This document shows, in pieces, positions 1-5,684 of a stretch of 5,684 bases of DNA. The position numbers and the translations under genes are program-made. Location: positions 1 to 5,684 of the forward strand of contig JACDAH010000291.1 of the NCBI GenBank assembly GCA_013695505.1, read 5' to 3'. The notes under the pieces are model-generated. The model ran no database searches. It was not told the origin of the DNA and saw only the letters and a list, made by a program, of their open reading frames with translations. Origin of the DNA: Chloroflexota bacterium. Its GTDB lineage: Bacteria; Chloroflexota; Limnocylindria; Limnocylindrales; CSP1-4. Positions within the stretch are counted from its first letter, which is position 1. The number at the start of each line of letters is the position of its first letter.

Positions 1-1394
1 TGGCAGACCCGCTCGAGCCGATCGACGCGGACGCGGCCGGAGCCGCGATGGCCGGAGCCGGGGCGACGGTTGGGGCAACGGGAGCCGGGGCGACGGTTGG
101 GGCACTCGAGGATTCCGGTCCGATCACGGAGCCCCTCCCCGGCCTGCCCTGGCCGGTGCCGGCGGCGCAGACGGAGCTTCGACCGATCGCCACCATCCTC
201 GCGAGCTCGGGTCCGACCGAACCCCACGTCGCGACCCAGACATCGGTGGGCGCGACCGAAGGTGGGACGTCGAGTCACGTCACCCAACCCTGGCTGACCG
301 GCGAGTCCTCCGACGCGCCACCGAGCGCCGGCTTCGCGGCTGATGCCGCCGACCACACAACCGAACCCGCACCACCCACCCTTGTCGACGACCCGACATG
401 GCCGAAGGTTCGCCCGGCGGAAACACGTCGGCGACGGATCCCGGCGACCATGCTCGCCGCCGCGGGCCTCGCGGTCGCGATCGTCGGCACCGCGCTGGCC
501 GTCGGGACCGGTGGTCTTGGCCTGCTCGGAAGGAGCACCCCGATCCCGGACATCGCGACAGCCGCGACCGCCGGGCCCACTGCCTCCTCGCTTCCCGCTG
601 TTGGCGTCCTTCCCTCGGCGATTCCTTCAAATCCGGGCGGCGCGGCTCCCAGCCTCAGTCCGCCACCATCCAGCCTCGAGCCGACGACGAAACCTCCGCC
701 CACGAAACCTCCGCCAACGAAACCTCCGCCGACCAGGACGCCGCCCGTCGCGGCGACGGACAACGTGGCCCCGACAGGGACGGTCAAGATCAACAACAAC
801 GCTGGATCGACGACGAGTCTCGCGTCGACTCTGTCCCTGGCGGCCCGTGACGCGGGAGGCGTCGCGAAGGTCCGGATCTCGAACTCCAGCGGCTCGTCAT
901 CCGGGCAGGTCTACACCTGGCCGTCCGGTGCGACGTCATGGAAGAAGAGTTGGACGCTCGGTGGCTCGAAGTCGTCGAGCGGAACGCGGGCGGTCTATGT
1001 CTGGTTCTACGACCGCACTGGCAATCGCTCGCTTCAATACCGCGACATCATCAGCTACAAGGTCCCCAACAAGGCTCCATACCTCAAGTTCCCCGTGGCG
1101 TGGATCGATGGATCAACCTACGACTGCCGAGCCAGTGCGGGCTGTTGGGCATTCGTGCTGGACAATGTTGTTGATCCTGACGGCGACGCACTTGATCTGT
1201 ATGGCGTGGGCATCCCGACGAACGGCGGCTCAGCCCTGATCGATACATACCCCTTCGCCGGTCCGCGCCAGGGCGAGCAGGCGATCCACTTCTATGGGTC
1301 CGGCGTATCGGGCAAACTGTCTTCGATGTCATTCAACGTGAGCGACGGCCACGGCCACCAGATCACCGGGAAGCTGGAGATCCGCAACCTCTGA
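1..1394 (+). CDS. Membrane-anchored surface/sensor protein, 5'-partial; probable C-terminal half of a receptor Ser/Thr kinase
   Basis: The reading frame is open from position 3 to the stop at 1392-1394. An in-frame ATG at 48, with GGAG 5 bases upstream, is the first possible start, but the upstream codons read as ordinary linker, so the gene probably begins outside the window. Numbering from that ATG (448 residues): residues 1-126 are an Ala/Gly/Thr/Pro-rich low-complexity region, RRRR at 127-130 is a positive-inside cluster, and 131-161 form one membrane helix. Residues 162-240 are a Pro/Ser/Thr stalk with TKPPP repeats. Residues 241-338 resemble bacterial Ig-like modules (APTGTVKIN at the start, a late YVWFYDRTGNRS). 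Residues 341-448 resemble a cadherin-like module (NKAP, VDPDGD, FNVSDGHG) with a possible C360-C366 disulfide. The predicted topology is N-in/C-out, as in PknB-type receptors. No kinase motif lies in the visible part, so the receptor-kinase identity is inferred from the kinase-rich neighbourhood. A stand-alone membrane-anchored adhesin remains possible. Confidence 0.75.
   Translation, partial: ADPLEPIDADAAGAAMAGAGATVGATGAGATVGALEDSGPITEPLPGLPWPVPAAQTELRPIATILASSGPTEPHVATQTSVGATEGGTSSHVTQPWLTGESSDAPPSAGFAADAADHTTEPAPPTLVDDPTWPKVRPAETRRRRIPATMLAAAGLAVAIVGTALAVGTGGLGLLGRSTPIPDIATAATAGPTASSLPAVGVLPSAIPSNPGGAAPSLSPPPSSLEPTTKPPPTKPPPTKPPPTRTPPVAATDNVAPTGTVKINNNAGSTTSLASTLSLAARDAGGVAKVRISNSSGSSSGQVYTWPSGATSWKKSWTLGGSKSSSGTRAVYVWFYDRTGNRSLQYRDIISYKVPNKAPYLKFPVAWIDGSTYDCRASAGCWAFVLDNVVDPDGDALDLYGVGIPTNGGSALIDTYPFAGPRQGEQAIHFYGSGVSGKLSSMSFNVSDGHGHQITGKLEIRNL
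54..107 (+). repeat. 27-bp tandem repeat, two copies, in frame
   Basis: Copies lie at 54-80 and 81-107 and are identical over their first 24 bases, differing only in the last codon (ACG versus CTC). The unit is codon-aligned and encodes GAGATVGAT then GAGATVGAL in the predicted cytoplasmic linker of the membrane protein. Such a repeat can change copy number by slippage or recombination without breaking the frame. Confidence 0.85.
687..746 (+). repeat. 15-bp tandem repeat encoding a TKPPP stalk
   Basis: Three near-identical units (687-701, 702-716, 717-731) each read ACGAAACCTCCGCC plus one variable base, followed by a degenerate fourth unit at 732-746. They encode TKPPP three times and then TRTPP, residues 214-233 of the membrane protein counted from the ATG at 48. 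The segment lies between the membrane helix and the Ig-like domain, so it likely forms an extended spacer that crosses the cell wall or holds the ectodomain away from the membrane. Confidence 0.85.
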
Positions 1395-1452
1395 CGTTGA
1401 TCGGCCGGATGATACGTTCGTGGATTGGTGCCGACCGCCAGGATCGTCGCCC

Positions 1453-2373
1453 TCAGACGTCCAGTACGTCGACGATCCGGCGACGCACCGCGGGCGCGGG
1501 CGGAACCGGCGGTGGAATCCCATCCAGATCGGGGTGCGCAGCGAGAATCGTCGCCGCGGCCCGGACGAAGGCCGAGGCCGTCTCGAATCGATCACTTGGA
1601 GACTTCGCCAGCGCCTTCGCCAGGACCTCGTCGAGGTCCACCGGCAGCCAGGGTCGCACCTTCGAGAGAGCAGGCGGCGGCTCGCTTGTATGGGCGACCA
1701 TGGCCCGATTGAAATTCTCGGTTGACACGATCTCCTGGCGCGTCAGGCAGTTGTAGAACACGCAGCCCAGCGCGTAAATGTCCGTCCGCGGCCAGAGGGC
1801 AGGATCGGCGAGCTTGCCGGTGAATTGCTCCGGGCTCATGTAGGCGAGCGTCCCGATTGCCAGGTTCGCGGCCGACAGCGTGCTGGACCCGGCGAGCTTT
1901 CCGAGGCCGAAGTCGGTCAGGTACACGTTGCCATCGCGGTCGAGCATGATGTTGGCGGGCTTGACGTCGCGATGGATGTAGCCTCGGCGATGGGCGGCAT
2001 CGAGGCCCTCGGCGACCGGCGCCAGCAGCTCGATCGTCCGCTTCAACGTCAAGGGTCCTTCGCGCTCGAGGAGCGTCTCGAGGTTCGGACCATCGAGGAA
2101 GGCGAGCGCGAGGTACATCACGCCATCGGTCGTGCCCCAGTCGATCAAAGGCACGATCCGCGGATGTTGAAGGCCGACCAGGACATTCGCCTCACGGACG
2201 AATCGCTGGCGATAGGACGGATCGGCCGCGCGCTCGGGCGCGATGCATTTCAGGGCGATCGCCTGGCCGGTCCGCGTTCGCGTCGCCCGATAGACCACGC
2301 CCATCCCACCGCGCGCGAGCTCGGCCTGAATCAGGTACTCGCCGAACTGGCTGCCGGGCGCCAGGGTCGCCAC
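1453..2373 (-). CDS. Soluble eukaryotic-like serine/threonine protein kinase
   Basis: This 306-residue protein is essentially one Hanks-type kinase domain, transferring phosphate from ATP to Ser/Thr. Visible motifs are a glycine loop ARGGMGVVY (20-28), catalytic lysine K42 (ALK), the helix-C glutamate E61, the catalytic loop HRDVKPAN (134-141), DFG (154-156), the activation-loop end GTLAYMSPE (174-182) with T175 as a candidate autophosphorylation site, and the helix-F aspartate D198 in TDIYALGC. The first glycine of the loop is alanine, a substitution seen in bacterial kinases. After residue 280 there is only a short Pro-rich, Arg-containing tail. There is no membrane helix or sensor domain, unlike typical PknB receptors, so it should be cytoplasmic. 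I chose the GTG at 2373 because GGGAGG lies 6 bases upstream; an ATG at 2472 would add 33 residues unlike the family and overlap the divergent FHA gene. It converges with the upstream membrane-protein gene (58 bp gap). Its substrates are not shown; the adjacent FHA proteins suggest they are read locally. Confidence 0.95.
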   Translation of the reverse strand: MATLAPGSQFGEYLIQAELARGGMGVVYRATRTRTGQAIALKCIAPERAADPSYRQRFVREANVLVGLQHPRIVPLIDWGTTDGVMYLALAFLDGPNLETLLEREGPLTLKRTIELLAPVAEGLDAAHRRGYIHRDVKPANIMLDRDGNVYLTDFGLGKLAGSSTLSAANLAIGTLAYMSPEQFTGKLADPALWPRTDIYALGCVFYNCLTRQEIVSTENFNRAMVAHTSEPPPALSKVRPWLPVDLDEVLAKALAKSPSDRFETASAFVRAAATILAAHPDLDGIPPPVPPAPAVRRRIVDVLDV

Positions 2374-2470
2374 GTCGTTCCTCCCACACCGGGCCACCGC
2401 CCGAGACGGGTTGTAGTATGCGGCGACAGTGGCCCGGGATGCCCATCGAAGATGGCAAGACGGTGAGGAC
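2374..2470. promoter_or_regulatory. Divergent intergenic region between kinase and FHA genes
   Basis: These 97 bases separate two divergent start codons and must hold the 5' signals of both genes unless one start lies further in. The one AT-richer patch, TTGTAGTATG at 2411-2420, includes TAGTAT (2414-2419) as a possible -10 for the plus-strand FHA gene and CATACT (2420-2415) as a possible -10 for the minus-strand kinase. Neither has a convincing -35. The shared patch could make the two genes respond together, but that is inference. Confidence 0.35.
2380..2385 (-). promoter_or_regulatory. Ribosome binding site that sets the kinase GTG start
   Basis: On the minus strand GGGAGG lies 6 bases before the GTG at 2373. 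It is the best Shine-Dalgarno match in the region and supports the shorter 306-residue kinase over the longer ATG-started reading. Confidence 0.8.
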
Positions 2471-2797
2471 ATGACCGCTGACCCCGGGGTGCGCGAACCG
2501 GGCTATCACGTTCGCATCCGCGAGCCCGATAGTGTCGAACGCGTGGCGGTCCCGTTCGTGACCCCATTCGTCATCGGACGCGAGCAGGGGTGCGACCTAC
2601 TGATCGCCGACCTGCAGGTCTCGCGGCGTCACGCCCAGCTCGAGATCCAGCCGGACGGCCGCGTCGTCCTCCGGGACCTCAATTCCGCCAACGGAACCTT
2701 CATTGGAGCGCAGCGGATCCGCGATGGGGAGTGGCTGCCGCTGCCCGGATCGTTCAGGATCGGGCGAACGACCATCACGGTCGAACGTCAGCCCTGA
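2471..2797 (+). CDS. Small stand-alone FHA-domain protein
   Basis: This 108-residue protein is almost entirely one forkhead-associated domain, a beta-sandwich that binds phosphothreonine peptides. The conserved positions are present: VIGRE with G36/R37, SRRHA with S51/R52/H54, and NSANGTF at 71-77 with N71, N74 and G75, which normally form the phosphopeptide-binding loops. The usual NSTNGT is NSANGT here. There is no signal peptide or membrane segment, so it should be a cytoplasmic adaptor. The start is uncertain: the ATG at 2471 has GAGG only 2 bases upstream, while an in-frame GTG at 2429 would add 14 residues and sits 9 bases after TAGTAT, which could fit a leaderless start. I chose the ATG because the extra residues add nothing to the domain. 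It is divergent from the kinase and 173 bp upstream of a second FHA gene, so a reader role for the adjacent kinase is a reasonable inference. GarA-like single-FHA regulators are a size analogy only. Confidence 0.88.
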   Translation: MTADPGVREPGYHVRIREPDSVERVAVPFVTPFVIGREQGCDLLIADLQVSRRHAQLEIQPDGRVVLRDLNSANGTFIGAQRIRDGEWLPLPGSFRIGRTTITVERQP

Positions 2798-2905
2798 TCC
2801 CGCGGATCGGAACCGCTCCGGCCGCCCGGAGAGGGGCGCACCGCCGTATGCTCGGCCGCGACAGGGACGCGACCAAAAAAGCGACCCAAGTCGATGCGCG
2901 GGTCG

Positions 2906-2911
2906 TATGAT
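2906..2911 (+). promoter_or_regulatory. Possible -10 element of the FHA-protease gene
   Basis: TATGAT matches the TATAAT consensus at 5 of 6 positions in otherwise GC-rich DNA. It sits 59 bases before the GTG at 2971, which would give a leader of about 50 bases. The -35 is poor: GCGACC at 2881-2886 (3 of 6, spacer 19), just after a run of six A at 2875-2880. It suggests the protease gene can be transcribed independently of the small FHA gene. Confidence 0.4.
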
Positions 2912-2958
2912 CGCGCCGCGAGAGTTCTTCGGCCGTCCAAGCCGCGCGAGCACCGAGT

Positions 2959-2965
2959 GGGGAGG
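2959..2965 (+). promoter_or_regulatory. Strong ribosome binding site of the FHA-protease gene
   Basis: GGGGAGG lies 5 bases before the GTG at 2971. It fixes this GTG as the start, and the encoded protein then begins directly with the first strand of the FHA domain (MKLVFQSGP). Confidence 0.8.
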
Positions 2966-2970
2966 CTGCA

Positions 2971-4383
2971 GTGAAGTTGGTCTTTCAGAGTGGACCTCGA
3001 TCTGGTCAGGCCATCGATCTCACGATCGGCCAAGCCTTCACGATCGGCCGGGAAGCGGCCGATCTCGTCATCGATGACCCTCGCGTCTCGCGGCCGCATG
3101 CGCGCATCCTTGTCGGTCCACAGGGCGAGGCGACGATCGAGGATCTGAATTCCACGAACGGCACGGTCGTCAATGGACGACGGATCGTCGGGACCAGCCC
3201 ACTCCGCAACGGCGACACTTTGGGCATCGGCAACACCAAGTTCTCGGTCGGAGATCCGGCGGTTCGGAGCGGGCAGCCGACGGTCGTTGGCGGCGCCGAG
3301 GCCGCCGGCGGCATTCGTGCCCAACCCAACCGCTCCGGGCTGACCACTATTCGGCAAGGGGTAGCCTCCGCGAATCGTCGCGCGGGCATCGCGGTGGCGG
3401 TCGCCGCGATCGTCATCCTTGTCGCGGTGGTCGCAGGCGGCTACTACTTTCTGGTCGGCAAGCCTCTTTCGAACGAAGAGGTCATCGCTCGGATGAAGTC
3501 GTCGGTGGTCTTCATTCTTGCCCAGGGACCCAATTCCGGCACCGGGTCCGGTTGGGTGATCGACTCGGACAAGGGCCTCATCGTGACGAACAACCACGTG
3601 ATCCAACAGGGTCGCTCGTTCCGTGTCAGTGCGGACGGGATCACGCCGCGGTCGGCGACCGTGCTCGCAGCGTCGCCGTGTGACGACGTGGCCGTGCTCC
3701 ATGTCGACGACAAGGCAGGCCTCGCCGCGGTCAAGGTCGGGTCGCAGGCCAACCTGAAACAGGGTGATGACGTCCTTGCGCTCGGTTTTCCGGGAACGGC
3801 CAGCAGCGAGACGACACTGGTCGTGACCCCGGGGGCGGTCTCGGTTGTGAAGACGACGTACGAGAACGATCGTGACAACGACCTCGCGTCCTTCCCCAAC
3901 GTGATCCTCTCGACGGCAAAGATCAATCCGGGCAACTCCGGCGGCCCTCTCGTTGATCGCTCGGCGTCGGTCGTTGGGATGAACACGCGGACCAATTCAA
4001 GGCTGGATCAAAACTATTCGATCGGGATCGACCGAATCAAGGAGATCACGGGCCAGCTCTCGGCTGGGCGGGGCATCGGCTGGACGGGGATGGGCTTCGT
4101 TACACCGACTGCCGCCGACCTGACCGCCGTGGGATTCCCCGCGGACGCGACGGGGCTGCTGATCGTCAGTGCGGTTCCCGGCTCGGAGGCCGACATCCAG
4201 CGCTTCGGCCAGTACCCCTCGCTCCTCACCGCGATCGATGGCCGCCCGATCGCCGACAACGTTGATTACTGCACCGCGGCACGCACCAAGCAAAGTGGCG
4301 ACACGGGCGACTTCACACTGCTCGCGATCCCGCCTGGCGCCACCCGGGCCGTCGAAGGCACGTATACGATCCATTTCCGCTGA
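2971..4383 (+). CDS. FHA domain-transmembrane-HtrA-like serine protease (S1C) with PDZ-like C-terminus
   Basis: This 470-residue protein has four parts. Residues 1-95 are an FHA domain (TIGRE with G26/R27, VSRPHA with S40/R41/H43, LNSTNGT at 59-65), predicted to bind phosphothreonine in the cytoplasm. Residues 96-138 are a linker ending in RR (136-137). Residues 139-163 are a single membrane helix. Residues 166-365 are a trypsin-fold HtrA/DegP-type protease with H209 (VTNNHVI), D239 (DDVAVL) and S323 (NPGNSGGPL). All three catalytic residues are present, and the H-to-D spacing of 30 equals that of E. coli DegP (105/135/210). Residues 370-469 look like one PDZ domain (GLLIVSAVPGSEAD, then LLTAIDGRP). 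The expected topology is FHA inside, protease outside. Membrane-anchored HtrA proteins are common in Gram-positive-type bacteria, but the usual cytoplasmic part is unstructured; an FHA domain there is unusual. It converges with the phosphatase gene 30 bp away. FHA-controlled protease activity or localisation is inferred. Confidence 0.93.
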   Translation: MKLVFQSGPRSGQAIDLTIGQAFTIGREAADLVIDDPRVSRPHARILVGPQGEATIEDLNSTNGTVVNGRRIVGTSPLRNGDTLGIGNTKFSVGDPAVRSGQPTVVGGAEAAGGIRAQPNRSGLTTIRQGVASANRRAGIAVAVAAIVILVAVVAGGYYFLVGKPLSNEEVIARMKSSVVFILAQGPNSGTGSGWVIDSDKGLIVTNNHVIQQGRSFRVSADGITPRSATVLAASPCDDVAVLHVDDKAGLAAVKVGSQANLKQGDDVLALGFPGTASSETTLVVTPGAVSVVKTTYENDRDNDLASFPNVILSTAKINPGNSGGPLVDRSASVVGMNTRTNSRLDQNYSIGIDRIKEITGQLSAGRGIGWTGMGFVTPTAADLTAVGFPADATGLLIVSAVPGSEADIQRFGQYPSLLTAIDGRPIADNVDYCTAARTKQSGDTGDFTLLAIPPGATRAVEGTYTIHFR

Positions 4384-4413
4384 AGCAAGCCGCGCCGGGC
4401 GCCAAGCGGATCA

Positions 4414-5439
4414 TCAGGGTTCCGCCGATCCGGCGGCACCGCCGACATCCCCGCCGGAGGCGCCCGGCACCTGGCCCGGCGAACCGCTCGTCGCGGGAAA
4501 AATGGACGAACCGGTCGGCGCGGCTGTCGGTGAAGCGGCTGGCTGTACCGAGGCACCAGGGGCGGCGGTTCGCGATGTCGAGAACCAGCCATTGCCGAGG
4601 GCGAGGCCTACGACGGCCGCCAGTAGGAATGCGGCCAGCAGCGCGACGGCGACCGAGGTCCGCTGCCCGCGTATCGGGCGATGAACCGATCGTTGATCGC
4701 GCACCCGTGGGGCGATCGACATCTGAGCGTCGACCACGATCACCGTGACGTTGTCGTGGCCGCCGGCGGCATTCGAACGCCGAACAAGCTCATCGGCCGC
4801 GACGCCCGGATCACCGTCACCACGCATGACGGCCTCGATATCCCGATCGTCGACCTGACCGGAGAGCCCGTCGGAGCACAGCAGGAATCGGTCGCCGGCC
4901 TGAACGTCGATCGTCGAGGCCGAAATTGCAATGCGATTCGCGGAGCCGAGCGCCTGAGTCAGGATGTGGCGCCGGTCGTCGGTCTCGGCTTCGCTGGCGT
5001 CGATGATGCCGCCCCGCACGAGCTCGGCCACGACGCTGTGGTCCTCGGTCAATCGCTCGAGCCGGCCCGCCCGGAGCCGGTAGGCGCGGGAGTCGCCGAC
5101 GTGGACAACCTCTGCCGCGACATCGAGCATCAAGATCGCAACACACGTCGTGCTCATACCTCGCAATGCCTCGCCGGCCGCCGCCGCGTCGCGAATGGCG
5201 CGGTTCGCTGACTCGATCGCAGCGATCAACTCGGTTGCGGTTGGCTCGGCCGGGAGCCGTTGCAGTGTGTCGACCAGGAGTTCGGCGGCGATTTCTCCCG
5301 CCGCCTGGCCGCCCAGGCCGTCGGCGACCATGAACAGCGGCGGTCGCGCCAGAAATCGATCCTCATTGTGATCACGAACGACGCCGACATCTGTGCGCGC
5401 CGCATGGCTCGCGGTCGACGGACTCCATTCGATCGTCAT
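4414..5439 (-). CDS. Membrane-anchored PP2C-family serine/threonine protein phosphatase
   Basis: This 341-residue protein removes phosphate from Ser/Thr using a metal-dependent PP2C (PPM) domain, about residues 10-240. Motifs in order are RTDVGVVRDHNED (15-27), VADGLGG (38-44), GMSTTCV (94-100), VGDSRAYRL (114-122), LTQALGS (160-166), LLCSDGLS (186-193) and GGHDNVTVIVVD (226-237). The metal-binding aspartates D40, D190 and D229 are intact. A basic stretch (R254, R257, R260) precedes one membrane helix at 262-283, followed by a 50-residue Ala/Pro/Ser/Gly/Thr-rich tail, so the catalytic domain is inside and the tail outside, as in PstP/PrpC-type phosphatases of PknB systems, where the tail is likewise poorly conserved. 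I chose the ATG at 5439 because the PP2C domain begins just after it; GATGAG 6 bases upstream is a weak ribosome site. The longer reading to 5607 would overlap the divergent kinase start. It probably reverses phosphorylation by the neighbouring kinases. Confidence 0.94.
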   Translation of the reverse strand: MTIEWSPSTASHAARTDVGVVRDHNEDRFLARPPLFMVADGLGGQAAGEIAAELLVDTLQRLPAEPTATELIAAIESANRAIRDAAAAGEALRGMSTTCVAILMLDVAAEVVHVGDSRAYRLRAGRLERLTEDHSVVAELVRGGIIDASEAETDDRRHILTQALGSANRIAISASTIDVQAGDRFLLCSDGLSGQVDDRDIEAVMRGDGDPGVAADELVRRSNAAGGHDNVTVIVVDAQMSIAPRVRDQRSVHRPIRGQRTSVAVALLAAFLLAAVVGLALGNGWFSTSRTAAPGASVQPAASPTAAPTGSSIFPATSGSPGQVPGASGGDVGGAAGSAEP

Positions 5440-5563
5440 GCTTTGCTCATCTTCGCACTCGGGCCCGCGCTGGACATGGTCGATTCCGGCGCGATTCCGC
5501 GCGGGCAGGGCGATTGCTGGACCTGCGCCACTCGAAACCTGGCGATCCTCAAGACGTGCCCCC

Positions 5564-5592
5564 TTCCCAGCGGAGAGGCGAGCCTCTAGACT
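5564..5592 (+). promoter_or_regulatory. Candidate leaderless promoter of the right-end kinase gene
   Basis: TTCCCA at 5564-5569 (4 of 6 to TTGACA) and TAGACT at 5587-5592 (4 of 6, fitting TANNNT) are separated by 17 bases. The -10 ends 8 bases before the ATG at 5601, so transcription would begin at or next to the start codon. There is no Shine-Dalgarno sequence at a usable distance (the GGAG at 5572-5575 is about 25 bases away), which also fits a leaderless message. Confidence 0.4.
5574..5587. repeat. Short perfect inverted repeat inside the candidate promoter
   Basis: AGAGGC (5574-5579) and GCCTCT (5582-5587) are exact reverse complements with a 2-base spacer. The site lies between the candidate -35 and -10 of the right-end kinase and touches the -10, which is where a repressor operator would sit. 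With a 2-base loop it is a poor RNA hairpin, so a protein-binding site is the better reading, though chance cannot be excluded. Confidence 0.45.
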
Positions 5593-5600
5593 CTGGCGCC

Positions 5601-5684
5601 ATGGCAACGGACCGCCTGGTCGGCCGCGACTTCGCCCGATACCACATCGAGGCGGTGCTCGGCCGTGGCGGGATGGGCGTGGTG
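5601..5684 (+). CDS. Serine/threonine protein kinase, N-terminal fragment (3'-partial)
   Basis: The ATG at 5601 opens a frame that runs to the window edge, giving 28 residues. They match the N-terminus of a Hanks-type kinase: MATDRLVGRDFARYHIEAVL leads into the glycine-rich ATP-binding loop GRGGMGVV at residues 21-28. Spacing from start to loop is like that of the complete kinase in this window (loop at 20-27), and here the first loop glycine is present. The rest of the domain, and whether a membrane helix and sensor follow, lie outside. It is divergent from the PP2C phosphatase, a pairing expected for a kinase and its antagonist. Confidence 0.88.
   Translation, partial: MATDRLVGRDFARYHIEAVLGRGGMGVV

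Follow-up and report, generated by a model that had tools for sequence, protein, structure and literature searches.

An HtrA-type membrane protease with a predicted cytoplasmic FHA domain, encoded among Ser/Thr kinase and phosphatase genes in a Chloroflexota bacterium

INTRODUCTION

The known targets of bacterial Ser/Thr kinases are, for the most part, proteins of the cytoplasm or ones that act at the membrane's cytoplasmic face. Among the membrane-anchored S1C proteases DegS, AlgW, PepD and HtrA we know of none with an FHA domain, and to our knowledge MarP, which has several membrane helices, also lacks one. For the animal FHA adaptor TIFA, a scheme has been proposed in which a phosphothreonine close to one copy's FHA domain is bound by the FHA domain of a second copy. 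TIFA is a soluble adaptor without a protease, and its likeness to the protein described here is an analogy, with homology limited to the FHA fold.

In Mycobacterium tuberculosis, the kinase PknF positively modulates Rv1747, an FHA-containing ABC exporter of the same operon, and phosphorylation by PknF promotes condensation of the Rv1747 FHA module in vitro, an effect reversed by PstP, according to the available parts of two papers (PMC3908365, PMC9312465). The locus analyzed here is similar, as far as those parts go, in that an FHA domain sits on a membrane effector encoded near a Ser/Thr kinase. Yet Rv1747 is described there as an ABC exporter with two FHA domains, whereas the present effector is a predicted outward-facing protease with one, and in some relatives the kinase is in the same chain.

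A preliminary description of this locus had not recognized the architecture as a described system. Our literature search, which left subscription papers mostly aside, led to a single related entry: a table entry and a sentence in the available part of a 2008 survey (PMC2605481) on NP_811686.1, an FHA-FHA-Tryp protein of Bacteroides thetaiotaomicron. Going by that description, its FHA domains also lie N-terminal to a trypsin domain, but there are two of them. The architecture is not described in the available parts of PMC8195603, PMC7159879 and PMC12088040. As to characterization, the original impression holds within the literature available to us. What we report is a recurrent combination of known modules for which, the kinase-to-surface-protease link included, no published characterization was found in that search. 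We favor, at a probability of roughly one half, the reading that this FHA-protease is a phosphorylation-controlled clustering switch for an outward-facing HtrA protease. A reader, and in one clade a kinase too, joined to such a protease would provide kinases with a direct enzymatic output on the other side of the membrane. The protein also offers a compact single-chain system for studying in vitro how FHA recognition alters a membrane effector.

RESULTS

Writer, reader and eraser genes around an FHA-protease

The window, by which we mean the whole 5684-bp stretch of DNA analyzed, spans a contig from end to end. The genome to which it belongs is fragmented: 549 contigs make up 2.5 Mb, with a completeness of 61%. 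Misbinning is not indicated: the tetranucleotide distance between window and genome (0.16) falls within the range of 14 readable contigs of the same genome (0.106–0.273) and is smaller than that of a same-genus stretch (0.211). The features of the window are collected in Table 1. The open reading frame of interest is real and lies where the preliminary description had placed it, and the kinase named there at 1453–2373 was confirmed. With kinase, FHA-only, PP2C and second kinase genes on its flanks, the FHA-protease is surrounded by writer, reader and eraser.

Table 1. Features of the window and of the FHA-protease that it encodes
Feature	Position	Strand	Evidence or remark
5'-cut gene	3..1394	+	Thr/Pro-rich part, one membrane helix (hydropathy), Ig-like ectodomain
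Soluble Ser/Thr protein kinase, 306 aa	1453..2373	-	PF00069 3.8e-44; no membrane helix (hydropathy)
FHA-only protein	2471..2797	+	PF00498 2.8e-16 on longer frame 2429-2797
FHA-TM-HtrA-PDZ membrane protease, 470 aa	2971..4383	+	GTG start at 2971, stop ends 4383
FHA domain, residues 1-95, with R27, S40, H43, N63	2971..3255	+	PF00498 E 2e-18, residues 24-87
Linker Thr104 (QPTVVGG), candidate FHA-read phosphosite	3280..3282	+	Motif count in relatives
Juxtamembrane and membrane helix, residues 127-162, hydrophobic core 138-156	3349..3456	+	AlphaFold2; hydropathy
HtrA-type protease domain, residues 166-369	3466..4077	+	PF13365 E 4e-25, residues 192-337
Catalytic His209	3595..3597	+	
Cys237, two residues N-terminal of catalytic Asp	3679..3681	+	Predicted disulfide with Cys434 (co-occurrence)
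Catalytic Asp239	3685..3687	+	
Catalytic Ser323, in GNSGG	3937..3939	+	
PDZ domain, residues 372-470	4084..4380	+	AlphaFold2 and Foldseek to HtrA and DegQ PDZ
Cys434, PDZ helix	4270..4272	+	Tyr-Cys invariant in 13/13 PDZ sequences
PP2C phosphatase (Stp1/PstP type)	4414..5439	-	PF13672 7e-14; one C-terminal membrane helix (hydropathy)
Second Ser/Thr kinase, start only (first 28 residues), cut by contig end	5601..5684	+	Reading frame

The gene cut at its 5' end is perhaps the end of a receptor kinase, an identity that we infer. Its match to Big_9 (22.1 bits) is below the 23.6 cut-off, and a single weak homologue was found. Before the membrane helix, its Thr/Pro-rich part contains TVGA twice and PPTLVDD once, resembling the juxtamembrane regions of kinases; T[VI] sites in this gene are not more frequent than in shuffled sequences (P 0.21). 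The PP2C phosphatase matches NF033484 at E 2e-64 (217 bits, below the 230 cut-off). Phosphatases like it are sparse among relatives, with matches in 5 of 41 genomes, its own included.

Three other contigs of the genome carry related genes. The N-terminus of the second kinase is near-identical to that of a kinase on contig C489, where a related cluster (L243:1-3840) combines this kinase, whose kinase domain is followed by PTVV and ATVV sites, an adjoining PP2C phosphatase 49% identical to that of the window, and two FHA domains. Contig C316 (L238:3338-4612) encodes an FHA–linker–membrane helix–ectodomain protein without a protease, with a TIVA motif after the FHA domain; by comparison with this protein, the FHA–membrane helix part may carry differing outside domains. 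On contig C159 (L233:439-3030), a long frame with an uncertain start codon encodes an FHA domain followed by sequence that looks oxidoreductase-like by eye.

Architecture and family assignment

A GGGAGG stretch lies directly 5' of the GTG start codon of the FHA-protease gene. Within the FHA motifs named in the preliminary description, G26, R27, S40, H43, N63, G64 and T65 are all present, as is the complete triad of H209, D239 and S323. The protein has the pocket residues of a phosphothreonine-type FHA domain (G-R, S, H and N), with R27, S40, H43 and N63 presumably forming the phosphate pocket. AlphaFold2, run on a single chain with a 98-row alignment, gave a mean pLDDT of 90.6. The one membrane helix that had been noted, at 139–163, was recovered, but with other limits: the model extends it over 127–162, and its hydrophobic core is 138–156. 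The C-terminal part, earlier called PDZ-like, has no match to the PDZ model of Pfam, which some relatives do score. Modeled alone, residues 366–470 (pLDDT 91.7, pTM 0.84) nonetheless adopt a PDZ fold that matches those of the HtrA family (7l71, TM-score 0.74 over 103 columns).

A trypsin-like domain with a His-Asp-Ser triad and, by structure, a C-terminal PDZ domain are the hallmarks of the HtrA/DegP (S1C) family. Scores against narrower models all fall short of their cut-offs: 113.7 bits for degP_htrA_DO (TIGR02037; cut-off 416.2), 55.8 for DegS (TIGR02038; 422.95), 65 for FhaB (NF049868; 125) and 79.8 for MarP (NF033740; curated cut-off 250), with which the protein shares being a bacterial membrane serine protease. 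By sequence, the protein is an S1C relative outside the TIGR02037 subfamily model. Against S1C structures, the model superimposes at 1.6–1.9 Å in the best cases for the protease domain alone, versus 8.6–13.1 Å over 249–285 residues for protease and PDZ together. As in Rv1747-type systems, the FHA domain belongs to a membrane effector that has a kinase next to it or fused to it.

Relatives and membrane topology

A protein search gave 3651 matches at E 1e-3 among 7994 scored candidates. Among the best 120 relatives listed, 111 (the window protein included) match both the FHA and the Trypsin_2 models, and five of these also match a kinase model. The closest relatives among the matches listed (P0002–P0010) are 46–53% identical to the window protein. 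Among all relatives listed, from this search and from the one centered on a kinase-fused protein described below, the eight with organism names are actinobacterial, six being Thermoleophilia. At the genome level, full-length copies number at least 15, in 13 of 199 genomes from the class of a Thermoleophilia-labeled genome. In the samples of the window's phylum and class, the full-length form was found in its own genome only (at least 1 of 301 and at least 1 of 177, respectively). These counts are lower bounds, the best few candidates having been scored per genome (five for the phylum, eight for the Thermoleophilia-labeled class, nine for the window's class). A search for the architecture and its taxonomy had been proposed earlier as a check; it finds the architecture in many relatives, the named ones actinobacterial, and so not rare. 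A pattern scan of genome contigs returned, in its best 80 matches, protease-part matches only, because its patterns were drawn from that part, and provides no count of the FHA-protease family. Ten pattern matches were considered as viral relatives, and tblastn confirmed none.

For comparative analysis, we collected relatives by similarity to the window protein or to P0091, a protein with a fused kinase (best 120 each, plus the loci). The resulting 419 non-redundant protease domains, of which 240 belong to FHA-proteases, give proportions that describe these samples and not nature. By companion domain, 165 have FHA without kinase, 75 kinase and FHA, none kinase without FHA, and 179 neither.

All 240 FHA-proteases have a membrane segment, with a mean of 4.4 Lys and Arg residues before it versus 0.65 after, and in 231 it is a positive-inside helix, with more such residues before than after. 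The helix of the window protein has a mean hydropathy of 2.86, with three such residues before and one after. Six FHA-less relatives sharing a cysteine pair with the family begin with lipobox-like signals, read by eye. The protease side is placed outside because a kinase needs cytoplasmic ATP and because of these lipobox-like N-termini. The FHA domain is accordingly predicted to be cytoplasmic and the protease-PDZ part to face outward.

Coupling to Ser/Thr kinases

In 75 of the 240 FHA-proteases a kinase is part of the same chain; one of the searches behind this collection was centered on such a protein, P0091. The four named members of this Pkinase-FHA-Trypsin_2 group are from Thermoleophilaceae. 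The kinase motifs HRDxKPxN and DFG are present in 75 and 73 of the fused proteins, respectively, and the four FHA core residues in all 75; the triad is complete in 69, with five cut short and P0144 having Ala for Asp. In an 80-row tree, three fused members form one clade (SH-aLRT 99) within the FHA-protease clade.

Gene neighborhoods were compared for 15 full-length copies; the copy of genome G509, cut by its contig end, was excluded. Within the flanks fetched (at most 9 kb per side), five copies have a kinase gene; the 20 HtrA loci without FHA that served as controls have none (Fisher p 0.009). These controls come from genomes of the same class, with one genome common to both sets. Three of the 15 have an abutting receptor kinase on the same strand (p 0.07 for this subset alone). 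Judged from the longest frames, two of these kinases lie downstream of the stop codon by ∼40 and ∼25 bases, and the third overlaps by 8 bases. The flanks of the other 10 copies, several of which end at contig ends, contain no kinase; gene proximity is therefore not the rule. An all-against-all comparison of open reading frames from the 15 loci found no family in more than four loci besides the FHA-protease gene itself. Genomes G464 and G349 (L184, L185, L195, L196) have two FHA-protease copies each, one without a nearby kinase and the other apparently sharing a two-gene operon with a receptor kinase.

Do these arrangements reflect signaling toward the protease or away from it? The preliminary description had proposed that phosphorylation inside the cell is coupled to the protease outside. 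Fused chains, abutting kinases, intact pockets and topology lend this good comparative support, while the 10 copies without a nearby kinase weigh against it. Kinase coupling as such is well supported by sequence comparison, and the protein probably puts a surface protease under the control of kinases inside the cell. In the opposite direction, the protease-PDZ ectodomain would sense misfolded or processed envelope proteins, with FHA and kinase as the output, the way receptor kinases work when their ectodomain is the sensor. The fused form does have a receptor-kinase layout, with kinase and protease on opposite sides of the membrane, and of the five kinases encoded close by, those of L190, L195, L196 and L197 each combine an ectodomain with a single membrane helix; the one of L194 is large, with no clear membrane helix. 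Exposed peptides are ligands for the PDZ domains of DegS and other HtrA proteins, which also counts for such sensing. But the triad is kept in all 165 unfused FHA-proteases, an indication that proteolysis and not just sensing is under selection, and the window protein is a separate chain with a reader, rather than a writer, as its sole cytoplasmic domain. We consider outside-in sensing unlikely, though it is the alternative that we take most seriously.

The phosphate pocket

The four FHA core residues are intact in 230 of the 240 FHA-proteases. Seven proteins (P0079, P0092, P0094, P0105, P0115, P0116 and P0117) lack the equivalents of R27, S40 and N63 yet keep the triad and the FHA fold. They form a natural phospho-blind comparison set. 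They would fit a reading of the whole family as HtrA stress proteases in which FHA is a dimer or adaptor module working independently of phosphorylation. The seven require only one change on the later tree (a quick 80-row tree leaves the place of the three that it includes open). Against this reading, the pocket is complete in the large majority of the family, the window protein and every fused one among them. Such phosphorylation-independent function is, in our estimation, quite improbable.

A threonine motif after the FHA domain

Within 25 residues after the FHA domain, and mostly 8–11 on, many relatives have the motif T[VIMRQTH][VILF][GASDVQRE]. It was present in 59 of 91 proteins of the discovery set versus 5.0 expected from shuffles, and in 54 of 75 fused proteins versus 9.3. 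In the held-out unfused set it was present in 46 of 64 versus 3.7 (maximum 9), a figure that is not fully blind, the motif having been widened after misses, some of them held-out, were viewed. A serine version was found in 11 of 91, 6 of 64 and 5 of 75 proteins of the discovery, held-out and fused sets, respectively. An earlier pattern, T[VI][VIL], was likewise frequent in unfused proteins (42 of 97 versus 3.4 shuffled; 34 of 68 versus 2.6) but not in fused ones (2 of 75 versus 6.8), where the variant is KTTVG or KTTIG. The fused clade adds little to the case, because its members are closely related and an alanine version of the wide motif is frequent there too (58 of 75 versus 10.7 shuffled).

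Other counts bear on how specific the motif is. It is missing in 50 of the 155 unfused proteins whose pocket is intact, and 35 gains or losses are needed on the tree. FHA domains without a protease are followed by it in 3 of 10 cases (shuffle mean 0.35), so it is not special to the FHA-protease family. Similar TV/TI sites occur in the juxtamembrane parts of kinases, above shuffles in three of four kinases tested. The motif is absent from all seven proteins without a pocket (Fisher p 5e-4), a value that is not independent evidence, since joint loss of pocket and motif is one event on the tree. From these sequence comparisons, the most plausible view is that the motif marks a site for kinases or FHA domains that is widespread in these bacteria, with T104 as the window's example. 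About nine residues from its own FHA domain, T104 is probably unable to reach that pocket, which favors binding between copies. Separately, an SxSAIxR-type stretch just before the membrane helix is present in 28 of 91, 33 of 64 and 10 of 75 proteins of the three sets, and in none of the seven without a pocket.

A clustering switch as the favored mechanism

The favored switch would work as follows. A nearby kinase would phosphorylate the linker threonine (T104), the kinase's own juxtamembrane threonines, or both. The FHA domain of another copy would bind the phosphothreonine, and the long continuous helix would gather or align protease subunits outside. The PP2C phosphatase would reset the switch. 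HtrA proteases are oligomers. Because of the analogy with PknF/Rv1747, clustering or alignment of protease subunits appears to be the most likely effect.

Alternatively, FHA might be a localization tether that parks an always-active HtrA by phosphorylated kinases or division proteins, leaving its activity unchanged. FHA domains often are docking modules, and the linker, with pLDDT <50 at 99–127 and a length of 20 to 171 residues across relatives, would suit a loose tether. The predicted helix at 127–162 is continuous from the juxtamembrane part into the membrane, which would suit transfer of alignment but is not decisive. A tether alone strikes us as rather unlikely.

A more detailed version of the clustering switch is tentative, and the odds are somewhat against it. 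Here, kinases, separate or in the same chain, would mark the threonine beside the FHA domain, copies would read one another head-to-tail, and the resulting array would activate a disulfide-stapled outer HtrA. If this version is true, the proteins form a kind of transmembrane phospho-switch for which we found no earlier description, proteolysis at the cell surface becomes a direct output of eukaryote-like kinase signaling, and the fused members are single-molecule kinase-to-protease receptors.

A cysteine pair and the origin of the protease

Cys237 and Cys434 occur together or not at all. Among the 419 protease domains, 398 are readable at both positions (a gap affects 21): 241 have both cysteines, 157 neither, and none one alone. 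Proteins with the pair are largely one clade, and the 241 are not independent events; still, no readable member shows a single loss. On this co-occurrence, we predict a disulfide that pins the PDZ domain to the catalytic-Asp loop. DegQ and similar proteases have no Cys at the position of C237 in the five alignments listed, three of which are variants of one DegQ.

The idea that the pair is part of the FHA system was set aside, as the six FHA-less, lipobox-bearing HtrAs have it too. In all, 13 FHA-less proteins have the pair, the other seven being fragment-like (short, or beginning in the linker). In the quick, midpoint-rooted 80-row tree, the six fall together with the FHA clade (SH-aLRT 99 for the combined 49 rows, 96 for the 43 FHA rows), which indicates that the cysteine pair is probably older than the FHA fusion. 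Given its greater age, it would belong to the structure or redox chemistry of the protease rather than to a phospho-switch. The data support an origin in which a lipobox-anchored HtrA stock acquired a membrane helix and, on the cytoplasmic side, a phosphothreonine reader, and fell under the control of kinases; in one lineage this control would have become so tight that the kinase joined the chain.

Another genome of the phylum sample (G195) encodes an FHA–membrane helix–protease protein without a PDZ domain and without the cysteine pair (L122:1417-2529). Its place among ordinary HtrAs, on a long branch, suggests a second, apparently independent FHA fusion.
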